The notes under the pieces are model-generated. The model searched no databases. It was not told the origin of the DNA and saw nothing but the letters and a program-made list of their open reading frames with translations. Shown here in pieces: positions 1-64,000 of a stretch of 64,000 bases of DNA. Both the position numbers and the translations under genes were made by a program. The stretch comes from Bacteriovoracaceae bacterium (GTDB lineage Bacteria; Bdellovibrionota; Bacteriovoracia; Bacteriovoracales; Bacteriovoracaceae): the NCBI GenBank assembly GCA_947377285.1, contig CANCFT010000002.1, forward strand, positions 1 through 64,000. The letters are read 5' to 3'. Each line of letters starts with the position of its first letter. The first letter of the stretch is position 1.

Positions 1-2
1 AA

Positions 3-131
3 GAAGTTTACAATAAAAAAAGAATGCACTCATCTCTAGGGTATATGAGTCCCGAAGAGTATGAATGCAAAATATTAAAATTAAAAAAAGCTGATCGACC
101 TGTTCAGAGAATATGTAGTCAACGTGTCTAG
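3..131 (+). CDS. IS3-family transposase (OrfB), C-terminal end only
   Basis: This is an open frame from the window edge to TAG at 129-131. It encodes the end of a DDE transposase of the IS3 family (IS150-like group), which cuts and joins the ends of its insertion sequence. The visible 42 residues include YNKKRMHSSLGYMSPEEYE, the usual C-terminal signature of IS3 OrfB proteins (YN..R.H.SLGY.SP..Y). The catalytic residues lie to the left of the window, so intactness cannot be judged. The IS right end probably lies just downstream, around the TCTAAGGGGCTCATTCCA run at 132-149, which resembles IS150-group terminal repeats. That boundary is inferred. The IS sits at the left side of the accessory region and may have truncated element 1. 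Confidence 0.8.
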   Translation, partial: EVYNKKRMHSSLGYMSPEEYECKILKLKKADRPVQRICSQRV

Positions 132-523
132 TCTAAGGGGCTCATTCCATTCAAGAACTATAAGGGGCCTTTATTGGGCCCCTCCTTTTTTATCAAATCA
201 AATTCAACATCAATTTTTATAATAAATAATCTACTTTAATTATCTGAATTTGTTCAAAAAAAGAAAATGACTTGCGGGGGCAATGCATCTCGGAGTTATT
301 TTTTATATTTATTGTGATTCTCTTTTGAATTCGTCTGTAATTTTTCAGACATACAAGAGGAGGATTATGAGAAAAATTTAAAGTTAGAGAGTGTAAGGTT
401 GGACGCCTTTCCACTCATACTAAAGCAGATAAATTGCTTTAGCAATCAAAAACAGGACTTCATTAGCTATTTTAGCGAATCACAAGATTTGCCAGAGGCT
501 TATTTTATTTTAAGGAGGTCAGT
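132..523. other. Intergenic region between IS end and element 1 genes
   Basis: I see no convincing gene in this stretch. It holds the probable IS end (132-149), the terminator at 163-190, a short inverted repeat GTCTG/CAGAC (333-350) and an 8-bp hairpin CTAAAGCA/TGCTTTAG (420-442). A strong AAGGAGGT ribosome site just before 524 shows that a transcript must start within or before this stretch. No clear promoter was recognised. Confidence 0.4.
163..190 (+). terminator. Rho-independent terminator
   Basis: The arms AGGGGCC (163-169) and GGCCCCT (177-183) pair perfectly around a 7-nt loop and are followed by a T-rich run. It lies just past the transposase end and would stop transcription leaving the IS. 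Confidence 0.7.
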
Positions 524-802
524 ATGCTTGAAACAATTATTTTAATTGGTTCGGGGCTTTTTGCTTTGTATTGCTACTACCAAAAAGAAGAATTTAAATC
601 TTCATTACGAAAACAAGCAAAGAGTTATTGTGAAGAGGAAATTTTTAAAATTGAACGAAGTCATGAATTTAAAATCAGCGTGCTAAAAGTCGAATTACAT
701 GCGGCTAAGGAAATGATTACAAAGTTAAGAGAATCCAAAGAAAAAACAGTAGCTGTTAAAAAAGAGAATGTAATCGAGAAAGCGTTAGCAAGTTTTATTT
801 AA
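524..802 (+). CDS. Small membrane-anchored coiled-coil protein
   Basis: Unrecognised 92-residue protein. Residues 4-19 (TIILIGSGLFALYCYY) form one short hydrophobic segment that could anchor the N terminus in the membrane. The rest is charged and strongly helical, with many K/E residues, as in a coiled coil. The start is set by a near-perfect AAGGAGGT seven bases upstream of the ATG. The Replic_Relax gene starts 10 bases after the stop, so the two are probably one transcript. It occupies the place where element 2 has its coupling ATPase, but I see no similarity to that ATPase. A membrane-tethering partner of the downstream protein is a guess. Confidence 0.6.
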   Translation: MLETIILIGSGLFALYCYYQKEEFKSSLRKQAKSYCEEEIFKIERSHEFKISVLKVELHAAKEMITKLRESKEKTVAVKKENVIEKALASFI

Positions 803-812
803 GGAGCAATTA

Positions 813-1646
813 ATGTATTTCACAAATAGAGACCAGCACCTTTTATCTGATTTAGGAAATTATGGTTTATTATCAACGACAATCATTGTCGAAAAACATT
901 TTAACAATGTAGATTATTCAACTGTCTTACGTCGTCTTCGTATTCTTGAGAGGGAAGGATTAATAAGAAGAGCTGGATTATTAATGACAACCGAAAACCT
1001 ATGGGCCATTTCTCCTAAAGGGGCAAAGAAAATAAGCTTAGAGAATTTCAAGTGTTATTGGAATCAATCTAGCATCGATCACGATTTCAAATTGATAAAG
1101 CTTAGAATGTTTTTAGAAGAACTAGGAATTATTAAAAAATGGATAGCTGAGCATGTAATTCGATCCATGATTTATAAAAAATACTCTTTAAGGGATGCAA
1201 AAAATAAATTGATCCCTGATGGAATTTTTGAAACTAAGATCGATAATTCCTCACACAGCTTGGCGATTGAACTTGAGCTGAATCTAAAAAGTCAAAGTAG
1301 GTACAAGAAAATTCTGGGCCAGTACCAATGGAATAAAGATTTACTTGGTGTTTGGTATATCGTTCCGTCACAAGCAATTTTAAATAAGCTGAAAGATTAT
1401 TGGAACCGAACTACGTCGAGTTATACCGGAGGCAAAATTTACTTTTCTCTTTTAGATGATCTTTTAACTTTAAAAGGAGAATCTCTATTGTATTCAACAA
1501 ATGAGAAATTTCTTTTAAAAGAATTCTTTAAAATACCTGCCCACCAGACCGCCCAAGAGGTGGTCACTATTATTGAGAGGCCGCTACAAAATGATTATCG
1601 ATTAACTTCTTCAGATCACACACCTTTTATAGGACATCCCAATTAA
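813..1646 (+). CDS. Replic_Relax (PF13814-like) protein of element 1
   Basis: 277-residue protein. Residues 1-75 look like a winged helix (QHLLSDLGNYGLL, then VLRRLRILEREGLIRR and a beta-wing ending WAISPKGAKKI). The second half contains the family pattern: HDFKLIKLRMFLEE, then IPDGIFETK, then the acidic strand LAIELELN followed by K and YKKILGQY. This D...ExE...K arrangement resembles a PD-(D/E)XK nuclease fold, which is inference. The family is annotated as acting in plasmid replication or relaxation and often sits beside coupling-type ATPases in mobile elements. Here it follows the small membrane protein by 10 bases and directly precedes a long inverted repeat, which could be its DNA target. 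The protein in element 2 (10290-11024) has the same layout but is highly diverged. Confidence 0.7.
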   Translation: MYFTNRDQHLLSDLGNYGLLSTTIIVEKHFNNVDYSTVLRRLRILEREGLIRRAGLLMTTENLWAISPKGAKKISLENFKCYWNQSSIDHDFKLIKLRMFLEELGIIKKWIAEHVIRSMIYKKYSLRDAKNKLIPDGIFETKIDNSSHSLAIELELNLKSQSRYKKILGQYQWNKDLLGVWYIVPSQAILNKLKDYWNRTTSSYTGGKIYFSLLDDLLTLKGESLLYSTNEKFLLKEFFKIPAHQTAQEVVTIIERPLQNDYRLTSSDHTPFIGHPN

Positions 1647-1650
1647 ATAC

Positions 1651-1722
1651 ATCATCGCCTAATTCCCTGACCTCACCCCCACAACGAGTTTTAGTGGATG
1701 AGGTCAGGGAATGGCGAATGAT
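1651..1722. repeat. Long imperfect inverted repeat after the Replic_Relax gene
   Basis: The arms ATTCCCTGACCTCA (1662-1675) and TGAGGTCAGGGAAT (1699-1712) are perfect complements of 14 bp. The repeat extends outward through CGCC/GGCG with small bulges to about 1651 and 1722, and inward through CCAC/GTGG (1679-1682, 1694-1697). It begins five bases after the Replic_Relax stop codon. No T-run follows, so it is not an ordinary intrinsic terminator. Its position matches the foldback in element 2 (11096-11207), suggesting an origin of transfer or replication, or a protein-binding cruciform. Confidence 0.75.
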
Positions 1723-1968
1723 GGATTGGGATTAGATTTTGGGTGTGTGAGTTGAGTTGTTAGTTTGATGGGTAGGATTGATATGAGTATTAATTATTAT
1801 TTGAGGATTTGGGGCAGTTGAGTTTTTAGGTCGAGAGTATTAGAGAATTTAAGATGAGGTGGTTATGGATTTGGATTTATTTGAGGGGAATTTTTTGTGT
1901 TTTATGAATTTTATTTTTTGAAATGGAGTTAGTTGGTTGTTTTGTTTTTAGTTTATTTAATAGTAAAA
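1716..1968. other. C-depleted, G-rich tract (extreme strand skew), no gene seen
   Basis: Only two C residues (1815 and 1832) occur on the plus strand over these 253 bases. Counted by eye, the interval 1741-1980 has about 70 G and 4 C. No plausible gene is present on either strand. The minus-strand RNA would be C-rich and nearly G-free, the composition favoured by Rho, so it could stop antisense transcription. The tract starts right beside the inverted repeat at 1651-1722, which would also fit a single-strand or origin role. The function is unknown. Confidence 0.85.
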
Positions 1969-1980
1969 CCTTGGGTATGA

Positions 1981-2244
1981 ATGACAAATTGTGAAGTTTC
2001 AAAGTTACATTACATTTTGGATAAAAAAGAGTATGATTCACAAGCTGAATCAAATGCAGCATTGTTCTTTAACAATTTAATATGGGGAATTGACGAGGTC
2101 TGCTCGTTCACGAACTACGCCAAGGGCACGATTTACAATTTAGTAAGTCGTGGAGAAATCCCTTATCGTCATCGTGGAAGGACAAAAAGATTAGTGTTTG
2201 TTCCAAGCGAAATAATTGCTTGGCTAAAAGGAGAACAAACATGA
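1981..2244 (+). CDS. Excisionase-like helix-turn-helix protein of element 1
   Basis: 87-residue DNA-binding protein of the MerR/HTH_17 excisionase type. The core WGIDEVCSFTNYAKGTIYNL with SRGEIPYRHRG and RLVFVPSEIIAWLKG is the typical 'helix, helix, small wing, W-L' pattern. It probably acts as a recombination directionality factor or as repressor of the integrase next door. The integrase start overlaps its stop codon (ATGA), so the two are translationally coupled. The element 2 counterpart at 11580-11831 is nearly identical across the HTH but differs in its first 30 residues. No clear ribosome site precedes the ATG. Confidence 0.8.
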   Translation: MTNCEVSKLHYILDKKEYDSQAESNAALFFNNLIWGIDEVCSFTNYAKGTIYNLVSRGEIPYRHRGRTKRLVFVPSEIIAWLKGEQT

Positions 2245-3473
2245 GCAGATCAAAAAATTATAAAAAACTAAAAAATGCAAAAGGTATTTATCAAAATGAT
2301 GTCACCCATAAATACTTAGTCGAAAAAAGGATCAGCGGAAAACTTTTTACCGCCACCTTTCTAAGTCTGTATGATGCAAAGGAATGGCAGAAGAGATTTG
2401 ATGGAAAGAAAATTATTAAAGACAGCGTTGATAATCAATGCTCGACTTTAAAAGAAGTATGGGAAACTATGCAACGAAATCACTTTCCGATCTTGGCCAC
2501 ATCAACCAAAGACATCTGGCATCGTCGCTATAGAATGCTTCAGACGCTTGAGCATCTTCAGATGAATTTGATTACGCCTTCTAAGGTTTCTGAATGGGTA
2601 ATATATTGGGTTGGCCATTTTTCAACTGATGACTATCAAAACAGTGGTCGAGGCCATGCGGGAAGATGCAATCTTAACAATGAGCTTAATTTGTTGGTGT
2701 GTATTTTTAATTGGTACAAAGAAAATGATCTTTTTGAAAAAGAAGCAATATCTCTCACCTGTCCTGTTAAGAAAAAGCATCGTAAGATGGGTTTTATAAA
2801 ACCTTTGCCAGATAAGAAAAAGCAGATTGATTTAAAAGATGCTTTCTTATTTTTTGAATTTTTACAACCTCTTTATCGCGATCTAGCTAAAATGCAATTT
2901 TATTGTGCTGGACGTATTGGTGAGATTTCAGGAATTCAATGGAGCAATGTGGATTTGAAAAATCGAAGGTTGATTATCAAAGAGACTTGCATCTGGGATA
3001 CTGCCAATAAAGTGTTTGTAGAACTTAAGCTATTTCCAAAAAATCGAGAAACGCGGATAGTTTTTATTACTGATGAAATTATGGAGGTTTTAAAACACCG
3101 TGAAGCCTTTAGATTGCCGGGAAATAATTTTGTCTTTCATGTTGATGGTGCGCCTTTGAATTATTGCACGATTCAAATTAACTATAGGGCCGCACAAAGA
3201 AAAAGTGGCGTGCCTTATACGGGAACGCATATCTTAAGACATGGTATGGCAAAGCTCGCCAGACAAGTTGGAGGCGGTTTAGATGCGGTTATCGCGATGA
3301 CCGGACATAAAGACCTAAAGCTTGCCGATCACTATTCAAAGACCACAGAGGACGATCAGAAGCATTTTTCTGAGATGATCATGAGTCATATCAGAAACAA
3401 AATGAATCCTGAAATCGAGCCTCAAGCAGACTTTGAAAACGTGATTAGGCTTAAAAATTTCAAAACAAGTTAA
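2241..3473 (+). CDS. Tyrosine recombinase / integrase of element 1
   Basis: 410-residue site-specific recombinase that would integrate and excise element 1. The N-terminal third has an AP2-like DNA-binding pattern (GIYQNDVTHKYLVEKRISGK). A SAM-like core-binding region follows, then the catalytic domain with Arg in YCAGRIGE, the HILRHG (HxxR) box, TGHKD, and the nucleophile Tyr in ADHYSK. All expected catalytic residues are present. I prefer the ATG at 2241, which overlaps the upstream stop as ATGA and has AAAGGAG 8 bases before it. An in-frame TTG at 2220 lies inside the HTH gene. The end of the gene is 73 bases from the mutM-like att copy, as expected for an integrase beside its attachment site. 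Confidence 0.93.
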   Translation: MSRSKNYKKLKNAKGIYQNDVTHKYLVEKRISGKLFTATFLSLYDAKEWQKRFDGKKIIKDSVDNQCSTLKEVWETMQRNHFPILATSTKDIWHRRYRMLQTLEHLQMNLITPSKVSEWVIYWVGHFSTDDYQNSGRGHAGRCNLNNELNLLVCIFNWYKENDLFEKEAISLTCPVKKKHRKMGFIKPLPDKKKQIDLKDAFLFFEFLQPLYRDLAKMQFYCAGRIGEISGIQWSNVDLKNRRLIIKETCIWDTANKVFVELKLFPKNRETRIVFITDEIMEVLKHREAFRLPGNNFVFHVDGAPLNYCTIQINYRAAQRKSGVPYTGTHILRHGMAKLARQVGGGLDAVIAMTGHKDLKLADHYSKTTEDDQKHFSEMIMSHIRNKMNPEIEPQADFENVIRLKNFKTS

Positions 3474-3486
3474 TTTGTGCTAGTTT

Positions 3487-3517
3487 AGTCGGACTGAACA
3501 GTCGGACTAGGTCGGAC
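3487..3517. repeat. Integrase arm-type repeats, element 1 version
   Basis: Two copies of AGTCGGACT (3487-3495 and 3500-3508) and a third partial copy GTCGGAC (3511-3517) lie between the integrase stop and the att copy. They match in place and in their first seven bases the AGTCGGAAT repeats of element 2. These are likely integrase arm-binding sites. Confidence 0.6.
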
Positions 3518-3546
3518 CCGAGTGGTTTTGGCCTAGTTCGGCTTTA

Positions 3547-3586
3547 TAAAATTAACAGGATACAAAGCATTGCCCGAACTACCCGA
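3547..3586. repeat. att site: mutM-start-like repeat, junction of elements 1 and 2
   Basis: 32 of 40 positions match 13157-13196, which spans the start of the real mutM. The match includes TAAAATTAACA (3547-3557) and TGCCCGAACTACCCGA against TGCCTGAATTACCCGA (M/L-PELP). Similarity stops sharply after 3586. Several differences are synonymous within the mutM frame, so this copy looks like the mutM start of another lineage rather than random similarity. Confidence 0.75.
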
Positions 3587-3704
3587 TCTGTACTGGGGCA
3601 TTTAAACATTTCAATGCTTTTGATTATTTACCAATGAAAAATTAGTCTTTTCTTTTTATCTTCTTCACTTTATTTCATCAGATTTAATAGCGTTTCATGG
3701 GAAA

Positions 3705-3722
3705 AGTCGGAATGGTCGGAAT
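3705..3722. repeat. Integrase arm-type repeats, left end of element 2
   Basis: AGTCGGAAT (3705-3713) is followed at once by GGTCGGAAT (3714-3722). The same nonamer occurs three times beside the integrase at the right end, as expected when both element ends carry binding sites for one integrase. Confidence 0.65.
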
Positions 3723-3744
3723 GATAAATTTAGCTAATCTCATT

Positions 3745-4749
3745 TTATGAAACTCGTGCAACCTCTGCTATTAATAAATAAGTCGAAATTACTGTTAAGC
3801 GAGTCTCACTTATATTCACCACATCGTGAACACCTTTACAGCTTTTTTCATAAACAGCATCAAGTCGAGCCGCTAAATGCTCAACATCAGAAATAATTAT
3901 TGATTCGCTTGAGCTACTCATTTTAGATTTCTCAACAAAAGCTATAATTCTATTTTTATATTGATCCTTTTGAACTTTTCGTCCATTGCCCTTATTATCT
4001 AGCCACTCTTCATCTTGTGCAGGAAAAACAGCATCTGCAATATCCATCAATAACCGCCGACAAGATGTTAAAGCAGCGGAACAAGATTCACCATTTCCCT
4101 CTTTTAATCTAGATGTAATCGCTAATAATTTCTCAGCACTTTCGGGACTTTTTGCACGAATAAATTTCTCTACTTCTTCTCTCGCTTCCTCGAAAATCCC
4201 TTGTGCAAAATCACCAAGCTCAATTGCTATAAAACAATCTGTAGCATAGCTGTGAATTGCAGACTTTAAAGAAGAGAAAAGCTTAACATTTTTTACGTAT
4301 GCATTTTTTACATTTGCAATTGCAATTGCTTGATGGTTAAGAACATCTTTCGTGGCATTTGCCTCTACAAAATTTTTGACAGCAGGAAACTCTTTCATCG
4401 TACTTTCTGAATTTGAAAGCGAATTTTTGTTTGTAAAAATATAAGCCTCAATTTCAGGTAAGCTACTCGGCCAATATTTTCCATCAGCAGTCACTCTTCC
4501 TCCAAGCTCTGCATATTTTAAGCATGTACCCAGTTCAGAAAATACAAATTTTTCTGGAAATCCACTCATTTCATACTTAAGCCACTTCTGAGCATCTATA
4601 TCCTTCAGCAGTCGTGCTAATCGCATTGCCTTCATTAAATAACGATCAATTGCCAACTCTTCCGTTTCCATTTCTCTCAATAAGCTGTCTGCCAATAATC
4701 CAGCCTCTCTGACATGAGACAATGCTGAATTATTATTTAATTTATCCAT
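3745..4749 (-). CDS. AbiTii-domain protein, putative phage-defence protein
   Basis: 334-residue protein. The first 90 residues match the AbiTii N-terminal domain pattern: LADSLLREMETEELAIDRYL, AMRLARLLKD and KWLKYEMSGFPE. The middle holds CRRLLMDIADAVFPAQDEEW, and the C terminus has KGVHDVVNISE followed by TVISTYLLIAEVAR, both common in AbiTii-containing proteins. AbiTii domains occur in abortive-infection and other defence contexts, but their molecular action is unclear. The start is placed at ATG 4749, preceded by GAGGA with 7-base spacing. A TTG two codons upstream is less likely. It is transcribed divergently from the AbiE pair, with which it shares a 180-bp control region. Confidence 0.7.
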   Translation of the reverse strand: MDKLNNNSALSHVREAGLLADSLLREMETEELAIDRYLMKAMRLARLLKDIDAQKWLKYEMSGFPEKFVFSELGTCLKYAELGGRVTADGKYWPSSLPEIEAYIFTNKNSLSNSESTMKEFPAVKNFVEANATKDVLNHQAIAIANVKNAYVKNVKLFSSLKSAIHSYATDCFIAIELGDFAQGIFEEAREEVEKFIRAKSPESAEKLLAITSRLKEGNGESCSAALTSCRRLLMDIADAVFPAQDEEWLDNKGNGRKVQKDQYKNRIIAFVEKSKMSSSSESIIISDVEHLAARLDAVYEKSCKGVHDVVNISETRLTVISTYLLIAEVARVS

Positions 4750-4857
4750 AAACAAATCCTCTATTTAAGCAGCTATTATTAAACTATCTCAAACAGCTGT
4801 CAAAACTACTTAGCTATTTTAAGTCTGTAACTATCTAAAAATATAGCCATATCTCAC

Positions 4858-4888
4858 TTGCATGATTTTTAAATAAATATTCATGCAA
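4858..4888. promoter_or_regulatory. Inverted repeat upstream of AbiEi, likely operator
   Basis: TTGCATGA (4858-4865) and TCATGCAA (4881-4888) are perfect 8-bp arms around a 15-base AT spacer, 43 bases before the antitoxin start. AbiEi-type antitoxins are known to repress their own promoter by binding inverted repeats, so this is the obvious candidate site. Confidence 0.55.
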
Positions 4889-4930
4889 AAATTCCGATAA
4901 CATGATAAAATAGACTCAAGAGAGGCTCAT

Positions 4931-5518
4931 ATGCTTAAAAGAGAATTCGTTAAAAACAACCTTGTCCCCGGAACACTTTACAGACGAAGTGAGCTTGAAC
5001 AATTCAGTGCAAGCGTAGATCGCCACCTTGGCCAATTGGTAAAAGAAGGAACTCTTAAAAAAGTAGGGCCTGGCCTTTATCTGCATCCAGAAAAAAGTAA
5101 GTGGGGTGAAAAGTCTTCTGAAGATAGAAAGCTAGTTGAGGCCTTCTTGAAAGATGACCGCTTCCTAATGTTCTCATTTAATAGCTATAACGGACTCGGC
5201 CTTGGTACCACTCAACTCTATAACCAGACAGTCGTTTATAATCACAAACGCCACGGAAAATTTAAATTAGGAAATCGTACTTTTGATTTTCGAATGAAGC
5301 CAGACTTCCCTATGGAATTTACCAAAGAAAGTCTACTTGTCGATATGCTAAATAACCTAACCGAACTTGCAGAAGATTCTGAACTTGTAGTTCGGGCATT
5401 GAGTAAAAAACTTTTAAGCTTTGATCGACAGTCTCTAGAAAATGCGGTCAAATTATATGGAAAAATAAAAACAAAAAAGTTAATCAAAGAATTATATGGC
5501 AAAAATCTTCCTGCATAA
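4931..5518 (+). CDS. AbiEi-like antitoxin (DUF6088 family), type IV toxin-antitoxin
   Basis: 195 residues. The N-terminal winged helix (GTLYRRSELEQFSASVDRHL, then LVKEGTLKKVGPGLYLHPE) is the DNA-binding part, and the rest (YNGLGLGTTQLYNQT, RTFDFRMKPDFP) follows the AbiEi/DUF6088 pattern. It would repress the operon and counter the partner nucleotidyltransferase toxin without binding it directly, as in type IV systems. AGAGAGG precedes the ATG. The toxin gene starts 23 bases before this gene ends, giving tight coupling. Confidence 0.8.
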   Translation: MLKREFVKNNLVPGTLYRRSELEQFSASVDRHLGQLVKEGTLKKVGPGLYLHPEKSKWGEKSSEDRKLVEAFLKDDRFLMFSFNSYNGLGLGTTQLYNQTVVYNHKRHGKFKLGNRTFDFRMKPDFPMEFTKESLLVDMLNNLTELAEDSELVVRALSKKLLSFDRQSLENAVKLYGKIKTKKLIKELYGKNLPA

Positions 5519-6446
5519 TGATCCCGACTTTAAAGACTTGATCAATCAAGTCTCTGAGGAAATGTCGATTTCTCCTTTTCTTGTCGAAAAAGATTACTGG
5601 ATTATGCACGCTCTCTATGGCCTTCAATCTCAAGGATATGATTTTGAATTAAAGGGAGGAACCTCTCTTTCAAAGGGATATAAAATCATTCACCGTTTTT
5701 CGGAAGACATTGACTTAAAAATTCTTCCACCAAAAGGGATAGTAATTCCTCAAGGTAAAAATCAAACCAGTACCAAACAAATTGAAGTTCGGAAAAATTA
5801 TTTTGAAACAATTGCTCAAGAAATAAAAATTGATGGAGTTACAACATCAAGAGCTCATGAATTTGATAATGATAAATTTTTCAGTGCTGGAATTAATCTT
5901 CATTTTAACTCTGCGACAGAAACAATCACAGGCGTAAAGCCAGCAGTATTACTTGAAGTTGGTTTTGATGATACTACTCCAAATAAGCCAATTACGATTT
6001 CGTCTTGGTCCTTAGATAAAGCATTGTCGGTTTCTCCTGTTAATTACATCGACAACAGAGCTATTGAAGTAAAGTGCTATATCCCAGAGTTCACTTTCGT
6101 TGAAAAACTTCAGGCCATTGCAACTAAATTTAGAAGATACAAAGAATCAGGAAAAATTGATAAGAACTTTATTAGACATTATTACGATATTTATTGTCTT
6201 CTAGACATGGATGAAATTAAAAATTTTGTGGGCACTTCTGGTTATATTAGAAGAAAAAAAGAACGTTTCCCTAAACTAGATGATCCTGAAAATCTTAACA
6301 CTAATTTAGCTTTTAAGATTGAAAACACTAGAGACTTCGAGACTCTCAATACAAGTTACCGACTAACATCAAATTTATATTATAATGGCCAACCGAGCTT
6401 CCAAGAGATAATTGAAAAAATACGAACGTATTCTGAGGTTTTTTAA
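5496..6446 (+). CDS. AbiEii/AbiGii-family nucleotidyltransferase toxin
   Basis: 316 residues. The nucleotidyltransferase core is plain: ELKGGTSLSKGYKIIHRFSE followed by DIDLKI (GG/S motif with the DxD metal-binding pair). Later parts include LLEVGFDDT, FVEKLQAIATKFRRY and RHYYDIYCLLD, all typical of AbiEii. Such toxins transfer nucleotides to RNA (tRNA acceptor stems in studied members) and stop growth or abort phage infection. The length fits the family and all key residues are present, so the toxin is probably active. It is coupled to the antitoxin by a 23-base overlap. The mutM-targeting element may use the pair for stability as well as defence. Confidence 0.88.
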   Translation: MAKIFLHNDPDFKDLINQVSEEMSISPFLVEKDYWIMHALYGLQSQGYDFELKGGTSLSKGYKIIHRFSEDIDLKILPPKGIVIPQGKNQTSTKQIEVRKNYFETIAQEIKIDGVTTSRAHEFDNDKFFSAGINLHFNSATETITGVKPAVLLEVGFDDTTPNKPITISSWSLDKALSVSPVNYIDNRAIEVKCYIPEFTFVEKLQAIATKFRRYKESGKIDKNFIRHYYDIYCLLDMDEIKNFVGTSGYIRRKKERFPKLDDPENLNTNLAFKIENTRDFETLNTSYRLTSNLYYNGQPSFQEIIEKIRTYSEVF

Positions 6447-6481
6447 AAAAGTTTAAAATGTATTCGAATTTGGGAGATACA

Positions 6482-7249
6482 ATGCAACGATTCTTTATTT
6501 TTTTATTACTACAATTAATTTTTTCAATAACTGTGAATGCGGTTGAGCTCCCACAATTTGATAGCAAAACTGGTAAATGGACAAACTGTATCAACACCAC
6601 TCTAACACTTTCGAAACTAATCAATGATGTTGAATCACTTTATAAAGTTAAATGTACTTTTAAGGCTGAAAATGGCAATCCAACTCTAGGTTTTTTTTAT
6701 GACTGTGAAAAAAATAGGGAGTTTAAAGCTTTCCGAAACAAGAATCAATGTGAATCCTGGATGAAAGCTGCAAGAGGTGAATCTAAGTTAGATTATCTTG
6801 ATTTTATTCCCAAAGACGTTCCAAATAAAGAAGGCTACGATGTAGGATTCGACAGCTGTGTAAAATCAACATCAACAAAAAATTTCCCTATTGAGTCAGT
6901 ATTTGATTATTGTGACTGTTATACTCGCCTCATGGCTAAATTCTCAGAGGTTGAACTTGAACTTATGGCTAAAAACAACAAACTCAATAAGTTTGTCGGA
7001 AAGAACTCAGCGGCTTGTCTGCATATTTTAGACCCATCAGCCAAACATACACCTGAGCTTGAAAAAGAATTACAGGAAAGGGCATCTAAGGGCACAAAGC
7101 TAATGGATAGTAGTAAGTTCATTATGCTCAATGGTGCATCTAATTTTCAGGTAGAATGTGAAAAGAAATTTGGATTAAATAGCTCGCCAAAAGATGTTAA
7201 AGAAAAATGTATTGAGCTTGAAAAAATGAATAAAAAAAATGAAAAGTAA
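6482..7249 (+). CDS. Secreted Cys-rich protein of unknown function
   Basis: 255 residues, not recognised. Residues 1-19 (MQRFFIFLLLQLIFSITVNA) form a classical signal peptide with a cleavable VNA site, so the protein should be exported. The mature part has about ten cysteines in spaced pairs (NCINTT, KCTFK, DCEKN, QCES, SCVK, DYCDCYT, CLHI, ECEKK, KCIEL), suggesting disulfides in the periplasm or outside the cell. The start is set at 6482, with GGGAG 6 bases upstream. An in-frame codon at 6458 lacks a ribosome site. It follows AbiEii by 35 bases and may be in the same transcript, which is odd company for an exported protein. Confidence 0.65.
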   Translation: MQRFFIFLLLQLIFSITVNAVELPQFDSKTGKWTNCINTTLTLSKLINDVESLYKVKCTFKAENGNPTLGFFYDCEKNREFKAFRNKNQCESWMKAARGESKLDYLDFIPKDVPNKEGYDVGFDSCVKSTSTKNFPIESVFDYCDCYTRLMAKFSEVELELMAKNNKLNKFVGKNSAACLHILDPSAKHTPELEKELQERASKGTKLMDSSKFIMLNGASNFQVECEKKFGLNSSPKDVKEKCIELEKMNKKNEK

Positions 7250-7261
7250 CCTAAATTTACT

Positions 7262-7993
7262 CTAAGGAGAAATTTTTAAATCAGAATTTATTAAAGATAA
7301 TTCAATATACCTATGCCTAACAGAGTTGAAATTCATTAATCGAATTTCTTCTTCAGGTGCCCACTTAGACCGCTTAAACATACCTGACAAAATAAAAACA
7401 TCTTTCAATATTGATATAAATAAATCATTTAAAAAAAGTTGCTTAAAATCGAAAGTGCTCCAGAATGAATCATTTTTTATTATATAATCCTGATACCCAT
7501 TAAATATTTTTTCAACTTTTTGGAGAAAAAGAAATTCATCATATATTACTTCAACTAGTAACGGCTGGTTAGTAATATCCAGGATCGAAAAAATTGATTC
7601 AAGATATTTTCTCCTAGAGCATGAATAATTATCAAGTAAATGTTGATTATTCGATCTTGAACAAAAGCATCCAATATAGAGATGCATACCTGGATATGTA
7701 ACTTCTTTATTAAGAAATTTATGAAAATTAGAATATAAGCCCGCAGTCAACTCATTATTTCTAATACAATCCCTCAACACTGAAATTACAAGTTTCATAC
7801 CATAAAGAAGTTCATTATGATCATTTGTATTTCTGTAGTGAGACATTCTAAATTTTTTTGTCTCCAAAATATTTTGAGCCGATTTGAGTTTCGTGTAATG
7901 ATACAGTGGCTTATTATTTGGAATAATCAATGATTCTGTAAATTGTCGTTGGCATTCTTCTTCAAGTCGAGATTTTTTATAATTGTCAGTCAT
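7262..7993 (-). CDS. DUF2971-family protein
   Basis: 243 residues. PLYHYTKLKSAQNILETKKF and RMSHYRNTNDHNELLYGM match the DUF2971 opening pattern (YHYT...IL...L..S....NDP.E). Later LYIGCFCSRSNNQHLLDNYS corresponds to the family's CFS....LLWAHYA region. The biochemical role is unknown. Members are often found in mobile elements and defence islands, and the fold has been suggested to be ADP-ribosyltransferase-like, which I cannot confirm. It is convergent with the secreted-protein gene and lies 34 bases after the gene that ends at 8028. Its position among Abi genes makes a defence or toxin role plausible. Confidence 0.6.
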   Translation of the reverse strand: MTDNYKKSRLEEECQRQFTESLIIPNNKPLYHYTKLKSAQNILETKKFRMSHYRNTNDHNELLYGMKLVISVLRDCIRNNELTAGLYSNFHKFLNKEVTYPGMHLYIGCFCSRSNNQHLLDNYSCSRRKYLESIFSILDITNQPLLVEVIYDEFLFLQKVEKIFNGYQDYIIKNDSFWSTFDFKQLFLNDLFISILKDVFILSGMFKRSKWAPEEEIRLMNFNSVRHRYIELSLINSDLKISP

Positions 7994-8027
7994 AGATAAC
8001 CTTTTATTTTTAATTATGACTGGATAA

Positions 8028-8570
8028 TTATTTATTGAACCAGTTTAGAAACTTCTCTACTGTATGAAAATTTTGATAATAAAAAATCAAAAATCCACAG
8101 ATAATCGCACCAATAAACATTCCAAGTGCTCTTTCAATTATGATTTCTTTTTTCTTTAACTCGACCTTTGTCTGAGCAAAGCCATCGTTAATTGCGTTCA
8201 TTAAAACAATCGGATCAGTAGATGAAAAATCCACTTTAACCTGCTCACCTTTATTATTTTTCAGCATACGAAGATAATTGGCCCCATCGGAATTAGACTG
8301 AGACATATAGCGATTTAAAAGATCCAATTGGTTGGTCATGGTTAATATTTCAATTGCTTCATCAAGAGTTGCCCCACGAGGCTTAGAGGTATCTAAAATA
8401 CGGCCAAAAGTTGAAGTGCTTATAGTAGGAAGCCTTTCTCCTGAAGCCTGAATAGTTCTTGAACTAGGACGTTCAGCTGACCACTTATTGAAAGACTCAA
8501 TAACAATGTCTTTTAAAAGCTTTTCTTCTTTAGACATTTCAGCTGATTTTTTTGATTCGTTTTCGCTCAT
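8028..8570 (-). CDS. Tail-anchored protein of unknown function
   Basis: 180 residues, not recognised. The N-terminal two thirds are soluble and helical (EEKLLKDIVIESFNKWSAER, STSTFGRILDTSKPRGATLD). A single transmembrane segment near the C terminus (ALGMFIGAIICGFLIFYY) leaves a short tail, so it is probably anchored in the inner membrane with its bulk in the cytoplasm. The start at 8570 is chosen because GGAAGG lies 6 bases upstream. An in-frame ATG at 8633 has no ribosome site. It is divergent from the coupling ATPase gene and could be its membrane adaptor, since that ATPase lacks clear membrane helices. That is inference. Confidence 0.6.
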   Translation of the reverse strand: MSENESKKSAEMSKEEKLLKDIVIESFNKWSAERPSSRTIQASGERLPTISTSTFGRILDTSKPRGATLDEAIEILTMTNQLDLLNRYMSQSNSDGANYLRMLKNNKGEQVKVDFSSTDPIVLMNAINDGFAQTKVELKKKEIIIERALGMFIGAIICGFLIFYYQNFHTVEKFLNWFNK

Positions 8571-8693
8571 AAAAGCCTTCCTAAAATAATTTCCAAGGAT
8601 TTTCTTCATAAAACAAAAAAACTGTTTTTGCAATGAGTTGCAATCTTTTGGGCTTATGTTCTTGAAAATCTGTCGTCAAATTGGTTTCCAAAA

Positions 8694-8742
8694 TGATTTT
8701 CAGTTTGAAAATCACCTTGATTGGCAAAGATAGCCAATCAAG
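8694..8742. promoter_or_regulatory. Two adjacent palindromes in the divergent control region
   Basis: TGATTTTC/GAAAATCA (8694-8701 and 8707-8714) is followed two bases later by CTTGATTGGC/GCCAATCAAG (8716-8725 and 8733-8742). Both are perfect. They lie between the tail-anchored gene and the coupling ATPase gene, so they may be operators controlling both directions or part of a transfer origin. Confidence 0.6.
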
Positions 8743-8824
8743 TGAAACGTTATTGAAAGAGATTAAAAAAAGTTTTTAAGTAGCTGTGATCGGAAATAAC
8801 TCCGACAATAACAAAGGATTTTTG

Positions 8825-10303
8825 ATGTTCAATACGGAAACCAAAAAGAAAAATTCGCCAGAGGGGTTAGATTTAGTAACCCCAATCGTCGAGATCTTTA
8901 CTGATCTCATCAATGGTCTCATTCATCTCTTGGGACTTGGAATTCAGTACGGTATTGACCAATACAAAGCGAGAAAAGCTCTTGTTCGTACAATTGAAGA
9001 AAAAGAATTGAAATCTACTAAATCATCAACATCCTCACAAGATTTAGGTTTTTCAATTTCAAGGAAAAAACCGATTCCACTATCTGGAATTGATTTTTCA
9101 AAACATTCAGCAATCTTTGGAGCTGCTGGATTTGGAAAAACCAATCTGATTTCCGTCCTTCAAGAAAATTCTCTCCAACAAAATAGGCCTATTATTTTCT
9201 TTGATCCAAAAGGTGATCTTGAAGCATTACTTTCATTTAAGGCCCTTTGTGAAAAATATCAAAAGAAGTGTTTGATATTTTCTGAACATTACCAAGATTC
9301 GATTAATTTAAATCCTCTTAAAAATGGATCAGTAAATCAAATTGTCGATCGGTTCATGTCATCCTTTGAATGGACAGAGCCCTTTTATAAAGACATTTGC
9401 CAAGATGTTTTAATGAAATCAGTCAGAGATTTATATAATCAAGATAAGGCCATTAGCATTGGTAATATCATTGAAATTTATGAATCAAAATATCTAACGG
9501 ATAAGACACTTGGACTTTTGTTAAAACTTAAAAATATTCATACATCAGATTTTGGTAAAATTTTAGAAGACGACGGCAATGCTTTAACTTTTGAAGATAT
9601 TCGAGATCAAAAAGTCTGTTTATATATTGGACTTTCAACGCAAGGATATGGCGAAACAGCGATGGCCCTCGGGAAAATATTTTTAGGTGAACTACTTTAT
9701 AGTTCATACTATCAATTAATTAATTCTCCGATGTCTTCAACATCAATCGCTAATCCTATTTCAGTTTTCTTTGATGAATTTGGTGCATTGGTCACTCCTC
9801 GATTTATTGAACTACAAAATAAATGTCGTGGAGCTGGCATTCAGCTTTTTTTAGCTGTTCAAGGTGTCGCGGACATTGACCGAGTTGATCCTAATCTCAC
9901 AAGTCAGATTATTGAAAATTCTGCCAACCTATTTATTCTCAAACAACGAGTCGATAGTGGAGCTTCATTACTAGCTAACGCTATCGGAACTACTAAGAGC
10001 AAAAAACAAACTTACAAAACAGAACGAGGACATCGTCAAGAGGCCGGATCAGAACGCGAAGTAAACGAACACATTTGTCACCCAGACATCATTAAAAATT
10101 TAAGAGTCGGGCAATGTGTTTTACTTCGTCACAATCCGACCATGATTGACTTAATTAACATAAGGGAGAGAGGTCATGAACAAAACAAAGTAGTAGTTAT
10201 CCACAAACCGAGAGCGTCAGCTCCAAAAAAGTTTGATCATAATCAGACGATGGTTCCCATTAAGAGAAATACAGTCATTGGAGGTTCTATTGGTCGCCGT
10301 TAA
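8825..10303 (+). CDS. VirD4/TraG-like type IV coupling ATPase
   Basis: 492-residue P-loop ATPase of the VirD4/TraG/TraD group, which bring DNA-protein complexes to a conjugation channel. Visible motifs are Walker A in IFGAAGFGKTNLISVL, the group's FFDPKGDLEAL strand, Walker B in ISVFFDEFGALV, the Q of FLAVQGVADIDRV, and the C-terminal NSANLFILKQ / GATTKSKKQT region typical of TraD-C. The N terminus has only a weak hydrophobic stretch (IFTDLINGLIHLLGLGIQYG), so it may be soluble or peripheral. The start is taken as ATG 8825 with AAAGGA 6 bases upstream. A GTG at 8786 is in frame but without a clear ribosome site. It overlaps the Replic_Relax gene. No other conjugation gene is present in the element. 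Confidence 0.85.
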   Translation: MFNTETKKKNSPEGLDLVTPIVEIFTDLINGLIHLLGLGIQYGIDQYKARKALVRTIEEKELKSTKSSTSSQDLGFSISRKKPIPLSGIDFSKHSAIFGAAGFGKTNLISVLQENSLQQNRPIIFFDPKGDLEALLSFKALCEKYQKKCLIFSEHYQDSINLNPLKNGSVNQIVDRFMSSFEWTEPFYKDICQDVLMKSVRDLYNQDKAISIGNIIEIYESKYLTDKTLGLLLKLKNIHTSDFGKILEDDGNALTFEDIRDQKVCLYIGLSTQGYGETAMALGKIFLGELLYSSYYQLINSPMSSTSIANPISVFFDEFGALVTPRFIELQNKCRGAGIQLFLAVQGVADIDRVDPNLTSQIIENSANLFILKQRVDSGASLLANAIGTTKSKKQTYKTERGHRQEAGSEREVNEHICHPDIIKNLRVGQCVLLRHNPTMIDLINIRERGHEQNKVVVIHKPRASAPKKFDHNQTMVPIKRNTVIGGSIGRR

Positions 10304-11024
10304 TTTTGAGCATATTAATTTTCTAAGACCGCTATCAGAATGGAGAATGCTAGACATTGAAAATCTGATTAGCTTGTCTTCGGGAAAGAAGTATCAAAGT
10401 TATGATTCAGCAAGACTTCTATTAAAAAGCTTAGAGCGCAAAAAGATTATCCAAATCTATAAAGATCCATGGAATAAAAAGAACTATGCGTTTTTATCTA
10501 AGCTTGGGGAAAAATTGATCGGGCCTGATACCCCATCTCTTCTTCAAGAAGAAACTTATTATCATGACTCTAAGGTCTCAGCTCTTTGCTATGAAATACT
10601 AAAACTTAATCATGTATTTCATAATGTTGAGTTAGAACACAAAATTAAAAACATTAACAAAAAGAGTTCATTTGACGACATCGTGCCAGATGCAAGAGTC
10701 TTTGGACAATTTAACGACGAAAGCTTTCTATCTGCATTAGAGTTGGAACTTCATCAAAAAGAACGAGGAAGAATAATAAATAAAGCCAAGCATTATTTAA
10801 ATAGTACTTACTATAATCATGCTTTTTATTTCTTCCCCGATAAATCTTTGATGAACATCTACTTTAAAGCAATGAAGGATTCCCTAAGTAGCGACTTCAA
10901 CCAGAAGATTTTCTTATTTGCTGACACCTCAATCTCAGGTTCAAAACCTAATTTAGAGAAGGCTGTAGGCTTTGTAGCAAATAAAGAGACCACATTTTAT
11001 GAATTATTTAAGGAGAAACAATGA
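10290..11024 (+). CDS. Replic_Relax (PF13814-like) protein of element 2
   Basis: 244 residues with the same plan as the element 1 protein. A winged helix (SARLLLKSLERKKIIQIYKD, NYAFLSKLGEKLI) is followed by a conserved Asp/His region (DSKVSALCYEILKL), then IVPDARVFG and the acidic strand SALELELHQKERGRIINKAK. The D...ELELH...K pattern suggests a nuclease-like fold. The likely start is TTG 10290, five bases after a clean GGAGG that lies inside the end of the coupling ATPase gene, giving a 14-base overlap and tight coupling of the two products. They probably act as a DNA-processing pair, with the foldback 70 bases downstream as a candidate target. Confidence 0.7.
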   Translation: MVAVNFEHINFLRPLSEWRMLDIENLISLSSGKKYQSYDSARLLLKSLERKKIIQIYKDPWNKKNYAFLSKLGEKLIGPDTPSLLQEETYYHDSKVSALCYEILKLNHVFHNVELEHKIKNINKKSSFDDIVPDARVFGQFNDESFLSALELELHQKERGRIINKAKHYLNSTYYNHAFYFFPDKSLMNIYFKAMKDSLSSDFNQKIFLFADTSISGSKPNLEKAVGFVANKETTFYELFKEKQ

Positions 11025-11131
11025 ATTCACACTCTATTTCGGTGAGCTTTCGATCAATTTTCGATTCATTCGTATGCTTTAAAAGTGAGCAAGACAACCC
11101 GCTGATACCGTTACAGAAAGTCACTTCTTAA
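11021..11131 (+). CDS. Possible 36-residue protein at the Replic_Relax stop
   Basis: The ATG overlaps the Replic_Relax stop as ATGA and has AAGGAG 5 bases upstream, an ideal site for coupled translation. The reading frame (MNSHSISVSFRSIFDSF...) runs 36 codons into the left arms of the foldback and ends at TAA 11129-11131. The product is not recognised. It could be a real small protein, or a device whose translation opens the foldback RNA. Element 1 has nothing comparable, which lowers confidence. Confidence 0.35.
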   Translation: MNSHSISVSFRSIFDSFVCFKSEQDNPLIPLQKVTS

Positions 11132-11207
11132 AACTGACTACCTCTCTCTCACGTAGATAGAGCGGTAGTCAGTTTTGAAGCTAGGGAGGTAACGGTATCA
11201 GCGGGTT
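11096..11207. repeat. Nested 112-nt foldback (candidate origin) of element 2
   Basis: The outer arms AACCCGCTGATACCGTTAC (11096-11114) and their exact complement (11189-11207) are 19 bp. The inner arms AAAACTGACTACC (11130-11142) and GGTAGTCAGTTTT (11164-11176) are 13 bp, followed inward by CTCT/AGAG. Small internal loops separate the blocks, so the whole piece can fold into one long hairpin. No T-run follows. Its place right after the Replic_Relax gene equals that of 1651-1722 in element 1, although the sequences differ. Confidence 0.85.
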
Positions 11208-11242
11208 TAGTAACAAGATAAAAATAAAAAAACGGAGAAAAA

Positions 11243-11542
11243 ATGGAAACAAAAAAAGAAATGGTAATGAAAGAATATGAACATCTAAAAGGAAAGAGAG
11301 GATATAAATTATTATTGGTGTTGAGGTCGATGAGTTTAACTATGAAGGACTTTAATGATTCACAAGAATTAAATGAAGTATTTCATGTCAAATTCACATG
11401 CATGGATTTATGTAGACAACTTTTCAGGATTGCTAAATCGTACTGGGCCGAAGATGTTTTATTTCAGGATTTCTCAGATCTAAGAGAAATTGTTTTAAAT
11501 CACTGGGTTCAAGAAAATTTTCAAGTCATGACTTTAGACTAA
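11243..11542 (+). CDS. Small helical protein of unknown function
   Basis: 99 residues, not recognised, rich in charged and aromatic residues and apparently all-helical (KGKRGYKLLLVLRSM, FTCMDLCRQLFRIAKSYWAE). It has no signal peptide or membrane segment. GGAG lies 7 bases before the ATG, so translation is well supported. It lies between the foldback and the HTH gene. In element 1 the same place is occupied by the C-free tract instead. A DNA-binding or recombination accessory role is only suggested by position. Confidence 0.55.
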   Translation: METKKEMVMKEYEHLKGKRGYKLLLVLRSMSLTMKDFNDSQELNEVFHVKFTCMDLCRQLFRIAKSYWAEDVLFQDFSDLREIVLNHWVQENFQVMTLD

Positions 11543-11579
11543 TCACTTGCGAATTTTATTAATTTAACAAAGGAATTTA

Positions 11580-11831
11580 ATGACCCAAAACCTTAATTAC
11601 TTTTCAGACATTTCATTGTATAAAAACGAACATGACGGGGAGAAATCCCCCGATTCGCTCTTTAAAAATTTAATATGGGGAATTGATGAAGTAAGTAATT
11701 TTACTTCATACGCGAAAGGTACAATCTATAATCTCGTAAGTCGAGGTGAGATTCCGTACCGAACGCGGGGAAGAAAGAAAAGACTAGTTTTCATTCCGAG
11801 TGAAATCATTGCATGGTTCAAAGGAGAATGA
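11580..11831 (+). CDS. Excisionase-like helix-turn-helix protein of element 2
   Basis: 83 residues, HTH_17/MerR-like. NLIWGIDEV, then YAKGTIYNLVSRGEIPYR and RLVFIPSEIIAWFKGE are almost the same as in the element 1 protein. The first 30 residues differ. It probably controls excision or integrase expression. AAAGGA precedes the ATG by 6 bases. Its stop (TGA 11829-11831) lies six bases before the integrase start, and the ribosome site for the integrase is inside its last codons. Confidence 0.8.
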   Translation: MTQNLNYFSDISLYKNEHDGEKSPDSLFKNLIWGIDEVSNFTSYAKGTIYNLVSRGEIPYRTRGRKKRLVFIPSEIIAWFKGE

Positions 11832-11836
11832 TTACT

Positions 11837-13084
11837 ATGGGACGAAACGATTACAAAAAACTAAAAGGTGCTCCTGGAATTTATGTAAATAATAAATCAG
11901 GTCATTACTATGCTGAAAAAAGAATAAAGGGAAAACTTCATTCTGCGACTTTTGTTTCAGCCTATAAGGCCAAGCAATGGCGAAAACATTTTGATGGTAA
12001 GAGCTACAAGCTCGCGACAGTTGATAGTCAGTGTTCAACACTAAAAGAAGTATGGGAAGTTATGCAAAAGGTGCACTTCCCAACTTTAGCGACATCCACC
12101 AAAGACATTTGGAAAAGACGCTATAAACTTTTGGAGACCATTGAACATTTGCCGATGGATCAAATAACACCATCAAAAATAACAGAATGGACTCAGTACT
12201 GGGTTTCAATTTTTAGCCAAGATGACTATCAGTCAGGACGAGGAAAAGCTGGACGATGCAACTTAAACAATGAACTTAATATGTTTGTCTCCATTTTCAA
12301 TTGGTACAAACAAAGCGAGCAATTTGAAAAAGAAGCAATCAGCTTAACTAATCCAGTAAAGACCAAGCATAAAAAGCTTGGTTTCATAAAGCCGTTACCA
12401 GATAAGAGAAAGCAAATAAATTTAAAAGATGCTTTTCTCTTTTTTGAGTTTCTAAAACCGCTTTATAGAGACCTGGCGATGATGCAATTTTATTGTGCCG
12501 GTCGAGTTGGTGAAGTCGCAGGCATGCAGTGGAGTAATATTGATCTTAAAAATAGAAGATTGATGATTAAACACACTTGCGTTTGGGATACATCCACTAA
12601 GATGTTTATCGAACTGAAAGGGTTTCCTAAAAACCGCGAAGCAAGGCCTGTCTATATTACTGATGAGATCATGGACGTTTTAAATCGTAGACTGGCCTTT
12701 AGATTGCCGGCCAACGATTATGTTTTTCATGTTGATGGGGCTCCACTTAATTACGGCACGATCCAGATTAATTATCGCGAGGGTCAACGTAAAAGCGGCG
12801 TGCCTTATACTGGAACACATATACTACGGCATGGAATGGCAAAGCTTGCAAGACAGGTTGGCGGAGGCCTTGATGCTGTTCTAGCAATGACGGGACATAA
12901 AGACTTAAAGCTAGCGGATCACTATTCAAAGTCGACAGAGGATGATCAAAAAGAGTTCTCACAAAAGATCATGGAGCATATTCGAAAGATGAAACTCAGT
13001 GATGCTGTGAAGAGTGAAGTTGATAATTCAGACTTTGAAAACGTGTTAAGTCTTAGGAAGTTTAAAACTAGTACAAATAACTGA
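11837..13084 (+). CDS. Tyrosine recombinase / integrase of element 2
   Basis: 415-residue integrase very close to that of element 1 along its whole length. The catalytic set is complete: Arg in YCAGRVGE, HILRHG, TGHKDLK and Tyr in ADHYSK. The N-terminal DNA-binding part starts GIYVNNKSGHYYAEKRIKGK. I place the start at ATG 11837 because this gives MGRNDYKKLKG, matching MSRSKNYKKLKN of element 1, and AAGGAG is 10 bases upstream. In-frame ATGs at 11813 and 11828 overlap the HTH gene or its ribosome site. It ends 72 bases before the mutM-start repeat, the probable crossover region, with arm-type repeats between. Confidence 0.94.
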   Translation: MGRNDYKKLKGAPGIYVNNKSGHYYAEKRIKGKLHSATFVSAYKAKQWRKHFDGKSYKLATVDSQCSTLKEVWEVMQKVHFPTLATSTKDIWKRRYKLLETIEHLPMDQITPSKITEWTQYWVSIFSQDDYQSGRGKAGRCNLNNELNMFVSIFNWYKQSEQFEKEAISLTNPVKTKHKKLGFIKPLPDKRKQINLKDAFLFFEFLKPLYRDLAMMQFYCAGRVGEVAGMQWSNIDLKNRRLMIKHTCVWDTSTKMFIELKGFPKNREARPVYITDEIMDVLNRRLAFRLPANDYVFHVDGAPLNYGTIQINYREGQRKSGVPYTGTHILRHGMAKLARQVGGGLDAVLAMTGHKDLKLADHYSKSTEDDQKEFSQKIMEHIRKMKLSDAVKSEVDNSDFENVLSLRKFKTSTNN

Positions 13085-13097
13085 AATTTGATAATTT

Positions 13098-13143
13098 AGT
13101 CGGAATACGCAGTCGGAATGAGTCGGAATGAAAATTTCCGACT
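13098..13143. repeat. Integrase arm-type repeats, right end of element 2
   Basis: AGTCGGAAT occurs at 13098-13106, 13111-13119 and 13121-13129, with an inverted TTCCGACT at 13136-13143. The same nonamer is at the left end (3705-3722). The arrangement is typical of arm-type sites bound by the integrase N-terminal domain. Confidence 0.7.
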
Positions 13144-13149
13144 CATTTT
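13120..13149 (+). terminator. Possible terminator after the element 2 integrase
   Basis: GAGTCGGAA (13120-13128) pairs with TTCCGACTC (13136-13144) and is followed by ATTTTTG. It could end the integrase transcript before mutM. The same bases form part of the arm-type repeats, so the terminator role is uncertain. Confidence 0.45.
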
Positions 13150-13156
13150 TGACCTT

Positions 13157-13196
13157 TAAAATTAACAAGATAAAAACATATGCCTGAATTACCCGA
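13157..13196. repeat. att site overlapping the start of mutM
   Basis: This is the right copy of the 40-bp repeat (see 3547-3586), running from TAAAATTAACA through the ATG and first five codons of mutM. The longest perfect block is the 11-bp TAAAATTAACA, a plausible strand-exchange core. Confidence 0.75.
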
Positions 13197-13998
13197 AGTC
13201 GAAACCATTAAATCCCAACTAAGCGAATTTCTCCCACTCGAAGTTCAAAGCATTTCATTTTCCGATAAAACATCTAGGCTAATCAAGCAATCAGACTTCA
13301 TCCCTCAAACAAATGAAATCATCCGTGAATTTTCTCGCAAAGGAAAATTTCTCATTTTTAAATTTGATAACCCTGACCATTTTATCATTTCCCATTTAGG
13401 CATGTCGGGTTCATGGAGAATTAGTCCCATAAAGCTTGATGCTATTGAAGGCAAACACGCTCATGTAGTTATAGTAACGAATAAAAAAGTTTTAAGTTAT
13501 ATAGACCCTCGACGTTTTGGAAAAATTTATTTTTTAAATAAACTCAACTTCGATAAAAAAATGAGTGAGTCCCCCATGGACATAAGTGAGCCTGGATTTG
13601 ATGCTCAACATATTCATTCAATATTTAAAAAATTTCCCAATAAAACGTTAAAGACATTTTTACTGGATCAAAAATACTTCTCTGGTGTAGGAAATTATAT
13701 CGCCAGTGAAATTTGTGCTCGCGCAAAACTTGTTCCTACTAAATTAACAGGAAAGTTAAGCCAAAAAGATTGCTTGAATATTAAAGCGGCCATAGATTTA
13801 ATCATTTTAGGTGCGATTAAAACTCAAGGAACAACTTTTGGTGGAGGCTACCGAGATGCTTTCGGCGAAAAAGGAGAAGGTGTTCAGCACCTGGTCGTTT
13901 TTCACCAAGACATCTGTCAAATGTGTAATAAAAATAAAGTGATCAAGTCTGTTTTAGGTGGGCGTGGAACTTATCATTGCCCTAAATGCCAAAAATAA
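13180..13998 (+). CDS. mutM: Formamidopyrimidine-DNA glycosylase
   Basis: 272 residues, the usual length. It removes oxidised purines such as 8-oxoguanine from DNA and nicks the abasic site. The N terminus MPELPEVETIK carries the catalytic Pro/Glu after Met removal. KGKFLIFKF, HLGMSGSWRI, IDPRRFGKIYF and DQKYFSGVGNYIASEI follow, and the C-terminal zinc finger is CQMC...YHCPKC. All catalytic features are intact, so the two integrative elements have not broken the gene. They have replaced its upstream region, however, and I see no clear ribosome site before the ATG (AAGATAAAAACAT). Expression may depend on sequence brought by the element. Confidence 0.96.
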   Translation: MPELPEVETIKSQLSEFLPLEVQSISFSDKTSRLIKQSDFIPQTNEIIREFSRKGKFLIFKFDNPDHFIISHLGMSGSWRISPIKLDAIEGKHAHVVIVTNKKVLSYIDPRRFGKIYFLNKLNFDKKMSESPMDISEPGFDAQHIHSIFKKFPNKTLKTFLLDQKYFSGVGNYIASEICARAKLVPTKLTGKLSQKDCLNIKAAIDLIILGAIKTQGTTFGGGYRDAFGEKGEGVQHLVVFHQDICQMCNKNKVIKSVLGGRGTYHCPKCQK

Positions 13999-14000
13999 TT

Positions 14001-15089
14001 TTAAAAAATAAGTTTTTCCCAATACTTTTTAAGATCTTCACCTTTTGTTAATTGAAGTTTATTAAGAAGTTTTGTTTGATCCTCTGAGCTTAATTTTGAT
14101 TGGCCGAGAAGTTGATTAACATCAATAGGTTCATCTTGAAGCTCAGTCGATTTTATTAAATAAAAATATCCAACTGGTGAATTTGGATATTGAGAAATTA
14201 AACTTTGAGCATTATCCCTTACTGTACCAAAGTCATTTTGGGCCATTAAACGCATTAAAGGAATTTCAACGACGTCTTCATTTGTAAGAGTTGGATTATT
14301 TAATTCTTGAAGATTAGTGGTATCAAAATTATTTAAATTGTCAGTTGCTTCTTTTTCTAAATTATTTAATTGTAAAAGTTGAGATTGATAGGCTAAGAAT
14401 TCAGGAGTTCCACTTTCGACCAGAGAGATTTCACTATTTAATTCATCTTTTTCAACTAAAACATTATTAAGCTTTTCTTCAAGTACATTCAATTGATTCG
14501 TTGCTAGTGAAATTAATGTCGCCTCTTTTCTAGATGTATTATCTGTATTTACTTCAAAACTCGCCATATTTTCAAGTGTTAGATTTAATTCGCTTTCATC
14601 AATTTTTTGATTATATTTACTTTCTTTTACTAATATCAAAATTAGTTTTGCTTTATAAGCTAAATAACTATTAGGTTCACGAGAGAGAATTTCATCTGCA
14701 ATAAGGATCGTTTTATCTAGGGATTTCAAATCTAACTTTTTAAATATTGCCATATTTTTAGTAATAATGTCTGAAAGCTCCTCAATACTCAAATCGGCCA
14801 GTAGATTTTCAGGAGTTTTTATAATTTCTTTATTGTCATTACTGTCTTTAGTTACTTTTTGTGGAATCAAGCTTTTAAGTTTAGCTTTTGATCGATTGAG
14901 ATCTTCAATTGTTTGCTTGGTTAAACGACTCCATGGAACAGAAGTTCTTTTAGTAGCAGAAAGTGAAATTGTTTTGAGACGAAGTGCTTTATTTTCTCTT
15001 TTTACAGGCAAATAAAACTTTAAAACAAAAAATGCAGCAAGCAATACAAAGGAAATAATGAGATATATAATTTTTCGTTTACTAAGCAA
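14001..15089 (-). CDS. Membrane-anchored protein of unknown function
   Basis: 362 residues, not recognised. Residues 6-24 (KIIYLIISFVLLAAFFVLKF) form one N-terminal membrane anchor, and the rest should be periplasmic. It is acidic and helical, with a coiled-coil-like middle (NVLVEKDELNSEISLVESG). The C-terminal third (MRLMAQNDFGTVRDNAQSL, YPNSPVGYFYLIKS) reads like one or two TPR-type helical pairs. It is convergent with mutM, with only two bases between stops, and lies downstream of the outer-membrane-barrel candidate on the same strand, 96 bases away. Confidence 0.6.
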   Translation of the reverse strand: MLSKRKIIYLIISFVLLAAFFVLKFYLPVKRENKALRLKTISLSATKRTSVPWSRLTKQTIEDLNRSKAKLKSLIPQKVTKDSNDNKEIIKTPENLLADLSIEELSDIITKNMAIFKKLDLKSLDKTILIADEILSREPNSYLAYKAKLILILVKESKYNQKIDESELNLTLENMASFEVNTDNTSRKEATLISLATNQLNVLEEKLNNVLVEKDELNSEISLVESGTPEFLAYQSQLLQLNNLEKEATDNLNNFDTTNLQELNNPTLTNEDVVEIPLMRLMAQNDFGTVRDNAQSLISQYPNSPVGYFYLIKSTELQDEPIDVNQLLGQSKLSSEDQTKLLNKLQLTKGEDLKKYWEKLIF

Positions 15090-15185
15090 TTGATTAGCCT
15101 GGATTAAGATTCAATCACTAGCCTAGCAAATATAAATTAAAGATGACAAAAAAACATTCAATATATGTTTTATAATTATTTTCTA

Positions 15186-16526
15186 TTAAAAGAAAAATCC
15201 AGCTGATGAATAAAGTGTGTCATTGGCGCGGTAATAGCTCCAATACGAAGTATCTTGAGGCGCTTTAAGTATTTCTAAACCTAATGAAAGATGAATTTGG
15301 TTTCGAAAATTATAAGTAATTTCGCTCTTTAAGATATTATCGAAACGAGCTAAGTCATATTTTAAATCAACGAGAAATTTGAATGAATCATTAAAAATCA
15401 GTGTCACACTTCCGCCAAAAGCTCTTTTCCATTTAACAGTATCACTAAAAAAATCATCGCTATTACGAATATTACTACTTAATAAATGAATATAATTCAA
15501 AGACAAAATGTATGACTTTCGGTCAAGATTGGCACTCATATGTGAGTAAGCTTCTTTGTCGTAGCGAGGATTAATTGTAAAAAAATCTGATTTGAAGTTT
15601 TTACGAGGTTCTGCATTATAAATAGGAACATCTTTTCCTAAGCGAGCATTAGGATCTACATAACTAATCCCACCTCTCGTTTTTAAATCACCAAAAGCTT
15701 GAAAAACTTGAAAGCCATAATAAGCATGATGATTCACACTCGGGTCTGCTTCAACGACAACTTTATTTAAAACAATATTATCGTAATAAGCACTAGCATT
15801 GGCCCTCAACCTATTTTCCGGTTTATAGACGGCAAATGCAGAAACTCCGCCTTTATCCCATTTGTATTTAAGGTTACCACCAAGAGACTTTTGAAAAATA
15901 ATATTAGAAACTTTATAATCTGCAATTTTATAATAAATAGGAATTTCCACAGAGTTAAGGACTGTTTTTTTAGGTGGAAGTCTAATCCAATCACTTTTAC
16001 TTAATACTTCTCCATTTTTAATTTCGAAACCAGGATTAACTTGAGGAATAAAGATATAAGACAAAAGTATATCAAACTCAAACTGCCCTAGTGTTTTAGA
16101 AAAAATTGCACCAGTGACTCCTTCTTCTTCATTGCTTAAAAGCGTAAAGGACTGACTTGCATTTAAATAGCCTAGGTTCCAATATTTTTCATTTTGATTC
16201 CAATCGAGAATTTTGCGACCAACATCAAGTTCAAAATTAGGATTTTTATAATGGAGATAACCCTCTTGAAGTGAGTAATTAATGGCATTATTATCTTGAA
16301 AATAAAGCCTTAAATCTCCAGAGCCAAAATAATCAAATTCGCGAGTTGAATCAATTGGAGCCGTTTTATAACTAAAATTGATTAAATCACCCGAATTAGA
16401 CCTATAGAGGGGGTTATTTAAACGATAAAATTTTTCGTACGTAACAAAACCCTCATGTGCTCTTAACGGATTCATGACAATCACTAAAAGCAATAAGATA
16501 TGTAAAAAATACCTGTTCTTAAGCAC
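15186..16526 (-). CDS. Putative outer-membrane beta-barrel protein
   Basis: 446 residues. A signal peptide (NRYFLHILLLLVIVMNPLRA) is followed by many alternating amphipathic strands (YSLQEGYLHYKNPNFELDVG, FEFDILLSYIFIPQ, SYILSLNYIHLL, IHLSLGLEIL). The protein ends in SSAGFFF, an aromatic C terminus as recognised by the BAM machinery. The role is probably a porin-like or adhesive barrel, with no specific substrate visible. The start is placed at GTG 16526, which has GGAGAA 3 bases upstream. A TTG at 16541 is the alternative. The upstream region (16527-16676) is shared with the divergent EF-hand lipoprotein gene. Confidence 0.65.
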   Translation of the reverse strand: MLKNRYFLHILLLLVIVMNPLRAHEGFVTYEKFYRLNNPLYRSNSGDLINFSYKTAPIDSTREFDYFGSGDLRLYFQDNNAINYSLQEGYLHYKNPNFELDVGRKILDWNQNEKYWNLGYLNASQSFTLLSNEEEGVTGAIFSKTLGQFEFDILLSYIFIPQVNPGFEIKNGEVLSKSDWIRLPPKKTVLNSVEIPIYYKIADYKVSNIIFQKSLGGNLKYKWDKGGVSAFAVYKPENRLRANASAYYDNIVLNKVVVEADPSVNHHAYYGFQVFQAFGDLKTRGGISYVDPNARLGKDVPIYNAEPRKNFKSDFFTINPRYDKEAYSHMSANLDRKSYILSLNYIHLLSSNIRNSDDFFSDTVKWKRAFGGSVTLIFNDSFKFLVDLKYDLARFDNILKSEITYNFRNQIHLSLGLEILKAPQDTSYWSYYRANDTLYSSAGFFF

Positions 16527-16638
16527 AGATTCTCCAGTCAATAGTCATAGGGTTCAAATTAATAGCACAAGGTAATAGATAGTGACCAATTATGAAAGAT
16601 GCACCCTGTAAAATAGAGTGGTCTAAGTGCTTTGCGCT

Positions 16639-16666
16639 TTGACTTTTTTCACTCTCCGCTTATAAC
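16639..16666 (+). promoter_or_regulatory. Sigma-70-like promoter, possibly giving a leaderless mRNA
   Basis: TTGACT (16639-16644) and TATAAC (16661-16666) are separated by 16 bases. The ATG at 16677 lies only 10 bases past the -10 box and has no ribosome site, so transcription would start within about 5 bases of the start codon. Confidence 0.5.
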
Positions 16667-16676
16667 CTAATCTAGT

Positions 16677-18920
16677 ATGAAAATTAGTAAACATGTATTC
16701 ATTAGCTTACTACTATTGATGGCCGTCTCGCTGTCTAGTTGCGGCTATCTCTCAGACAAGCCACCTGCCAATCAGGACGTCTTTAAATCTGATGCTCTTC
16801 AAACATGTAAAATTGATGTCGATAAGCTTGGTGAAATATTTAAAGCAGATCAAAAAGCCCAAATCAGGTGCTTAGAAGAAAACTTTCTTCAATTTACGAG
16901 GTATGTGCGATCGAGAGAATCTGGTTCAGTCTCTGAATCAGAATTAAATGCTTTTATTAGAAAATTTTTTGAAGGACAAAGTGATTCTATAGTTAAGGGA
17001 TTAAGTTTAATTTTTCAATTAAATATGTTGCTCTTAAAAGACGAAGCAGATCGAATTTCTAAAACCAATATCTCACCCCTCTTTAACCTATTAGTAAAAG
17101 TGAATCAAGAGGCCATCATTATTACTCAAGTTATTAAAGAAATGGATGATGATGCCAATCAAGGGCGATTTTGGGAACTCCGTGCTGAATTTATCGCTTC
17201 CGTTACTCGATTTTCAGAATTTACGGTCAAGATTATTGAAAACTCTCCAGGGCTTCAAAAGAAACTCAATATAAAAGATTTCTTACTCGAAGCTAGTAAA
17301 AAACTTGGAAATAATGCAATTAATCCAGATACCGTTGATTCATTAATTTTTTTAAAACAAATTTTAGCTGCTGGTGATAAAGAAATAATCACCTCAAACG
17401 AATTAAGTAATATCATCGCTAAACTTCCAAAAATATTAACATTATGTTTTGACCTCTACTTTGTTAAAAATACTAATTTTGCAACAGATGCTGACCATAG
17501 CCGATTTTACTTAAAAGATGTCCGCGACATTTATAGCATTATCGAATTTGGACAAAATGATTTTGAGTTATTTACTATTGATCAAATTCTCCACCTCGCT
17601 CAAGAATTCATGAAAGACAAAGATGTCTATAAATTTAGACCAAGTATCGTGGCCCTTAAGACCAAGATGATCGGTGGTGCAAAAGAATCTTTTTCTTTAC
17701 ATGATTTAAAAAACATTCTCGATATGGGTAATGATCTTTTTGAAAGAGATTATTTCAACACAGTCACTTATGGAATTTACCGAAGTGCACTTGAAAAAAA
17801 TGAACCCATCAATTACCTCGAGCGCCTTGATCTTCCCAACCAATATGATCTTTTTAGTGCTCGAAGAGTTGTTGACCTTCATAGTGACTTTCAAGATATT
17901 GCAGTCAACATTCGCTATTTTCGCTCTAAAAATGAAGGTGTCCCGCTTTACGGCAATGAGATTAAAAGAAATAAATCAGGATTCTTAGAAGCCAATATGC
18001 TTAAATGGGCAAGTGTAAAATTGCTTAAGAGCTATGGCCATAAAAACGCTCTCAATGAATGGCAAGTTAACCTTGAAGAATTCCAAACTTTTTTATTTGA
18101 TATGAAACCCATATTAGAGGAATTTAAACTTTGGTCACCAACGCCTCAAACGTTTGCCCGAAATGCAGTTTTATTGGCCGACTTATTTCAAAATAAATCC
18201 AATGGTGATTTAGAAGTAAATCTCACTGAAGCAACTGAGTATGTACAAATGATTCTTACTGCTTCAGAGCTTACAGATAAATTTAAGACTGATCTTTCGA
18301 CTGTATGTGATTCAGGATTAAATAAAGATGATCCTGTATTTGATACAGCTTGTTTTAATGAAAATTTCTTTGAAAAATTTTTAAGCCGTTATAAAAATTT
18401 CTTTCCGAGACTCGCTCAATATGCCGATCCTAAAAATTCTCCAAAAGTTGATCTTGATGAATATTTAAAAGGTATCGAAGGCTTTGCCCGAGATGTGTCG
18501 GATCCAAAAATTCCAATTAACAAACGAGATAATATTTTAATAATGGGAGCTATCACTAATATAGAAACTACATTTATTCGTTTTGATGTTAATCGAGACA
18601 ATATTATAGATTATGACGAATTAGTCGAAGCCTTTAAAGTTTATAAACCTGCCATTATATCAATGGCGAAACTTGGCCCTAAAGAAGAAACATACGCGCT
18701 TTCAATTTTTCTTTATATGGTTTCTAAAATGGAAATTCCGCCTTCAGGATCATGGCTTCAAAGTGCAAAGTTTTTCACATTTCACAAGTGTGCTTCAAGT
18801 ACATCGTGCCGAAATAATTTTTTACAAAAAATTGAAGCGAAGAGATTAAATATTGGAAAACTTCTCTTTTATCTAGTTAACCAAAACTCTCTCGCCGCCA
18901 GTAAAAATAAAAAGCTGTAA
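16677..18920 (+). CDS. Large lipoprotein with EF-hand calcium-binding motif
   Basis: 747 residues. The N terminus (FISLLLLMAVSLSSCGYL) is a lipoprotein signal with lipobox LSSC, so it is anchored in the envelope. A canonical EF-hand loop occurs near residue 640: DVNRDNIIDYDE, with acidic or polar residues at all ligand places and Ile at position 8. More degenerate helix-loop-helix pieces repeat along the chain (SGSVSESELNAFI, DKEIITSNELSNII, NGDLEVNLTEATEYV, SPKVDLDEYLKGI), suggesting an array of EF-hand-like repeats. The function is unknown. Calcium-dependent surface folding or adhesion is a reasonable guess. Its 3' end overlaps the convergent Nudix gene by 44 bases. Confidence 0.75.
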   Translation: MKISKHVFISLLLLMAVSLSSCGYLSDKPPANQDVFKSDALQTCKIDVDKLGEIFKADQKAQIRCLEENFLQFTRYVRSRESGSVSESELNAFIRKFFEGQSDSIVKGLSLIFQLNMLLLKDEADRISKTNISPLFNLLVKVNQEAIIITQVIKEMDDDANQGRFWELRAEFIASVTRFSEFTVKIIENSPGLQKKLNIKDFLLEASKKLGNNAINPDTVDSLIFLKQILAAGDKEIITSNELSNIIAKLPKILTLCFDLYFVKNTNFATDADHSRFYLKDVRDIYSIIEFGQNDFELFTIDQILHLAQEFMKDKDVYKFRPSIVALKTKMIGGAKESFSLHDLKNILDMGNDLFERDYFNTVTYGIYRSALEKNEPINYLERLDLPNQYDLFSARRVVDLHSDFQDIAVNIRYFRSKNEGVPLYGNEIKRNKSGFLEANMLKWASVKLLKSYGHKNALNEWQVNLEEFQTFLFDMKPILEEFKLWSPTPQTFARNAVLLADLFQNKSNGDLEVNLTEATEYVQMILTASELTDKFKTDLSTVCDSGLNKDDPVFDTACFNENFFEKFLSRYKNFFPRLAQYADPKNSPKVDLDEYLKGIEGFARDVSDPKIPINKRDNILIMGAITNIETTFIRFDVNRDNIIDYDELVEAFKVYKPAIISMAKLGPKEETYALSIFLYMVSKMEIPPSGSWLQSAKFFTFHKCASSTSCRNNFLQKIEAKRLNIGKLLFYLVNQNSLAASKNKKL

Positions 18921-19419
18921 TGACCAATGAATGTGTAATTTCATTATTTTTAATAAGTTCATGAATTTTATCTTTATCTTCCAAAAAAACATCAATCTCT
19001 TCAAACAAGTCTAAATTCTGTTCATGTGTTAATTGAGCATCGAGTGCTAGGAAGGTCTCACAGGCATTTGTCATAAAGGCAGGATTCACATCGACACGCC
19101 CCAGACTTGTCCAATTTTCACTTGTATACCCAGTCTCTTCTTGCAATTCTCTTTTGGCGGCCAAGAGCATATCTTCTTGGTAATTTACAGCACCACCCGG
19201 TATTTCAGTTGTGACAGAATCACTTCCGTGTCGGTATTGCTTGATTAAGACTATTTTTTGATCAGGAGTTATGGCCACGACATTCACCCAATTCAAACAT
19301 TGAACGATATCAAACTCTCCGATTTCTAGGGTTGTTGGCGATTGTCTTTTTACTTTTGAATAATGAAAGACGTGGGCTTCCAATATTTTCTTTTTATCAA
19401 CTGTCGGCCATTTTTCCAT
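18877..19419 (-). CDS. Nudix hydrolase, ADP-ribose pyrophosphatase-like
   Basis: 180 residues. The Nudix box GGAVNYQEDMLLAAKRELQE followed by ETGY fits GX5EX7REUXEEXGU fully, so metal binding should be intact. The preceding VVAITPDQKIVLIKQYRHGS and TTEIPGG are typical of ADP-ribose or NDP-sugar pyrophosphatases that clean up nucleotide sugars. The exact substrate cannot be read from sequence. Its start follows the stop of the upstream gene without a gap (TAA|ATG), indicating one operon. The 3' end overlaps the EF-hand lipoprotein gene. Confidence 0.88.
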   Translation of the reverse strand: MEKWPTVDKKKILEAHVFHYSKVKRQSPTTLEIGEFDIVQCLNWVNVVAITPDQKIVLIKQYRHGSDSVTTEIPGGAVNYQEDMLLAAKRELQEETGYTSENWTSLGRVDVNPAFMTNACETFLALDAQLTHEQNLDLFEEIDVFLEDKDKIHELIKNNEITHSLVITAFYFYWRRESFG

Positions 19420-20019
19420 TTAAAACTCGATTTGAATTGATTGACTATTGGCCCGTCTCAAATCTTCATTGAATTGATCTTTGGTGGCCACATAGATTTT
19501 AAATTTCTCAGAACCAATGAGCTTTAAAAGTTCATTTTCATAGCGTTGGTTAATACTTTTTTCTTTGAGAGCTTGGTCATCTGAAATATTATAAGAAAAT
19601 TTGTCACCATATTTCTGTCTTAAATAATCATGATATTCTTTATACGCTGTCATTTTTTCTTTATCATTTTGCTCTCTCAGACCTAAATACTGAGTATAGT
19701 ATTTTTCTCCAATAACCGAATGAATTTTTTCAAGCCACGATTTTTCCATGCGGTCAAAGGCTTCATAGGATTCATCGTTAGTTGATTTTGTCGAATCAGA
19801 AAAGACATGAGTCTCGTGATTTTTAGTCTCTTGAATTTTTAAACTTGAAGGAGTTGTCGTATTTTGACTTGTTAATTGTTCGTCATTTTTTTTATCAGTA
19901 CTTGTTTCAACAATTTTTTCTTCAGTTAATATTTCTGATTTTTTACCAAAATAGCCCCATCCGATTAATGAAAATACAATCAAAGCTAATATAGAAAAAA
20001 TGATTTTTTTAATTTTCAT
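19420..20019 (-). CDS. Membrane-anchored helical protein of unknown function
   Basis: 199 residues, not recognised. One membrane segment lies at residues 5-24 (KIIFSILALIVFSLIGWGYF). A low-complexity S/T/K linker follows, then a helical domain rich in aromatic and charged residues (EKYYTQYLGLREQNDKEKMT, FKIYVATKDQFNEDL). The domain is probably periplasmic. The gene lies between yajQ (13 bases upstream) and the Nudix gene (no gap) on one transcript. Confidence 0.6.
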   Translation of the reverse strand: MKIKKIIFSILALIVFSLIGWGYFGKKSEILTEEKIVETSTDKKNDEQLTSQNTTTPSSLKIQETKNHETHVFSDSTKSTNDESYEAFDRMEKSWLEKIHSVIGEKYYTQYLGLREQNDKEKMTAYKEYHDYLRQKYGDKFSYNISDDQALKEKSINQRYENELLKLIGSEKFKIYVATKDQFNEDLRRANSQSIQIEF

Positions 20020-20032
20020 AATGAATGGCTCA

Positions 20033-20524
20033 TTAATCGCGTTTCATGTTTTCAATCTGCAATTCAATATCAACTTCTTTATGGGCCCGCAATTTTTGAA
20101 AAGCCTCTTGCAGATCATCGATTTTTTTTCCTGTTAAACGGATTTTATCATCAAGGATAGAAGAACTTACTTTTAAGCCTGATTCTTTAATAATTTTGTT
20201 TATTGTCCGGGCCTTTTCTTTATCAATTCCATTTTTAATATTGATAATTTGCTTCATCATTTGGTTACCTGAAGGCTCAACTTTTTGTGGATCAATACAC
20301 CTTTGACCTATATTGCGTTTAACTAATTGACCGCGCAATATTTCCAGGGCCGCTTTCATTTTGTAGTCATTATCTGCTCTAAGCTCAATAGATGTCTCTT
20401 TTAACTCAAAGCTAGTGTCTGAGCCCTTGAAGTCATAACGTGAATTGACCTCTTTTTGGGCCATCTGAATAGCATTTTTCATTTCCATCATGTCAGTTTT
20501 AGAGACTAAATCAAAAGATGGCAT
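20033..20524 (-). CDS. yajQ: YajQ-family nucleotide-binding protein
   Basis: 163 residues, family length. MPSFDLVSKTDMMEMKNAIQ, then VNSRYDFKGSDTSFEL, QRCIDPQKVEPSGNQMMKQI and the C-terminal VSSSILDDKIRLTGKKIDDL are the standard YajQ (UPF0234) pattern. Members bind RNA or nucleotides, and in Xanthomonas and Pseudomonas cyclic di-GMP, acting as effectors. It is first in a likely operon with the membrane protein and the Nudix hydrolase. The exonuclease gene diverges 64 bases away. Confidence 0.92.
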   Translation of the reverse strand: MPSFDLVSKTDMMEMKNAIQMAQKEVNSRYDFKGSDTSFELKETSIELRADNDYKMKAALEILRGQLVKRNIGQRCIDPQKVEPSGNQMMKQIINIKNGIDKEKARTINKIIKESGLKVSSSILDDKIRLTGKKIDDLQEAFQKLRAHKEVDIELQIENMKRD

Positions 20525-20588
20525 AACCTATTCCTTTTTACTTAATTTTTTTCCAACTTGATGGTACAAAGTCTTAAGTAAAAATACA

Positions 20589-21158
20589 ATGAATGATAAA
20601 TTGAACGACCAAAACATATACGTCAGAGCAGCATTTCCAGGTGAAATCATTACGATTAACCATGACCGGGAAATAGCTGACGCCTTAAAACTCTTAGGAT
20701 CAGAATCTCTCATTGGTTTTGACACCGAAACTAAGCCGGCCTTTAAAAAAGGTGAAGTCTATCAAGTTTCATTGCTTCAGTTGGCCACTCCTGAATTCGC
20801 ACTTCTCTTTAGACTTCATTCACTTGAAGACTTCTCACTTTTAAAAATCTTTTTTGAAGATGAAAGTATTAAAAAAATTGGTGTGGCCATTAGAGATGAT
20901 ATTCGCAGTTTACAAAAAACTTTTCCTTTTGAAGCAAGAGGTTTTGTAGAGCTCTCCGAGATGGCAAAAATTCATCAGTTAAAGAATTTTGGATTAAAAG
21001 GAATGACTGAAGAAGTTCTGAAGCTGACTCTTTCAAAAAGAGCGAAACTTTCTAATTGGGAATCGCAAATATTAAAAAATGACCAAAAGCTTTATGCAGC
21101 GACTGACGCTTGGATTGGTCGAGAAATATACATCGCACTCAATAATTCTAAAAAATAA
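20589..21158 (+). CDS. RNase D-like 3'-5' exonuclease (DEDDy)
   Basis: 189 residues, a single DnaQ-like exonuclease domain. LIGFDTETKPAF gives the first Asp/Glu pair (Exo I), KKIGVAIRDDIRSLQ the Exo II Asp, and LYAATDAWIGREIY the Exo III Tyr and Asp. It lacks the HRDC domains of full RNase D, so it is of the small 'exonuclease domain 2' type acting on RNA or DNA 3' ends. The ribosome site is weak, but the ATG 20589 start fits the fold. Confidence 0.85.
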   Translation: MNDKLNDQNIYVRAAFPGEIITINHDREIADALKLLGSESLIGFDTETKPAFKKGEVYQVSLLQLATPEFALLFRLHSLEDFSLLKIFFEDESIKKIGVAIRDDIRSLQKTFPFEARGFVELSEMAKIHQLKNFGLKGMTEEVLKLTLSKRAKLSNWESQILKNDQKLYAATDAWIGREIYIALNNSKK

Positions 21159-21171
21159 TTTAATTTAGTCC

Positions 21172-22854
21172 TTAAAGAGTTTTTAAAAATTCAATAAGAT
21201 TGGATTTATCATTTGGAGAGAGAAGTTCTTCTCCATTATCTCCCAGAAATGAACTTGTATGTCCTCGGTTACTTAGACCGCCCTTGCCGGCCACATAGAT
21301 GGCTTCTTTATCATTTAACCAAGCTTTTGGGATCTTATTACCAATTGGATAGCCTACGCACTCTTGGTCGTAATCAGTTGCAGGATTTACTGCGGGACCT
21401 TGTACAAAGGCCCTCGGACGCAATTCTGGTCTTGTTAAAAGAGCACACAGACTTGGAATTGAATTATTATGTAAATAAGGATAGCGAGACCAGATTCCAA
21501 CTAATGGAGGTGGCACATATCCTTCTTTTGGTGTCACTGTTGTCTTCATCCATTTTGAAATGGCCAGGTTATTAAGCGAACTCGCAAACGCCTTTATCGC
21601 CTCGAATCTTTGTGGATCCGTATCAACATCTTTTACAGGAGTTTGCTCGTGATAAATAACTTGAGTGGTTTTTAAAATTTCAACATCGTTTAAGTCGCTA
21701 GCGTTTTTCCCACTCCAAGCTTTTTGGTATTCACCATGGCATTTTTGGCAACGGCTAATAAAAACTTGTTCACCTTTTCGGGCACGGTCAATATGAATTG
21801 ATGAAGCAGGAAAAAAATCAGTCCAACGTGGAGCTTCAGTGGCAAAGGCGGCCACTGTTAATTCATCAATTGTTTTTTTATTGGCTTCCATCCATTTTTG
21901 CAATTCACGAAGATCGGCACCACGACCTATTTCATTCCATAAAATATTCGTTAAGATTGGATTTCCGGCCGCGATAGAGCCATCGGCCAGCCAGTGAGTT
22001 TTATATTTTAAATTCCACCACGGAAGTGGTTTTGAGTCAGCAGTATATTTTTCTAAATCATTTTGACGAGGGTAGCTTTCATACATTTTTGATTTGGTCG
22101 CGTACTCGTCTTCATTTCGTTTTGCTAACGACAAGGCCACTTGAGGAAGTGATGTATCTAAACCAGTGACTTGTGGGGCCACTGCTCCAACTGATACTAG
22201 ATTTTTTTTCGTGCGGTCAAACATCAATACTTCGCCATCAGTGGCACTTGTGCTGGCCTTAAAAAGTGCATTGGGCACATAGGGAATAATCGCACTGGCC
22301 ATATGAAAAAACTTATTTGCGTGAGGTCGTTTATTCGTCAGTCCCATTACCGTTGTTCCAAATAAACTAGAAGCATGGCAGGCAAAGCAACTGAATGTTA
22401 GGCCCACTCCCTGAGGTGTCGTGACGGTTCCTGCTCCCACATAAAATTGTGTGGCTGCAGGATTTGGATTAGGAATTTTATAAATACCTGAAGCCTCTTG
22501 CGAATTATAGGGACTTAATCCTAACCATTGATAAAGTTCCGTTTCATTCTGGAAACCGGTATAACTTTTTCCTAATTTCATAATTAAAGTTTTCAAGGGA
22601 TTTGTAGAATCTGTTTTAAAAAAGTTAAGTAGAGGCCAGTAAGGAATTAAAAGGCCTGTGACAGTTACCGGATATTTACTGGCGTGTTTGTAGCCAGCAG
22701 TCTTCATTTCTTCTAAGGAAACTGGATCAAGGTTATAAATATTGGCACGGTTTGACCCCTTCGGGATCACTGCGTTTTCTGACCAGTCGGCGGTATACTC
22801 AGCATGAGCAAAAGTTGCGAAAAGAGTAAATATAAGAGCTACTGATTTCATCAT
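21172..22854 (-). CDS. Secreted di-haem cytochrome c, RoxA-like family
   Basis: 560 residues. The signal peptide MMKSVALIFTLFATFAHA sends it to the periplasm. Two haem c sites are visible: CFACH at residues 156-160 and CQKCH near residue 373. The region PPLVGIWSRYPYLHNNSIPS and RGHTSSFLGDNGEELLSPND matches the large di-haem group that includes rubber oxygenase RoxA and relatives. Such proteins are oxygenases or peroxidases. The substrate here is unknown and polymer cleavage should not be assumed. It is convergent with the exonuclease gene, 13 bases apart. The CPBP protease gene diverges upstream. Confidence 0.75.
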   Translation of the reverse strand: MMKSVALIFTLFATFAHAEYTADWSENAVIPKGSNRANIYNLDPVSLEEMKTAGYKHASKYPVTVTGLLIPYWPLLNFFKTDSTNPLKTLIMKLGKSYTGFQNETELYQWLGLSPYNSQEASGIYKIPNPNPAATQFYVGAGTVTTPQGVGLTFSCFACHASSLFGTTVMGLTNKRPHANKFFHMASAIIPYVPNALFKASTSATDGEVLMFDRTKKNLVSVGAVAPQVTGLDTSLPQVALSLAKRNEDEYATKSKMYESYPRQNDLEKYTADSKPLPWWNLKYKTHWLADGSIAAGNPILTNILWNEIGRGADLRELQKWMEANKKTIDELTVAAFATEAPRWTDFFPASSIHIDRARKGEQVFISRCQKCHGEYQKAWSGKNASDLNDVEILKTTQVIYHEQTPVKDVDTDPQRFEAIKAFASSLNNLAISKWMKTTVTPKEGYVPPPLVGIWSRYPYLHNNSIPSLCALLTRPELRPRAFVQGPAVNPATDYDQECVGYPIGNKIPKAWLNDKEAIYVAGKGGLSNRGHTSSFLGDNGEELLSPNDKSNLIEFLKTL

Positions 22855-22953
22855 AAATGTATTAAATCTTTATTTATAGAATCCATCAATAATAAAAGAG
22901 ATCGATTGTAAAAATTATCTTTATTCAAAAAAGTTTTATAAACTTTAATACAT

Positions 22954-23898
22954 ATGAAAAAGCTTTTTCTTACACTCACTCTCACTTTTTCTTTTGCTTT
23001 CATGGGTGAATCTTTTGCAAGTGCGAGTTTTCACTCAGCAGGCTGGATTAATACCTTCATTCCAGGAGGGGGCAGACTTGCCTCGAGCGACAATCCAATG
23101 GGGCTTCAAGAAGGAAGTTTGGAAGCACTTTTTGAACTGGGAACTTTCGGACTTGGATGGTCGTTGAATCATGCAGGAACTTTGACTTTAGACGGGACCA
23201 CAATTGATTATCCGGGCCCCAATAAATTTCATGCAGAACGAGAAACAAATATTGCCTTAAGTGCCGCAGTTTTTCAAGAAATGGGAATCAAAACTCATTT
23301 TGTTCATACTTTTTTAACTTACCGTGAACAATTCAATCGTCATCCAGGCGACCCCGGCCAGGGAATTGATATGCGCAGTATGAACGAGATGTTTAAAGAT
23401 CCCTTTCAAATCGAAATATTAAAAAGCCCGTTTTTCTATATTCCAATTGCCTTAACTTCTGCTTTTGCCATTCTAGACTATAAATCTCATCATCAAAATC
23501 TCTCGACCATAGCTCCGCTCTCTTCGACTTCTAAATCCCTCATTGGAATGAATCAATTGATCGTTTATCCCACTGGAAGCGGAGTACCTGAAGAAGTATT
23601 TTTTCGAGGTTTTATTCAAAATGAATTTTATTATCTAGTACGATCTCCCTATTTTTCTATTCCTATGAGTTCAATGTTTTTCGCTCTCTCTCACTCCCAA
23701 GATGATTGGTCTTCGGCCTTTGCCTCAGGAGTTTATCAAGGAATGCTGGCCTATCAAAATAATGGGAATCTGGCCTTGGGAAATGCAGTTCATTTTTGGG
23801 GAGTTGTGATACTTGGAATTGAAGCTTATGCCAACACAATGAATCGCCAAGCGCATCCAACACCAATTGCAGCGAATTTTCAATTTAGTTTTGAGTAA
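22954..23898 (+). CDS. CPBP-family intramembrane metalloprotease
   Basis: 314 residues. The N terminus (KKLFLTLTLTFSFAFMGESF) is a signal peptide or first membrane helix. The CPBP (type II CAAX protease-like) motifs are GVPEEVFFRGFI (EExxxR), SMFFALSHSQDD (FxxxH) and GNAVHFWGVVI (HxxxN-like). The core therefore looks active. These proteins cut substrates within the membrane, and some act in bacteriocin immunity. The preceding domain PGGGRLASSDNPMGLQEG is outside the usual family. Its end overlaps the convergent gene by 19 bases. The ATG follows an AT-rich leader with no clear ribosome site. Confidence 0.75.
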   Translation: MKKLFLTLTLTFSFAFMGESFASASFHSAGWINTFIPGGGRLASSDNPMGLQEGSLEALFELGTFGLGWSLNHAGTLTLDGTTIDYPGPNKFHAERETNIALSAAVFQEMGIKTHFVHTFLTYREQFNRHPGDPGQGIDMRSMNEMFKDPFQIEILKSPFFYIPIALTSAFAILDYKSHHQNLSTIAPLSSTSKSLIGMNQLIVYPTGSGVPEEVFFRGFIQNEFYYLVRSPYFSIPMSSMFFALSHSQDDWSSAFASGVYQGMLAYQNNGNLALGNAVHFWGVVILGIEAYANTMNRQAHPTPIAANFQFSFE

Positions 23899-24674
23899 AT
23901 ATTTTGAAAATTAAGTTTATTGTTAAGGCATTTTTCGAAAACTTTATCATGATTTATTTCTAGTAGAGTCTTTTGAATTTTAGTTTTTTTATCTGAATCT
24001 GAAAGTATTAAATTTTCTACGCTATATTTAAGCTCTAGATCGGAAATTAACATATCATTGATTGATTCACTCCAAATATTGAGTCCCCAATTCGATTGAA
24101 AAAAATCGAGCTCATAAAACTTTGTCTCACCATGCTCTTCTTTAATTAAAATCAGACCATCAGAAAATTGAATATTTTTTTGCTTAAACTTATCTGAGAG
24201 ATGATATTTATAAAGTTTTGATCCTGCTATTTCGGCCATACTATAATCCATTTGGTAATGGATATTGGGAAGAAAAAATGCAGGTGCTTTATTTTCAAAT
24301 TGAATGGTCCACTGCAAATGATTTAGACTTGAGAGTATTTTAGAATTTTTTACTTCACCAAAAACTTTTGGATAATTTTCAAAATCTTCAATCTTTTGTG
24401 CTACATTTTTTAGTGGTGCCGATATTATCAATTGATGCCACAGTCCAACATAATGCTTTTGATTAGTCGTTTCTAGGCAAGTCAATTCAATGTCATTTTT
24501 AGTTTCTGGGTGAAACTTTTTAATAAAACTTTCGAGATCTTTAATTGTTAATTTAGTGATCAAATCTGAATAGGGAACAACTTGTAAATCAACCTCTGAA
24601 TAGGCAGGAGTTATTAAACTAGTAAATGTAAGAATGAAAAGCGTAAAGTAGTAAATTGCTCGACTTTTTTTCAT
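23880..24674 (-). CDS. Secreted START/SRPBCC-like lipid-binding protein
   Basis: 264 residues. A signal peptide (RAIYYFTLFILTFTSLITPA, cut near AYS) precedes a domain with the SRPBCC pattern: HQLIISAPLKNVAQKIEDFE and NYPKVFGEVKNSKIL, later FELDFF-type strands and a long final helix (INDMLISDLELKYSVENLIL). Such domains form a cavity for lipids or other hydrophobic ligands. It is exported, so it is not a cytosolic polyketide cyclase. The ligand is unknown. Confidence 0.6.
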   Translation of the reverse strand: MKKSRAIYYFTLFILTFTSLITPAYSEVDLQVVPYSDLITKLTIKDLESFIKKFHPETKNDIELTCLETTNQKHYVGLWHQLIISAPLKNVAQKIEDFENYPKVFGEVKNSKILSSLNHLQWTIQFENKAPAFFLPNIHYQMDYSMAEIAGSKLYKYHLSDKFKQKNIQFSDGLILIKEEHGETKFYELDFFQSNWGLNIWSESINDMLISDLELKYSVENLILSDSDKKTKIQKTLLEINHDKVFEKCLNNKLNFQNIYSKLN

Positions 24675-24802
24675 AAATTATGATTTATCCCACCATTTTG
24701 TTGATTGATTCATATTCTAATTATTAATTCTAACTTAATAAATGTGCCAATTTATATATTTATTGTATTATTTTTCTATTAAGAAAGGCGGGAATTATTC
24801 AT

Positions 24803-26521
24803 ATGCAACGGGTGACGGAGACAGAACTCTACAACAGACTAAAAAAACAAGCCTACAATTCTTCACACTTTGTTTGGCTTTGGTCTGATTTAACATTCAT
24901 ACAATCATCTAATGGATGGATCTTTGGGGTAACTAAAGAGCTTGGCGTAAACTTAATTGCCTTAGAGCCACTCCCGCCTATGGCCTTACCCGAAAATACA
25001 GAACTTTCATTTTCAATTGCGCTCACAGAAATTAAGTCCCATTTTCATAATGGAATCATTGCCTTTGTGGGAATTTATTCTGAACAGGCCCGTGCCTTGG
25101 CGAACTTTGGTTTTCAAAGTTTACAAATAGGTAAAGAGCCATGGGTAAATCTTCTTGACATAAAACCGACAGGTCACGCTGGAAGAAAGGTTCGCGTTGG
25201 ACGAAACCAAGCGCTTAAAAGTGGACTGCGCATCGAAGAATGGAAATTAGCAGAAGTTATTCTTGAACCGAGTAAGCTCGCCGCTATGAATGAAGTTAAA
25301 CAGCTTTGGGAAGACCAATCGTTTGTAAGCTTATCTGGATTTTTACATGGAATGAGTTTTGAGTGCATCCCCAATGACCGCTTGTGTTTTGTAGCACTCA
25401 CTCCCAATGACACAATTGATGGCATTTTAATTATCACACCGATTGAAAACGGCAAGAGTTGGTATTTTGAAGACACCTTAACAAGAGCAAATTCAGGAGC
25501 CTCTAAAGGCATTGGTGAGCTTTTAACTCTAAGTGCCCTTGAGTCGCTTCAAGCAGCAGGGCATAGAGAAATAAGTTTAGGAATTGTCCCAATGACTTCA
25601 GTGGGCATTTGTGAATTTGGCGAAGAGCCTCCCAAAAATTTTTTAAGACTCACCCGATTTTTTCAATCCTCTATGAAATTATTTTATAATGCTGAGGGAA
25701 TGGAGCTTTTTAGAAAAAGATTTAAAGTTTATAAATGGGATAAAATTTATCTCTCGGTACTCATCGATCCCAATGGATCGAGATCGAAGACTTATCAGTG
25801 GATTAAAGTTTTAGCGGCCGTCACTTTAGCCTATAAACCAAAATTACAACTTAAAGCTAGTTACCTGATAGGCTTAATTTTCTCGCCACTAAAGCGCTTT
25901 CCTACTACTTTTTCTTTTTTGTTTTTTTCACTTATTTCTTTTTTTATGACCACAAAAATGAATCTGCTTAGTGGTTTGATTGAACAAGACTTAGAATTTT
26001 CAAAAAATGTTGATCTTTGGCAATGGCCTTTGCGAACTATAAGTTCTGAGTTTATTTATTTTAATTCTTGGCAATTTTTATTTTTGGCAGGCCTCATTAC
26101 TTTTATTCTCTATACCATTGAAAAAGAAGTCTTTGATAAAAAATGGGCCGCTTATATTTTATCATTTTTTATTTTAAACGATATTATTGTCAGGTCTGTA
26201 TCTGGGCTTATCTATAAATACATAACAACGAATGAGTCTCTGGCCAATTTAATTAATCTCTTCCCGACTCACGGTGGTTGGATTTTACTGGCGAGTCTTT
26301 TAGGATTTTTGATAACTTTAAGTGGGGCTAAAAAAGATGAGTGGCTCGCGACCAGCTTACTAATGCTCATTGTTCTAAGTTTTATTTTATCAATTTTTGG
26401 TATTTCGCCACTTTTAGTTCTCTACGGAATAACTTTTTACTTGGGTGGCTATTTAGTTGGGAAATATTATCTTCGATTTCAAAGTCTGCGCGATGCTCAG
26501 ATTAATAAAAAAGCTCCGTAA
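24803..26521 (+). CDS. DUF2156 (MprF-synthetase-like) protein with C-terminal membrane domain
   Basis: 572 residues. Residues 1-330 are a DUF2156 GNAT-type acyltransferase domain: KSHFHNGIIAFVGIYSEQAR, GRKVRVGRNQALKSGLRIEE, then SGASKGIGELLTLSALE and FRKRFKVYKWDKIYLSVL. These domains transfer amino acids from aminoacyl-tRNA to lipids, as in MprF. Residues 360-560 have about five to six membrane helices (TTFSFLFFSLISFFMTT, WQFLFLAGLITFILY, GWILLASLLGFLITLSGA, LLMLIVLSFILSIFGI). In classic MprF the membrane part comes first, so the order here is reversed. AAAGGCGGG lies 13 bases before the ATG. The specific lipid is unknown. Confidence 0.75.
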   Translation: MQRVTETELYNRLKKQAYNSSHFVWLWSDLTFIQSSNGWIFGVTKELGVNLIALEPLPPMALPENTELSFSIALTEIKSHFHNGIIAFVGIYSEQARALANFGFQSLQIGKEPWVNLLDIKPTGHAGRKVRVGRNQALKSGLRIEEWKLAEVILEPSKLAAMNEVKQLWEDQSFVSLSGFLHGMSFECIPNDRLCFVALTPNDTIDGILIITPIENGKSWYFEDTLTRANSGASKGIGELLTLSALESLQAAGHREISLGIVPMTSVGICEFGEEPPKNFLRLTRFFQSSMKLFYNAEGMELFRKRFKVYKWDKIYLSVLIDPNGSRSKTYQWIKVLAAVTLAYKPKLQLKASYLIGLIFSPLKRFPTTFSFLFFSLISFFMTTKMNLLSGLIEQDLEFSKNVDLWQWPLRTISSEFIYFNSWQFLFLAGLITFILYTIEKEVFDKKWAAYILSFFILNDIIVRSVSGLIYKYITTNESLANLINLFPTHGGWILLASLLGFLITLSGAKKDEWLATSLLMLIVLSFILSIFGISPLLVLYGITFYLGGYLVGKYYLRFQSLRDAQINKKAP

Positions 26522-26530
26522 AGAGCTTTT
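26503..26530 (-). terminator. Bidirectional terminator between convergent genes
   Basis: AAAAGCTC (26509-26516) and GAGCTTTT (26523-26530) form an 8-bp stem. Read on the minus strand it is followed by a run of six T, so it fits termination of the aldehyde dehydrogenase gene best. Its loop contains the stop codon of the plus-strand gene. Confidence 0.7.
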
Positions 26531-26540
26531 ACAAATGAAA

Positions 26541-27983
26541 CTAATAGACAATTAAGCGCGACTCCATCATCTCTTCAATAGCATAGCGCAATCCCTCTCG
26601 CCCAAGACCTGAATCTTTAACTCCGCCATATGGCATAGAATCGACTCTAAATCCTGGAATCCCATTGATAATAAGTGCTCCCACTTCAAGGTGTTGGTGA
26701 GCATATTTCATCTGAGAGATTTGATTGGTAAATAAACCAGCTTGAAGACCATAGCGAGAGCGGTTGATGACCCGAATTACTTCATCAAAATATTGAACTT
26801 TTTCTATAATGGCAATTGGTCCAAAAGCCTCTTCGCAAACAATTTTCATGTCTTCTTGAGTATTGGTTAGTAGAACTGGAGACATCATATTTTTGGTTAA
26901 ATCAACTTCACCACCAAAGACTACTTGCGCGCCGACAACCTTGGCTTCATTGATCCATATTTGCAGTTTTTCTAAATGTAATCGATCAATGAGTGAACTT
27001 ACCACGACTCCATCTTCAGAAGGTTTGCCTATTTTTAATTCACTGGTCGCCACTTTAAATTTTTCAATAAAAGAATCATAGACTGAGTGATCAACAAATA
27101 TTCTCTGGACTGAAATGCAAACTTGACCGGCATAATTATAGGCACCAAAGGCAATTGAGCGAGCAGCTTCATCTAGGTTGGCGGTCTTGTCGACAATCAC
27201 CGCGGCATTGCCACCTAATTCAAGTACAACTTTTTTCTTTCCAGATTTTGCTTTTAAATTCCACCCAACATCGGCAGAGCCTGTAAAAGACAACATTTTT
27301 ATGCGGTCATCTTTGAGCATTAATTCAGCTTCTTCATTTTTACAAACAACAATATTTAAAACTCCCGGTGGAAGTCCTGCTTTTTTACATAATGATCCGA
27401 AAGCCAGAGCAGTTAAAGGTGTATAGGGAGAGGGTTTTAAAATAACGGAACAACCACTTGCGAGTGCCGGTGCAATTTTATGAAGGGCCAAATTGAGAGG
27501 AAAATTAAAAGGTGAAATAGCAAGGACAGGGCCTATGGGAAAACGTTTGGTAAAAGCAGATTTTCCAACACCAATACCGTAATCCATCGGGATAACTTCA
27601 CCACCAATTTTCATGGCTTCTTCTGCGGCCACCTGGAGAATCATGAGGGAGCGCTCAATTTCTCCTCGGGCATAATCAATTGGTTTGCCGGCCTCTGAAA
27701 CAATGAGATTTACAAACTTATCTTTTTCAGAAGAAAGTCCGTCCCTAATTTTTAAAAGTAAATCATGCCTTTCAATTGCTGAGAGTTTTGAAAAACTTTG
27801 AAAAGCTTGGACTGAATTAGCAATAGCAAATTGCACTTCACTAGCATCAGCATAAGGAATATTGGCAATAATATTTTGATCGAATTTATTAGTTATGCTT
27901 AAGATATTGGTTGTTGAATGACCAACCCACTCATTGTTAATAAAACTTTTTGCCTGCAAGATATCGCGGTTTAATTCCATCAT
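26541..27983 (-). CDS. NAD(P)-dependent aldehyde dehydrogenase
   Basis: 480 residues, standard length for the superfamily. It oxidises an aldehyde to the acid. FNFPLNLALHKIAPALASGC (cofactor site), SFTGSADVGWNLKAKSGKKK, VVLELGGNAAVIVD (general base Glu) and NYAGQVCISVQRI (nucleophile Cys) are intact, followed by EEAFGPIAII and the PYGGVKDSGLGREG end. It resembles the lactaldehyde / GapN-like branch, but the substrate cannot be fixed. It stands alone between two convergently or independently transcribed genes. Confidence 0.92.
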   Translation of the reverse strand: MMELNRDILQAKSFINNEWVGHSTTNILSITNKFDQNIIANIPYADASEVQFAIANSVQAFQSFSKLSAIERHDLLLKIRDGLSSEKDKFVNLIVSEAGKPIDYARGEIERSLMILQVAAEEAMKIGGEVIPMDYGIGVGKSAFTKRFPIGPVLAISPFNFPLNLALHKIAPALASGCSVILKPSPYTPLTALAFGSLCKKAGLPPGVLNIVVCKNEEAELMLKDDRIKMLSFTGSADVGWNLKAKSGKKKVVLELGGNAAVIVDKTANLDEAARSIAFGAYNYAGQVCISVQRIFVDHSVYDSFIEKFKVATSELKIGKPSEDGVVVSSLIDRLHLEKLQIWINEAKVVGAQVVFGGEVDLTKNMMSPVLLTNTQEDMKIVCEEAFGPIAIIEKVQYFDEVIRVINRSRYGLQAGLFTNQISQMKYAHQHLEVGALIINGIPGFRVDSMPYGGVKDSGLGREGLRYAIEEMMESRLIVY

Positions 27984-28035
27984 TTCAATCCATTTGAAAA
28001 AAGATATTGGAATTAGAGTTTAACCAAAATTGAGA

Positions 28036-28290
28036 CTAAATGCCAAAGGGAGAATCGTCCCCGGCCGTTTGAGATTTTGAGCGCGTCGCTAAATTGCGCG
28101 CAAAGAAAATATGATCGTGCAGGAATCTACGTTCTCCCAAATGGAAAAGTTCAATTGAGTGAATATGGCATAAGCGAATGGGTGCAATAGCATTTTTAAA
28201 AACTTTGTATAAATTACTGGTCGTCAGCAATTTCTTAGGGCCGTTTTTAAAAAGATAGTCATCCCCTTCAGCTTTACAAACTTCGCACAT
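28036..28290 (-). CDS. Small CxxC protein of unknown function
   Basis: 84 residues, not recognised. MCEVCKAEGDDYLFKNGPKK starts with a CxxC pair, and later CHIHSIELFHLG supplies Cys and His residues that could complete a zinc site. RRFLHDHIFFARNLATR follows. It lies 53 bases upstream of the aldehyde dehydrogenase gene on the same strand and may be cotranscribed. Confidence 0.6.
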   Translation of the reverse strand: MCEVCKAEGDDYLFKNGPKKLLTTSNLYKVFKNAIAPIRLCHIHSIELFHLGERRFLHDHIFFARNLATRSKSQTAGDDSPFGI

Positions 28291-28558
28291 ATTTCAACCT
28301 ATAGATTGCTTGTTAATACTTGAGTTAATTATATCGGTTTTTGAATGAAATTCTTTAGGAAATATCAATTTTGTGAAAATCTCAAACTAGTAATGAATTT
28401 TAAAGCCTTTATGGTACTGATTTCAATGAGAATTGTTGTGTCAATTTTCTAGACAAAAGTAAAAATGCCCACAAGTTGTGACATTTTTCATAGTCCAACC
28501 TTTTTAATTTTCGTATAATGCCAACGAGTCAAAATAGATTTTACCAACCGCTAGGAGC
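28291..28558. promoter_or_regulatory. Divergent control region with a -10 box for the PAP2 gene
   Basis: A consensus TATAAT occurs at 28514-28519, 40 bases before the start at 28559, in a 268-bp AT-rich spacer. No well-spaced -35 box was found: TTGTGA at 28486-28491 leaves 22 bases, which is too long. Nothing else was recognised here. Confidence 0.4.
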
Positions 28559-29272
28559 ATGTTCTTGGGCAAACGAACATTATGGGTCAGCCTTTTCGCT
28601 CTCTTTCTCGTTTTAGCTTTTTTTGAGCTCACCGACACAGATATGATTATTCAAAATCATCTCTACTTATATCCTGAAAAAATTTGGATTTTAAAAGATC
28701 CCCATTCATTTTATCGCGCCATTTTTTACACTGGAATTAAAATTCCTATTTATATCGCAGGCGTTGGCGCACTTATAGCATTTATCTTTTCATGGAAAAA
28801 GAAAATTTGGGGACAATACCGAAAAGGATTATTAATTGCCGCTTTAAGTTTAATCATTCTTCCTTTAACCATTGCTGTTCCAGGAAAAAATTTAACCAAC
28901 ACTCACTGCCCTTCTGAGTTAGTTAATTTTGGAGGACCAAACCCGTACGTGAAATTATTCGACTCTTATCCATTAAACCCCAACTCTCCCGATGGAAAAT
29001 TTCCCAGAGGACATTGCTTTCCAGCAGGACATGCTTCAGGTGGATTTGCTTTATTAGGTTTCGTTTGTGTCTTTCGAAATAAACGAAATAAAATATTAGC
29101 ATTTATTCTTTCCATGAGTGTCGGATGGGTCATGGGAGTTTACCAAATGCTCCGCGGCGCCCACTTTTTAAGCCATCACTTAATTACAATGATTTTAGCC
29201 TTTATATTAGTTTCTTCCTTAAACCTTTTGATCAAGGATTTTGACCATGAAAGCATTGAACCTCAAAAATAA
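28559..29272 (+). CDS. PAP2-family membrane phosphatase
   Basis: 237 residues with about six membrane helices (LWVSLFALFLVLAFFEL, IYIAGVGALIAFIFSW, KGLLIAALSLIILPLTIAV, others). The PAP2 motifs are FPRGHCFPAGHASGGFALLG (SGH-type: here AGH) and the later RGAHFLSHHLI (R...H). Such enzymes remove phosphate from lipids, such as undecaprenyl-PP, phosphatidylglycerol-P or lipid A. The canonical first motif Lys-x6-Arg-Pro is not obvious (YPLNPNSPDGKFPRGH may stand in for it). AGGAGC lies just before the ATG. The transketolase gene begins inside its end (26-base overlap). Confidence 0.78.
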   Translation: MFLGKRTLWVSLFALFLVLAFFELTDTDMIIQNHLYLYPEKIWILKDPHSFYRAIFYTGIKIPIYIAGVGALIAFIFSWKKKIWGQYRKGLLIAALSLIILPLTIAVPGKNLTNTHCPSELVNFGGPNPYVKLFDSYPLNPNSPDGKFPRGHCFPAGHASGGFALLGFVCVFRNKRNKILAFILSMSVGWVMGVYQMLRGAHFLSHHLITMILAFILVSSLNLLIKDFDHESIEPQK

Positions 29273-31244
29273 ATTAGCTCCTACTCCTGGCCAAAATCCA
29301 AAGTACGCAGTGAGTGTTAAGAACCTGGCCAATCAAGAAGTCGTCTTAGGTGATCCTAGGGCCACCAGAGCTCTTGTGGCCTTAATGAATCAACACGCAA
29401 CTATTGGCGGAGCAGCTGCTCATTGGGGTGGTCCTGCGGCGTTTGCGGAAATGGTTTCTGCTGTTCACGGAATCATGTTCAAAGATAAATCAAAAAATTG
29501 GTTTGAGACATATAATTTTGTCAACGATGCCGGCCACGCTGAAAATGGAATTTATGCCCTTCGAGCAAATTATGGATTTGATCATTTAACATTAAAAGAC
29601 CTGCGAGGATTTCGCTCAATTGAAAGTAAACTTACAGGCCACGGTGAAGCTCACTTAAATCCTGAAGGTGTTTTTATTTCTAATGGCCCGTTGGGTTCAG
29701 GCCTTCCACAAGCTCAAGGTCTGGCCATTGCTGATAAAATTTTAGGAAATAAACGAACAACTATTTGTATGCTCTCTGATGGTGGAGCGATGGAAGGAGA
29801 GGCCAAAGAATCACTGGCCGCTATTGCCGGTCTTGCTCAAAAAAATAAAATCAATCCCTTTGTTTTAATTATTTCAGATAATAATACTAAGCTTGGTGGA
29901 CGAATTGATGAAGACTCTTTTTCCATGACTCCAACTTTTCAAGCATTAGCAACTTTAGGATGGAATTTAATAGAAGAAGCTGAAGGACATAATCTTCAAA
30001 AAGTTTTTACAACGATCGAGCACGCTCTAAGTACTGCTGAAAAAACAGGTAAACCTGTTGCTGTCGTGTTCAAAACGATTAAAGGCTTTGGTGTGAAATC
30101 AACCATGGAAAATGCAAGTGGAGGCCACGGTTATCCTCTGAGCGCTTACGATGATAAATTGCCAGCTTTTATTCAAGAAATTTATAATGGAGAAGCTCCA
30201 GCTGAGTTTACTGATTGGGCCCTAGAAATTCTTAATTCAAAGCCAGCTCCAAAAGCTGCTAACCCAAATGCACCAAAGACTGAAAAAGTTCAAGACGGAT
30301 TTGCCAGAGCAGTTATTAAAGCCGCTAAAGAAGGCCTTCCCGTTTATTCATTATCTTCTGATCTTCAAAGCTCAACTGGTATTAAAGCATTTCATAAAGA
30401 ATTTCCTAATCATTATATTGATCTAGGGATTGCCGAATCTAATATGATTTCTTCGGCCATTGGATTATCTAAACAGGGCCTCATTCCGATAGTAGATACC
30501 TTTGCTCAATTTGGAATCACCAAAGGAAATCTGCCTTTAATCATGGCAGGATTATCTGAAGGACCAGTCATTGCTTTATTTTCTCACACTGGATTTCAAG
30601 ATGCGGCCGATGGAGCAAGTCATCAAGCAACAACTTATTTTGCTGCTCTTTCTGCTATTCCTCATATCACAGTTGTAAATTGTGCTTGTTCAAGTGAAGC
30701 TGAAAGTTTGATGTACCAAGCGATTACTGACTTTGCTAAAAAGCGCGAAGCAGGTCTCACTCCTAATTCTGTCGTCTTCTTTTTAGGAAGAGAAAATCAT
30801 CCTCTAAGTTATGTTGAAGGAATGAATTACCAATGGAATAAAGCAAATCTATTAACGAAAGGCTCTGATGTAACAATAGTTGCCGCGGGCCCTATGGTTG
30901 GAAAAGCACTTGAAGCTGAGAAATTATTAAAAGCCCAAAACATCACGGCCACTGTTATTAATCACTCATTTGTTAATCATATAGATTTAGAAACTCTTAA
31001 GACTTCCCTTACGGCCACTAAAGGCAGACTTATTACGATTGAAGACCATCAAGTCATTGGCGGAATGGGTTCAATGATCGTACATGCACTACATACTCAT
31101 GGAGTTGAATTCAAATCAAGTACCTTAGGGATTCAAGGTGAATTTGGACAATCTGCTTATAAAGCTGATCAGTTGTACGCTCGATTTGATTTAAGTGCAG
31201 AAGGGATTGTGAAAGCCTTTAATCAAATGACTAAAACTAATTAA
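29247..31244 (+). CDS. Transketolase-family enzyme
   Basis: 665 residues, full length for transketolase, a thiamine-diphosphate enzyme of the pentose phosphate pathway. The order is pyrophosphate domain (VNDAGHAENGIYALRANYGF, SNGPLGSGLPQAQGLA, LSDGGAMEGEAKESLAAIAG), pyrimidine domain (DLGIAESNMISSAIGLSKQG, PIVDTFAQFG) and C-terminal domain. Several normally fixed residues differ: the GDG of the diphosphate motif is SDG and the usual TPGHPE is LTGHGE. It is therefore a divergent branch, or one with altered substrate. The start at ATG 29247 has AAGGA 8 bases upstream. Coupled to the PAP2 gene. Confidence 0.88.
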   Translation: MKALNLKNKLAPTPGQNPKYAVSVKNLANQEVVLGDPRATRALVALMNQHATIGGAAAHWGGPAAFAEMVSAVHGIMFKDKSKNWFETYNFVNDAGHAENGIYALRANYGFDHLTLKDLRGFRSIESKLTGHGEAHLNPEGVFISNGPLGSGLPQAQGLAIADKILGNKRTTICMLSDGGAMEGEAKESLAAIAGLAQKNKINPFVLIISDNNTKLGGRIDEDSFSMTPTFQALATLGWNLIEEAEGHNLQKVFTTIEHALSTAEKTGKPVAVVFKTIKGFGVKSTMENASGGHGYPLSAYDDKLPAFIQEIYNGEAPAEFTDWALEILNSKPAPKAANPNAPKTEKVQDGFARAVIKAAKEGLPVYSLSSDLQSSTGIKAFHKEFPNHYIDLGIAESNMISSAIGLSKQGLIPIVDTFAQFGITKGNLPLIMAGLSEGPVIALFSHTGFQDAADGASHQATTYFAALSAIPHITVVNCACSSEAESLMYQAITDFAKKREAGLTPNSVVFFLGRENHPLSYVEGMNYQWNKANLLTKGSDVTIVAAGPMVGKALEAEKLLKAQNITATVINHSFVNHIDLETLKTSLTATKGRLITIEDHQVIGGMGSMIVHALHTHGVEFKSSTLGIQGEFGQSAYKADQLYARFDLSAEGIVKAFNQMTKTN

Positions 31245-31251
31245 AAACTTA

Positions 31252-32007
31252 TTAAAGTGCAAAAAAAGATCGAACAAATATTTCTTTAAGAGAAGTGAAT
31301 TGCTTACCCGCACACGGAATATACTGTGTGCGCTCTTTTTCAACTCCAATATTTCTCGCATCGTTTGATGTGTCTTGAGCTATCGTTGTAATAATGGAAA
31401 CTAATTGAGAATCTAGAGGATCATATCCTCCGGACTTATTATTAAATTTTTTGGTATTAATCTGAACAGTGTCTAATCCATCACTACTTGTTAAAAAAGC
31501 TACTAAGTATAATCGATCTGATAAAACGGTGGCATTTGAAATCGATTTTTGATCAATAGTCGTTTGAGTATTTAAAATCTCAGCGCAGATGGATGAAAGA
31601 GCAGGAGATTTATCTGTAATCACATCGGTAAATAATATTGAAGTGTCACTAGAGCTAAATTCTAAATCATTGCTGATTAAAGAAATCTGAGCTGAAAGAT
31701 TTGATTTATCTAATTTTGAATCACCACAGTTTTTCTTTCGTTCAACATTAAATGTATAAGTTACTTTTTGATTAGGTGTTGCAGTTAAGGCCGATTTTAA
31801 AACTGTTTTTTTATTGACGAGAGCACTACATACTCTTTTAGCAATAGTTAGTTCTGAGAGTTTGAATGTGTGCTGTTGCGGCTCTTCTAAACCTGCAGTC
31901 CCCTTGGCCAGATTTGTTCCAAAATATCGTTGACTCCCCAATTTTCCACAATTCGTAAAATTCAATGAAATGAGTGCTAAAAATATGAGTTTCAAAAACT
32001 GTTTCAT
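31252..32007 (-). CDS. Lipoprotein, paralogue of the neighbour at 32088-32798
   Basis: 251 residues. MKQFLKLIFLALISLNFTNCGK is a lipoprotein signal (cysteine after FTN). Recognisable shared blocks with the upstream gene are KLSELTIAKRVCSALVNKK near the N terminus, DKSPALSSICAEIL in the middle and GVEKERTQYIPCAGKQFTSL at the end, so the two arose by duplication. The function is unknown. The start at 32007 is chosen for AAGGA 8 bases upstream and because it begins the signal peptide. An earlier in-frame codon adds 17 residues before it. Confidence 0.7.
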   Translation of the reverse strand: MKQFLKLIFLALISLNFTNCGKLGSQRYFGTNLAKGTAGLEEPQQHTFKLSELTIAKRVCSALVNKKTVLKSALTATPNQKVTYTFNVERKKNCGDSKLDKSNLSAQISLISNDLEFSSSDTSILFTDVITDKSPALSSICAEILNTQTTIDQKSISNATVLSDRLYLVAFLTSSDGLDTVQINTKKFNNKSGGYDPLDSQLVSIITTIAQDTSNDARNIGVEKERTQYIPCAGKQFTSLKEIFVRSFFAL

Positions 32008-32087
32008 GGAGCATTTCCTTAAGGTAAGTTTTTTGAAATTTACCTCATATTTAATCAATTGCTAAAAACTCTGTAAAATTTACCTAG

Positions 32088-32798
32088 CTAAAAACGAGTG
32101 ACCGCTTCTTTCCAAGATTGTTTCATAGTAGGAACTAATCTTCCGTCACAATTAGTATACCTCGTACGCTCTTTTTCAACTCCAAAAAATTTGGTTGCAG
32201 CTTGGTTTGATTGAGTGATCACTGAAACACTTTCGGCACCAGTTGGCGCATATCCACCGGCACTATTATTGATTTCTTTAAGAGTATCGACGCGGTCGAA
32301 ATTATCAGCTATCAAAAAACTAACTGTATAACGAACGGATCCCATTTTTACAGTATTTAAAACATTATCTGTCGACTGTAAGTTCAAGCAAATATCATTC
32401 AGGGCCCCAGAGTGATCAGTGAGAATATCCCTAAAATAATTGTCTCTAGGAAATATGGCCGAATATTCAAGCGAGCTATTATTAGCAATACTTGCAATAA
32501 AAAGTGAATCAAGATTTGACACACCTTTGCAATCAAGTACAGTTCCAAAAAATCTAAATTGCTCTTGTCTGTCATAGAGAGTTTGAAAAAACTCACGTTT
32601 TGATTTAAGTGCGGCACATACTCGCCGACCAATAGTTAATTCAGACTTAATGAATGGGCGCTCTTTTGAAAAAGTCATGTTGTCTATAATAATCGTTTCA
32701 TTATTGCTTTCAACTTTATGAGAAAACTTACAACTGACAAGATTTATTGAAATGATCATTAATAAAGAAATTTTTTTTAACGACAATTTATAATTCAC
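32088..32798 (-). CDS. Lipoprotein, paralogue of the neighbour at 31252-32007
   Basis: 236 residues. The signal KKISLLMIISINLVSCKFSH has lipobox LVSC. SELTIGRRVCAALKSKREFF, HSGALNDICLNLQ and GVEKERTRYTNCDGRLVPTM match the downstream paralogue, including the paired cysteines. Both probably fold alike and reside in the envelope. The 80-base gap between the two genes allows one transcript. No known family was recognised. Confidence 0.7.
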   Translation of the reverse strand: MNYKLSLKKISLLMIISINLVSCKFSHKVESNNETIIIDNMTFSKERPFIKSELTIGRRVCAALKSKREFFQTLYDRQEQFRFFGTVLDCKGVSNLDSLFIASIANNSSLEYSAIFPRDNYFRDILTDHSGALNDICLNLQSTDNVLNTVKMGSVRYTVSFLIADNFDRVDTLKEINNSAGGYAPTGAESVSVITQSNQAATKFFGVEKERTRYTNCDGRLVPTMKQSWKEAVTRF

Positions 32799-32859
32799 AA
32801 TAAAACTCCTCTAAATACATTTTTCATTAGTCTAACATTATTTAAAAAAAATGCATTAT

Positions 32860-33309
32860 TTAAAAATCCCCTGGAGCACACTGCAAACAAACCAATTCAA
32901 GTTTTCGCCAGCGCTCTACGACACTTTTTCGGTCATCGACCACAAATAAAATATCGTAATGATCTTTAATATTTTGCTCATAAATATCTTGCTTCACATC
33001 GGAGTCTTCGCGTCGATCGAGAATTCCTCTCATAAAGAGTAAGTCATATTTGACAGAGTGTTTTAAGAGCCACGTTTCCGTAGGCCCTCGCCAAAATTCA
33101 CCACGTCCTGTGACAAATAAAATTTTATAACCTCTATCGATGAGAGCTTCCATTAATTCAAAACACCAGTGATTTAGGGAGTCATGAACCATTAATTCAT
33201 TAAATTGCTTCCAATCTTTTTCAACTTTCTCTACGTGATGAACTCTGTGACCGACGTCACAAAGTGTGCCATCGAGATCAACTATAATGGCTTTTTGTTT
33301 GTTCGACAT
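32860..33309 (-). CDS. HAD-type phosphatase, polynucleotide-kinase-3'-phosphatase-like
   Basis: 149 residues. AIIVDLDGTLCDVGHRVHHV carries the HAD DxDGT nucleophile motif. ILFVTGRGEFWRGPTETWL holds the motif II Thr, and DILFVVDDRKSVVERWRKL the acidic motif IV. The pattern R.H.V......W..F equals the phosphatase half of phage T4 polynucleotide kinase, which removes 3'-phosphates. The kinase half is absent. The start at 33309 has GGAGA 8 bases upstream. The codon at 33324 lies within the preceding transporter gene. Confidence 0.8.
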   Translation of the reverse strand: MSNKQKAIIVDLDGTLCDVGHRVHHVEKVEKDWKQFNELMVHDSLNHWCFELMEALIDRGYKILFVTGRGEFWRGPTETWLLKHSVKYDLLFMRGILDRREDSDVKQDIYEQNIKDHYDILFVVDDRKSVVERWRKLELVCLQCAPGDF

Positions 33310-33311
33310 AT

Positions 33312-34634
33312 TTAAAATCTCCAAAATTTATTAAATTCATTGCGGTAAAAGAAAATGAGAATAATGGTCATTATTCCATTTAAAAAACCTAATAGGCTAA
33401 AAATGACTGAGAGACTAAAATGCCGCTGATGAAGAATCATTAACATTATTGAAACTAAAACCATGGCAACTGCATTAATAATATTATTTCCGGCAATTAT
33501 ACGCGAAAGTTCTATCCTAGAAGTAATTCTTTGGAGTTCAGCAGATTGTGGGACGGTAAAAAAACCGCCAAAAAAAGAAAGTGAAAACAAATCGATAATT
33601 AAGCGTATACTTAATTTCATTTGAAAAAACTCACTTAAATGAGCACTCCCTGAAGGAGGAGTTAACGTTGGATTGAGGGCCATCCATTTTTCTTTATGTG
33701 ATAAAACTGTAGAAATATCAAAAATAAAAAATGTCATCAACATTAAGCTTAAAGGAATAAGAAAACGATACACTCGACCTTTCGTTAGTTTTTCAAGCAA
33801 AAAAGGACCAACCCCCATTCCAATTGTAAAAAGAAATAACATCAAGGTGGCCACATGCTCATTGCCAGAAAAACTATTTTTGGAAACAAGTGGAAGTAAG
33901 GATAATAAACCTGCCCCTATAAACCAAAACCATGAAAGTCCTATTGTTAAAATCCCCACCATTGAATTTTTAAAAATAAGATTTAAAATATCGCGAGTTG
34001 ACGTGACAAAGTTCCAATCAATTGCAATCGTTTTTTCAGCAATATCTTCAGGTGATTGTGGTTTTAATTTATTGGCAGCAATTAATCCCAAAGTTGCAAA
34101 TAATACTAAAAGAAACTTAAGTCCCCACAAATTATTTTGATTTGTGGCCGCGAGACCTCCAATAATTGTTCCCAATAAAATTGCTGTAAACGTTCCAGAA
34201 CTTATTAGAGCATTGGAAATCACCAAATTATCCTTTGTAGCATAACTAGGAATTAGAGAATATTTGAGAGGCCCAAAAAATGTGGAGTGAAGACCAAACA
34301 AAAAGAGAACAAATAAAAGTAACGGATAACTTTTTATAATCAGACCAAATATAGCCAAAAAACAAATGAGTATTTCTATTTTTTTTATAATTTTAACTAA
34401 ACTGGTTTTTTCAAAATGATCGGCAAGTTGCCCGGATGTTGCTGAAAGAAAAAAGAATGGTAAAATAAAAACGCCACCAGAGATCGCCACCAAAGCAGAT
34501 GAATTCATTCCCATGAGACTGACACCTTGGTAAGTAATCATGAGAATTAATGCATTTTTAAAAACATTGTCATTTAATGCCCCAAAAAATTGAGTCCAAA
34601 ATAACGCCCAAAGTTCAGAATTTATTTTTTTCAT
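33312..34634 (-). CDS. MFS transporter, LplT-like (lysophospholipid transporter)
   Basis: 440 residues with about twelve membrane helices. LWALFWTQFFGALNDNVFKN is the signature opening of the LplT / Aas N-terminal transporter group, which flip lysophospholipids into the inner leaflet for re-acylation. GLHSTFFGPLKYSLIPSYAT is the second diagnostic block. No acyltransferase domain is fused and none is adjacent. The phosphatase gene starts 3 bases after its stop. The glutaredoxin gene diverges 45 bases upstream. Confidence 0.82.
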   Translation of the reverse strand: MKKINSELWALFWTQFFGALNDNVFKNALILMITYQGVSLMGMNSSALVAISGGVFILPFFFLSATSGQLADHFEKTSLVKIIKKIEILICFLAIFGLIIKSYPLLLFVLFLFGLHSTFFGPLKYSLIPSYATKDNLVISNALISSGTFTAILLGTIIGGLAATNQNNLWGLKFLLVLFATLGLIAANKLKPQSPEDIAEKTIAIDWNFVTSTRDILNLIFKNSMVGILTIGLSWFWFIGAGLLSLLPLVSKNSFSGNEHVATLMLFLFTIGMGVGPFLLEKLTKGRVYRFLIPLSLMLMTFFIFDISTVLSHKEKWMALNPTLTPPSGSAHLSEFFQMKLSIRLIIDLFSLSFFGGFFTVPQSAELQRITSRIELSRIIAGNNIINAVAMVLVSIMLMILHQRHFSLSVIFSLLGFLNGIMTIILIFFYRNEFNKFWRF

Positions 34635-34679
34635 AGAATTAAATTAACAATTTTTAGGGAAAAATGATATTCATAAGAT

Positions 34680-35321
34680 ATGAAACTTTATCACTATGTT
34701 CATTGTCCTTTTTGCATCCGTGTCCGCATGGGATTTGGCTTTTTAGGCGTTGCCTATGAATCAAAAGTCCTTCCTTACAATGATGAAAAAACACCTATCA
34801 ATCTCACCGGAGTAAAAATGCTCCCGATTCTCGAGGAAAGCCCAACAATAAAACTAAACGAAAGTCTAGAAATTCTAAAAAAATGGGATCCTACTAACCG
34901 ACTCTCATGGGAAACTTTAGAGAATCAAAAAAATGAAATTGAAATCTTGATTTCAAAAATAGGGGCACCTGTTCATAGTCTCTGTATGCCCTATTGGGTT
35001 TGGACACCGGAATTTAATCCGGATTCACGGCAGTATTTTCAATTAAAAAAAGAATTAAAAAGAGGTCCTTTTAAAAATCTCATGTTGAAAAAAAATGTTT
35101 TTCAAGAGGAGCTCAACTCTCTTTTAAATACGCATCTAGAACCCCAAATTCGATCCTATTACCAAGGAGAATCACTAACCATTATCGACATAATGATCGC
35201 TGCTCACCTATGGGGAATGTATATATTTCCGGAATTCCAATTCAGCCCAAAAATGCATAGCTATCTTCAAAGAGTTTCTGCTCAAACTCATTTTAATTAT
35301 CACGAAGATTTTTGGAAATAA
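34680..35321 (+). CDS. grxB: Glutaredoxin 2
   Basis: 213 residues, the length of GrxB. The N-terminal thioredoxin-like domain starts MKLYHYVHCPFCIRVRMGF with active site CPFC, then LPYNDEKTPINLTGVKMLPI (cis-Pro). A GST-like helical C-terminal domain follows (YYQGESLTIIDIMIAAHLWG). It reduces protein disulfides or glutathione adducts in the cytoplasm. It has no clear ribosome site. It is convergent with the response regulator gene, 4 bases apart. Confidence 0.9.
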   Translation: MKLYHYVHCPFCIRVRMGFGFLGVAYESKVLPYNDEKTPINLTGVKMLPILEESPTIKLNESLEILKKWDPTNRLSWETLENQKNEIEILISKIGAPVHSLCMPYWVWTPEFNPDSRQYFQLKKELKRGPFKNLMLKKNVFQEELNSLLNTHLEPQIRSYYQGESLTIIDIMIAAHLWGMYIFPEFQFSPKMHSYLQRVSAQTHFNYHEDFWK

Positions 35322-35325
35322 AAAA

Positions 35326-35709
35326 TTAACCGATTTTAGTCAAATGAGATTTCACCAAAAGAGAAGCTTCTTCGAAATCAAAAGGTTTAAAAATAATGGC
35401 CCGCGGCTTGAAGCGATTTAATTCTTCAAGAGGGTAATCGTGATAACCAGTGATAAAGAAAAATGGAGTTGTATCACCATGCAATTTAAGATCACTGATA
35501 AATTCAACACCGGACATACCTGGCATTGCAATATCAGTAATTATACAATCAACTTTTGTTTTTGCTAAAAAGTGCAGTGCCTCCTTAGCATTACCAGCTG
35601 AAAACACAGTAAAGTGAAGTTCTGTTAGGCTTTCTCTAAAGAGCTCAATTATTCCCGAATCATCATCAACGATAAGTATAGATAATAATGTTTTAGAGTT
35701 TAAGGCCAT
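35326..35709 (-). CDS. Single-domain response regulator
   Basis: 127 residues, a receiver domain without output. ILIVDDDSGI has the acidic pocket, CIITDIAMPGMSG the phosphorylated Asp, FFITGYHDYP the Thr, and IIFKPFDF the Lys-Pro. All key residues are present. Like CheY-type regulators it must act through protein contact. No kinase gene is adjacent. The nearest kinase gene in the window is at 60781-62448. Confidence 0.9.
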   Translation of the reverse strand: MALNSKTLLSILIVDDDSGIIELFRESLTELHFTVFSAGNAKEALHFLAKTKVDCIITDIAMPGMSGVEFISDLKLHGDTTPFFFITGYHDYPLEELNRFKPRAIIFKPFDFEEASLLVKSHLTKIG

Positions 35710-35823
35710 GAAATTATTGTAACTATTTCTAAATTTTTTGCAAGTTAAAAGCAGTTGGTTGACTACTCAAACTTTTATAGTTAAGATAGAACAAATATCT
35801 AACAATTAAACAAAGTGTGCTTT

Positions 35824-37782
35824 ATGCGTAAATTAAATCTCTTAGCTGCCATCATTTTCACTCTTACTCTCAATATATCTCATGCTCAAACAAACGATAC
35901 GAATCCACGCTTTGCCATCCATCTACTCGATTATTTGGCGCACGATTATAGTGGTGCCGTTGTTCACGGGAAAGTAGCTTCTGAAAGTGAATATGCTGAA
36001 CAAAAAGAATTTGTGACAAAAGTTTTTGAACTTACAAATGCAAATCCAACTATTGCCAGCAATAAATCGACATCTGAAAAAATAAGCAAACTCAAAAAAA
36101 TGATTGAATCAAAAGCTGAAGCGGTTGATGTGGCTTTGTTGGCCCGAGATATTCAAAAAGATTTAATAACAATCACCCAAATTAAACTTTCTCCACTCAA
36201 TCAGCCATCTATTACAAATGGTAAAAATCTTTTTCAACAAAACTGTATCGCTTGTCATGGCCAAAATGGTTTAGGAGATGGACCTGATGGAGCTAAACTC
36301 GACCCAAAACCGGCCAATTTTCATTCTAAAGATCGCATGAGTTCAATTTCTGCATTTCATTCTTTTAATACAATTCGATTAGGCGTTCCGGGCACAGGAA
36401 TGCCGGCCTTTGGTGACTTATCCGATAGAGATGTTTGGGATTTATCTTTTTATGTAATGTCCTTACGTCATCAAACATTTCTCTCAACTCTAAAAACTAT
36501 ACCTGCTAATCAACTCAATTTCTCACTTGAAGAAATGGCCACTCTTTCAGACACTGAACTTAAAGAAAAAATAGCAGAAAAAATAACTGATAAAAAAACT
36601 GATCAAGATGAGCAAAATAAAAATATTGCACTCGCTCTTCTAAGAACTAAAAATGATGACACTTCTAGTGGACAATATATTGGAATCGCAAAATCATTAT
36701 TAACAAAATCTCTGGTCTCATTTAAATCAAATAATAAGGATGAAGCTAAACGATTTGCTCTTCAAGCTTACCTTGAAGGAATAGAGCCGATTGAGCCAAT
36801 GATCAAAGCCAATAATCCGCAACTAGTTGTTCAAATTGAAAAAGAAATGGGCAAAATTAGACAGATCATTTCTTCAGGCAACGATACAACTCCAGAAACT
36901 ATAGAAAAATTAGCGGCGCAAATCATTATCACTCAAAACGTTTTTTCTGAAGTATTAGAATCCGTTCAATCACAAGAATTAAGTCCGAGTGTCGCCTTCT
37001 CAGGAGCTTTTGCTATCATCTTGCGGGAAGGATTTGAAGCTGTGCTTATTATCCTTACACTTTTAAGTGTCATCAAAGCTTTTGGAAATAAACAAGCAGC
37101 TTTTTGGGTTCATGCAGGCTGGAGCTCCGCTTTAACTCTGGGCTTTGTAGCATGGTTTTTATCGGGTTTTCTAATGAAACTGAGTGGAGCAGGTCGAGAA
37201 ATGCTTGAGGCCATTACATCAAGTTTTGCCGTTGTCGTTTTGCTCTATTTTGGATTTTGGCTTCACCGTCAAACTGAAATCTCTCGATGGAAACAATTTA
37301 TTCAAGAAAAAGTACAAGGAGCTATCGATAATAAAAACTTATTTGGACTCTTTTCAATCGCTTTCATTTCTGTTTTCAGAGAAGCTTTTGAAACAGTTCT
37401 ATTTATACGGGCTTTATGGTTTCAATCAAATGGTGATGGAAAAAATGCCATTGGTATGGGATTAATCGCGGCCCTTGGACTTATCTTTATGTTTTCTTTT
37501 GTGGCCTTACGCTATTCAAAAAAACTACCAATTCGAGAACTATTTAAAGTGTCTTCATTTTTAACAAGTGCCCTTGCTTTTATTTTAGCTGGTAAGGCAG
37601 TTCACTCTCTTCAAGAAGCAGGAGTACTCAGTTCAACAGGACTTCCTTGGAACCTTCGCTTTGACACCATTGGATTATTTCCAACATGGCAAACTGTCAC
37701 TGCTCAATTTGCCACTTTGGCATTCGCTATTTTACTGTTGAATTTAAACTCAAATAAAAAACCAGTAGTAGTTGTGGGGTAA
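35824..37782 (+). CDS. FTR1-family iron permease with periplasmic cytochrome c domain
   Basis: 652 residues. A signal peptide (MRKLNLLAAIIFTLTLNISHAQ) is followed by a helical domain, then a cytochrome c domain with CIACH (residues 141-145), GLGDGPDGAKLDPKPANF and a distal Met in GMPAFGDL. From about residue 385 an FTR1 permease follows with two iron-binding REGFEAVLI and REAFETVLF motifs in separate membrane helices, and six to seven helices in all. Iron oxidation by the haem part, coupled to Fe(III) uptake, is the accepted idea for such fusions. The start is ATG 35824. A GTG three codons earlier is possible. Confidence 0.88.
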   Translation: MRKLNLLAAIIFTLTLNISHAQTNDTNPRFAIHLLDYLAHDYSGAVVHGKVASESEYAEQKEFVTKVFELTNANPTIASNKSTSEKISKLKKMIESKAEAVDVALLARDIQKDLITITQIKLSPLNQPSITNGKNLFQQNCIACHGQNGLGDGPDGAKLDPKPANFHSKDRMSSISAFHSFNTIRLGVPGTGMPAFGDLSDRDVWDLSFYVMSLRHQTFLSTLKTIPANQLNFSLEEMATLSDTELKEKIAEKITDKKTDQDEQNKNIALALLRTKNDDTSSGQYIGIAKSLLTKSLVSFKSNNKDEAKRFALQAYLEGIEPIEPMIKANNPQLVVQIEKEMGKIRQIISSGNDTTPETIEKLAAQIIITQNVFSEVLESVQSQELSPSVAFSGAFAIILREGFEAVLIILTLLSVIKAFGNKQAAFWVHAGWSSALTLGFVAWFLSGFLMKLSGAGREMLEAITSSFAVVVLLYFGFWLHRQTEISRWKQFIQEKVQGAIDNKNLFGLFSIAFISVFREAFETVLFIRALWFQSNGDGKNAIGMGLIAALGLIFMFSFVALRYSKKLPIRELFKVSSFLTSALAFILAGKAVHSLQEAGVLSSTGLPWNLRFDTIGLFPTWQTVTAQFATLAFAILLLNLNSNKKPVVVVG

Positions 37783-37786
37783 GAAA

Positions 37787-39946
37787 CTAGTTCATTTTAA
37801 AAAAAGATTTTATCATTTCCATACAAGATTGTTTTGCACCACGACCAGCTATTTTAACCATGTCGATTTTGCTTAATGGATAATTATATTTTCGGTCTAC
37901 AATTGAATGAACTAGATTCTTTGAAGCACTCTTAAGGACAATATCCTTAAACATAGTAGTTTCGCCGATGGCCTCTGGTAATTGTTTTAAGAGTATTGAC
38001 CCTCTTGCAAAAGCCCCTAATTTATCAGAGACAAAATAATTTTTTTGTACACACCAGGCAATCCATTCTTCTGCTTCTCTATTGGGATTCTTTTTAAGTT
38101 CGGCATTTATTTCTTTTATTAAATTATTTTTAAAAGAGGAATCTTTTGAATTCATTGAAGCTAAAAGCCCATCGGCAATAGTTTCTGAAGATTTAAGTTG
38201 AGCACCAGCACCTATTAGCAGGAAAGCTCTTTGATCTTCTTTGGTTAAAGTAGATGAAAGTCCAAAATCATATAATAAAATTTTTATTTTACTAGAATCT
38301 TCAAGCAGCACAATTCTAAAATTTCCTTGATGAAGATCTGCATTTAAAAATCCACTTTTAAATAGTGCTTCTTCAAACCACATCCGCAACATTTCTTCTG
38401 CTACAATTTTTTGAGCTTTTGAATCTGTCAGTTCAGAAAACTTAACCCCTCCAGTAGCAAACTCTTGAACATGTAAATTTGATTTTCCATTTGGTGGAAA
38501 ATAAACTTTTGGTACTTTCATTTCTAGCATCGAAAATTTTGTATGATTTGAGACTTTAACTGTACGACTATACGCTAGATCACCTTGATTTTGACGTTCT
38601 ACTGCTTTTTCTAAATCAACTTCATCATTTAAAAAAACTTCCACACTATCAATGAGAGTGCTCATTACTTTTAAGTCTTCAAATCCTTGAGCTATAAGTA
38701 ATTGTTCATTATCAGGTACAAATTTTCGCAGAATAATAATATCTTCTTTACAACGGTCTACTATTCCAGGTTTTGGCAAACGAAGTGCTATGACAGTTTC
38801 AACATTATTTTCAACCATAACAGCTCTATTGACTTGGGCAATAGTCCCCGTCCCTAAGGGCTTTTCTGTAATTGATTTTATTTCAAAACCACCTTGATCT
38901 TTTGATACAACATCTCGAACTAAGTGAATTGGAACTTCTTTTCCGGTAGATTCTAAAACACTCATTATTTTTGAAAAAGAATCCCCTACTCCTTTTTGTT
39001 TTCCAATTTGCTGCAGGACTTTTCCAAGTCCAGGACCAGTATTTTGAAAGACAATTGTTAGAACTCCTTCTTGAGTAAGTTTCGGTCCTGCCGTTACTAA
39101 TTCTGACATGATCGTTTTAATGACATCGGACTGAAGGTGATTAAAATAATAATCCATAAATTTCACAATGAGCTTCATCTGAGAATTGCTCATATCAACT
39201 TGACCAGATTTTGCTATTTCAGATCCAATATGACGAATTGATAATTCATGTTTTTTAAGTTTAGACTCTACTATTGAGAATACTTTTAAGATTTTTTCAT
39301 CATCATTGCCATCAAATTCAATGATATTTTCAATCTCTGAAAATGAAGGATGTAAATCAAACTCAGTTCCTAAAATTTTTCCGATGGCATTTTGATAATT
39401 TTGGGCAATAACAGTCTTTTTTTCGACATTTAATTTTTTAAATACTGGGGCAATAACTTTTAAGCCATCGAGAAGATCAAGTTTAATTTTAGGATTTGGA
39501 AAACTACTTATTTCTAAATTGAGATAATTTAGCTCCTCTTTAAGAGTCCAGATGGGTGCACTTTTAATTGGAATAATTGTGCCTGTGCCATTTTTTTCAG
39601 TTCTAATATTATTCATTAATACTGGATAAATTCTATTAAAATAAAGGGTCGCACTATTAAATACTTTAATCTTATATTCATCACTACTTTCAGTTGCTTC
39701 AATTAAATATTTTAAGAGATTTTCTTGAACAACTTTTATTTCAGATCTACGTTCACTACTTAATTCTGATTCAATTAATAATTTTAATTCATCTAACACT
39801 AAATCTGTTGGTGAATTAGCAACGGCCCTTGATCCATCTTCTTTATTATTTACCTGAACAACTAAAGCAGGAGGAGTAGAACAAGAGGTTGCTACTAAAA
39901 TTAAGGCCGCTAATAATACAATGAGGGTATTAAGTTTCTTTATCAT
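37787..39946 (-). CDS. Lipoprotein with ABC1/UbiB (ADCK) kinase-like domain
   Basis: 719 residues. The N terminus LNTLIVLLAALILVATSCST is a lipoprotein signal (lipobox ATSC), so the mature protein should sit outside the cytoplasm. From about residue 330 it follows the ABC1 plan: GPGLGKVLQQIGKQKG (KxGQ-like), PLGTGTIAQVNRAVM (canonical AAAS loop changed), ALRLPKPGIVDR (beta-3 Lys of AVKVQRPG replaced by Arg), LNADLHQGNFRIVLL (catalytic Asp) and LLYDFGLSS (metal DFG). The substitutions point to altered or lost kinase activity. It is last in a five-gene minus-strand cluster of envelope proteins. An exported kinase fold is highly unusual, as ATP is scarce there. Confidence 0.8.
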   Translation of the reverse strand: MIKKLNTLIVLLAALILVATSCSTPPALVVQVNNKEDGSRAVANSPTDLVLDELKLLIESELSSERRSEIKVVQENLLKYLIEATESSDEYKIKVFNSATLYFNRIYPVLMNNIRTEKNGTGTIIPIKSAPIWTLKEELNYLNLEISSFPNPKIKLDLLDGLKVIAPVFKKLNVEKKTVIAQNYQNAIGKILGTEFDLHPSFSEIENIIEFDGNDDEKILKVFSIVESKLKKHELSIRHIGSEIAKSGQVDMSNSQMKLIVKFMDYYFNHLQSDVIKTIMSELVTAGPKLTQEGVLTIVFQNTGPGLGKVLQQIGKQKGVGDSFSKIMSVLESTGKEVPIHLVRDVVSKDQGGFEIKSITEKPLGTGTIAQVNRAVMVENNVETVIALRLPKPGIVDRCKEDIIILRKFVPDNEQLLIAQGFEDLKVMSTLIDSVEVFLNDEVDLEKAVERQNQGDLAYSRTVKVSNHTKFSMLEMKVPKVYFPPNGKSNLHVQEFATGGVKFSELTDSKAQKIVAEEMLRMWFEEALFKSGFLNADLHQGNFRIVLLEDSSKIKILLYDFGLSSTLTKEDQRAFLLIGAGAQLKSSETIADGLLASMNSKDSSFKNNLIKEINAELKKNPNREAEEWIAWCVQKNYFVSDKLGAFARGSILLKQLPEAIGETTMFKDIVLKSASKNLVHSIVDRKYNYPLSKIDMVKIAGRGAKQSCMEMIKSFFKMN

Positions 39947-39961
39947 GTGAAACTTATCGGA

Positions 39962-41545
39962 TTAATTTTTTCTCACATTAACAAGTTGTGGATTTTCTTG
40001 AGCAATAACAGTGATGTCACCAAGACTCAATTTTTCGTTAAGTTCAGATGACATTTCAAGATGATAAATACCAGGATTGAGTTCAATATCAACTAGTCTT
40101 ATTTCATTTGGTAAAGTTGACCAAAATCGTGTGTCCGCTTTTTCAGATTCTTCAATTAATTTAGCCGCTCCTATATATTGAATTAACGCTGCATTTTTCG
40201 CCAAGAAATTATTCTCACCATTTCGACCTCCTCCAAGCGCTTTGTAAGTCGCAAATGAAGCAGCAATAGCTGTCGCATGCTTAGCGGCCAAACGAAATCC
40301 TACTCGCCCATAAGTCCAAGCAGAACTCTCAAATACGGCCTCCTCTGCAATTTCTCCCATTGGGTTTATTAAAGGTATGTCTTTTGATAAGACAACTTTA
40401 TTATCTTTATCAAGTACAGTTAGTTTATATTTTTGAATAGGCTGATTGTTAACGATTTTCGGCAATTCAAATCCGACTCCTACTGATTTTAAAGTTGTAT
40501 TGGCGACAGCGATTCCAAGAAATGCTCCACCAGGATTAAAAGAATTGGGTGATGGAAGCAAACCTAAAATTTGAGCCGCATATAGAGAAAGGATTGGATC
40601 TTTTGATAAAAACTCTAGTCCATAAAAACTTTTTTCAGCAATTTTTTGAGAAATCATTCCTTTTTCGAGAATAAGAGTTACTTGGGTTTTATCCTCTTTT
40701 CCAACTTTTTTAGAATTTTTAGTAAGCCTAGAAATATTTTGCGCTAAGAAATCTTGAATCGCTTTTTGATGATCAGTTTCAGCAACATATTTTTTTTTCA
40801 TTTCGTTTAAATTAAGGCTTGAAAGTTTTTCAAAGTCTTTTTTAAAATCTTGAAAATGTAAATTAAACGAAGGATAGGTATTATAATTTTTAAGAATAAC
40901 GTCTAAGGCATCTTTATAAAGCTGAAGTGCAATTTGTTTATCTTCACGTGTACCCACCATTTCATGAATTTTGGCCCCATAAATTTTAAGCAATAAATCA
41001 TTTTTATATATGCTTTTGCCGAGACGATCCTCTTTAATCGAATTTAAAAAACTATCCCATCCTAAAACTTCAGCGCGGGCCTTAAACAAATCTGCGCGAT
41101 TGCCACTTTTTTGATATTGGAGAATTGCATTGAGTGAAAGATAGAAGTTAATCATCGATCTCTCATAAATTTCACCATAAAAAATATCGAAATTATCATT
41201 AAATAATGTTTTTTCTAGTTTCTTTGAAACACTAGTTGTAAAAAGCTCGGCAGAGAGAGTTCGTGCATCATTAAGAAGTAACGAAGATTTCTCAAAATCA
41301 CCTTTAGCGTGAAACAACATCCCCTCTTCCATTAATTTGAGAAGTCGCTCATTTTTATCTTGGTAATATTTAGATTTTTCAATGTATTGAAGACCAGCAT
41401 CGTAGGAGCCAGTTAAATAAAAGTTACGAAGTTCGTTGCGGTCATTAATTCCACCACTCGAACATGAAGTAAGTACAATTGCTGAGAGCAAAATTAAGAT
41501 TTGCCCCCAGCACTGATTTAATTTTAACTTTTTAATTGGTTTCAC
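39962..41545 (-). CDS. COG3014-like lipoprotein with TPR-like repeats
   Basis: 527 residues. A lipoprotein signal (ILILLSAIVLTSCSSGG) precedes helical repeats (RNFYLTGSYDAGLQYIEKSK, FHAKGDFEKSSLLLNDARTL, FDIFYGEIYERSMINFYLSL) like those in COG3014 proteins, which in other bacteria are encoded with LpoB-like lipoproteins. A beta-rich C-terminal half follows (KLTVLDKDNKVVLSKDIPL, YHLEMSSELNEKLSLGDITV). It probably sits in the outer membrane as a scaffold of an envelope complex. It is 7 bases from the LpoB-like gene and 15 bases from the kinase-like gene, so it is cotranscribed. Confidence 0.75.
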   Translation of the reverse strand: MKPIKKLKLNQCWGQILILLSAIVLTSCSSGGINDRNELRNFYLTGSYDAGLQYIEKSKYYQDKNERLLKLMEEGMLFHAKGDFEKSSLLLNDARTLSAELFTTSVSKKLEKTLFNDNFDIFYGEIYERSMINFYLSLNAILQYQKSGNRADLFKARAEVLGWDSFLNSIKEDRLGKSIYKNDLLLKIYGAKIHEMVGTREDKQIALQLYKDALDVILKNYNTYPSFNLHFQDFKKDFEKLSSLNLNEMKKKYVAETDHQKAIQDFLAQNISRLTKNSKKVGKEDKTQVTLILEKGMISQKIAEKSFYGLEFLSKDPILSLYAAQILGLLPSPNSFNPGGAFLGIAVANTTLKSVGVGFELPKIVNNQPIQKYKLTVLDKDNKVVLSKDIPLINPMGEIAEEAVFESSAWTYGRVGFRLAAKHATAIAASFATYKALGGGRNGENNFLAKNAALIQYIGAAKLIEESEKADTRFWSTLPNEIRLVDIELNPGIYHLEMSSELNEKLSLGDITVIAQENPQLVNVRKN

Positions 41546-41552
41546 CTAAGAA

Positions 41553-42167
41553 TTACCAACCCATCTTTTTTTGTTCTGAATATTTTGATAATTTTGTCCG
41601 AGTTCTAAATATCTCTATCCCTTTTTCAATATCTGTAATACGTAAATTTACTGAATATTGCTTAATGGTTTTTCCATCACGTGTTTCGGGTTTCATATAA
41701 ACGTTACCAAAAATCATTAAGTCTGCGCCCGTTTGTTTCCCAACTTTCTTAGCAGTTTTAGGATCAACCATTCCATCATTTTGGTATGTAATTTCTTTTA
41801 ATAATGAACTTCTTGCTTCTGCATCAACAAGTACGAAGTCACCTTGTTTTGAAATTTCATTTAATAGTTCATCGTTAATATCATTAATGGGAAAATACGC
41901 TTCAGCTGTTAAATTTTGAACTTCTCCAACAAACATTTTTAACTGCTTGCCGTGCTCCATCATGTATCGTTTAAGTCCTTTGTGTTCTCCCATTTCTTTC
42001 ATGGCATCGACGATAACTTTTTCTGTATCTGCTTGAACCCATTGATCAGTAATACTAAGTGCTTTTTCGTCAGAAGTTTTATTATCAACTCTTTCTGCTT
42101 TAAACGAACTACAACTTGCTAGTGTTACAAGACTTATCGAAAAAAATATAACTTTTAATAAATGCAT
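41553..42167 (-). CDS. LpoB-like lipoprotein (penicillin-binding protein activator family)
   Basis: 204 residues. The lipobox is LASC in FFSISLVTLASCSSF. The mature part follows the LpoB family: MFVGEVQNLTAEAYFPINDI, DFVLVDAEARSSLLKEITYQ, AKKVGKQTGADLMIFGNVY and YSVNLRITDIEKGIEIF. E. coli LpoB stimulates PBP1b from the outer membrane. Here the family match is good but the partner is not proven. The gene lies between a Lpp20-type and a COG3014 gene, a known neighbourhood. Confidence 0.82.
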   Translation of the reverse strand: MHLLKVIFFSISLVTLASCSSFKAERVDNKTSDEKALSITDQWVQADTEKVIVDAMKEMGEHKGLKRYMMEHGKQLKMFVGEVQNLTAEAYFPINDINDELLNEISKQGDFVLVDAEARSSLLKEITYQNDGMVDPKTAKKVGKQTGADLMIFGNVYMKPETRDGKTIKQYSVNLRITDIEKGIEIFRTRTKLSKYSEQKKMGW

Positions 42168-42214
42168 TATTATCTCCTTGATTTAAAAATCATTTTCATT
42201 TGTTTAATTAGTAA

Positions 42215-42916
42215 TTAAATTTCACCCTGACGAGATTTAATGAAATTTTCAGATACATTTTTAAGTGCTTTTTTAACACTTTCTTTTGCTTCTGGATCTT
42301 CGACTTTTTTAGCTACAAAATTAGCAGCTTCATCAACAGACTTTTTGAGGCGATCAGCTTCCATGCGGATAAGAACTGAACAAGTAAATGCTTTAAAATC
42401 TTCTTTGGCACCTAAGCTTTTTTTATATTCTCTTTGTTCCCAATATGTTTTAACAACGGCCGCTCCATGAATCATGGATTGGATTTTTTCGGCCATGGTA
42501 TTTTCCATATATTCTTTAAGAGGTGAAAGCTTAGGGTTATTTAAATCAATTGAGGCATTACCTTCTTGAGTTGTCCCAAGTGTTTTTTCAATAAAAGTCG
42601 TAATTTCACTTGCAATATCGACTCGAGTATTGGCCTTGGCAATATCACATGCAACGGCACGAGTAACCTTTGGCTCTGTTTCATATGAAAAAAATCTATT
42701 TTTATCTAAGTCTTTTTCATTTTGTTTGGCCCAAACTTCAGCATCTTCAATCCATCCAGGTCTAAAATTTGAACTTGCATCTTTGACTTCATATTCTTTT
42801 TTGATTTCAGTGTGTTTAACGTCATCAACAGGCCGTTCAACAACCTCTACTTTTTTAGGAGTACTTGAACAAGCAGCAAGACCAAGGAGAAAGATCATAG
42901 GTAGAATTTTTTTCAT
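42215..42916 (-). CDS. LPP20-like lipoprotein
   Basis: 233 residues. The signal KKILPMIFLLGLAACSSTP is a lipobox type (LAAC). The mature part has PGWIEDAEVWAKQNEKD, ARVDIASEITTFIEKTL-like helices and a late conserved CSVLIRMEADRLKKSVDEAA, matching the LPP20 layout where a helix-rich domain ends in a strand with R-x-E. The role is unknown. Members cluster with LpoB and COG3014 genes. GGAT lies before the ATG. It is 47 bases upstream of the LpoB-like gene. Confidence 0.65.
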   Translation of the reverse strand: MKKILPMIFLLGLAACSSTPKKVEVVERPVDDVKHTEIKKEYEVKDASSNFRPGWIEDAEVWAKQNEKDLDKNRFFSYETEPKVTRAVACDIAKANTRVDIASEITTFIEKTLGTTQEGNASIDLNNPKLSPLKEYMENTMAEKIQSMIHGAAVVKTYWEQREYKKSLGAKEDFKAFTCSVLIRMEADRLKKSVDEAANFVAKKVEDPEAKESVKKALKNVSENFIKSRQGEI

Positions 42917-42944
42917 AAAACATCCTTTTAAAATGGGCGTACAA

Positions 42945-43919
42945 TTATTCTTCTAATTTACTATTGGAAAGTTGACTTAAATTATCTCTTACAGTTTCAA
43001 AAATTTCAGGAAGTGCTTTTTCAATCGCTTGCCCACTCGTCCGCGCCACTTGTTCACTTAGAGCGCTCGTTTTTCCTAAAACAATATTTGATTTATTAAC
43101 CAATTCTAGTTTTAATTGAACGTTTATTTTTTTAAAGCCATCTACTTTAAAATACTGCTCTTCAGTAGTCAAAATTGGGTTTAAAATATATTGTGGTTTT
43201 TGTTTTTTAGAAACTATATTTATTTTTAATGGCGCCAATGTATCCAATAAAAAATTATTAAGTCTATTTGAAACTTTTACGTTAGTGACACCTATTAATA
43301 TTTTTAGTACTTTCAATTTACTAATTTTGTCTAGAACGAGATCTTTAGTTACACGAGGATAATAATCGATCTGTGAGAGCAGTAGATACCGTTCTTTTAA
43401 GAACTCTATATTAGTCCAGTTATTTAAAATTTTAGGATAAGTAAACCGAGAATTTAAATTAAGTAATTGGATATTTTCACCATCGAGAATTTCCATTTTA
43501 TCTTTTAACAATTTTGCTGTTTTATTTCGATCAAGTGACAGTAACACATAAAAATGATCATTCATCTGCTCTTGCTTTTTAATTTCTAATCCAGTGATGA
43601 CTTCATTAGATTCTTCACCTATAGACTTTTGCGTCCATTCATCAATCGAAGCATTTGATGCAATCGATCCTTTTTGCTCTGTTGAATTTGATATTATCGT
43701 TTTTGATTTAATTTTATTTTGAAAATATTTAGATACTTCTGAGCGAGCACCCGTTAATGCTTCATTAAGAGTTTCACCTTCTCCTACAGTACATAAACTT
43801 TCCTTCGCACAACCTGGAAAATTACTTACATAGTCTGAGTACCAAGCAGGTGCAATGGCATAAGCATTCATACCTATTGAACTCAAAATGAAGAGGGCGA
43901 AGTACTGTAAAATTTTCAT
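42945..43919 (-). CDS. Secreted LPP20-like protein
   Basis: 324 residues. The signal peptide FALFILSSIGMNAYA is cut before IAPAWYSDYVSNFPGC; there is no lipobox. LCTVGEGETLNEALTGARSE and ITGLEIKKQEQMNDHFYVLL followed by SLDRNKTAKLLKDK follow the LPP20 pattern (GxGxs..eA...A, then yvLl.ldr). The second half (KLKVLKILIGVTNVKVSN, YILNPILTTEEQYFKVDG) is a beta-rich domain. It is the first gene of the five-gene envelope cluster, 28 bases before the next. Confidence 0.65.
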   Translation of the reverse strand: MKILQYFALFILSSIGMNAYAIAPAWYSDYVSNFPGCAKESLCTVGEGETLNEALTGARSEVSKYFQNKIKSKTIISNSTEQKGSIASNASIDEWTQKSIGEESNEVITGLEIKKQEQMNDHFYVLLSLDRNKTAKLLKDKMEILDGENIQLLNLNSRFTYPKILNNWTNIEFLKERYLLLSQIDYYPRVTKDLVLDKISKLKVLKILIGVTNVKVSNRLNNFLLDTLAPLKINIVSKKQKPQYILNPILTTEEQYFKVDGFKKINVQLKLELVNKSNIVLGKTSALSEQVARTSGQAIEKALPEIFETVRDNLSQLSNSKLEE

Positions 43920-44080
43920 ACCAAGAAATGCTAGCTGAATCTAATCCATCACACAATGGCAGAATATTAGTAGTTTATAACCTACCTAATATAAAAATTA
44001 CCCTAGAAGCAGACAATACTAGGGCGTATTGCTTGGGTATTATAGAATAGTGCTAATCCTATGTAAAAACGAGGCTTAGT

Positions 44081-45040
44081 ATGAAAAAATTGATATCTAC
44101 ATTTTGCTTTATTACTGCCTTAAGTCTGACTTCTGCCTATGCGGAAAAATTAGATATCACACTTTCAAACTCAATTGATTTGGATATGCGGACTAAAATA
44201 GATAAAGATCTAAAGAATTTAGATAATATGAATTTTTATAAGACAGTTGAACCTCGAACTCTCAAAGTCATGGGATTATTAAGTTTAAGTTCACATACTT
44301 TAAGTCGTTGGTTAGGACAAAGAGTAAATTACATAATTTCCGACGAATCAAATTCAACAGATGATTTAATTGCGCAAAAAAATATTTTTATTGATCAAAA
44401 TGGAGCCGACTTTCCAAATTCAGAAATTTTGCCATATTCATTAGATGTATCTAGTAAATTTCATAAAAATGTTGGTGAAACTAATAGCGGTAAAGGTTCT
44501 CAAGCATCAATGGTCGTTATGAGTAATTTTGGAACAGCACTTTACATGGATGGAAAAGATTCGAATACTATTTATGGAATGAATATCGTAAGTTCAAAAA
44601 CTCTTGAAAATAAAAAAGTTATCATTAAATCTCCGAGAGTAGGAATTATTCAAATAGGTGAAGGCTTGTTTTCTCCAGATTTGACAATTAATGAATCAAA
44701 TAACAATGCCATTTCTAATAGTATCTTTAGACTTAGTGTTTTTTTTCACGAAGCACGACATAGTGACGGAAATGGAAAAAGTTTAGGTTTTTATCATGCA
44801 ATTTGTCCTAAAGGCCATGATTATGCTGAGCAAGCAGCATGTGATGAAAATCTTAACGGCCCTTATGCAGTTGGTACTCTAATGCTGAAAGAAATGGTGA
44901 AGAATTGTAGTTTACATTGTACTGAAGCTGAAAAAGAAACACTTAAAACTCTAATTGTTGATAGCTATAACAGAATTATTGAAAAAACACATAAAGGTGA
45001 GAAATCAACAGACTGGGACGCAACTCCTGAAACTTTATAA
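44081..45040 (+). CDS. Secreted protein with HExxH metalloprotease-like motif
   Basis: 319 residues. A signal peptide (KKLISTFCFITALSLTSAYA) shows export. The sequence FRLSVFFHEARHSDGNGKSL contains HEARH, the zinc-protease HExxH consensus, in a hydrophobic helix as expected. A short Cys-rich stretch follows (AICPKGHDYAEQAACDEN, CSLHC), perhaps holding disulfides and a further metal ligand. The protease class was not recognised. The gene diverges from the envelope cluster (161 bp between starts). Confidence 0.65.
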   Translation: MKKLISTFCFITALSLTSAYAEKLDITLSNSIDLDMRTKIDKDLKNLDNMNFYKTVEPRTLKVMGLLSLSSHTLSRWLGQRVNYIISDESNSTDDLIAQKNIFIDQNGADFPNSEILPYSLDVSSKFHKNVGETNSGKGSQASMVVMSNFGTALYMDGKDSNTIYGMNIVSSKTLENKKVIIKSPRVGIIQIGEGLFSPDLTINESNNNAISNSIFRLSVFFHEARHSDGNGKSLGFYHAICPKGHDYAEQAACDENLNGPYAVGTLMLKEMVKNCSLHCTEAEKETLKTLIVDSYNRIIEKTHKGEKSTDWDATPETL

Positions 45041-45179
45041 ATTCTAAAAATGACTTTAATTACAACGCCCTAACAAAGCTCAGGGCCCTATGATTCGTTA
45101 AATCAGATCTTTTTACTAAAGAATTCCCTTTAATCTTCCGAGAAGTCTTCTAAGTTAAATCTATTACTAAGGAAGATTT

Positions 45180-45737
45180 ATGAAATATCTTTATTATTCT
45201 TTATTGGCGACTGCATTTTTTAACTCTTATAACTCAAAACTATCGGCCCGTGAATTACAACCTGACGATCAAGATATTGCAAAACCTGGAACTGATTTAT
45301 TAATGGAAGGTAATTTTAATCAAGATATGAAAGTTAATTTTTTAACAAAATTACTCAGTCAACAACAACTATCATATGATGCCAAAATTGCCTTTTTAGA
45401 AACAGAACTTCGAAAAACTAAAGATAGATTAATTGAAAAATCAATGAATCAAGAAAAAATTGAAGCTGCTATGATTGAAAAATATAGTGCTGAAAGTGTC
45501 TACCTTAAAAGAGAATTGGCCTATAAAATAAAATCGTTACTTGACTACCAAAGACAAATTGAAAAAATGAAACCTTCAGAAGATTTAAAAAATGTTTTAA
45601 AATTAAATACTGAGTTAGCAAGCGAAATTAGAAAATCAGAAGACCAAATAGCCGTTATGCAATTAAAAAATGTTGAAGGAACGCCAGGTTCAGTTGCTAA
45701 AGGAAGACTACCGGCCAGTGTAAAAGACAATAAATAA
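45180..45737 (+). CDS. Secreted coiled-coil protein
   Basis: 185 residues, unrecognised. A hydrophobic N terminus (KYLYYSLLATAFFNSY) with a likely cleavage near SARE is followed by long heptad-rich helix (SYDAKIAFLETELRKTKDRL, SAESVYLKRELAYKIKSLLD, LKLNTELASEIRKSEDQIAV). It is probably a periplasmic rod or adaptor. AAGGAAG precedes the ATG, and a strong terminator follows the gene, so the unit is monocistronic. Confidence 0.65.
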   Translation: MKYLYYSLLATAFFNSYNSKLSARELQPDDQDIAKPGTDLLMEGNFNQDMKVNFLTKLLSQQQLSYDAKIAFLETELRKTKDRLIEKSMNQEKIEAAMIEKYSAESVYLKRELAYKIKSLLDYQRQIEKMKPSEDLKNVLKLNTELASEIRKSEDQIAVMQLKNVEGTPGSVAKGRLPASVKDNK

Positions 45738-45770
45738 ATATCAAAAATAATTTAATTTAAAAATAATTTT

Positions 45771-45798
45771 GGCAAGCTTTAGAGCTTGCCTTTTTTTT
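45771..45798 (+). terminator. Rho-independent terminator
   Basis: GGCAAGCT (45771-45778) and AGCTTGCC (45783-45790) pair around a 4-base loop, followed by eight T. It closes the unit of the secreted coiled-coil gene. Confidence 0.92.
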
Positions 45799-46004
45799 GG
45801 GTCACTTTTTATGTTTTTTCCTCCTATGCAAAAAAGACCAAAAAAGGCAGTTAAGTTGTTGGATTGGTTGAAGTTTAAAGCGAAAAATGAATCCTGTATT
45901 GAAGCCAAAATTATATTCTCTATAATGAAGAAATCAACTGAGTGTTTTGTCTGTAGAACGTTTGCCGATAAGAACAAAAACTCAATTTTCAAAAAGAATA
46001 TATC

Positions 46005-46802
46005 ATGAGAAGACTCTTGATTATGGCCACGGCCAGTTTTGTCATCCTCTTGGGAGTTTATTTCTTCTTGCATAGAGATGAAATATCTTCAGCTAAAATG
46101 ACGACACATCGACCATCTAAAATTTTAGTTCCATCTAAAAATATTTCAACTGCAGGAAAGCCTAATAATGAAGTAGATCAAGTGTTATCAGCCAAAGAAC
46201 AAGAGATCAAAAAAGAACGTCAAAACTTAGACCAAATTGGAACAGTTATTAATTCAAAAAATGCTGAAATTGACCGCGATACAAAAATCCAAATAAAATT
46301 AGCTAAAAAAGTTTTTGAATTCAATCAAGAATTAAAAGAAAAGCAGACTTTACTTGAACAAAGTTATTTAGATAAAGCCACAAGCATTAAGGACATTAAG
46401 CGCCTTCAAGTTGCTGTCAGCGATATGAGAGGAAAATTAAAACAAGATTTAGATAACACTGAAAAATGGGATCCAAGATTTGTCTATTATCTTATGATGC
46501 AAGAACATTATTCATACAATGAAGTCAATGCCATCAAATCATTATTAGATAATGGATTAAACACTGATGAAATTACCTATATTAACGAACTCATTAAGCA
46601 AAATTCATTTCTTGATAAAATAAATACTTTTAAAGGATTGGGAGACAGCGCTCGATCAGTTGCATCTCTCAGAAAAAAACCGAGAGAGAGAGATGAGTTT
46701 ATTGAAGACTCAAGTACAGGACCTGCATCAGCAGAATCAAAATTAATCGAAATGGACTACAATTCAGATTCAAGAGAGGAAATGGTTTATGGTAACCAAT
46801 AA
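46005..46802 (+). CDS. Membrane-anchored coiled-coil protein
   Basis: 265 residues, not recognised. A single N-terminal segment (RRLLIMATASFVILLGVYFF) anchors it. A periplasmic coiled coil follows (SAKEQEIKKERQNLDQIGTV, AKKVFEFNQELKEKQTLLEQ, IKRLQVAVSDMRGKLKQDLD), then a helical domain (RFVYYLMMQEHYSYNEVNAI, NGLNTDEITYINELIKQ). The tail is acidic. It is cotranscribed with the downstream HAMP-like membrane protein gene, which starts 37 bases later. Confidence 0.65.
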   Translation: MRRLLIMATASFVILLGVYFFLHRDEISSAKMTTHRPSKILVPSKNISTAGKPNNEVDQVLSAKEQEIKKERQNLDQIGTVINSKNAEIDRDTKIQIKLAKKVFEFNQELKEKQTLLEQSYLDKATSIKDIKRLQVAVSDMRGKLKQDLDNTEKWDPRFVYYLMMQEHYSYNEVNAIKSLLDNGLNTDEITYINELIKQNSFLDKINTFKGLGDSARSVASLRKKPRERDEFIEDSSTGPASAESKLIEMDYNSDSREEMVYGNQ

Positions 46803-46839
46803 TATAACGAATCGGCACAATAATAATTACGAGGGACCT

Positions 46840-47349
46840 ATGTCAATTACAAAAAAAAGATCGTCTATAGTAAGTTTAATTTTAGGAGAGAAGAAATTCT
46901 TAATCAATTCTGAATTTCAGATTCCCTTTATTGCTTCTCTATTACTTATTTCAATTGTTTCAATGTCTATTATATATCTAGCAAATGATTATTTTTTTCA
47001 CGTTTATATTCAAAAAGGACAACTTCTTAATCTCCCACCAGATCATCCATATTTTTTAATGATCCATGAGCAAAAACAGTTTATGACAAAAGTTTTTATT
47101 GCTGTGGCCATTTGCATTTCTAATATTGCAATACTGTGGGGACTATTTTACTCACACAAAATTGCTGGGCCATTGTTTAGATTACAAAGCTACTTTAAAA
47201 ATGCAGCAATCGATAGTATGGAATTAAAGAATAAAATTTATTTCCGTGATGATGATTTTTTTCAAGAAGTTCCAGATTCTATTAATCGTTATATTGACAG
47301 TGTAAAAGATAAAAATCAGTCGAACCCAAAACAAGATCAAGTTGCATAG
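46840..47349 (+). CDS. Two-helix membrane protein with HAMP-like juxtamembrane segment
   Basis: 169 residues. There are two membrane helices (FIASLLLISIVSMSIIYLA, FIAVAICISNIAILWGLF) with a short periplasmic loop. The sequence HKIAGPLFRLQSYF after the second helix equals the 'IAGPLyRLe' start of HAMP-type linkers seen in chemoreceptor-like proteins. No kinase or receptor output follows. It could be a sensor fragment or an adaptor. The start is ATG 46840, with GAGGG 4 bases upstream. An in-frame codon at 46789 lies within the previous gene. Confidence 0.65.
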   Translation: MSITKKRSSIVSLILGEKKFLINSEFQIPFIASLLLISIVSMSIIYLANDYFFHVYIQKGQLLNLPPDHPYFLMIHEQKQFMTKVFIAVAICISNIAILWGLFYSHKIAGPLFRLQSYFKNAAIDSMELKNKIYFRDDDFFQEVPDSINRYIDSVKDKNQSNPKQDQVA

Positions 47350-47387
47350 GGAAATTTGCTCTAGTTTTGATTTCTAGTTTTTGACTT

Positions 47388-47795
47388 CTACTCAATGAAT
47401 TCTTGAAAGTTTGATTTTATATTTTCAAGTTCTATATCATCAAAGAAATACTCGGGCGTCGTTCCCCATAAAGCGTGGGGCCACGCCCGGTCACTTTCAA
47501 ATCGGGCAATAACATGAAGATGAAGCTGCCTAACGATATTTCCTAACGCTCCCACATTAATTTTTGAAGGCCTATAGAATTTTTTTAAAAATTCCGAAAC
47601 TACTGAAACCTCTTCCATTAACATGCATTGTTCCTCATGGGTGAGGTCAACCAATTCGATGAGATCTACTTTTCTTGGAATCAAAATAAACCAAGGATTG
47701 TCTTTGTCATTTTTTAAATAAAGTTGGCTTAATTCTAATTCAGCAATTAAAAAAGAATTTTTTTCTAATTCTGGGTCAACACCAAATGGCTTCAT
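47388..47795 (-). CDS. HIT-family nucleotide hydrolase/transferase
   Basis: 135 residues, usual for HIT proteins. The motif IVRQLHLHVIARFESDRAWP carries the HxH portion of the histidine triad. LILIPRKVDLIELVDLT-like strands precede it (IPRKVDLIELVDLTHEEQ). It likely hydrolyses dinucleoside polyphosphates or nucleoside phosphoramidates. I place the start at ATG 47795, which has AAGGA 8 bases upstream and avoids overlap with pdxH. An in-frame ATG at 47879 would overlap it. Confidence 0.82.
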   Translation of the reverse strand: MKPFGVDPELEKNSFLIAELELSQLYLKNDKDNPWFILIPRKVDLIELVDLTHEEQCMLMEEVSVVSEFLKKFYRPSKINVGALGNIVRQLHLHVIARFESDRAWPHALWGTTPEYFFDDIELENIKSNFQEFIE

Positions 47796-47817
47796 ACTTT
47801 CATCCTTGAAAATAATA

Positions 47818-48420
47818 TTATGGTTGAAGTCTAGAGACTTCCCAATTTTGCTTTTTGAACTCATAAAGAAAGCGGTCATTCAAACGATTTTCACCATAAA
47901 GAAAGAATTCAAATTCGTAGGGAGTAACTAAATAACCTCCCCAATTTTCAGGAAGGGGAATAGACTCTCCAACAAATAACTTCGTGGTGTCATTATATTT
48001 AGCAAGTAAAGCTGCTTTATCTTCGATCACTGTACTTTGAGCAGACAGATAAGAAGCAATTTGGCTTTGTCGGTCTCTTGAATGAAAATAAGTGGTAGAG
48101 TCTTCAAGACTCATCTTGGCGACTCTTCCGTGAATCCTAACTTGTTTTTTAGATTCATGCCAATAAAAAGCTAATGCGACTTCTTGATTAGCTTTTAACT
48201 CACGGGCCTTGGGACTTAAATAGTTCGTATAAAAAACTAATTGATTCTGAGAGATCCCTTTATATAAAAGGTATCTAGTATTGGGCCTGTTCTTTTTTGG
48301 ATCGTAAGTTGAGACTGCCATTGCGGGAGCATTTTGCTCAACCTTTTCAGCTTCATTAAACCAATAAAGAAAACTGCTTAGTGGATCTGGTAATAGTGAG
48401 TAATCTTGTAAATTATCCAT
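47818..48420 (-). CDS. pdxH: Pyridoxamine 5'-phosphate oxidase
   Basis: 200 residues. The FMN enzyme oxidises pyridoxine- or pyridoxamine-5'-phosphate to PLP. DPLSSFLYWFNEAEKVEQNA, RYLLYKGISQNQLVFYTNY, SPKARELKANQEVALAFYW, VRIHGRVAKM and the C-terminal PENWGGYLVTPYEFEF / RLNDRFLYEF are the family pattern with FMN and PLP residues present. The start is ATG 48420, with AAAAGGG 7 bases upstream. A TTG at 48438 is less likely. It lies 22 bases before the HIT gene. Confidence 0.95.
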   Translation of the reverse strand: MDNLQDYSLLPDPLSSFLYWFNEAEKVEQNAPAMAVSTYDPKKNRPNTRYLLYKGISQNQLVFYTNYLSPKARELKANQEVALAFYWHESKKQVRIHGRVAKMSLEDSTTYFHSRDRQSQIASYLSAQSTVIEDKAALLAKYNDTTKLFVGESIPLPENWGGYLVTPYEFEFFLYGENRLNDRFLYEFKKQNWEVSRLQP

Positions 48421-48506
48421 AAAATGAACCCTTTTCAAAGTTAATGATTCTAGAGACTAGAATTATATTAGTCGCAATTACTATAAGGGCAAATCTTTAA
48501 ATTCTC

Positions 48507-49658
48507 TTAATGAATTCTTTTTAAACACAAAAGAGTTTCGAAGTGGTGAGTAAAGGGAAACATATCAAAAATCTGAAGACTTATAATTTTATACTTCGCT
48601 TCCAATTCTAAAAAATCTCTTTGAAGCGTCTCAGCGTTGCAACTAGAATAATAAATTGTTTGAGGATTAATTTCTAGAATATTTTTAATGATAGCAGTGT
48701 TCAATCCTCTTCGTGGTGGATTAACTATCACTGCTTCAAACTTTTTAGGTGATTTTCTTAAATAGTCTTCAACATCCAATGCAAAAAAATCAATCTTGGC
48801 AGCTTTGTTCAAATTCAAGGAAGATTTGGCACATTCAATGGCCTCTGCAGATATCTCAACCCCTGTAATATCCGAGCAATATCTTGAGGCATAAAAAGAG
48901 AATGCTCCGACGCCACAATAAAGATCAATGAGAGATTTGGGTGAATGAGTCGAAATCTCATCTGCGACTGCATTATAGAGTTTAATGGCCATTGCCGGAG
49001 TCACTTGGAAAAAACTTCGCGCACCTAGATTGAGAACAAATTCATCAAAATGATGAGTTATCGAAACTTCTTCACTCAGTACTATTTCAATTTCACCCTC
49101 TATTATCGCTTGATGAATAGGTTGAATATTAGCTGTAATTACTTTAATTTTTGGAACAAGAGACTGTATCGAAAGAACTGCTTTTTTTAAACGATCAAGA
49201 GATTCTTTTGATCTTAAAACAAAGCGAAGTAGATACTCTTCTGGCAAATTTTTACTGACCTCTCCACTTTTTGAGATGAGTATATACTTAAGCTCCCCCG
49301 TTTTGGTTTCTAGATCGTAAGGTATAATGTTAAAGATCTTCATTTGATCTTTAAGCATCACTAAAAGCTCATTAATGCCACTAGCATGCAGAGGACAATT
49401 TTCTAATTCAGTCGCTGTGCCATTACTTTGATAATAGCCAAAAGTCATTTCGTTATTGACGCTAAAAACTGCAAATTTGGCTTTAGAACGTGATTTTTCT
49501 ACATCTGACTTTAGACCAACAGTAGGTTTCATTAAAGAAAGTGTACCGGGAAAAAGTTTTCCAAGAACTGCTTCTTTTAATAATAATGTTTCTTCATAAC
49601 TTTTATCTAAAAGTTGGCAAGATTGGCATTGAGCTTCTTTATAGTATGTACATTTCAT
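48507..49658 (-). CDS. rlmC: 23S rRNA (uracil-5-)-methyltransferase RlmC-like
   Basis: 383 residues. The opening MKCTYYKEAQCQSCQLLDKS and later NCPLHA supply four cysteines of the iron-sulfur cluster, spaced as in RlmC (747 in E. coli 23S rRNA). The methyltransferase core has SLIDLYCGVGAFSFYAS (SAM motif I), AVIVNPPRRGLNTAI and YYSSCNAETLQRDFLEL with the catalytic Cys. There is no TRAM domain, also as in RlmC and not RlmD. It stands alone on the minus strand with a divergent GST gene. Confidence 0.9.
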   Translation of the reverse strand: MKCTYYKEAQCQSCQLLDKSYEETLLLKEAVLGKLFPGTLSLMKPTVGLKSDVEKSRSKAKFAVFSVNNEMTFGYYQSNGTATELENCPLHASGINELLVMLKDQMKIFNIIPYDLETKTGELKYILISKSGEVSKNLPEEYLLRFVLRSKESLDRLKKAVLSIQSLVPKIKVITANIQPIHQAIIEGEIEIVLSEEVSITHHFDEFVLNLGARSFFQVTPAMAIKLYNAVADEISTHSPKSLIDLYCGVGAFSFYASRYCSDITGVEISAEAIECAKSSLNLNKAAKIDFFALDVEDYLRKSPKKFEAVIVNPPRRGLNTAIIKNILEINPQTIYYSSCNAETLQRDFLELEAKYKIISLQIFDMFPFTHHFETLLCLKRIH

Positions 49659-49698
49659 GGTAAGACTAAATATATCACATAAACCTTAGGATCTTGAG

Positions 49699-50286
49699 AT
49701 GAATTATACTTTAATTGGCTCTTTAACTTCACCCTATGTTCGAAAAATACGACTCGTAATGCACGACTTGGATTTCCAGTTAGAAGTAGTAAATTATTTA
49801 GAAGAAACGGGTAATGATTACTTAAAATCGGTCAATCCAGTTAATAAATTGCCAGTTTTAATGGATGGTGAAAAAGTTATTCTTGATTCAAGAATCATTT
49901 ACTATTACTTGGCTCAAAAAAATAACTGGGCCCCACTCACTCTTGATGAAGAAAATATACTTTCAGCAATAGACGGCGCAATGGATACTTCAATTTCATT
50001 GTTTAGTTTAAAAAGAGGTGGGTTGGATCTTGCGAGTGGTAATAGCTATATCCAGCGTCAGATTGAACGGGTTCCCAATATCCTTAATTTCCTCACTCCA
50101 TGGGTAAAAACGTTAGATGAGAAAAATCCTAAACATTGGAATTTTTTAACGATGAGTTTATACAGTTATCTTTATTGGGTTGAGTTTAGAGGAATGTATA
50201 ATTTGCAAGATCATCCAGTATTAAAAGAATTTTTGCAGAAATTTAAAGATGCTCCAGGTGTACTTGAAACAACAATTCCAGCTTAA
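49699..50286 (+). CDS. Glutathione S-transferase family protein
   Basis: 195 residues. YTLIGSLTSPYVRKIRLVMH and NPVNKLPVLMDGEKVILDSR are the thioredoxin-like domain with the cis-Pro (LPVL) and the following Asp-Ser. A helical C-terminal domain follows (SLYSYLYWVEFRGMYNLQDH). Ser or Tyr near the N terminus could activate glutathione. The substrate is unknown. Its stop overlaps the end of the convergent DUF1704 gene by four bases. Confidence 0.88.
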   Translation: MNYTLIGSLTSPYVRKIRLVMHDLDFQLEVVNYLEETGNDYLKSVNPVNKLPVLMDGEKVILDSRIIYYYLAQKNNWAPLTLDEENILSAIDGAMDTSISLFSLKRGGLDLASGNSYIQRQIERVPNILNFLTPWVKTLDEKNPKHWNFLTMSLYSYLYWVEFRGMYNLQDHPVLKEFLQKFKDAPGVLETTIPA

Positions 50287-51572
50287 GCACTTTTTTTATT
50301 AATCTGATCATCAGATTTCTTTTTCATAATATCATCGAGCTTCATTCGGTTTAAAAAATTTGAAAAGGCCATCCAAATGGCAAGACCATTTAAATCACGA
50401 ATTTGAGGCGGTAAGTATTTTGGAAGAGTGATGACACCTTCTTTATGATAATCAAAAAGAACGGGTAAATCATCCAAAGTAACTTTACCTGTAAAAAGAA
50501 AAGGAATGAGATCGGCCCTCCCCTCTTTTATTGTTGTTCTCATAAAATTATAGATCAATACAAAACCTTTTAAGTAAGCAATGTCTTTAGTAAATGGAGA
50601 TCCTCCTTCTAGGTTGGAGCCTCTAAAAATCCGACCAGCATTTCTAATGGCCTGGAGATCACCTTGACCTTTTTCTCTAAAAAATGCAATCAACTCTAAA
50701 AGGTTTGCGCCTTCTTCAACCATTTGGCAGGCAATTAAACGGTCATTTAATCGAATTGCTCTTTTGGGAAAAAGTGCAAAATTAAAAAGCTCCATCGTTA
50801 CGGCTAATCCTTCTTGAGTCACAGTCGAACAAGGTGGTCCTTTTGAAAGCCATTTTGCATATGGCTGATTAAGTCCATTCAAAGTTGTTCCCAAATGCAC
50901 CCAACCTTCATGAACTTCAAAAATTTGTAAATCGCGTTTGGAAAATAACATCCCTTTTTTAATTTTAATATAATCGGATCCGGCCGATGCATCAGAAATA
51001 ATTCCATCAGAAAGTTTTATTTTTATATTTTCACCTTGAAAATAACTTCCTAAGGAGAGACTCAAATGATCGACAACATTTTCTGCAGTTAAACATTTTT
51101 CATTATCACCACCCAATTGGGATTCATTAAGTGAATTGAGTAATGAATTCATAATACTGGCAAGGTCAGATAATTTTGTTTTACCGTCATTCATTAATTC
51201 AGTTGGACTACCATAAAGAATTTTTGAGTACTCATAAAATTCTTTTTGCCCACGATGCATAAGCATCCTCACAACATCTTCGTATTGAAGACAATTTCGA
51301 GTAAGAATTGCTCCCAAGGGATCATTAACACCTAAATCTTTTGAAATTTTATAACGTAAAATTTTAAACTCTTCTAATTTTTTAACTGGATCATATTTGA
51401 GCGGTTTGTCTTGATAATCAATATTGGGCATTTCCTTAAATTTATTTTTGATAATAAATTCCTCAATACCTTCATTCCACTTAATCGCATCAAGAATTTG
51501 AATAGGTTTTTGAGCATTATTTAAAAGTAATGATATTTCTAAAATATTGTTTTTATATTTTAAATCACTCAA
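50283..51572 (-). CDS. DUF1704 (QEGLA-motif) metallopeptidase-like protein
   Basis: 429 residues. FEVHEGWVHLGTTLNG carries HExxH (HEGWVH) and CSTVTQEGLAVTMELF the QEGLA motif that names the family (formerly 'flavohemoglobin expression-modulating'). The fold is related to vasohibin-like tubulin carboxypeptidases (MATCAP), so a peptidase role is plausible. The bacterial substrate is unknown. IRLNDRLIACQMVEEGANLL and ENLEGGSPFTKDIAYLKG agree with the family. No signal peptide, so cytoplasmic. Confidence 0.82.
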   Translation of the reverse strand: MSDLKYKNNILEISLLLNNAQKPIQILDAIKWNEGIEEFIIKNKFKEMPNIDYQDKPLKYDPVKKLEEFKILRYKISKDLGVNDPLGAILTRNCLQYEDVVRMLMHRGQKEFYEYSKILYGSPTELMNDGKTKLSDLASIMNSLLNSLNESQLGGDNEKCLTAENVVDHLSLSLGSYFQGENIKIKLSDGIISDASAGSDYIKIKKGMLFSKRDLQIFEVHEGWVHLGTTLNGLNQPYAKWLSKGPPCSTVTQEGLAVTMELFNFALFPKRAIRLNDRLIACQMVEEGANLLELIAFFREKGQGDLQAIRNAGRIFRGSNLEGGSPFTKDIAYLKGFVLIYNFMRTTIKEGRADLIPFLFTGKVTLDDLPVLFDYHKEGVITLPKYLPPQIRDLNGLAIWMAFSNFLNRMKLDDIMKKKSDDQINKKSA

Positions 51573-51728
51573 GTCTCACCTGCGATAGGTAGATTATTTG
51601 AATTTGTTTAAATATTGGCCATACTATAAGATAATTCATAGTAGACTTATCGGCACCCAAAGCCGTAAACTTGAATCATATCGTTGGTCTTTAACAAGTC
51701 TAATTCACCTTAAAAGTGTAGCTAAGTA

Positions 51729-52646
51729 TTGAAAAGTAGAAGTGGATCCTATAAAAAAATCCTAATTGAAGAAAGTGTCTTAAAAACTCATGGCGATTAT
51801 TTAAGGACTAACCTCGAAGCAATTAAATCACTCGAATTAAACCCACAAGACTTTACGGCCATCTATATTTTGTTATTTTTAAGAATTAAGCACCAAAAAA
51901 ATTGGTTACAGAAAAAAGAACTAAATCAATTTGACAAAAAAAATCATAACGATGTCTCTTCTCTTTTATTAAAAATCATTCCAAATTCTTTTCAATTAAA
52001 TGTTTGGGAAATTGAAAAATTAAAAGAAATTACGACTTTAAATCTTTTTGAGCAATTTACTTTAAAGGCCATTCCACAATCTATTCATCGCTCAATGATC
52101 AATTGGATCAATGGACTTTGGAACATACAATTACTCGAACATATTCCAAATTCAAGAGAATTATTACGCCTTCAGGTTAAGAATAATCGTTGTATCACAG
52201 TAATTACAGATCCACTGAAAATTGATTGCTTAGTCCTTAATAAACGCGATCCATTGAGTTTCGTCTTACATGATCTTATGCATGCAGATCAATTCTTTAG
52301 CCAAATTGATTCACAAATTGGCCAATTAGGTTTCTATAAATTAATCGATGCACTTTATGAATTACCTGAACTCATGTTCCATTTAAAAGCTAATGCCGAA
52401 TTTAAGAATGAGTTTGAATATGTTGCTTCTGATATGAATGCTTATGTTATCCATTTATTTAAGTGCCTTAAATCCTCTGTTTTAAGATTAGAAAATGGTC
52501 CTAGTTTTTGGGAAAATATTCTCAAATGGTGGAAAATGAACGAAGAGGAAAAAAACTCTTCACGTTTACTTAATTCACCAAATTTTTCAGAAAAACATGA
52601 AGCACTTTTGAAAACTTTTTTTGAGAAAAATCAGGAGGTTTTTTAA
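51729..52646 (+). CDS. Protein of unknown function with HDxxH motif
   Basis: 305 residues, no family recognised. The protein is helical, and its most notable piece is DPLSFVLHDLMHADQFFSQI, an HDxxH motif in a helix, with later Asp and Glu residues (ASDMNAYVIHLF) that could bind metal. The start is uncertain: a TTG at 51729 begins the frame, with no clear ribosome site, and later ATGs would remove the conserved-looking N terminus. Its stop overlaps the start of the next gene (TAATG), so the two are coupled. Confidence 0.65.
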   Translation: MKSRSGSYKKILIEESVLKTHGDYLRTNLEAIKSLELNPQDFTAIYILLFLRIKHQKNWLQKKELNQFDKKNHNDVSSLLLKIIPNSFQLNVWEIEKLKEITTLNLFEQFTLKAIPQSIHRSMINWINGLWNIQLLEHIPNSRELLRLQVKNNRCITVITDPLKIDCLVLNKRDPLSFVLHDLMHADQFFSQIDSQIGQLGFYKLIDALYELPELMFHLKANAEFKNEFEYVASDMNAYVIHLFKCLKSSVLRLENGPSFWENILKWWKMNEEEKNSSRLLNSPNFSEKHEALLKTFFEKNQEVF

Positions 52647-53224
52647 TGAAGAAAAAAAATATATTAATTCTTAATGGCAGCCTAGGTGCTGACTCTGGCA
52701 ATACTTCTGTTTTAATCGAGCGGGCCCAAGCCAATTTATCTAAATTTGAAACTGAGGTCCAAGTTATTCACTTAGTAAAAGATGATTTAAAATATAACTT
52801 AGAAGATAAATTAAATTGGGCCGATGCTTTTATTTTTACATCGGGAACTTACTGGGACAGTTGGGGTAGCCCAATGCAATTATTTTTAGAAACACTCACA
52901 GAATTTGAAGGCAGCACTTGTCTTTTATTTAAACCGGCCGCTATTTTGATCAGTATGCATTCTGTTGGGGGGAAAAGTGTTTTATCTAGGCTGCAAGGAA
53001 TTTTGAACACCATGGGACTTTTAATTCCACCAATGAGTGGGTTTGTTTATGCATTAACTTCTCACTTGGCACTAGATTCAAAAAATAATAGTTTTCACGA
53101 CGATTTTTGGAGTTTAGAGGATTTAGAAATTATTATTCATAATCTAGTTACTGCTGCTAATAAGCAGCAAAATTTTAAATCATGGCCCATTGACCATAAA
53201 GACCCTAAGCGACGATGGCTTTAG
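52646..53224 (+). CDS. NADPH-dependent FMN reductase-like flavoprotein
   Basis: 192 residues. NILILNGSLGADSGNTSVLI is the phosphate-binding loop of flavodoxin-like reductases, and WADAFIFTSGTYWDSWGSPM the second FMN loop. A long later helix (LETLTEFEGSTC) and ILISMHSVGGKSVLSRLQGI follow the pattern. It likely reduces flavin or quinones with NAD(P)H. AGGAGG precedes the ATG by 7 bases. The overlap with the preceding gene implies joint expression. Confidence 0.82.
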   Translation: MKKKNILILNGSLGADSGNTSVLIERAQANLSKFETEVQVIHLVKDDLKYNLEDKLNWADAFIFTSGTYWDSWGSPMQLFLETLTEFEGSTCLLFKPAAILISMHSVGGKSVLSRLQGILNTMGLLIPPMSGFVYALTSHLALDSKNNSFHDDFWSLEDLEIIIHNLVTAANKQQNFKSWPIDHKDPKRRWL

Positions 53225-53226
53225 GG

Positions 53227-53256
53227 TTGACGGCCTAATACGAGATGAATTTTAAT
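53227..53256 (+). promoter_or_regulatory. Possible promoter for menB
   Basis: TTGACG (53227-53232) and TTTAAT (53251-53256) are spaced by 18 bases. A better -10 match TATAAT occurs at 53265-53270 but without a good -35 at the right distance. Either could drive menB at 53287, which has an AGAGGAA ribosome site. Confidence 0.35.
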
Positions 53257-53286
53257 AGCGTAAGTATAATTCAATAAGAGGAATCA

Positions 53287-54198
53287 ATGGTATCAGAAAT
53301 ATTTAATCCCAAATTATGGATCGAAGTCCCAGGCTTTAAATTTAGTGATATCACTTATCACCGAGCAATTGATCAAGGAACAGTTCGGATTGCCATTAAT
53401 AGACCTGAAGTTAGGAATGCATTTAGGCCTCAAACAGTTGATGAACTTTATTATGCACTTGAACACGCAAGAATTTCAGCAGATGTTGGAGTTGTTCTCT
53501 TGACTGGAAACGGTCCCTCACCAAAAGATGCAGGCTGGGCGTTTTGTTCTGGAGGAGATCAGCGCATTCGTGGCAAAGATGGATATAAATATGAAGGTCA
53601 TGATAATAATGGAACCGGAAATTCAAAGATAGACTTAGGAAGATTAGGTCGCTTACATATTTTAGAAGTTCAAAGGTTGATACGATTTATGCCAAAAATT
53701 GTTGTGGCCGTCGTTCCCGGATGGGCCGTTGGTGGTGGACACTCACTTCATGTCGTTTGTGACTTAACCCTAGCATCTCTTGAACATGCCATTTTTAAAC
53801 AAACTGACCCAGACGTTGCAAGTTTTGATTCAGGTTATGGCTCTGCCTACTTGGCCCGGATGGTTGGTCAAAAAAGAGCTAGAGAAATTTTCTTCTTAGG
53901 AAGAAACTATAGCGCTCAAGAAGCTTTTGATATGGGAATGGTTAATGCTGTTATTCCACATAAAGAATTAGAAAATGTTGCTCTGGACTGGGCCCGAGAG
54001 ATGAATTCAAAATCTCCAACTGCAATGAGAATGCTTAAGTTTGGGTTTAATATGATCGATGATGGCTTAGTAGGCCAGCAATTATTCGCAGGCGAAGCAA
54101 CTCGGTTGGCCTATGGAACTGAAGAAGCACTGGAAGGACGTAATTCATTTGTTGAAAAAAGACCAAAAGATTTTACAAAATTTCCTTGGCATTATTAG
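53287..54198 (+). CDS. menB: 1,4-dihydroxy-2-naphthoyl-CoA synthase
   Basis: 303 residues. This crotonase-fold enzyme closes the naphthoate ring in menaquinone synthesis. The MenB pattern is clear: YHRAIDQGTVRIAINRPEVR, NAFRPQTVDELYYALEHAR, GWAFCSGGDQRIRGKDGYKY, VVPGWAVGGGHSLHVVCDLT and DPDVASFDSGYGSAYLARMV. AFCSGGDQ forms the oxyanion region. No other men gene lies nearby, so the pathway genes are scattered. Its 3' end overlaps the convergent DUF962 gene by 26 bases. Confidence 0.96.
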   Translation: MVSEIFNPKLWIEVPGFKFSDITYHRAIDQGTVRIAINRPEVRNAFRPQTVDELYYALEHARISADVGVVLLTGNGPSPKDAGWAFCSGGDQRIRGKDGYKYEGHDNNGTGNSKIDLGRLGRLHILEVQRLIRFMPKIVVAVVPGWAVGGGHSLHVVCDLTLASLEHAIFKQTDPDVASFDSGYGSAYLARMVGQKRAREIFFLGRNYSAQEAFDMGMVNAVIPHKELENVALDWAREMNSKSPTAMRMLKFGFNMIDDGLVGQQLFAGEATRLAYGTEEALEGRNSFVEKRPKDFTKFPWHY

Positions 54199-54637
54199 AT
54201 TTTTTTTGAAAAAAAGTTTTTTCAACCCATATAGGTCCAATCAAGAGAAAAAATAAATCTTTAAAAAAAGATGGTTTTTTCCCTTCGATTTTGTGGCCAA
54301 TAAATTGAAAAATCCAACCGACTACAAAAATAAAAAGACAAAGAAAAAAGAAATGTGGCCTTAAAAATTCAAGAATAAGCATTTGAAGCATTAGCCAAAC
54401 AAACATTATTCCGAAAATCTTACTATTTTTTAAACTTGCATAAAAAATTAAGGATAAGATGACGGCCAAAACACTCCAATCGAGATATAAAGGCCATGAT
54501 TCAGGAACAGGTAAAGCTTTTAAAAGACCAAGAACACTAAACATAATGGCCGGAACGGCAAACCGATGAATGTTCTTATTCGTTTTATTTTGGTGTGATT
54601 GTGAATATTCTTCTAAATAATCGTCTAATTTTCTCAT
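54173..54637 (-). CDS. Mpo1-like (DUF962) membrane protein
   Basis: 154 residues. YLEEYSQSHQNKTNKNIHRF has the conserved H..N..H pattern of Mpo1 enzymes, and FFLCLFIFVVGWIFQFIGHK the later H in a membrane helix. Mpo1 of yeast is an iron dioxygenase in fatty acid alpha-oxidation. The bacterial members probably act on related lipids. There are about four membrane helices. The gene lies 4 bases after rmuC on the same strand. Confidence 0.82.
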   Translation of the reverse strand: MRKLDDYLEEYSQSHQNKTNKNIHRFAVPAIMFSVLGLLKALPVPESWPLYLDWSVLAVILSLIFYASLKNSKIFGIMFVWLMLQMLILEFLRPHFFFLCLFIFVVGWIFQFIGHKIEGKKPSFFKDLFFLLIGPIWVEKTFFQKKSNNAKEIL

Positions 54638-54641
54638 GGTC

Positions 54642-55853
54642 TTACTCTAGAAGTTTATCAATTTTTACATCTGAAATTTGGTCAAAACGGTCAGTAATTT
54701 TTCCTGTCGTTATGTGAATTTCTTTAACATCTTTACTAACTGTATCGATATGACTAGCAAGTGCGTCCCAGCGTTTTTTGTAACGCCCAAATTCATCAGC
54801 AAGTTTATTAAGCTCTTGATGAATGACATTGGTATATTTACTTCTTTCAATATTATTTAAAACGACTTGAACTGTTGTTATCATTGCCATAAATGTTGTT
54901 GGCGAAGTTATCCAAACTTTTCGTTGGTGAGCATAATCAATAATGTCACCATGGTAAGCATAGAGTTCAGCAAAAATAGCTTCAGCAGGAAGAAATAAGA
55001 CTGCTTGATCTGCAGTGACATCTCTAATTATATATTTATTGGCAATATCATCAATATGCTTTTTTAAGTTATTTTTAAAATCTTTAACAAATTCTTTTCT
55101 TTCACTTTCATGTATTGATGTATCAAACATTCGCCTAAAATTCTCTAATGGGAATTTAGAATCCACCACAAGATGCCCGGTCGGTTGAGGAAGAAATAAA
55201 ATAGAATCACAAATAGTTCCATTAGGTAATTTGTACTGAAGTTGAAAAACTTTATCGTTTCTATCTCCAAAAACAGAATTGAGAACTTGCTGTAGCTGAA
55301 CCTCTCCAAAAATCCCACGGCTTTTCTTATCAGTTAAAACGTCTTGTAGCGACACAACGTTGGCCGATAAAGATTCAATTTTTTTCTGAGCCTCATCTAT
55401 TTTAGCCAAGCGCTCAACAACATTATTAAATGTTTCATTAGTTTTTTTAAATCCTTGATCTAGGTTTTCTTTGACCCGGTCAGATATTTCATTAAGTTTT
55501 ATCTGCATGTCTTTAGTTATTTTTTCATTCATAGCAACCATCTGATTCGTAATGGCCTGCTGGAAAGTTGAAAATGATAAAATAATATCTTGGGTACTTT
55601 TATTTTGTTCAAAAACAATTTTCTTAAATTTTTCTTCAATAATTTCAGTGACCTGATATTTAGTAATTTCTTTTTGGCTTTCAAAGCGCTGAACCATAAT
55701 TGTTTCAAGTTGAATTAATTTATCATTTAATGGTTTAATTCCATTTGAAATTTCAGCTGGTAATAAACTTAAATCAACCTTATTAAGTTTTGAGAAAAGT
55801 AAGCCAACGAGGGCCACTAATAGAATATTTAGAGCAAGTAAAAGAAAAGTCAT
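54642..55853 (-). CDS. rmuC: RmuC-family DNA recombination protein
   Basis: 403 residues. An N-terminal membrane segment (LALNILLVALVGLLFSKLNK) is followed by a long coiled coil (MVAMNEKITKDMQIKLNEI), then the RmuC domain with DKKSRGIFGEVQLQQVLNSV, HLVVDSKFPLENFRRMFD and FLPAEAIFAELYAYHGDIID. RmuC limits inversions at short inverted repeats and is predicted to have a PD-(D/E)XK nuclease fold. It is first in an operon with the DUF962 gene. Confidence 0.93.
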   Translation of the reverse strand: MTFLLLALNILLVALVGLLFSKLNKVDLSLLPAEISNGIKPLNDKLIQLETIMVQRFESQKEITKYQVTEIIEEKFKKIVFEQNKSTQDIILSFSTFQQAITNQMVAMNEKITKDMQIKLNEISDRVKENLDQGFKKTNETFNNVVERLAKIDEAQKKIESLSANVVSLQDVLTDKKSRGIFGEVQLQQVLNSVFGDRNDKVFQLQYKLPNGTICDSILFLPQPTGHLVVDSKFPLENFRRMFDTSIHESERKEFVKDFKNNLKKHIDDIANKYIIRDVTADQAVLFLPAEAIFAELYAYHGDIIDYAHQRKVWITSPTTFMAMITTVQVVLNNIERSKYTNVIHQELNKLADEFGRYKKRWDALASHIDTVSKDVKEIHITTGKITDRFDQISDVKIDKLLE

Positions 55854-55871
55854 AAGGTCTCCAAAATAATC

Positions 55872-57260
55872 TTATTCAAATAAACGCAATAGTCTAAAGG
55901 CTATTTTTGATAGTACAGATGTATAGGGTGGAAAATAGTAACCAATAAGCGACCAGCGCCCTTGAATGAGAAGTGATTTTTCATGAGAAAAAGTTTTAAA
56001 GCCAAAATGACCGTGGTAACTTCCGAGACCTGAAGTGCCGACTCCTCCAAAAGGTAAATTTGGATTGGCCAAATGTAAAACTACATGATTAACAACGGCT
56101 CCGCCAGAAGTAGTCTTTGCTAGAATATTTTTTATAAATGATTTTCTTTTTGAAAAAATATAAAGGGCCAACGGCTTAGGGCCTTTACGAATCGTCTCGA
56201 TAACTTCATTAATATTCTGATATGTTAGTACTGGTAGAATTGGTCCAAAAATTTCCTCTTTCATAATAGGAGAATCTTGAGTTGCTTCAAAAACTGTTGG
56301 AGGAAGATAATTTTGATCAGCAAAAGAAATATCTGTGATTAGGTTGTTTTCACTTTTAATCATTTCATTTAAGCGCTTAAAGCTTCCACTATCAATGATT
56401 CTAGCGAAATCAGTATTTTTTAATCGATCTAAACTTGTCTCACCATAATTTTTTTTAATTTGCTTTGTTAATAAACTTAAAAATTGAGTCTTTAAATTTT
56501 CAGGAATATAGACATAATCCGGTGCTACACAAGTCTGTCCACAATTGATAAACTTTCCCCAGGCAAGCCTAGAAACAGTTAATTCTAGGTCTACATCATG
56601 ATCTATGATCACTGGAGACTTTCCTCCCAGTTCAAGTGTGACAGAAGTTAAATTTTTCGCAGCTGCGGCCATTACTTTTTTTCCAATAGAAGTGCTCCCA
56701 GTGAAAAAAATATGATCAAAAGGTAATTCTAATAACTTTTCTGCAACTTCAATTTCCCCTAAAACTACAACAACTTCATTTGGGTGAAATTGAGAGTCTA
56801 TAATTTCCTTTAAAATAAGAGAAGTATTCGGCGTTTTTTCAGAAGGTCTGGCCATCACACAGTTACCGGAAGCAATAGCTGCAATCATGGGGTTCATAAG
56901 CAGAGAAAAGGGATAATTCCAAGGCGCCAATATTAGGACAACTCCTTTGGCTTCATAAGTTAGTAATGATCGAGAACCAATTAAGGTAATTGGTGTAGAA
57001 ACTCGTTTAGGCTTCATCCATTTCTTTAAATTCTTAATAGCAAAATTAATTTCATCTAAGACTGGATGTATTTCTGTTAACTCACTTTCTGCATAGGGCT
57101 TTTTAAAATCATTAAAAATCGCCAATTTTATTTCTTCTCGGCGTCTAAGAATTTCAGATTTTAATTTTTTTAACTTATCAATTCTAATATTTACTTGAGA
57201 GCTTGAGACGGTCCAGCGATTTAAGAGTTGATTATTAAATAAAAGATTTAAATCATCCAT
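55872..57260 (-). CDS. Aldehyde dehydrogenase, class 3 type
   Basis: 462 residues, short like class 3 (fatty or coniferyl aldehyde) enzymes. ILAPWNYPFSLLMNPMIAAI, FFTGSTSIGKKVMAAAAKNL, TLELGGKSPVIIDHD (Glu) and NCGQTCVAPDYVYIP (Cys) are intact. PFGGVGTSGLGSYHGHFGF ends the catalytic domain. A hydrophobic C terminus (YYFPPYTSVLSKIAFRLLRL) could attach it to the membrane. The start is ATG 57260, with GAGGAA 5 bases upstream. The earlier start would overlap msrA. Confidence 0.92.
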   Translation of the reverse strand: MDDLNLLFNNQLLNRWTVSSSQVNIRIDKLKKLKSEILRRREEIKLAIFNDFKKPYAESELTEIHPVLDEINFAIKNLKKWMKPKRVSTPITLIGSRSLLTYEAKGVVLILAPWNYPFSLLMNPMIAAIASGNCVMARPSEKTPNTSLILKEIIDSQFHPNEVVVVLGEIEVAEKLLELPFDHIFFTGSTSIGKKVMAAAAKNLTSVTLELGGKSPVIIDHDVDLELTVSRLAWGKFINCGQTCVAPDYVYIPENLKTQFLSLLTKQIKKNYGETSLDRLKNTDFARIIDSGSFKRLNEMIKSENNLITDISFADQNYLPPTVFEATQDSPIMKEEIFGPILPVLTYQNINEVIETIRKGPKPLALYIFSKRKSFIKNILAKTTSGGAVVNHVVLHLANPNLPFGGVGTSGLGSYHGHFGFKTFSHEKSLLIQGRWSLIGYYFPPYTSVLSKIAFRLLRLFE

Positions 57261-57270
57261 ATTTTTTCCT

Positions 57271-57759
57271 CTATTTTCTAAGGATGTGGCACATATAACC
57301 ATCTGGATTCTTCTTTAAATAATCTTGATGATATTCCTCTGCAGAATAAAAATTAGTTATTTTTTCTACTTGAGTCACTACCAGATTTTTAAATATTTTA
57401 GAATCATTAAGTTTTTGAATGACGTCCAAAGCAATTGTTTTTTGATCCTCTGTAGAATAAAAAATCACCGATCGGTATTGAGTTCCAATGTCATTATGTT
57501 GGCGGTTTAGAGTCGTGGGATCGTGCAATCGAAAAAAGAAATCTAAAACTTTTTCAAAACTTATTATGGATTGATCATAAATAACCTGAACAACTTCAGC
57601 ATGCCCAGTAGTGCCTGTACAAACTTCTGGATAGGTCGGGTCAACAGTGTTCCCACCGGAATAACCAACTTCTGTTCTAATAATTCCATTTGTTTGTTTC
57701 AAAAGAGTTTCAACTCCCCAAAAACAACCGGCCCCTAAAAGTACTAATACATTATTCAT
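57271..57759 (-). CDS. msrA: Peptide methionine sulfoxide reductase MsrA
   Basis: 162 residues. LLGAGCFWGVETLLKQTNGI has the catalytic Cys in GCFWG, TEVGYSGG and HAEVVQVIYD follow, with the later HDPTTLNRQHNDIGTQYRSV and TNFYSAEEYHQDYLKKNP. It repairs methionine S-sulfoxide. No MsrB is fused. No secretion signal, so cytoplasmic. It lies 10 bases upstream of the aldehyde dehydrogenase gene on the same strand. Confidence 0.96.
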   Translation of the reverse strand: MNNVLVLLGAGCFWGVETLLKQTNGIIRTEVGYSGGNTVDPTYPEVCTGTTGHAEVVQVIYDQSIISFEKVLDFFFRLHDPTTLNRQHNDIGTQYRSVIFYSTEDQKTIALDVIQKLNDSKIFKNLVVTQVEKITNFYSAEEYHQDYLKKNPDGYMCHILRK

Positions 57760-57856
57760 TTAATGCTCCCTAAAAACACGTTCGAGTGTATCCAAAAAAT
57801 CATTTATGAGAAAGTATTAACTGGTCAAATCAGAGAGACAAGTTAAAATAATTTTG

Positions 57857-58504
57857 ATGTCTAAAAATACTCAATTTACATTTAATTACTTTCAACCAGA
57901 TGAATATCGTTTTTCCCTCGATTCAGTTTTTTTGGCCCAAAAAGTAGCTTCGTTGATTAAAAATAATTCCAATTTAAGTCTTTGGAGGACCCTCGATCTT
58001 TGTGCGGGTTGCGGTATAATTGGTTTAGAGCTCTCGCTACACTCTCCTCAATTAAAAAAAATCGATTTCCTAGAGGTACAGGACCGTTACCGAGAGTACT
58101 TTGACAAAAATTTAAAAATGATTTATCCGCAATTTAGTGATTCTGAATTTGCTTTTTTAAATTGGAATTATCAAACGCTACTCAATTTAGAACATTACGA
58201 AAATACTTATGATCTCATTGTCTCTAATCCTCCCTATTTTTTTCAAAATGAAGGGCTACTATCTCCAAGTCAATTTAAAAATCGCTGCCGTTTTTTTATA
58301 GATAGTGATTTTGAAACTTTAATCAAAGCCGTGTTGTTTGTCTTAAAACCAAAAGCAACTGCTTACCTATTAGTCAGGACAGGGACTGAGCATGGTAGAA
58401 CACCCCTTAACGACATAAAAAAAATACTATTAGGTCGAGGTATTGCTGAAGTCATTAATAATATCCGTGGAACTGATATCATTGCTATACGAAAAGAAGT
58501 TTAA
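57857..58504 (+). CDS. TrmN6-like (YfiC) tRNA adenine N6-methyltransferase
   Basis: 215 residues. TLDLCAGCGIIGLELSLH is the SAM-binding loop, and YDLIVSNPPYFFQNEG the catalytic NPPY motif of N6-adenine methyltransferases. The opening TFNYFQPDEYRFSLDSVFLA is typical of the YfiC group that modifies A37 of tRNA-Val. The start is ATG 57857. A TTG three bases upstream is possible. Its 3' end overlaps the convergent TatD-like gene by 75 bases. Confidence 0.8.
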   Translation: MSKNTQFTFNYFQPDEYRFSLDSVFLAQKVASLIKNNSNLSLWRTLDLCAGCGIIGLELSLHSPQLKKIDFLEVQDRYREYFDKNLKMIYPQFSDSEFAFLNWNYQTLLNLEHYENTYDLIVSNPPYFFQNEGLLSPSQFKNRCRFFIDSDFETLIKAVLFVLKPKATAYLLVRTGTEHGRTPLNDIKKILLGRGIAEVINNIRGTDIIAIRKEV

Positions 58505-59077
58505 CAAGTTTTTAAATATCTGATCTTCTAATTGAAGTTTTTCTAATTTTAATATTTTTGCAGCACAATTATAAACATCTTCTAAACTTTTAGTGGAATG
58601 CTCATTCTTTTCAAAAAAGAGCCGGTCTATAGGAATTGACTTTATCACCGAATGAGTTTTGGTATGAACGTCAAAGAGTCTTGGGCCAAAAGAAAAATAA
58701 CAATCGTACAGGAGAAGTGATTTTGCAGAAGCTATTGTTCCATTAAAATCATGTATAAGAAGTCTGCCTTTATATTTTTTAGCATTAAGAATTTTTAAAA
58801 GATCTGATTCTGATTTTACACAATGGACAATAGTTGGACGATTTACTTCGAGGGCCCAGTCAAGTTGCCATGACAAAATTTTTTCTTGAAAGTTTATAGA
58901 TGCAATTCCATTATGCCTTCGGTCAAGGCCAATTTCACCAATGGCCAAAATTTTTTGAGAAAAAGATTTTTTTATAACATCAAATTGAATAGACCAAACT
59001 TGTTCATCAAAAGGAATTTTTAATTCCCAAGGGTGTATCCCTAATAATCGAAGACTTGAGTGAATATCAAAAAACAT
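58430..59077 (-). CDS. TatD-like hydrolase, N-terminally shortened, probably inactive
   Basis: 215 residues. LLGIHPWELKIPFD, KILAIGEIGLDRRHNGIASI, NRPTIVHCVKSESDLL, LIHDFNGTIASAKSLLL and YFSFGPRLFD follow the TatD metal-dependent DNase pattern (GxHP, GEIGLD, HxR/K-like, HxFxG, SxG). However, the usual N-terminal DxHxH strand and about 45 residues after it are missing (it reads FFDIHSSLRLLGIHPW), and the usual late ETDAP reads EKNEHS. Key metal ligands are therefore absent. A pseudoenzyme is likely. AAAGGATAG lies before the ATG, so the short start is genuine. Confidence 0.72.
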   Translation of the reverse strand: MFFDIHSSLRLLGIHPWELKIPFDEQVWSIQFDVIKKSFSQKILAIGEIGLDRRHNGIASINFQEKILSWQLDWALEVNRPTIVHCVKSESDLLKILNAKKYKGRLLIHDFNGTIASAKSLLLYDCYFSFGPRLFDVHTKTHSVIKSIPIDRLFFEKNEHSTKSLEDVYNCAAKILKLEKLQLEDQIFKNLLNFFSYSNDISSTDIINDFSNTST

Positions 59078-59148
59078 AAATGAATCTATCCTTTAAAATA
59101 TAAAAAAATCATTCTTAATTTTTCAATATATTGATGTTAAAATTTATC

Positions 59149-59586
59149 ATGACAAATTTAATTAATGCCAGGAATTTATTTATAGCTCATCTAATCATGA
59201 CGTCTTACATGCTAGGGGGCATTTGGATTATACAAATTATCCATTACCCTCTTTTTTCATTGGTTGGAAAAGAAAATTTTATCAATTATGAACTTCAACA
59301 TATTCAGAAAACTTCCTTCGTTATTGCTTTGCCAATGCTTTTTGAGCTAATAAGTTTTGGTGGTTTACTCTATTTCAGTAATAGTTTTCGACAAAGTAAA
59401 TTCTTTTGGGTATCCGGATTTTTAATTGTAATTATCTGGCTCGTTACATTTATAGTCAGTGTCCCTCAACACAATATTCTTTCTCTTGGATATAATCAAA
59501 AAGCAATCGACCTATTAGTCAAATCAAATTGGATTCGAACTATTTGTTGGTCTCTTAGAGTTATTCTTTTAATTCCCTTAATATAA
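59149..59586 (+). CDS. Four-helix membrane protein (DUF1772-like)
   Basis: About 145 residues with four membrane helices (LIMTSYMLGGIWIIQIIHYP, FVIALPMLFELISFGGLLYF, FFWVSGFLIVIIWLVTFIV, TICWSLRVILLIPLI). The conserved-looking VPQHN after helix three is typical of DUF1772 proteins. The function is unknown. The start is uncertain: in-frame TTG 59131, ATG 59134 or ATG 59149, none with a good ribosome site. The last (M-TNLINAR) is used here. The stop directly abuts that of the convergent response regulator gene. Confidence 0.6.
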   Translation: MTNLINARNLFIAHLIMTSYMLGGIWIIQIIHYPLFSLVGKENFINYELQHIQKTSFVIALPMLFELISFGGLLYFSNSFRQSKFFWVSGFLIVIIWLVTFIVSVPQHNILSLGYNQKAIDLLVKSNWIRTICWSLRVILLIPLI

Positions 59587-60657
59587 TTATTTTATATCAC
59601 TTAATGAAGATAGAATTTTTGAAAAATGAATCCCTTTAAATTTTGACTTAGATTTTTTTATATAATCTTCCATCGTCCATTTTTGATTAGCTAATATGAA
59701 TTCTGTAAGATCGTGAGCGATAATAAAGACAGTAGATAATGGTGTAATTTTTTGAAATGAGCATTTTGCAGGAAAACCATTTTCTTTCGGTAGCTCATGG
59801 TGTTGTTTAATTATAAGTTGCACATCGGGTGGAATTTCTCTCATATTATCAATTGAGCGTGCAGCAATATTTGGGTGCTCAAAAACTAATTTATAATCAA
59901 CAGCTGAAAGTTTATCCTTGAGGTTTTCTAATTGATCAAACGTAGAAATCTTCGCCAAGTCAGGACGTTCTGATAATGCCATATCATGAAGATAGGCAGC
60001 ATAGACAAATTTCTCTAATGTTTTATCTGTATTCCACTCCATTTGAATACAAATTCCTGTGGCGATATTAATCAACATACCAATATGGGTAATAATATAA
60101 TTATCACCAGAGCGGTCAATTTTTAAATCAGAAAAAAGTTGTTTTAATTTACTCGATTTTCTCACTTGATCTAATACCTTATTCACTCTTTGTTCTAGCT
60201 GAATAATGGGAAAAGGGAGATTGCATTTAAGGTAGGGAATTTCATCTATTGTGGGGCCAGCAGGAACGACTTCAGTCTCGAGTATTACACCATTTAAAAT
60301 AAATTCAGCAATTGCTCTTAATTCATCATGAGCAAATGGCTTCATTAAAATCCCAGCAAATCTCTGACGATTGCGTTCAACAAATTGAGGAGTGATCATT
60401 CCACTAATGATGACAAAAGGAACTTCTTTATTAGAATTTTCTGGATTCTCTACTAAGTATTTAATAACTTCTGCACCGTTTCTTCCTTCTAAATTAATAT
60501 CGAGAACAATAAAGGAATAGGTTTGGGTTTGTAATAATGCAATTGCTTGATCGACGGTATTTGCACTTTCAATCACTTCAAATAAATCTGAAAGAATTTC
60601 ACCAGCAACTTCAACAATTTCTTTATTATCGTCAATGATAAGTAATCTTTTTTCCAT
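59587..60657 (-). CDS. Response regulator with C-terminal HD-GYP-like domain
   Basis: 356 residues. The receiver (KRLLIIDDNKEIVEVAG, FIVLDINLEGRNGAEV, PFVIISGM, ILMKPFAHDEL) has all phospho-transfer residues. After a linker an HD-type domain follows with YAAYLHDMALSERPDL and VQLIIKQHHELPKENGFPAK. The classic HD-GYP consensus HHE..DGxGYP is changed to HHELPKENGFP, so cyclic-di-GMP hydrolysis is uncertain. It follows the histidine kinase gene by 123 bases and is its probable partner. Confidence 0.85.
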   Translation of the reverse strand: MEKRLLIIDDNKEIVEVAGEILSDLFEVIESANTVDQAIALLQTQTYSFIVLDINLEGRNGAEVIKYLVENPENSNKEVPFVIISGMITPQFVERNRQRFAGILMKPFAHDELRAIAEFILNGVILETEVVPAGPTIDEIPYLKCNLPFPIIQLEQRVNKVLDQVRKSSKLKQLFSDLKIDRSGDNYIITHIGMLINIATGICIQMEWNTDKTLEKFVYAAYLHDMALSERPDLAKISTFDQLENLKDKLSAVDYKLVFEHPNIAARSIDNMREIPPDVQLIIKQHHELPKENGFPAKCSFQKITPLSTVFIIAHDLTEFILANQKWTMEDYIKKSKSKFKGIHFSKILSSLSDIK

Positions 60658-60780
60658 ATTTTATTTTAAGGTATTTTACAATTATTTCAAGGTGAGGCAC
60701 ACTAGATGCCCTAATATAGAAAATTTATAAGAATCTATCTACACTGTTAACCAACTATAACTCTCAAGATTAAATATAAA

Positions 60781-62448
60781 TTAGTTTCTTTTAAGTATCT
60801 CAATGACAAAACTTGTAAAAGTGGCGCTTTGGTCTAAATAAAAACGACCTCCATGAGTTTCAATAATACCCTGTGAAATACTAAGACCTAAACCAGCACC
60901 CTTTCCAACGGCCTTAGTTGTAAAAAAAGGTTCCATTATTTTATTGGCAATTTTATCGTCAATTTTTTTGCCACTATCAGAAATAATAATAGATATTCTA
61001 TCAATTGAATCTTTTACATTTATTTCAATCCATTTTACGTCACTGTTTTCCAACGCATCCAACGAATTATTTAAAAGAATCATTAAAACTTGAATAATTT
61101 GGACTTCATTACAATAAATAAATTGATCTTTAAAAGGAATTAATTTTAATTCAATTCCATGATTATGAATTCGTTCAAGACATAGCTCTAAAGTTGATTC
61201 AAATATTTTTTGTATTGAAGTTTTGATATAAGTGTCATTTTTTGAGTCTCTTGAAAATGATAATAAACTTTTTATTATTTTAGCTATTCGAGCGCTTGTT
61301 TCGATTATTTTATCAAGTGATTCTTCTAACTTCGGATCAAGAACTTCCCCATGTTTTATTCGCTTTAGGTTTTTAGCTGTACCCGAAATAATTGTTAATG
61401 GGTTGTTTATTTCATGTGCTATTCCACTTGCCATTTCTCCTAATGTAGACATTTTCGCAGTATGAACCGCTTGCTTGCGTTGCTCATCAACTAGTTCTAA
61501 CGAAGCAAGAAAATTGATTAGGAAAAAGGTAAAAGATATAAATAGAATAACCATGATAATTAAATAAGTTATCGTTCTTATTTTCCAAGAATAAAGAACA
61601 TGTTTTGTCGCCAAACCAACAATGACAGCAAAATTGAAGTTTGAAACTTTTCGAGCAGAAACAATGCGGTCAATTCCATCAATCTTAGATTGAGCACGGT
61701 AGCTTACCAATGTACTTTTTCCTGAAATCAATTGATCAACAGCAGATGCCACATTAACACTTTTGCCAAAAAGTTCATTACTCCAAGGAATCCTAGAATA
61801 AACAAAATGATCAAATCCATAGAGGTTAATTAGACCTTCTTTTCCTATATCAAGACTTAGGAACAGTTGATGAAAATACTCTAAAGAAATTGTGGCTAAA
61901 ATTAATCCTCTAAAAGCTCCTTCCTTAGATAAAATTGGCCGGGATAAAACAATAACCCAAATTTTGGCAGTTTTACTAATTAAAGGTTTCGAAATAATTA
62001 ATTGATTAATTGAATCACTTTTCAATTTTTGAAAATAATCTCTATCCCTCAAATTACTTTTTGAAAGCTCACCAAGATCATCTCCAATGAATTCACCATT
62101 ATTATTCGTTACTTTAAAGCTTAAAACTTCTGGAATTCTTTTTTTATTAAGAAGTAATAATTTATTATACTTTTGACTGTTAGCTAATGTGAGCGATTCT
62201 TCGTTAGAGAAATAATCTTGAAAACTTTGTAAATTAATATCTATTTTTTGGAAAGACGTTGAGATTTGTTTTTCTATTACCTCTGCTAGATTTTTAGATT
62301 CAACTTCAGCATTTGCAATTTCACTCTGATATGAAAAATATGACTCAACTAAAAAAATCGAGAAAAATAACATAACTATAATCAATGAAACTATAATTAC
62401 GTTTGAATTCTTTGGATTTTTTAATAAATTTAAATATTTTTTTATCAT
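60781..62448 (-). CDS. Sensor histidine kinase with periplasmic Cache-type domain
   Basis: 555 residues. A first membrane helix (VIIVSLIIVMLFFSIFLVES) is followed by a periplasmic region like a double Cache sensor (FQKLKSDSINQLIISKPLIS, AFRGLILATISLEYF, ELFGKSVNVASAVDQ), then a second helix (ITYLIIMVILFISFTFFLIN). The kinase has EMASGIAHEINNPLTIISG (phosphorylated His), MILLNNSLDALENSD (N box), IIISDSGKKID and VGKGAGLGLSISQGIIETHG (G2 box). Complete. It probably phosphorylates the response regulator encoded downstream. Confidence 0.92.
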   Translation of the reverse strand: MIKKYLNLLKNPKNSNVIIVSLIIVMLFFSIFLVESYFSYQSEIANAEVESKNLAEVIEKQISTSFQKIDINLQSFQDYFSNEESLTLANSQKYNKLLLLNKKRIPEVLSFKVTNNNGEFIGDDLGELSKSNLRDRDYFQKLKSDSINQLIISKPLISKTAKIWVIVLSRPILSKEGAFRGLILATISLEYFHQLFLSLDIGKEGLINLYGFDHFVYSRIPWSNELFGKSVNVASAVDQLISGKSTLVSYRAQSKIDGIDRIVSARKVSNFNFAVIVGLATKHVLYSWKIRTITYLIIMVILFISFTFFLINFLASLELVDEQRKQAVHTAKMSTLGEMASGIAHEINNPLTIISGTAKNLKRIKHGEVLDPKLEESLDKIIETSARIAKIIKSLLSFSRDSKNDTYIKTSIQKIFESTLELCLERIHNHGIELKLIPFKDQFIYCNEVQIIQVLMILLNNSLDALENSDVKWIEINVKDSIDRISIIISDSGKKIDDKIANKIMEPFFTTKAVGKGAGLGLSISQGIIETHGGRFYLDQSATFTSFVIEILKRN

Positions 62449-62573
62449 TTAACTTTAATTATAAACAGCGCAAGTCTACTGAGTCTAGTGAATTTAACCT
62501 AACACTATTAATTATCCCCCATAAATCAGTATTCAACTCGCAGAACCAATTAATTTATTGTACTATCAAATTC

Positions 62574-64000
62574 ATGTTTTCAAATGAAAAACTTCCAATT
62601 CAAGAAATCAAAAATGCAATTCAATCAAGTTTTGTGACTTTTTCAAATATTATAATTAAAGCCTCTCCGGGGTCAGGAAAAACAACACATGTACCGCTAT
62701 ATCTATTAGATAGAACACCAAAAAAAATCTATATCCTTGAACCAAGAAGATTATCAGCTAAAATTGCAGCATTGCGAGTGGCTTCTCTCTTAAACGAAAC
62801 TATTGGTAAAACTGTTGGATATATTTTTCGCTATGAAAAAGTTAAAAGTGATCAAACGAGAATATTTTTTCTTACTGAAGGAACATTCTTAAAAATACTT
62901 GCCCAAAACCGAACACTTGATGATGTCGGTTTAATCATTCTTGATGAATTTCATGAAAGGCATCTTAGTACTGACGCTGCCTTAAGTTTTATTGTTAAAT
63001 TGCAAGCTGAAGAAAGACCTGATTTAAAAATAATGATCATGTCTGCGACTATCGAGACAACTGACTTACAGCTTTTCCTAGAAACATCATCAACAACAAC
63101 AACTTTAGAATTAGTATCACATCGATTTCCTTTAACGATACAGTATTTACCCAATACAACTTCAGTTATTCAGGCACCACTTCCAAAGAAGGTTTTTAAT
63201 GCTGTTTGCTCGATCTTAGAATCAGAATTTGTTGGTGATATCTTAGTCTTTCTACCCGGCATGAGTGAGATTCGAAAATGTGAAGATATTTTACAATCAA
63301 TAGGCCATGAGTTTGAAATTCGATGCTTAATCTTACATGGTGATTTAGACTCAGATGCTCAAATGCTAGTTATGGAAGAATCAAGTCATCGAAAAATAAT
63401 TTTGTCGACGAATATAGCTGAAAGTTCTGTAACAATCCCTGGAATATCTTTCGTTATTGATTCTGGACTTCAAAGAGAAAGTTCTTATAATTTTTATTCT
63501 GGATTGCCTGAATTAAGTATCACTAAAATCTCTCAAGCTTCGGCCGAACAAAGATCAGGTAGGGCTAACAGACTTGGGCCTGGTAAAGTTTTTAGGCTTT
63601 ATGCCCAACTAGATTTTGATCAACGTCCCTATAAATTAAAACCCGAAATCCTAAGAAGTGATTTAAGTGAACTTTACTTGATGAGTCTTAATATGTTCGA
63701 TATAGGCCTAGATCAACTTCCATGGTTTGAAACTCCACCAGCACAAGCATTAATAAATAGCCGCAATTTATTATGGTCTATTCATTCTGTCGATGATCAA
63801 TTTAAACTTACAGAATTAGGACAAAAAATTCTTAATTATTCACTTCATCCAAGGCTAGGGCGAATACTCGTAGAGGTTGAAGGGCAATCTCCACAAAATC
63901 AAAAAGAAGTTTTAACTTTTCTAGCTCAATATTTAGGAGAAAGGGATATATTTCGTTTTATAAATTATCATTCAAAAAGAATGAATAAAAATTCAACTGC
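62574..64000 (+). CDS. hrpB: ATP-dependent helicase HrpB, N-terminal part (runs off window)
   Basis: The frame is open from ATG 62574 to the window end. It encodes a DEAH/DExH superfamily 2 helicase: KASPGSGKTTHVPLYLLD (Walker A), LEPRRLSAKIAALRVASLL (Ia), FLTEGTFLKILAQNRTLDDV, LIILDEFHERHLSTDAALSF (DEFH), MSATIETTDL (SAT), then ILVFLPGMSEIRKCEDIL and LSTNIAESSVTIPGI with SAEQRSGRANRLGPGKVFRL (VI). This is the HrpB pattern, whose role in most bacteria is unclear. The divergent histidine kinase gene starts 126 bases upstream. The C terminus is not visible. Confidence 0.9.
   Translation, partial: MFSNEKLPIQEIKNAIQSSFVTFSNIIIKASPGSGKTTHVPLYLLDRTPKKIYILEPRRLSAKIAALRVASLLNETIGKTVGYIFRYEKVKSDQTRIFFLTEGTFLKILAQNRTLDDVGLIILDEFHERHLSTDAALSFIVKLQAEERPDLKIMIMSATIETTDLQLFLETSSTTTTLELVSHRFPLTIQYLPNTTSVIQAPLPKKVFNAVCSILESEFVGDILVFLPGMSEIRKCEDILQSIGHEFEIRCLILHGDLDSDAQMLVMEESSHRKIILSTNIAESSVTIPGISFVIDSGLQRESSYNFYSGLPELSITKISQASAEQRSGRANRLGPGKVFRLYAQLDFDQRPYKLKPEILRSDLSELYLMSLNMFDIGLDQLPWFETPPAQALINSRNLLWSIHSVDDQFKLTELGQKILNYSLHPRLGRILVEVEGQSPQNQKEVLTFLAQYLGERDIFRFINYHSKRMNKNST

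Follow-up and report, generated by a model that had tools for sequence, protein, structure and literature searches.

We have analysed a 64,000-nucleotide stretch of a Bacteriovoracaceae genome (assembly GCA_947377285.1, contig CANCFT010000002.1, positions 1 to 64,000; hereafter the window), in which the gene at 37787..39946 on the minus strand encodes a predicted exported lipoprotein with an ABC1 domain. The stop-free reading frame has one in-frame ATG start and encodes 719 aa, the stop codon being included in the coordinates. Residues 1-21 (MIKKLNTLIVLLAALILVATS; 39884..39946, minus strand) form a type II signal peptide, which is kept in the orthologues and has two Lys residues in the n-region and a charge-free core with a mean hydrophobicity of 3.48. 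Cys22 (39881..39883, minus strand), the predicted lipidated N-terminus, closes the lipobox LVATSC and is followed by Ser. All signal and lipobox assignments in this study come from a rule-based scan. When the window protein was aligned with seven Bacteriovorax orthologues of 59-69% identity to it, residues 1-24 showed a mean pairwise identity of 0.40, and over the first 39 residues of the eight sequences no position other than Met1, Cys22 and Ser23 was invariant. Considering that these three residues alone are held constant in so variable a segment, the lipobox is not a chance match. A further Bacteriovorax orthologue (L041) has a signal identical in kind, and the start, the lipobox and Cys22 are kept in nine intact same-genus sequences having a lipobox, namely the window protein and eight orthologues. 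In another same-genus orthologue (L042), a type I-like signal is found instead of the lipobox. The most divergent same-genus orthologue (L043; G010, 7833-9735 region) has a lipobox N-terminus together with an in-frame premature TAA, and represents a pseudogene or an assembly error.

A preliminary description of the window had predicted export from the lipobox, and had named a true start downstream of it as a possible objection. The ATG and Cys22 conserved among the Bacteriovorax orthologues speak against such a later start, and an N-terminal signal is found in nearly all family members across the phylum. Export of the 719-aa protein, as a bacterial lipoprotein with a signal peptide and a conserved lipobox Cys, is thus a strongly supported prediction. 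In E. coli, lipoproteins are sorted by the residue after the lipobox Cys, and Ser directs them to the outer membrane. Because the +2 residue of the window protein is Ser and not Asp, the protein most likely sits on the periplasmic face of the outer membrane.

Between the signal and the ABC1 domain lies an N-terminal domain (residues 45-250; 39197..39814, minus strand), which is predicted to be mostly helical and is conserved within the genus (mean identity 0.61 over residues 61-250). A Pfam scan of residues 45-250 gave zero families above the cut-off. AlphaFold2 models from the eight-sequence alignment, which was too shallow, were unusable for judging the pocket; the pLDDT was 44.8 for the full protein, in which the N-terminal domain appeared as helices of low confidence, and 34.6 for the ABC1 domain alone.

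The ABC1 gene lies 15 bases downstream of a co-directional run of four lipoprotein genes (39962-43919, minus strand). These encode an LPP20 protein (PF02169), a 233-aa lipoprotein without a Pfam match, an LpoB-like lipoprotein (PF13036, 4e-21) and a COG3014-like lipoprotein of 527 aa without a Pfam match, the last being the immediate neighbour of the ABC1 gene. On the plus strand, 35815-37782 encodes a 655-aa protein with a signal-like N-terminus, in which a cytochrome c domain is fused to an FTR1 iron permease.

Pocket residues of the ABC1 domain

The ABC1 domain core (residues 357-576; 38219..38878, minus strand) matched PF03109 at 69.7 bits (cut-off 22.9; E-value 2.7e-19), and the same family was above its Pfam cut-off in 10/10 diverse family members scanned. 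The UbiB equivalog model TIGR01982 gave 69.3 bits, far below its cut-off of 487.55. The motif order given in the preliminary description (PLGTGTIAQV, ALRLPKPGI, NADLHQGN and DFG) is present as stated. A phmmer search of the PDB with the single protein gave no match, and a search with the family profile gave the mycobacterial ABC1 protein 5YJZ as the best match (E 4.5e-10). Unlike the window protein, which has an Arg and a Gly-rich loop at the corresponding sites, 5YJZ has the canonical beta-3 Lys (VAVKIQYPG) and no Gly-rich loop (PVASASIGQV).

The pocket residues were placed on human COQ8A (4PED) by a HMMER profile alignment, with the numbering of the 255-647 construct verified at K276 and K358. 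In this alignment, R389 corresponds to K358, A448 to E411, and G365-T366-G367-T368 to A337-A338-A339-S340. Accordingly, Arg389 (38780..38782, minus strand) takes the place of the beta-3 Lys, in agreement with the preliminary description. A misalignment at this site was rejected, because the distance from R389 to the conserved Pro that follows it, exactly four residues, is that of the Lys in UbiB and COQ8A, and because HMMER itself pairs R389 with K358. The partner of the Lys is also changed, which had been missed before: in the segment at 38603..38623 (minus strand), the ExD motif E442-V-D444 is retained and Ala448 replaces the alpha-C Glu. The counterpart of the UbiB KxGQ motif reads GPGLGKVLQQ, with KVLQ at residues 309-312 (39011..39022, minus strand); the KxGQ likeness noted earlier therefore holds for K309 and Q312, and fails at the Gly, which is Leu. 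The Gly-rich loop GTGTIAQ (residues 365-371; 38834..38854, minus strand) stands in place of the Ala-rich loop. This earlier observation is borne out on COQ8A, but its first Gly is not special to the exported protein, since a first-position Gly also occurs in ordinary cytoplasmic ABC1 proteins of the phylum, as in the GTAS of a paralogue (L002) in the same genome. The catalytic loop DLHQGN (D537, N542; 38321..38338, minus strand) and the DFG motif (D560-F561-G562; 38261..38269, minus strand) are intact.

On the one hand, the window protein resembles the UbiB/COQ8 type (ADCK3; PF03109, TIGR01982) in its homologous ABC1 domain, its catalytic Asp, metal Asn and DFG Asp, the ExD Glu, the Lys and Gln of KxxQ, and a conserved C-lobe Arg (R648). 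On the other hand, it differs from that type in the beta-3 Arg and alpha-C Ala in place of the Lys-Glu pair, in GTGT instead of the Ala-rich loop, and in KxLQ rather than KxGQ. It is also distinguished by its export signal, by a separate N-terminal domain of about 250 residues, and by having no C-terminal transmembrane helices, which are present in E. coli UbiB and in several cytoplasmic paralogues.

Exported relatives across Bdellovibrionota

The preliminary description had suggested a search for lipobox-bearing ABC1 proteins in other Bdellovibrionota, and this search was productive. A profile built from 12 relatives found at least 69 loci at 115 bits or more in at least 66 of 369 Bdellovibrionota genomes; these counts were made by hand and are lower bounds, as at most three candidates were scored per genome, and some matches under 115 bits are likewise exported family members. 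Members from Bacteriovorax and several other genera have lipoboxes, and those from Bdellovibrio have a type I-like signal. In 62/65 exported-type members, the hydrophobic core near a start codon scores 2.05 or more, whereas canonical ABC1 proteins do not exceed 1.45. Of the other three, L043 and L048 have broken reading frames and L095 is cut off at the contig start. After the signal, a hydrophobic segment of transmembrane strength is almost absent from the exported members (two borderline cases). The 3.45-Mb genome that holds the window also encodes two ordinary ABC1 proteins that lack export signals, and a search of plasmids gave four weak, ordinary-looking ABC1 matches. In the open-licence literature, we found no published description of exported bacterial ABC1 proteins.

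Family members occur in genomes that we take to be those of Bdellovibrio bacteriovorus HD100 and Tiberius, the orthologue in the former being 695 aa long. The genomes presumed to be Halobacteriovorax marinus SJ and B. exovorus JSS each gave one cytoplasmic-type ABC1 match and no exported one; therefore, the exported gene does not seem to be required for predation. Action inside prey cells, which had been raised as a possible role, is unsupported considering this absence and the lack of any secretion-system context, and the idea of a prey effector was dropped for want of supporting genomic context.

For comparison of the pocket residues, the exported sequences were aligned with E. coli UbiB and 16 other canonical proteins, COQ8A being treated in its separate profile alignment. 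All 17 canonical proteins have KxGQ, the beta-3 Lys and the alpha-C Glu. The exported sequences fall into two types. The K-type (9 sequences) has KxFQ or KxLQ and retains the Lys and the Glu. The R-type clade (55 sequences, 53 of them with Arg, or 53/64 of the exported sequences) has a KxLQ-like motif, Thr, Ala, Ser or Gly at the alpha-C Glu position, and a loop that is mostly GxGT in place of AAAS. The Gly of KxGQ is replaced in 64/64 exported sequences and kept in 17/17 canonical ones. Considering that the third loop position, which corresponds to COQ8A A339, is Gly in 53/55 proteins of the R-type clade, this position rather than the first carries the distinctive loop change. The beta-3 and alpha-C residues change together: the pair is Lys with Glu in 26 sequences, Arg with Thr, Ala, Ser or Gly in 53, Lys with Ser in one (L115) and Gly with Lys in one (L099). 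The last two (L115 in G212, L099 in G181) lie inside the R-type clade, and are possibly reversions or further remodelling.

In all 64 exported sequences, the catalytic Asp, the metal Asn and the Asp and Gly of DFG are unchanged, as is the Gln of KxxQ, while the rest of the domain diverges; the first ExD position is Glu or Asp in every exported member. In the non-redundant R-type set, 11 of the 353 scored core positions are at least 95% conserved, and seven of these (D537, H539, G541, N542, D560, G562 and Q312) belong to the catalytic, metal-site or KxGQ-motif residues. The joint loss of the Lys and the Glu, set beside a metal site that ranks with the best-conserved columns, speaks against a pseudokinase in decay.

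In a maximum-likelihood tree of 81 sequences over 344 columns, all 64 exported sequences form one clade apart from the cytoplasmic ABC1 proteins, with a bootstrap of 100. The K-type clade had a bootstrap of 99, and the R-type clade was weaker at 65. The simplest history would be one origin of export followed by one switch of the Lys-Glu pair; because of the weak R-type node, the switch as a second step is likely rather than demonstrated. The exported K-type proteins (L048-L050, L101, L104, L105, L107, L113, L114 and L117) include one that is cut short (L117) and one that is N-terminally broken (L048). With their canonical Lys and Glu, proteins of this type could be ATP-competent despite their export signals.

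Possible function in the envelope

The ABC1/UbiB proteins are of ancient origin, and what they do remains under debate, with proposals centring on ATPase-driven lipid extraction. We consider, with a probability of roughly 45%, that the exported ABC1 protein makes no ordinary use of ATP and binds a metal-phosphate ligand in the envelope, this ligand probably being a lipid or isoprenoid headgroup. The protein would be synthesized with its signal peptide and lipidated at Cys22, and its body of about 700 residues would be kept outside the cytoplasm in the envelope. In its pocket, an Arg and a small residue stand in place of the Lys-Glu pair that positions the ATP phosphates. The residues for metal binding and catalysis (D537, N542 and D560) are retained, together with K309, Q312 and ExD, which belong to the UbiB-type lid. 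Such a pocket could still take a metal together with a ligand bearing a phosphate or pyrophosphate. ATP being presumably absent from the compartment, this ligand would most probably be a lipid or isoprenoid headgroup, which may be bound, extracted or passed on in the periplasm. Lipid or quinone handling is suggested by analogy with COQ8 and Cqd1, since the roles of COQ8 and Cqd1/Cqd2 touch CoQ and lipid distribution. The joint loss of the beta-3 Lys and the alpha-C Glu in the R-type also fits the earlier view that nucleotide use is lost or changed.

The preliminary description had described the known ABC1 proteins as facing compartments that contain ATP. Yeast Cqd1 and Cqd2, of the UbiB family, face the mitochondrial intermembrane space and affect CoQ distribution and lipid homeostasis (PMC8346625, PMC10214851). 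Accordingly, the statement has to be qualified: Cqd1 is an ABC1 protein that faces away from the matrix, although the space it faces does hold ATP. By topology, this space corresponds to the periplasm, and the precedent counts in favour of the metal-phosphate ligand. Unlike the window protein, Cqd1 and Cqd2 are anchored in the inner membrane by a transmembrane helix, and their function needs the usual kinase and UbiB-motif residues.

An alternative, which we consider unlikely, is that the kinase fold serves as a protein-binding module only, in a catalytically dead scaffold or an envelope membrane tether. The Lys and the Glu are gone and the periplasm is expected to be without ATP, as this alternative would have it. 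A tether would also have a likeness in Cqd1, which forms contacts between the inner and outer membranes (PMC10214851). However, a mere scaffold would allow the catalytic Asp, metal Asn and DFG Asp to drift, and their invariance across deep divergence in 64/64 exported sequences weakens the exported pseudokinase scaffold that had been put forward before.

Those intact residues would also suit a true extracytoplasmic phosphotransferase, with lipid pyrophosphate, polyphosphate or nucleotides from lysed prey rather than cytoplasmic ATP as the donor. In protein kinases, exchange of the beta-3 Lys for Arg usually cripples phosphotransfer. The family, moreover, also occurs outside the known predators, and the genomes presumed to be those of two of them lack it, so we regard this enzyme as quite unlikely. 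It is retained since a Gly at the A339 position fits an enzyme with an unusual donor over a dead scaffold, and the GTGT loop resembles that of protein kinases. In COQ8A, the A339G substitution favours ATP and permits autophosphorylation (review PMC4718504), and the third-position Gly reproduces this substitution. Thus, part of the remodelling would point towards ATP use and not away from it, which also counts against the metal-phosphate ligand reading. CotH of Bacillus subtilis belongs to a different kinase-like family and, unlike the window protein, has demonstrated protein kinase activity. It phosphorylates the spore-coat protein CotB, and so provides a parallel of a kinase-fold protein that serves a coat lying outside the spore core (PMC7821199).

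A tentative and somewhat improbable proposal concerns the whole family. The exported proteins would be an extracytoplasmic, phylum-wide ABC1/UbiB branch that catalyses or controls non-nucleotide phospho-ligand chemistry, with an Arg/Thr pocket and an intact metal site in an ATP-free compartment. An exported family in which the ATP-positioning pair is swapped and the metal and catalytic residues are kept is a natural separation-of-function experiment, and it could reveal what the ABC1 fold does without ATP. In predatory bacteria, it may also expose a traffic of lipids or quinones within the envelope. As an orthologue is found in the genome taken to be that of HD100, the question looks genetically testable in a laboratory strain. 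Taken together, the observations in the preliminary description are confirmed, and its interpretation is partly supported.

Genomic neighbourhood and remaining alternatives

In the window and at L034-L037, the ABC1 gene lies directly 3' of the four lipoprotein genes, which share its strand, and the 233-aa lipoprotein is 84-89% identical in L034-L037. This arrangement would suit a subunit of an LPP20/LpoB-like/COG3014 complex in peptidoglycan synthesis or the envelope. We consider such a role very improbable, because the block is absent beside the orthologues at L038, L039 and L041, and the more distant exported members have no such neighbours; outside the genus, no neighbouring gene recurs widely. 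On account of these three loci, the LPP20, LpoB and COG3014 proteins were rejected as obligate partners. That the protein is cytoplasmic and its signal a mis-annotated start or a false positive, which would agree with the known action of bacterial UbiB proteins at the cytoplasmic face, is scarcely credible given the single ATG, the conserved lipobox and the family-wide signals in frame with the conserved N-terminal domain.

No lipid- or quinone-related neighbour conserved across genera was found, which counts against the proposed lipid or isoprenoid ligand. Among the Bacteriovorax relatives, gain or loss beside the ABC1 gene has affected the four-gene run as a unit. A stand-alone response-regulator receiver domain of 127 aa is encoded at 35326-35709 (minus strand) in the window, and in almost every locus inspected within the genus this gene lies adjacent to, or one gene off, the one for the exported ABC1 protein. 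Glutaredoxin-2-like and MFS genes accompany the receiver gene at these loci.
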